Source: Azonexaceae bacterium (GTDB taxonomy: Bacteria > Pseudomonadota > Gammaproteobacteria > Burkholderiales > Rhodocyclaceae). Taken from it: 13,702 nt of DNA. The position numbers were made by a program, and so were the translations under genes. The notes beneath the pieces were generated by a model, which was given only the letters and a program-made list of their open reading frames with translations, searched no databases and had not been told where the DNA came from. Below, piece by piece: positions 1 through 13,702 of this stretch. Numbering within the stretch: the stretch's first letter is position 1; each line of letters begins with the position of its first letter. Location of the stretch: positions 1 to 13,702 of the forward strand of contig SSTA01000283.1 in the NCBI GenBank assembly GCA_009469685.1, in the 5' to 3' direction.

Positions 1-309
1 AGTACCGTGGCCGCCTGCGCACAACTCGTAAAGCCAGGGGGGATGGTCTTTTTCTCCACTCTCAATCGAAACCCCAAGGCATATCTCCTTGCCATTGTCG
101 GAGCCGAGTACATCCTGGGCATGCTTCCCAAGGGCACCCACGACTACGGAAAATTCATCAAACCGTCGGAACTCGCGCGATGGGCCAAGGCTTCCGGCCT
201 TGAACCCGAAGAACTGACCGGGATGGCCTATAACCCCTTAGACCGGACCTATTCCTTGGGCAGCGACCCCGATGTCAATTACCTGATACGCTGTCGGAAG
301 CATGTTTGA
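1..309 (+). CDS. ubiG: Ubiquinone biosynthesis O-methyltransferase UbiG, C-terminal part
   Basis: The gene runs in from the left edge, so only about the last 102 residues are present (the family is roughly 230-240 residues). UbiG is a SAM-dependent class I methyltransferase that carries out both O-methylation steps of ubiquinone synthesis at the inner face of the membrane. The visible part starts just before the post-SAM segment [17 protein letters not shown], followed by the family signature around [16 protein letters not shown] and a closing strand with MAYNPL and DVNYLIRC, all typical of the UbiG C-terminus. The SAM-binding glycine motif lies outside the window. The reading frame is open from base 1; the ATG at 7-9 is internal. 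The stop overlaps the start of the next gene by 8 bases, so the two are probably co-transcribed and translationally coupled. Confidence 0.93.
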
Positions 310-955
310 TGCAGTCCTGTTCGACCTGGACGGGACTCTCGCCGATACCGCCCCGGACCTGGCTGCGGCATTAAACCGCGTACGCAGCGATCGCGGCCTT
401 GACCCGATAGCTGCGCCAGTTCTACGCCGTTTTACGTCGCAAGGCGTTCGTGGACTACTCCGGATCGGAATGGGAATCGAACCCGGTCATCCGGATTATG
501 ATGCGCTCGCCAGAACGCTTCTCGACCATTACGCTTTAGCCCTGTGCGTCGAAACCAAGCTGTTCGATGGCATGGCCGCCCTCCTCGACAAACTTGATGG
601 CGCGGCAATTCCGTGGGGAATCGTGACCAATAAGCGCGCGCGATTTACCGATCCTCTGGTCGCCGCCCTCTACCTTTCCCAGCGTGCCGCTTGCGTGGTC
701 AGTGGCGACACGACCCCAGAGACCAAGCCCTCACCGCTACCGATTCTCCACGCCTGCCATGTACTGGGGCGCCACCCCGGGGCAACGCTCTATGTGGGCG
801 ACGACCGCCGCGACATCATTGCCGGTCGGGCCGCGGGGACCAAGACCGCTGCTGCCGCCTATGGTTATCTTGGCGACAGCGGACCCCTCGAACTATGGAA
901 CGCGGACTTTATCGTGAACCATCCCGACGAACTCGCCTGCAGGATCTTTGCTTGA
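302..955 (+). CDS. mupP: HAD-family phosphatase, MupP/Gph-like
   Basis: A 217-residue HAD-superfamily phosphatase. Visible motifs: motif I DLDGT (nucleophile D8, acid/base D10), motif II Thr109 in VTNK, motif III Lys142 in TKPSP, and motif IV VGDD (D167, D168) followed by RRD. A helical cap lies between motifs I and II. General annotation would be phosphoglycolate phosphatase (Gph). However, a HAD enzyme directly after ubiG is the arrangement of MupP in Pseudomonas, which removes the 6-phosphate of N-acetylmuramic acid in the AnmK-MupP-AmgK-MurU cell-wall recycling route. Several stretches (FDGM in the cap, WGIVTNK, the AAAAYGY segment, [12 protein letters not shown]) fit my memory of that family. 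The start ATG lies inside the ubiG stop region (8-base overlap), which supports it. The substrate is inferred; 2-phosphoglycolate remains possible. Confidence 0.85.
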
Positions 956-971
956 GCCCCGTCTAGGCCGG

Positions 972-983
972 AAACAGCTGTTT
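972..983. repeat. 12-bp perfect palindrome
   Basis: AAACAGCTGTTT reads the same on both strands. It lies 16 bases after the phosphatase stop and about 84 bases before the start of the small secreted protein. It has no spacer and no T-run, so it is unlikely to be a terminator; an operator half-site pair is possible but unproven. Confidence 0.5.
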
Positions 984-1009
984 GCATTTGCTCACGGTTC
1001 GCACGGACC

Positions 1010-1019
1010 TGCCCGGGCA
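1010..1019. repeat. 10-bp perfect palindrome
   Basis: TGCCCGGGCA, a perfect GC-rich palindrome in the same 111-base gap as the palindrome at 972-983, and 47 bases before the start at 1067. It could be a protein-binding site or chance in GC-rich DNA. Confidence 0.35.
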
Positions 1020-1066
1020 AGATAGCTCCCATGAGCCGCCCTCTGGCGGCATTCCGGAGTCGGATC

Positions 1067-1351
1067 ATGAAATCAAGCGCCCTCGCGTTTTTCGTTACCC
1101 TTGCCCTGCTGGCTGTTCCGGCAGTGGCCCACGAGAATGGGCACCACTGGGAACGCCATTCCCACGATCACCACGGCCACTGGAAGCACCGCGGCCCGGG
1201 ATATCGCTACGATCAGCCTATGGTGATCTATCGTCCTTACTATGCACCGCCCCCTGCAGTGGTCTATCAACCCGCCTACTACGGTTACCGGACGGAGCCT
1301 GTGATCACCATAGGAGTGGGCTTACCACCCATCGTCATTCCCCTAAGGTAA
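1067..1351 (+). CDS. Small secreted His-, Tyr- and Pro-rich protein
   Basis: A 94-residue protein of unknown function. The ATG at 1067 is chosen over an in-frame ATG at 1031 because GGAG at 1056-1059 sits 7 bases upstream and because it gives a clean signal peptide: MKSS, a hydrophobic core (ALAFFVTLALLAVP) and an AVA cleavage site before HE. The mature part begins with a His-rich segment (nine His in about 26 residues, with HH and HDHH clusters). A Tyr/Pro-rich segment (YRPYYAPPP, YQPAYYGY) follows, and the C-terminus VITIGVGLPPIVIPLR is hydrophobic. Similar short periplasmic or envelope proteins are common in proteobacteria, but I know of no assigned role. The His cluster suggests metal binding (inference). 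It stands alone between the phosphatase and the convergent prfC, and no catalytic motif is seen. Confidence 0.75.
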   Translation: MKSSALAFFVTLALLAVPAVAHENGHHWERHSHDHHGHWKHRGPGYRYDQPMVIYRPYYAPPPAVVYQPAYYGYRTEPVITIGVGLPPIVIPLR

Positions 1352-1474
1352 CCCGCTGAACGACATCGATCCTGACGGGGCAGCAGATTTGCAAGCTGTC
1401 AAAGCCTCCAGCATCGTCTTGCCCCTGCGGAGCCTCGCCGCTCGGCTCTGTAGCGCAGCAACGCCAGAATTGGC
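1352..1474. other. Convergent intergenic gap with no clear terminator
   Basis: This 123-base gap separates the stop of the small secreted protein gene from the stop of prfC. The best hairpin is GAGCC/GGCTC (1430-1434 with 1444-1448, 9-base loop), which lacks a T-run on either strand. No intrinsic terminator can be supported, although convergent genes would be expected to need one. Confidence 0.5.
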
Positions 1475-3049
1475 TCAAGCGACTTCGCGGGCGTCGAGAA
1501 ACTTCAGCTTAGGGTACTTCTCGGCCATCATGTTCAAGTAAACGTTGCTTGGCGCCAGATAGACGGGGTCGTCAGCGCCATCGAGCGCGACATTCGCCCC
1601 GTAGCGTTCCGAAAGCTGGCGCATTTCGCCCTCGTCTCCCTTGATCCAGCGGACCGTTGCGCAGTTGTACGACTCGAAGATCACTTGGACGCCGTATTCG
1701 TTTTCCAGGCGATGGGCGACGACGTCAAACTGCAGCACGCCAACGGCGCCCAGGATGAGTTCATTGCCCGCAAGCGGCCGGAAAAGTTGGGTCGCCCCTT
1801 CTTCAGCTAATTGCTGAAGACCCTTATGTAATTGTTTAATTCTTAATGGATTTGCGATGCGAGCCAAGCGAAAGTGCTCCGGCGCAAATGACGGAATGCC
1901 GACGAAACGCAGCTCCTCGCCTTCGGTGAAGGTTTCCCCAAGGCGAATCGAACCATGATTGGGAATTCCGATGATGTCCCCTGGATAGGCTTCGTCCGTG
2001 GTACTGCGGTCCCGCGCCATGAAGGTGATGGCGTTATTGACCGCTAACAGCTTGCCCCCAGCCACCTGCTTGACCTTCATGCCGCGCTCGAAGCGACCCG
2101 AACACACTCTCAGGAAGGCAATCCGATCGCGGTGCTTGGGGTCCATGTTGGCCTGAATCTTGAATACGAAGGCGGAAAACCGCGGCTCACCTGGCGCCAC
2201 GGTCCGCGTCGCGGCCGGCCGCGCTTGGGGTCCCGGCGACAGGTCGACAATCGCATCTAGCAGGGACTGAACACCGAAATTATTCACCGCAGAGCCGAAA
2301 AATACCGGAGTCTGCTTCCCGGACAAGTAAGCATGCGCGTCGAAGGCATGGGACGCACCGCGCACGAGTTCCACATCCAGACGCAATTCGTCCGCCTGTG
2401 CCCCGATCAGCTCATCCAACCGAGGGTTGTCCAAACCCTGGATGAACTCGCCGGTCCCCTTCTCGGCCTGGGGATCGAAAAACGCGATGGTGTCGTCGTA
2501 AAGATGGTAAACGCCCCGAAACCGCTTTCCCATACCTATGGGCCAGGTCATGGGAGCACACTGGATCTTCAGCACGTCCTCAATTTCGTCCAGCAGATCG
2601 ATCGGCGATTTGCCTTCCCGGTCCAGTTTGTTGATGAAAGTCAGGATGGGCGTATCGCGCATTCGACAGACGTTGAGCAGTTTGATGGTCTGAGCCTCGA
2701 CGCCATTGACCGAGTCGATCACCATGACTCCCGAGTCCACTGCCGTCAGGGTACGGTACGTATCCTCGGAGAAATCCTCGTGCCCCGGAGTATCCAGGAG
2801 ATTGACCATACATTCCCGATAAGGAAACTGCATCACCGATGAGGTTACCGAAATACCTCGCTGCTTTTCCAGTTCCATCCAGTCGGAAGTGGCATGGCGG
2901 CTTGCTTTACGCGCGCGAACCTCTCCGGCGACCTGAATAGCTCCTCCAAACCAGAGCAGCTTCTCGGTCAGGGTCGTCTTGCCCGCGTCGGGGTGGGAAA
3001 TAATGGCAAAGGTTCGGCGACGGGAGATTTCGGTATCCAGGGAATTCAC
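1475..3049 (-). CDS. prfC: Peptide chain release factor 3 (RF3)
   Basis: A 524-residue translational GTPase, close to the 529 residues of E. coli RF3. RF3 is a cytoplasmic factor that uses GTP to recycle RF1/RF2 from the ribosome after peptide release. GTPase motifs are all present: G1 with HPDAGKTT (19-26), switch/G2 RGISVTSS (64-71), G3 DTPGH (86-90), and G4 NKLD (140-143). RF3-specific features include the [11 protein letters not shown] start and the late segment [17 protein letters not shown]. The start codon is GTG; no good Shine-Dalgarno sequence is visible before it, but the N-terminus matches the family length. It appears monocistronic, with its own TATAAT box upstream. One oddity is a run of AT-rich codons around residues 399-414 (see findings). 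Confidence 0.97.
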
Positions 3050-3078
3050 GGTATGGTCGGCAAAGGCAAAGTGGCGGC

Positions 3079-3084
3079 ATTATA
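3079..3084 (-). promoter_or_regulatory. Candidate -10 box of the prfC promoter
   Basis: A perfect TATAAT on the minus strand, 29 bases upstream of the prfC GTG, in otherwise GC-rich DNA. No -35 resembling TTGACA is found at 16-18 bases (GGCGTG at 17), so this would be a -10-dependent or activated promoter. The implied leader is only about 20-25 bases. The box lies between inverted GGCGGC/GCCGCC arms (3073-3078 and 3105-3110). Confidence 0.45.
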
Positions 3085-3140
3085 CTGCCCGCCCCTTTCG
3101 CCACGCCGCCGGAATTTCGCGTCCAGCAGGAGTTGGGCCA

Positions 3141-4373
3141 TCAGCGTGCGACCAGCGGGCATCCACCTTCCGCTAGCGGGCGAAAGGCGGTTTCTCCCGG
3201 GATGGTCTCAAGAATCCTCAGGTAATCCCAAGCCACGGCAATTTCTCCCGGCTTTCTGACCTGCAGGAGAAGGACATCGTGGACCATGCGCCCATCCGGC
3301 CGCAGAATCCCTTTGCCGACAATCGGATCCCGTATTGGAATCTCCCGCATCTTGCTCACCACCGCGCGGCTCTCGACCGTTCCGGCGGCGCTCACGGCCT
3401 TGAAATAATGGGTAAGCGCCGAATATACCCCTGCCTGGAGGTCGGTCGGCATCGAGCCGCTCCTCTCGTAGAAGCGCCGCGACCAGATGCGCGATTCCTC
3501 GTCTCGGTTCCAGTAAAAAGCATGGGTAAGCTTCAGCCCCTGCGCAAGCTGCGGCTGCATGACATGAACGTCGCTCAGCGTAGTCGCGACGGCAGCCAGC
3601 ATGATCTTCCCACGGCTGACTCCCAGAAGATCGTAGGCCTGGCGGACAGACGCGATCAGGTCGGTTCCCGCATTGACCAGCCCAATGACTTCAGCGCCGG
3701 ACTGAGCCGCCAGGCGAAGCTTGCCGAAAAGATGCTCTTCGCCCCTGGCGTGCGTAATGCTTCCGACGACGGTTCCCCCGTTCTTCTGAATGACCGTGGT
3801 GAGAGACTGCTGAACGTCTCGCCCGAACTGGTTATCCACGACCACTAGAAACCAGCGACGCGCGCCGAGACGAGTCAATTCCCCACCGATCACCTGATTG
3901 AACGCGTAGCCATCGTACATCCAGTGGATACCGTTGGCTGCGCAGGCCTTACCCGTAAGCGCCGGAGTCATCACTCCGTTGTAGAACGTCACGACGTCCC
4001 GCTTCCGGATGACTTCCTGAACCGCCAGGGCGGTGGGTGACCCGACGACGTCGGCGATAACCTGTACAGTGGATCGATCGGTCCATTCGCGGGCGATGCG
4101 TGCGGCAACCGCGGGTTCGTTCTCGTGATCTGCAAAGATGACGCGTACGGGTTTCCCCAAGAGCGTCCCTCCTGCGTCTTCAATCGCCAAACGCGCCGCC
4201 GTGACCGATCCTTGGCCAGCGATATGCGCGTAGCTGCCCTTCATGTCGAGCAACAGACCGATGGTGATCGTTTCGGGATCTCCCGCCGGGGTCGCGAAAA
4301 CCAAGCCGATCCTGCCCAGGATGGCGATCCCCACCCATAAGCGGCATATGGCTGAAATATATTGCTTGATCAT
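3141..4373 (-). CDS. Periplasmic type 1 ligand-binding protein (branched-chain amino acid ABC type)
   Basis: A 410-residue exported protein of the type 1 periplasmic binding fold (LivJ/Peripla_BP_6-like). The N-terminus shows a signal peptide ending near GLVFA before TPAG. The mature start ITIGLLLDMKGSYAHIAGQGS is the usual first strand and ligand loop, followed by AARLAIEDAGG and GKPVRVIFADHEN. VGSPTALAVQEV, the hinge strands (WFLVVVDNQFGRDV, AEVIGLVNAGTD) and QAGVYSALTHYFKAV are also typical of this family. I chose ATG 4373 over the TTG at 4385 because GGGG precedes the ATG and nothing useful precedes the TTG. No permease or ATPase gene lies nearby. The gene is divergent from a membrane hybrid kinase, which suggests the protein reports a ligand to the kinase rather than feeding a transporter (inference). 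The ligand is unknown. Confidence 0.88.
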   Translation of the reverse strand: MIKQYISAICRLWVGIAILGRIGLVFATPAGDPETITIGLLLDMKGSYAHIAGQGSVTAARLAIEDAGGTLLGKPVRVIFADHENEPAVAARIAREWTDRSTVQVIADVVGSPTALAVQEVIRKRDVVTFYNGVMTPALTGKACAANGIHWMYDGYAFNQVIGGELTRLGARRWFLVVVDNQFGRDVQQSLTTVIQKNGGTVVGSITHARGEEHLFGKLRLAAQSGAEVIGLVNAGTDLIASVRQAYDLLGVSRGKIMLAAVATTLSDVHVMQPQLAQGLKLTHAFYWNRDEESRIWSRRFYERSGSMPTDLQAGVYSALTHYFKAVSAAGTVESRAVVSKMREIPIRDPIVGKGILRPDGRMVHDVLLLQVRKPGEIAVAWDYLRILETIPGETAFRPLAEGGCPLVAR

Positions 4374-4447
4374 TGGCCCCAACAATGGAGAAGTTCTTTT
4401 TTTTCACTATTATGTGCGAACTCCTATCGTCCAGGTGATCGCAAGCT
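4374..4447. promoter_or_regulatory. Divergent intergenic region of the binding protein and kinase genes
   Basis: Only 74 bases separate the two divergent starts. The region is unusually AT-rich, with an 8-base T-run at about 4397-4404. TATTAT (4408-4413, +) and CATAAT (4414-4409, -) overlap and could serve as -10 boxes for rightward and leftward transcription. No convincing -35 box is seen for either. AGGTGA at 4433-4438 is a good Shine-Dalgarno for the kinase. Confidence 0.45.
4433..4438 (+). promoter_or_regulatory. Ribosome binding site deciding the kinase start
   Basis: AGGTGA lies 9 bases before the TTG at 4448 and 15 bases before the ATG at 4454. The spacing favours the TTG start; the choice changes the protein by only two residues. 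Confidence 0.55.
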
Positions 4448-7078
4448 TTGGTCATGCCCCTAGGCAATCGATTTCCCGCTCTCGTACTCGCGGCAGTAGT
4501 GGCCATCGGCCTCGCGCTCCTTGGAGCTTTCTCTTATTACAACGGGATCCACAGGGAATTTCTTGCCGCGAATTTCGATAGTGTCCATGGCGCAAGAACC
4601 TTGCTCAAGGCACAGGCTTTTCTTAAGCAGGCCCAGGATCGCCTGGAGCGCGCTGCGCTCCCCCAATCCAATCTGCAGCCCCTGCTCCGTCAGGCTGTTG
4701 ACGCCTTGTTCCAGGCCGCAAGCTACGGGGCGGAAGGTTCCGACGATGCGCGGCATCGCCGATCGGAGCTCACCAGCCGAACTCGAATTCTGCACAAGCA
4801 GGTCGAGCAATTGCTGGTTTCTGCTTCCGAGCCCGCGGTAACAGCCAGCCTGCCGACCATTGTTGCCCAAGTTCGGGGATTGGCGGAGGAGTTCGGCACC
4901 GCTGAATTGGAACACTGGGGAACCCTATCGTCCCTCAATAGCGAGCTTGCCCTTCGCATGGAACAGCTTCGGCTGTTCATTGCGGCAACCATCTTCATCT
5001 TCGTGGCCATCATGCTTATTCTGGCCCGTTCTCTCCAACGAACCCGCCAAGCCGAGAGCGCGCTACGCAACGCCAAGCGAGACACCGAAGCAATCCAGCA
5101 AACGACCCTTGACGCCGCGACGATCGGGATTGTCTACCTCAACATGGACGACCCGGAGCATCCCAGAGTCATCGCGGCAAACCGCCAGATGGCCACCATT
5201 CTCGGCATTTCCCTGGATCAATTGGTCGGCACATCGCTCACTCGGTTTTACGCCGATTTAAGCAGCTTTCAGGCCTCTATCGCCGAATTACGCAAGGTCT
5301 TGGCAAGCGGAGAAGTACTGCGCGGCGAGAAACTGCTACGCCGACACGACGGGAGTCTCTTCTGGTGTGCCTTTTCGGCCAAAGCCATCGACGCGACCGA
5401 TGCCTCCCGGGGGATAGTGTGCTTGCTCGAGGACGTCAGCGAGCAGAAGCGCGCCGAAGAAGAACTCGAATCGGCCAAGCGCGACGCCGAAAGCGCCAAC
5501 CGAGCCAAGAGCGAATTTCTCGCGAATATGAGCCACGAGATCCGAACTCCGTTCACCGGAGTCCTCGGCATGCTGGAATTGCTGCTCCAGTCCCGCCTCT
5601 TGCCAGAGCAGCGGCGCCATGCCGAATTAGCCCACCGCAGTACCCGAAATCTCCTTGCCATTGTTGACGACATTCTCGACCTCTCTCGCATCGAGAATGG
5701 CAAATTCGAACTCCATCCGGCCCCCACCGAATTGCGCCCGCTGCTTGAAGGAATCGTCCAGTTTCATCGTGTCCAGGGCGAAAAAAAGGGCTTGGAAGTC
5801 CAACCTCAAATCGATCCGGCCATTCCAGACTTCGTTGTTGTAGATGGCCTGCGCCTGCGTCAGATTCTCGACAATCTGATGGGCAACGCTTTGAAATTCA
5901 CCCCGCGCGGACGCGTGAACCTGGCTGCGGAAATCACCGCGTCCGAACCTGACCGGTGCCGGCTGCGTTTTACGGTCTCCGACACGGGAATAGGCATTCC
6001 GGCAACGCAGCAGGCCCGAATTTTCGAAAAATTCATCCAAGCCGATGGCTCCACGGCCCGCGTATTCGGCGGCAGCGGGCTTGGACTGGCGATCTGTCGG
6101 CAGTTGGTCGATCGTATGGGTGGAGAGATGGGCGTCAGCAGTTTCGAGGGACGGGGAAGTCGGTTCTGGGTGGAATTCGACCTCCAGGTCGTCCCTTCAC
6201 CGGGTTTGCGCGAACCTATGCCTTTAAACGCAGATCCCATCCGCCTCCCCGCCGGCGTGCGTGTTCTTGTGGCAGACGACAGCGATACGAATCGCGAAGT
6301 CCTTGCCGGCTTGCTCGAGGGCTTTGGGGCTGTCGTGATCCTGGCAGAAAACGGTGAGGAAGCCGTGCGTCTCGCCGCCAACGAGCGTCCCGACGTCATC
6401 TTGATGGATATCCAGATGCCCGGCTTGGACGGATACGAGGCCACCCGCTTGATTCGGGCGGCGGAGACCCTGGGCAAGCGGGTGCCGATTATCGCGCTCA
6501 CAGCCCACGCCATGGCGGGCGATCGCGAAAAATGCCTTGCCGCCGGCATGGACGATTACGTGTCCAAACCCGTCGCCCAAGAAGTGCTCGCGGCCTGTGT
6601 TGCACTTCAGCTTGCGTATGTTTCACCGGAATCCGTCTTGGGCGAGACCGAGGCATCGCCCCGCGCTGCTCCTTATCGAGGCCATATCCTGCTTGCCGAG
6701 GATGACGAATCGATTCGTACCGCTTGCCGTGGGCTCCTCGAACACTTGGGATGCCAGGTGACCACGGCGATCGACGGTGGCGAAGCCCTCGCGCTATTCG
6801 GCAGTGACGATTTCGATCTGGTTCTGCTCGATTGCCGGATGCCAGGGCTATCGGGCCAGGAAACGGCACGCCTGTGGCGCCAGAAGGAATTGGAGGCGCG
6901 ACGCATGCCGACTGCCATCGTTGCGCTCACCGCCCTGGCTTCCGCCGAAGATAGATCAGAATGCCTTGCCGCAGGCATGAACGACACCCTGGCAAAACCC
7001 TTCAATCAGGAAGATCTGGAAAAGCTGCTCGAGGCATGGCTGGGGCGCGATCCCCACCGGGAGTCCAAGACAGGGTAA
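4448..7078 (+). CDS. Membrane hybrid sensor histidine kinase (PAS-HisKA-HATPase-REC-REC)
   Basis: An 876-residue inner-membrane hybrid kinase. In order: transmembrane helix 1 (about 8-29); a mostly helical periplasmic sensor region (about 31-173); transmembrane helix 2 (about 175-194); a short coiled coil in place of a recognisable HAMP domain; a PAS domain (about 212-332, ending LEDVSEQKRAEEEL); and the HisKA H-box SHEIRTP with phospho-acceptor His363. The HATPase domain has N-box NLMGNALKF (476-484), G1 DTGIG (512-516) and G2 GGSGLGLA (541-548). Two complete receivers follow. REC1 is about 604-720 (Asp654, Thr685, Lys707) and REC2 about 746-862 (Asp795, Thr828, Lys850). No HPt domain is present and no response regulator gene lies nearby, so output must go through partners elsewhere. 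The divergent binding-protein gene is the likely sensory partner (inference). Confidence 0.93.
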   Translation: MVMPLGNRFPALVLAAVVAIGLALLGAFSYYNGIHREFLAANFDSVHGARTLLKAQAFLKQAQDRLERAALPQSNLQPLLRQAVDALFQAASYGAEGSDDARHRRSELTSRTRILHKQVEQLLVSASEPAVTASLPTIVAQVRGLAEEFGTAELEHWGTLSSLNSELALRMEQLRLFIAATIFIFVAIMLILARSLQRTRQAESALRNAKRDTEAIQQTTLDAATIGIVYLNMDDPEHPRVIAANRQMATILGISLDQLVGTSLTRFYADLSSFQASIAELRKVLASGEVLRGEKLLRRHDGSLFWCAFSAKAIDATDASRGIVCLLEDVSEQKRAEEELESAKRDAESANRAKSEFLANMSHEIRTPFTGVLGMLELLLQSRLLPEQRRHAELAHRSTRNLLAIVDDILDLSRIENGKFELHPAPTELRPLLEGIVQFHRVQGEKKGLEVQPQIDPAIPDFVVVDGLRLRQILDNLMGNALKFTPRGRVNLAAEITASEPDRCRLRFTVSDTGIGIPATQQARIFEKFIQADGSTARVFGGSGLGLAICRQLVDRMGGEMGVSSFEGRGSRFWVEFDLQVVPSPGLREPMPLNADPIRLPAGVRVLVADDSDTNREVLAGLLEGFGAVVILAENGEEAVRLAANERPDVILMDIQMPGLDGYEATRLIRAAETLGKRVPIIALTAHAMAGDREKCLAAGMDDYVSKPVAQEVLAACVALQLAYVSPESVLGETEASPRAAPYRGHILLAEDDESIRTACRGLLEHLGCQVTTAIDGGEALALFGSDDFDLVLLDCRMPGLSGQETARLWRQKELEARRMPTAIVALTALASAEDRSECLAAGMNDTLAKPFNQEDLEKLLEAWLGRDPHRESKTG

Positions 7079-7131
7079 ACTGCTGTCCTTTTCGCGAAGG
7101 CTGTCCAGCCGCCAATCCGATAGAGATTCCC

Positions 7132-8208
7132 ATGAGCACTCAGAACCTAGAAAACGTCAATGTCAGCGCCTTCGACGCGATGCCCACGCCGGAGGAACTC
7201 CACGCTCGCCTTCCGCTTTCCGTCAAGGCCGCCCACACCGTGAATCAGGGTCGCAGCACCTTGCGCCGCATTCTCGATCGCAAGGATCATCGCCTGTTCG
7301 CGGTCGTCGGCCCCTGCTCGATCCACGACCCCAACGCAGGCCTGGATTACGCGCGCCGGCTCCATGAGTTGTCCCGCGAAATCGGTGACACCATCTGCCT
7401 GGTGATGCGCGTCTACTTCGAAAAGCCACGCACGACAGTGGGCTGGAAGGGCTACATCAACGACCCCTACATGGACGATTCGTTCCGCGTCGACGTCGGC
7501 ATGGAAAAGGCCCGCGATTTCCTGTTGAAGATCAATGAGCTCGGACTGCCCACCGGTACGGAAGCCCTAGACCCGATTTCTCCCCAGTACTACGGCGACC
7601 TGATCGCCTGGACCGCCATCGGAGCCCGCACTACCGAGTCCCAGACCCATCGCGAAATGTCTTCCGGGCTCTCCACTCCCGTTGGCTTCAAGAACGGCAC
7701 CAGCGGCGATCTGGCTGTGGCCGTCAATGCCATCCTTTCGGCGTCCAAGCCCCACTCCTTTCTCGGCATCAATGGCCAAGGCCGCGTCGCCATCGTCCGC
7801 ACCAGCGGAAATCGCCACGGACACGTCGTCCTGCGCGGGGGGGATTCGCGACCCAACTACGATACGGTTTCCGTCTCGATGGCCGAGCAGGCGCTGACCA
7901 AGGCCAAGCTCCCCCACAACATCGTCGTCGATTGTTCCCACGCCAACAGCAGCAAGAAACCCGAGTTGCAACCCCTGGTGATGGCGGACGTGGTGAACCA
8001 GATCCGGCTCGGCAACAAATCCCTGGTCGGCGTGATGATCGAGTCGAACATCGAGGCCGGAAACCAGCCGATTCCCGCCGACCTCAGCCAATTGCGCTAC
8101 GGTTGTTCGGTCACCGACGCCTGCGTGGACTGGTCCACGACGGAAAAAATGCTGCGCGACGCTGCCATCCTGTTGCGCGATGTCCTTCCGGGCCGCCTGG
8201 ACGCCTGA
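7132..8208 (+). CDS. aroG: 3-deoxy-7-phosphoheptulonate (DAHP) synthase, type I AroG/F/H
   Basis: A 358-residue enzyme, close to the 350 of E. coli AroG. It condenses phosphoenolpyruvate and erythrose 4-phosphate, the first step of the shikimate pathway, in the cytoplasm. Visible motifs: VGPCSIHD (59-66, metal ligand C62), VYFEKPRTTVGWKG (94-107), GARTTESQTHRE (164-175), VDCSHANSSK (267-275, H270), and candidate metal ligands E304 and D329 (in SVTDAC). The start at ATG 7132 fits the family N-terminus; a longer frame reaches back to 6961 but overlaps the kinase. The Shine-Dalgarno is weak (AGAG at about 7122). The N-terminal extension before the barrel suggests feedback control as in the E. 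coli isozymes, but I cannot tell which aromatic amino acid inhibits it. It lies 53 bases after the kinase with no terminator visible between them. Confidence 0.95.
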   Translation: MSTQNLENVNVSAFDAMPTPEELHARLPLSVKAAHTVNQGRSTLRRILDRKDHRLFAVVGPCSIHDPNAGLDYARRLHELSREIGDTICLVMRVYFEKPRTTVGWKGYINDPYMDDSFRVDVGMEKARDFLLKINELGLPTGTEALDPISPQYYGDLIAWTAIGARTTESQTHREMSSGLSTPVGFKNGTSGDLAVAVNAILSASKPHSFLGINGQGRVAIVRTSGNRHGHVVLRGGDSRPNYDTVSVSMAEQALTKAKLPHNIVVDCSHANSSKKPELQPLVMADVVNQIRLGNKSLVGVMIESNIEAGNQPIPADLSQLRYGCSVTDACVDWSTTEKMLRDAAILLRDVLPGRLDA

Positions 8209-8227
8209 CCATTCCGCTTCGCCGCCG

Positions 8228-9457
8228 ATGCCTCTGATCCGCCCCTTCGCCGGCCTGCGCCCGGCACCCGGTCGCGCCGGGGACGTTGCCGCCCCACCCT
8301 ACGACGTACTCTCCAGCGACGAGGCCCGGGAAAGGGCCGCCGGTCGCCCCTGGAGTTTCCTCCACATCTCCAAGGCGGAAATCGACCTGCCGGCCGACGT
8401 CGACCCCTATTCCCCTTTGGTTTACGCTCGCTCTGCTGCGAATCTTGCAGCCATGGTTTCGGCTGGCGTTCTCATCCGGGATGAATCTCCCCGCTACTAT
8501 GCCTACCGCCTGGTCATGGGCAATCATGTCCAGACCGGTCTGGTTGCGGCCGCATCGGTGGCCGATTACGACAGCAATCGCATCCGCCGCCATGAATTCA
8601 CCCGGCCTGACAAGGAAGACGACCGAGTCCGTCAAATCGAGGCCCTCAATGCCCACACCGGCCCCGTCCTCCTGGCATACCCTGATTGCCCGGTGGCCGA
8701 TGGGATCATCGCGGCCGCCACGGCCGGGGAACCACTCGCCGACGTCACCGCCGACGGAGTCCGGCACATGACCTGGGCCATAGAACATCCAGACGCCGTC
8801 GCCGCCCTCTCAGCGGCCATCGACGGCCTACCCTGCCTATACATCGCCGACGGTCACCACCGCTCGGCCGCGGCGTCCCGGGTTGCTGCGGCTCGCCGCA
8901 AGCCTGACAGCGCAGATGGTTCGGCAGAAGCCTTTCTTTCGGTGATGTTCCCTGCCCACGAGATGCGGATCATGGATTACAACCGCCTGGTCAGGGACTT
9001 GAACGGCCTCAGCCCGGAGGCCTTTCTTGCCGGAGTGTCGGAAGCCTTCGAGGTCGTACCCGTCGATCGGGCTTTTTCGCCGGAAAGCCCTGGGATCTTC
9101 GCTCTCTACCTGGCCGGTCGCTGGCATCGCCTGGCCATCGATCCATGTCGCATCCCGCTCGCCGACCCGGTAGCCCGACTGGATGTCAGTCTCCTCTCCG
9201 ACCATCTCCTGGGTCCGATCCTCGGCATCGCCGATCTGCGACGCGACAAGCGCATCGACTTCGTAGGCGGCATTCGTGGTCTAGGGGAACTCGAACGACG
9301 GGTTGATAGCGGAGAGATGGCGGTCGCATTTGCCCTCCACCCCACCCGTATGGCGGACCTCATGGCTGTAGCCGATGCCGGGGAGGTCATGCCCCCCAAA
9401 TCCACCTGGTTTGAGCCCAAGCTTGCCGACGGGCTCCTATCCCACGTTCTGGACTGA
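8228..9457 (+). CDS. DUF1015 family protein
   Basis: A 409-residue cytoplasmic protein recognised as DUF1015, a conserved family without an established biochemical role that is often found near serine-pathway genes. Landmarks with the ATG at 8228: MPLIRPFAGLRP start, APPYDV (about 22-27), FLHISKAEIDLP, the strand/loop RRHEFTRPDKEDDR (about 120-133), the hallmark YIADGHHRSAAA (205-216, DGHHR at 208-212), and a C-terminal segment with FALHPTRMADLMAV and MPPKSTWFEPKLADGL. The start at 8228 is preferred to the frame opening at 8180 because the family begins with this segment and because 8180 lies inside aroG. The start has no clear Shine-Dalgarno and is 19 bases after the aroG stop, so it may depend on translation from aroG. 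The DGHHR motif recalls the G-x-H-R motif of ParB/sulfiredoxin-like folds (inference). Confidence 0.88.
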   Translation: MPLIRPFAGLRPAPGRAGDVAAPPYDVLSSDEARERAAGRPWSFLHISKAEIDLPADVDPYSPLVYARSAANLAAMVSAGVLIRDESPRYYAYRLVMGNHVQTGLVAAASVADYDSNRIRRHEFTRPDKEDDRVRQIEALNAHTGPVLLAYPDCPVADGIIAAATAGEPLADVTADGVRHMTWAIEHPDAVAALSAAIDGLPCLYIADGHHRSAAASRVAAARRKPDSADGSAEAFLSVMFPAHEMRIMDYNRLVRDLNGLSPEAFLAGVSEAFEVVPVDRAFSPESPGIFALYLAGRWHRLAIDPCRIPLADPVARLDVSLLSDHLLGPILGIADLRRDKRIDFVGGIRGLGELERRVDSGEMAVAFALHPTRMADLMAVADAGEVMPPKSTWFEPKLADGLLSHVLD

Positions 9458-9488
9458 TTTCAGAGCCAGATCGCGAGGCTGCCCGGGG

Positions 9489-9884
9489 TCATTGCAGGTC
9501 CACTGCGTAACGCTTGAGGTCGTCCAAGGCGATGACCTCCAACGATGCCTGGTTGCTAGCCGTCAGGACCACCCGAGGTGCCCGGCCACCCGCCAGGGCT
9601 TCCAGCCAACGGGCAGCGCACAGGCACCAGCGGTCGCCCGGCTTCAGCCCAGGAAAACCGTACTCCGGTCTTGGCGTGGATAAATCGTTGCCGCGCTGCT
9701 GAGAGAACTCCAGGAACTCGGGCGTCGCCACGATGCACACCGTATGGCTGCCAAAATCGTCAGGGCCGGTGTTGCAGCAACCGTCTCGGAAAAACCCAGT
9801 ACGAGGCCGCTCGCTGCAGGGGAGCAAAGGACCCCCAAGGACATTCAATTGACTTCCCCGCCCTGGCCAGTCACGAGGCTTCAT
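9489..9884 (-). CDS. DUF2237 family Cys-rich protein
   Basis: A 131-residue protein of the DUF2237 family (function unknown). The family signatures are unmistakable: NVLGGPL (14-20), RDGCCNTG (33-40), GSHTVC (45-50), EFLEFSQQRGNDLSTP (56-71), then EYGFPGLKPGDRWCLCA (74-90) and ARWLEAL (91-97). Six cysteines are present (C23, C36, C37, C50, C87, C89), including CC and CLC, which suggests a metal or cluster site or a redox role (inference). The ATG at 9884 lies 10 bases after the iscX stop on the same strand. The gene is therefore probably the last of the isc operon, although the Shine-Dalgarno is weak (CAGG). It converges on the DUF1015 gene with a 31-base gap in which I see no terminator. Confidence 0.9.
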   Translation of the reverse strand: MKPRDWPGRGSQLNVLGGPLLPCSERPRTGFFRDGCCNTGPDDFGSHTVCIVATPEFLEFSQQRGNDLSTPRPEYGFPGLKPGDRWCLCAARWLEALAGGRAPRVVLTASNQASLEVIALDDLKRYAVDLQ

Positions 9885-9894
9885 GCCTGCACCG

Positions 9895-10089
9895 TCACTC
9901 GACTTCGTCTATCCAGGCCTGCTGGATGGCTTCTAGGATTTTTTCGCCACAGTGCTTGGGATCGTCGTCAAAATCCGGTAGCGCCAGCACCCAAGCGCGG
10001 AGGTCGACAAAGTTGGCCTTGAGCGGATCCTTGTCCGGATAAGCCTCGGCCAGCTCGATGGCAATGTCGTTAATGTCGGTCCATTTCAT
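9895..10089 (-). CDS. iscX: IscX (YfhJ), iron-sulfur assembly regulator
   Basis: A 64-residue acidic protein matching IscX (E. coli, 66 residues). IscX binds the cysteine desulfurase IscS and iron and modulates cluster assembly in an iron-dependent way. Family features seen: the [19 protein letters not shown] start, DPLKANFVDLRAWVLALPDFDDDP in the middle, and a helical C-terminus with ILEAIQQAWIDE. The acidic patch DFDDDP is the expected iron/IscS surface. The start is set by an ATGA overlap with the fdx stop (ATG 10089-10087, TGA 10088-10086); the open frame extends to 10296 but that part is inside fdx. Its place after fdx is the usual isc operon order. Confidence 0.95.
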   Translation of the reverse strand: MKWTDINDIAIELAEAYPDKDPLKANFVDLRAWVLALPDFDDDPKHCGEKILEAIQQAWIDEVE

Positions 10090-10430
10090 TTCCTGTGCCC
10101 CTCCTTCGCCATATTGATGCTGTACTTGGGGATTTCTACCACCAGCGGCGTTTCGCCGACGGTCGCCTGGCACCCCAGCCGGGAATTGGGCTCCAAGCCC
10201 CAGGCCTTGTCCAGCAAATCTTCTTCGTCGTCCTCGGCGGGTTCCAACGAGTTGAAACCCTCGCGCACGATGACGTGACAAGTGGTGCAGGCGCAAGACA
10301 TCTCGCAGGCGTGTTCAAGCTCAATGTCGTTTTCCAGCAGAGTCTGGCAGATGGACTTTCCAACCTCGGCTTCGATCACTGCGCCATCCGGACAGAGTTC
10401 AACGTGAGGCAGCACGATGATCTGAGTCAT
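10086..10430 (-). CDS. fdx: ISC-type [2Fe-2S] ferredoxin
   Basis: A 114-residue adrenodoxin-type ferredoxin (E. coli Fdx, 111 residues). It supplies electrons for cluster assembly on IscU. The cluster ligands are visible as C42, C48, C51 (in [13 protein letters not shown]) and C87 (LGCQA); C46 is the extra cysteine typical of ISC ferredoxins. An acidic helix [18 protein letters not shown] (63-80) forms the usual partner-binding face. The start ATG overlaps the hscA stop by 4 bases (ATGA) and its stop overlaps the iscX start in the same way, so translation of the three genes should be coupled. Confidence 0.97.
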
Positions 10431-12307
10431 TCTTCCTCTCCCGTCTTGAGATCATCGACCTTGCGCCCAGCCAGGGCGCGCTTGATGCTTTGATCCATGC
10501 GACGGTGGGCAAATTCCTGCGTTTCATAGCCCAGGTCGTCCATGGCCAGATTGATTTGGCGGCGGTTGGTCCCCGCCATGGTATCCCGCAGCTTTTCGAG
10601 GCTCGCCCTAATCCTGCCAATCTCTGCCTCGGTCAACAGGTGGGGATCTTCGGCCAAGGCTGCTTCGGTGGCCTCGACGAGGCGACGGGCTTCGACCTTG
10701 GCCTCGGTAAGGGCGCGATTGAGGGCATCATCCTTCGCATGGGCCATAGAATCCTGGAGCATGGCGGCAATTTCGTCGTCGGAAAGACCGTAGGACGGTT
10801 TCACGGTGACGCTGGCCTCGACGCCATTGGTCTGCTCTCGCGCCGAAACCGAGAGAAGTCCGTCGGCATCGACCTGGAAGCTGACCCGGATACGGGCTGC
10901 GCCCGCCACCATGGGCGGAATTCCCCGCAGCTCGAATCGGGCCAGGGAGCGGCAGTCGGCCACCAGTTCGCGCTCGCCCTGCACGACATGGATGGCCATG
11001 GCGGTCTGGCCATCCTTGAAGGTGGTGAAGTCCTGCGCGCGGGCAGTGGGGATGGTGGAATTGCGCGGGATGACCTTTTCCGTCAGCCCCCCCATGGTCT
11101 CCAGGCCGAGGGAAAGTGGAATGACGTCGAGCAGAAGCCAGTCGTCCTGGCCGGTTTTATTGCCCACCAACAGGTTGGCCTGGGTGGCGGCCCCCAGGGC
11201 AACCACCTTGTCCGGATCCAGGTTGGTCAGGGGTTCTTGACGGAAGAAATCACCCACCGCCTTTTGCACCTGCGGCATCCGGGTGGCGCCGCCGACCATC
11301 ACCACGCCCTTGACGTCCTCCGGACGAAGGCCGGCGTCGCGCAGGGCCTTTTTCACCGGCTGCACGGTCTTGGAAACAAGAGTCTGGGTAATCCCGGCAA
11401 AGGTATCCACCTCGATCCGCAGATCGACCAGCTCGCCCGATGTCAGCCGCGCAGTAATCGGTGCCTCCGGATGATGGGTCAGGAATTCCTTCGCCTCCCG
11501 GCAACGCATCATCAGAAGCCGCGAATCTTCTGCCGAAAGAGGTTGCAGTTTCGCCTGCTCAATGGCCCAGCAGAACAGGCGGTGGTCGAAGTCGTCGCCG
11601 CCCAGGGCGGAGTCGCCGCCGGTGGCCATAACCTCAAATACGCCCTTGGTGAGCTTGAGGATGGAAATATCGAAGGTTCCGCCACCCAAATCATAGACGG
11701 CATAGACGCCCTCCGCGGCGTTGTCCAGCCCATAGGCAATGGCCGCTGCGGTCGGCTCGTTGAGGAGCCGGAGAACGTTGAGGCCGGCCAGCCGCGCGGC
11801 ATCCTTGGTGGCCTGGCGCTGGGCATCGTCGAAATACGCCGGTACGGTGATCACCGCGCCGACCAACTCCCCCCCCAGTGCCCCTTCGGCCCGCTCGCGC
11901 AGGGTTTTGAGAATCTCTGCGGAGACCTCGACAGGGCTCTTCACTCCGGCAACGGTTCTAACCTTGACCATACCCGGCGCCTCGAGGAAGTCGTAGGGCA
12001 TGGATTCAACGTGGGCAATATCTTTAAGCCCCCGCCCCATGAAACGCTTGACCGAAACGATGGTGTTTTTCGGATCTCTGGCCTGTTGCTTCTGGGCGGC
12101 GTAACCTACCTCGGTAGTCCCGTCCGCAAGGTAGCGGACGATGGAAGGCAGCAGGGGACGGCCCTGTTCGTCGTTGAGCACTTTGGCCAGGCCGCTGCGG
12201 ACCGTGGCGACTAGGGAATTGGTCGTACCGAGGTCGATACCAACGGCAAGCTTGTGCTCGTGAGGGGCCGCCGACTCTCCCGGCTCGGCGATCTGAAACA
12301 AGGCCAT
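10427..12307 (-). CDS. hscA: Hsp70-family chaperone HscA
   Basis: A 626-residue specialised Hsp70 (E. coli HscA, 616). With HscB it promotes cluster transfer from IscU, recognising the LPPVK motif. Seen: the HscA-type N-terminal extension before [10 protein letters not shown] (22-31), the phosphate loop DLGGGTFD (206-213), [13 protein letters not shown] (182-194), [13 protein letters not shown], the linker [14 protein letters not shown], and a substrate-binding domain with [20 protein letters not shown] helical lid follows, ending KTGEEE. The [15 protein letters not shown] segment is HscA-like. The start ATG lies 2 bases after the hscB stop; the stop overlaps fdx. Unlike DnaK, HscA has no need of GrpE, and none is present here. 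Confidence 0.97.
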
Positions 12308-12309
12308 GT

Positions 12310-12837
12310 CTATTCTTCCAGCGACGCTAAGGCGTCGTCGATTTCGTGCAAAAGTTTTTCCAGGAACATGAGGCGCCGCACCGCTTCGCCTGCGGCATTC
12401 AGGTCTCCCGCCTCGTCGAGGAGTTGCCCGAGTTCCTCATAGCGGACAGCAATGTCCGCCCGGAGGCGGTGGTAGAGGTGCTCCAATTCACCGTGGGCAC
12501 CAGCCGCGCGAGCTTCGGCAACGCCTTCGCGCCACTCCATCTGTTCCAGCAGAAATTCGGCTGCCATGGCGGTATTGCTTTCTGCCCGGACGTCGAGGCC
12601 TGCCAGCTGCAGCAGATATTTTGCCCGCTCCAGCGGTTTCTTCAAGGTCTGGTAAGCCTCGTTCGCCCGCGTTGCCCACTGCATGGACAAGCGCCGCTCG
12701 GCATCGCCCGCCTGGGCAAAACGGTCCGGATGAACCTGTCCCTGGATTTCGCGATAGCGGTGATCGAGCTCTGCCCCATCCAGCCGAAAGGCCCTTGGAA
12801 GTTGGAACAAAGAGAAAAAGTCGGCGGTGATATCCAC
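12310..12837 (-). CDS. hscB: J-domain co-chaperone HscB
   Basis: A 175-residue J-protein (E. coli HscB, 171) that delivers IscU to HscA and stimulates its ATPase. The N-terminal J domain shows [22 protein letters not shown], the HPD motif (in VHPDRF), and [28 protein letters not shown]. The C-terminal three-helix IscU-binding domain contains [15 protein letters not shown] and runs to the end. The start is set to GTG 12837 because GAGG (12847-12844) is 6 bases upstream and because this gives the usual short N-terminus before DFFSLF. TTG codons at 12849 and 12840 are in frame but worse placed. The gene sits behind a 110-base gap after iscA and is followed directly by hscA. Confidence 0.93.
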
Positions 12838-12852
12838 CAATAACCTCAAGAC

Positions 12853-12960
12853 GCGGGCTCACATCTGGCTGCCCGGAAGGCCATTCGTCACCGTGAAGCG
12901 CCGGCTCCCCGCACGTTACGCGGGACTAGCGATGGTGTGACGAAGCGGCGTCGAGACGCC
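12853..12960 (-). repeat. Nested inverted repeats in the iscA–hscB gap
   Basis: Four inverted repeats fill this gap. GGCGTC/GACGCC (12947-12952 with 12955-12960) touches the iscA stop codon. TTCGTCAC/GTGACGAA (12884-12891 with 12937-12944) is an outer stem that encloses CCCGC/GCGGG (12908-12912 with 12920-12924, 7-base loop). CGGGC/GCCCG (12854-12858 with 12871-12875) lies nearer hscB. None is followed by a T-run in the direction of transcription, so this looks more like an mRNA processing or stability element, or a decayed palindromic repeat, than a terminator. Confidence 0.55.
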
Positions 12961-13283
12961 TAGACATTGAAGGATTCACCGCAACCGCACTGATCCTTGA
13001 CATTCGGGTTATTGAACTTGAATCCTTCGTTGAGGCCTTCGCGAGCGTAGTCCAGTTCCATCCCGTCCAGGTACGGCAGGCTCTTCGGATCCACGAAGAC
13101 CTTGACCCCATTGCTCTCGAAAACAAGGTCGTCCGCGGCGCACTGGTCCACAAACTCCAACTTATACGCCATACCCGAACAGCCACTGGTCCGTACCCCG
13201 AGGCGCAGACCGATACCCTTGCCTCGTTTGCTCAGGTAATTCACGACGTGCTTCGCCGCTTTGTCGCTCAAGGTGATGGCCAT
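12960..13283 (-). CDS. iscA: A-type iron-sulfur carrier IscA
   Basis: A 107-residue protein, the same length as E. coli IscA. It binds iron or a cluster and passes it to target proteins. The three conserved cysteines are present: C35 in [10 protein letters not shown], and C99 and C101 in the QCGCGESF tail. The [13 protein letters not shown] start is typical. The ATG at 13283 is chosen over the upstream opening at 13334 because that would lie inside iscU; GGAG is placed 8 bases before it. Only one base separates the iscU stop (TAG) from this ATG, so the two are coupled. An inverted repeat begins at the stop codon. Confidence 0.97.
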
Positions 13284-13284
13284 A

Positions 13285-13668
13285 CTACTCTCCATGCTTT
13301 TTCTTGTAGTCGGCCACAGCCGCCTTGATAGCATCTTCTGCCAGGATGGAACAGTGTATCTTCACCGGCGGCAATGCCAGTTCTTCCGCAATCTCGGTAT
13401 TCTTGATCGAGAGTGCCTGATCGACGGTCTTGCCCTTGACCCATTCGGTCACCAGGGACGACGAGGCAATGGCGGAACCGCAGCCATAGGTCTTGAACTT
13501 GGCGTCCTCGATGACTCCTTCCTTGTTGACCTTGATCTGCAGCTTCATGACGTCGCCGCAGGCGGGAGCCCCGACCATGCCGGTGCCGACGCCCTCATCC
13601 TCTTTGCCGAAGGAACCCACATTGCGGGGGTTTTCGTAGTGGTCGATGACTTTGACGCTATAGCTCAT
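13285..13668 (-). CDS. iscU: Iron-sulfur cluster scaffold IscU
   Basis: A 127-residue scaffold (E. coli IscU, 128) on which IscS-derived sulfur and iron are assembled into [2Fe-2S] and [4Fe-4S] clusters. Active-site residues seen: C37 and D39 in APACGDV, C63 in TYGCGSA, and H105-C106 in KIHCS. The HscA recognition motif LPPVK is at 99-103. The start [18 protein letters not shown] is highly characteristic. AGGAG ends 6 bases before the ATG, a strong ribosome site. The gene follows iscS at a 16-base gap and leads directly into iscA. Confidence 0.98.
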
Positions 13669-13673
13669 GGTGA

Positions 13674-13678
13674 ACTCC
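13674..13678 (-). promoter_or_regulatory. Strong Shine-Dalgarno of iscU
   Basis: AGGAG on the minus strand, separated by TTCACC (6 bases) from the iscU ATG. It is the best-placed ribosome site in the operon segment seen here, which fits a scaffold needed in large amounts. Confidence 0.7.
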
Positions 13679-13684
13679 TGCTGG

Positions 13685-13702
13685 TTAATGCGCCGCCCAC
13701 TG
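13685..13702 (-). CDS. iscS: Cysteine desulfurase IscS, last five codons
   Basis: Read on the minus strand, the right edge encodes QWAAH followed by TAA, 16 bases before iscU. IscS proteins end in a very similar way (the E. coli protein ends in EWAHH), and iscS precedes iscU in this operon type. Only 18 bases are inside the window, so the identification rests on this tail and on gene order. Confidence 0.8.
   Translation of the reverse strand, partial: QWAAH

Follow-up and report, generated by a model that had tools for sequence, protein, structure and literature searches.

Here we describe a divergent gene pair, carried on a 13,702-nucleotide stretch of DNA from an Azonexaceae bacterium (the window), whose two products probably form a single receptor. 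One gene encodes a hybrid sensor kinase; the other encodes a LivK-type periplasmic binding protein that, judged from the sequences and by analogy with known couples, would be the ligand-binding subunit of this receptor, detached from transport. Because the binding protein is paired with a membrane sensor and not with a transporter in related bacteria, it probably informs the cell of a chemical instead of serving in its uptake. A literature search of titles and abstract openings, with subscription journals mostly outside its coverage, found no published description of this pair.

Organization of the divergent pair

The divergent arrangement proposed by the first-pass annotation is real. Both reading frames are open, and a binding protein with a signal-peptide-like N-terminus (3141–4373, minus strand) faces a two-transmembrane hybrid kinase (4454–7078, plus strand). 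The binding protein is 410 residues long when read from the ATG at 4373 (a TTG at 4385 is an alternative start), and the kinase is 874 residues long when read from the ATG at 4454 (alternative, TTG at 4448). The intergenic stretch between the two ATG starts (4374–4453) spans 80 bases, as in the database copy P0001; the gap of 74 bases given in the first-pass annotation holds only if the kinase starts at the TTG. One sigma-70-like match was found on the plus strand at 4386–4413, compared with a mean of 0.2 in shuffled sequence (301 bases scanned).

The binding protein matches Peripla_BP_6 with an E-value of 1.8e-79 (268.4 bits against a gathering score of 31.7; Pfam), and Peripla_BP_5 is a second, weaker match. 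Its signal-peptide-like segment (approximately residues 1–28; 4290–4373, minus strand) was recognized by hydropathy, with the cleavage site placed by eye. The predicted structure has a pLDDT of 87.4, and the nearest solved structures are 3n0w and 3i09, at 34–37% identity. Identity as UrtA, of the urea ABC transporter, was rejected (TIGR03407, 51.9 bits against a cut-off of 492.75).

In the kinase, all of whose features lie on the plus strand, some 140 residues are framed by a pair of hydrophobic stretches, and a PAS-HisKA-HATPase-REC-REC order follows. Transmembrane helix 1 (approximately residues 7–27; 4472–4534) falls within a helix of the structural model (residues 7–67), and transmembrane helix 2 covers approximately residues 171–195 (4964–5038), both placed by hydropathy; the periplasmic sensor region lies between them (approximately residues 28–170; 4535–4963). 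A cytoplasmic PAS domain (5147–5443; PF13426) precedes the HisKA domain (5504–5701; PF00512), the HATPase_c catalytic domain (5843–6187; PF02518), a first receiver domain (6263–6598; PF00072) and a second one (6686–7018; a second PF00072 stretch with approximate limits). The phospho-acceptor histidine (His 361, A2 numbering) and both receiver aspartates, located by motif (Asp 652 and Asp 793), are in place. No Hpt domain was matched in the kinase at E ≤ 0.001 (Pfam).

The sensor region is predicted to form one all-helical four-helix bundle (mean pLDDT 87.5; single-chain prediction). Searches of 16 members against Pfam gave no convincing match (best E 0.0082; the first member, the one compared with the cut-offs, passes none), a sensor profile run against PDB sequences reached E 0.21 at best, with a protein other than LytS, and Foldseek returned no PDB match to the model at E ≤ 0.001. 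The direct sensors NarQ, Tsr and Adeh_2942 are among its Foldseek neighbours, all at E > 0.001, and NarQ is also a VIA-align neighbour; since VIA-align gives many unrelated bundles at similar Z, this likeness is one of fold class and not of kinship. Such neighbours would suit a kinase whose bundle senses its own ligand directly, with the binding protein as a buffer or co-sensor beside it. That reading leaves unexplained why the sensor is paired with one clade of binding proteins and why permease linkage is missing (see below), and we regard it as quite improbable.

The sensor and the binding protein occur together

We searched 297 genomes of the family of the Azonexaceae locus L001. With the window binding protein as the sole query, 36 of these genomes gave a match at E ≤ 1e-90; 15 binding proteins scored above 380 bits, and other places reached at most 331 bits among the matches listed. 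The window sensor region, used as a query in turn, found a divergently oriented homologue beside each of these 15 top binding proteins, the weakest being at locus L073 (60 bits). A sensor profile (A3) identified 16 of the 297 genomes, namely the same 15 and G236, and a divergent binding protein lies beside the sensor in all 16. The contig of G236 begins just upstream, and the reversed 5′ part of the binding protein gene is kept there (three-frame translation, read by eye). As the profile was built from loci that it later found again, its own contribution is G236 and the finding that, at its threshold, none of the 297 genomes has a sensor without a binding protein. Orthologues that do not co-occur with the kinase, which the first-pass annotation had named as one outcome that would count against it, were not what we found: the association is reciprocal (15/15 and 16/16) and exceeds chance.

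A profile of the full-length kinase ranked the neighbouring kinase best in 14 of the 15 genomes (1100–1401 bits; L073 is the exception), with the next kinases in those genomes at or below 528 bits among the matches listed. Beyond the family sample, the pair was detected in 2 of 399 genomes of the order and 1 of 369 genomes of the class, each of which belongs to the family and is included in the count above. Contigs of equal length among the database copies of the two proteins may point to further pairs outside this count. As the best 7–10 candidates per genome were scored in these profile searches, at E ≤ 1e-6, remote sensors may have been missed.

Among sensor-linked binding proteins the pair persists at identities as low as 46%. 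Its surroundings vary: aroG adjoins the kinase at 10 of the 15 loci, patatin (8/15) and mfd (9/15) genes lie beyond the binding protein, and the window has prfC there in place of patatin or mfd. At five loci without detectable aroG, mfd or patatin genes (L062, L064, L065, L068 and L073; the first three are close relatives in the tree) the pair is still present. The conserved unit is the pair, not its gene neighbourhood.

Exchanged output domains

At L073 the binding protein and the sensor are retained and the kinase is replaced by a PAS-GGDEF-EAL protein. The L073 sensor is 30% identical to that of the window, with two hydrophobic stretches at similar places, and two more sensor-GGDEF-EAL proteins were seen as protein sequences (P0147 and P0148). 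In a further group (P0006 and P0009–P0012) Gln replaces the phospho-acceptor His and there is no receiver domain (P0006, P0009 and P0012 rescanned). The binding protein and the four-helix sensor may be an exchangeable input module, a reading that we consider about evenly balanced, with a hybrid kinase, a GGDEF-EAL protein or a derived receptor lacking the histidine and the receivers (that of P0006 and P0009–P0012) as outputs, and with the LivK-type protein now a dedicated receptor subunit.

The L073 variant also bears on the idea that the pairing is just the inherited gene order of one lineage, with no function. The detection of the pair in a single family among the genomes sampled, and the frequent adjacency of aroG, would fit that idea. 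It is very hard to reconcile, however, with a pair kept down to the lowest identities above amid differing flanks and with a differing output domain, and we give it next to no weight.

Transport genes at sensor-linked loci and at related loci

A domain search of 12 other window proteins revealed neither a permease nor an ABC ATPase, in agreement with the first-pass annotation. These comprise a methyltransferase piece below the cut-off (read as ubiG), a HAD hydrolase (gph), RF3 (prfC), a DAHP synthase, a DUF1015 protein, HscB, five proteins of Fe-S assembly or Hsp70 families and a 106-residue protein with no domain match. Linkage to liv genes in every homologue, the other outcome that the annotation had set against its sensory reading, was likewise not observed: LivH, LivM and LivF were detected at none of the 15 sensor-linked loci within about 9 kb on either side. 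In two cases (L061, 10.2 kb; L074, 6.9 kb) the locus is an entire contig, which leaves little or no sequence to inspect beyond the binding protein. A LivG query found ATPases of 25% identity, some kilobases away, at 2 of the 15 loci. A transport operon was therefore rejected for the window, where the scanned proteins include neither permease nor ATPase, and for the 15 loci, which have neither LivH nor LivM.

The next relatives differ. The binding-protein search gave 44 places, 15 of them sensor-linked and 29 others, of which 20 were compared; at these 20 weaker places (38–42% identical) LivH was present at 19 and LivM at 18. At 28 further loci (L002–L029; 35–43% identical), both genes were found at 27. 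Overall, LivH occurs at 46 of the 48 next-relative loci (35–43% identical), and the sensor at none. A liv-linked relative of the binding protein is also present in 6 of the 15 genomes that have the pair. We built a tree of 44 binding proteins, taken from the window, the 15 sensor-linked loci, the 20 weaker places and 8 of the 28 loci L002–L029. In this tree, read as unrooted, a branch with 100/100 support separates the 16 sensor-linked proteins, the window included, from the 28 others. At one of the relatives, L089, the gene of a 39%-identical binding protein is immediately followed by that of a hybrid kinase with an MHYT sensor, and a search for liv genes there found none.

We compared residues between the two clades (14 sensor-linked and 26 other rows), leaving aside L074 (cut at the contig end), L028 and L089 (not liv-linked) and L073 (the GGDEF row). 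Fifty-three positions are common to both clades and 12 are fixed differently. Some of the changed positions, in predicted helices 216–223 and 237–253, might form a docking face of the binding protein; this is a guess made on the structural model.

An alternative is that the binding protein is an orphan transport subunit serving a distant liv-type permease, with the neighbouring kinase regulating its expression or unrelated to it. Matches to liv-type permeases do occur elsewhere in all 15 genomes (4–28 each among the matches listed). There are precedents for unconnected neighbours, too: according to the available part of PMC11113362, the Pseudomonas aeruginosa kinases AgtS and AruS showed no interaction with the binding proteins of neighbouring genes. 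Against this stand the contrast between sensor-linked and related loci in LivH and LivM, the presence of the binding protein beside the sensor in every case found, and the survival of the pairing at L073 with a GGDEF-EAL output, which simple expression control does not predict. We therefore consider the orphan-subunit reading unlikely, though less so than the other alternatives, and favour a receptor of which the binding protein is a part.

With regard to the ligand, we considered the gene neighbours at five transport-linked loci chosen by eye among the 48 relatives. A hydroxyisobutyrate-dehydrogenase-like gene lies near a GMC oxidoreductase at L002 and near an aldehyde dehydrogenase at L076; L091 has an aldehyde dehydrogenase nearby, L087 an AMP-binding enzyme and L084 a TctC protein. 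The titles of solved structures with a similar fold name amino acids, amides, urea or aromatic acids as ligands. No single ligand class follows from these observations.

Proposed mechanism and comparison with known systems

For the receptor that we favour, we infer physical docking, ligand control, the direction of the response and an Hpt partner as follows. The binding protein would most likely serve as the ligand-binding subunit, a role that binding proteins also have in LuxP-LuxQ, TorT-TorS and XylFII-LytS. Once secreted to the periplasm, it would capture a small molecule and dock on the four-helix-bundle sensor of the kinase. A ligand-driven change in the binding protein would alter the bundle, and the signal would pass through the second transmembrane helix to the PAS and HisKA domains. 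Phosphate would then move to the two receiver domains, to a separate Hpt protein and to a regulator; a separate Hpt protein is expected because the kinase itself gave no Hpt match. At 7 of the 15 loci another kinase gene is present within a few genes of the pair, and the one scanned, that of L063, has an Hpt domain, which makes it a lead for the phosphorelay partner.

The first-pass annotation had suggested working like that of LuxP/LuxQ or TorT/TorS. By comparison, this holds as a functional analogy and not as family membership, as the kinase scores below the cut-offs of both the LuxQ model (NF041947, 347.4 against 1200 bits) and the TorS model (TIGR02956, 405.8 against 676.5 bits). TorS is, by the name of its family model, a hybrid kinase too; it has a C-terminal Hpt domain, whereas the window kinase has no Hpt match. 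XylFII is a sugar-type (xylose) binding protein, and its partner LytS is a histidine kinase that is not known to be a hybrid; the window pair differs in having a Peripla_BP_6 protein and a kinase with two receivers. XylFII-LytS resembles it in a helical-bundle sensor (as modelled here), a structural match that is no proof of kinship. The binding-protein family and the sensor of NspS-MbaA are unlike those of the window pair. In the part of the source available, a polyamine binding protein there controls a c-di-GMP enzyme, as we propose for the L073 variant. With the LivK-type ABC binding proteins (3n0w, 3i09 and those of liv operons) the window protein has its fold in common, and its next relatives sit with liv genes; unlike liv operons, the sensor-linked loci lack detectable LivH and LivM.

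As described in the available part of PMC8534201, LuxP-LuxQ is alike in that a binding protein reports to a sensor kinase, but the LuxQ sensor consists of tandem PAS-like domains, whereas the window sensor is helical by model. TorT-TorS combines a binding protein with a kinase whose sensor is all-helical; the TorS sensor has two stacked four-helix bundles, compared with the one predicted here (same part of PMC8534201). In the part of PMC11113362 available, the genes of 10 of 11 characterized couples of binding protein and receptor are adjacent or almost adjacent, and activation by binding proteins extends to several output classes of receptor, including c-di-GMP enzymes.

Discussion

The general principle of a binding protein informing a sensor is already known. 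What is new here is the LivK-type subunit, the sensor that matches no Pfam family convincingly and the exchanged outputs. LivK-type binding proteins are named amino-acid uptake parts by default, and several database copies of the present protein bear the label 'branched-chain amino acid transport system substrate-binding protein'; our findings are a warning on that label. They also make a clear case by comparison: a single LivK-type clade is receptor-linked, and its transport-type relatives serve as an internal control. The pair also offers a defined system for the passage of a transport binding protein to a signalling subunit, in terms of the residues changed and of one input for both a phosphorelay and c-di-GMP.

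Neighbouring genes and receptor variants

Immediately downstream of the hybrid sensor kinase, and on the same strand, lies aroG (7078–8208, +), which encodes DAHP synthase and adjoins the kinase at 10 of the 15 related, sensor-linked loci. The window also encodes a small protein of 106 residues (1031–1351, +) that has a signal-peptide-like start and is rich in His, Pro and Tyr; a Pfam scan of this protein returned no match. At seven of the 15 loci (L063 and six others), another kinase is found a few genes away from the binding protein–kinase pair. At L063 this second kinase (14730–17408) has the organization HAMP-PAS-HisKA-HATPase-REC-Hpt, and it could supply the Hpt step that is absent from the paired kinase.

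The output of the receptor also varies. At L073, the receptor adjoining the binding protein (4921–7293) has a related sensor followed by PAS-GGDEF-EAL rather than a kinase, and two more proteins, P0147 and P0148, are of this kind. In five kinase relatives of about 605 residues each (P0006, P0009, P0010, P0011 and P0012), the phospho-acceptor His is replaced by Gln and the receiver domains are missing; judged by these sequence features, they are derived and probably kinase-dead receptors.

At L089 (6103–10522), the locus of a binding-protein relative with 39% identity, an MHYT-type hybrid kinase with an Hpt domain is located immediately downstream of the binding protein. A search of this locus for liv genes found none. 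L089 apparently represents a separate coupling of the LivK-type binding-protein family to a kinase.
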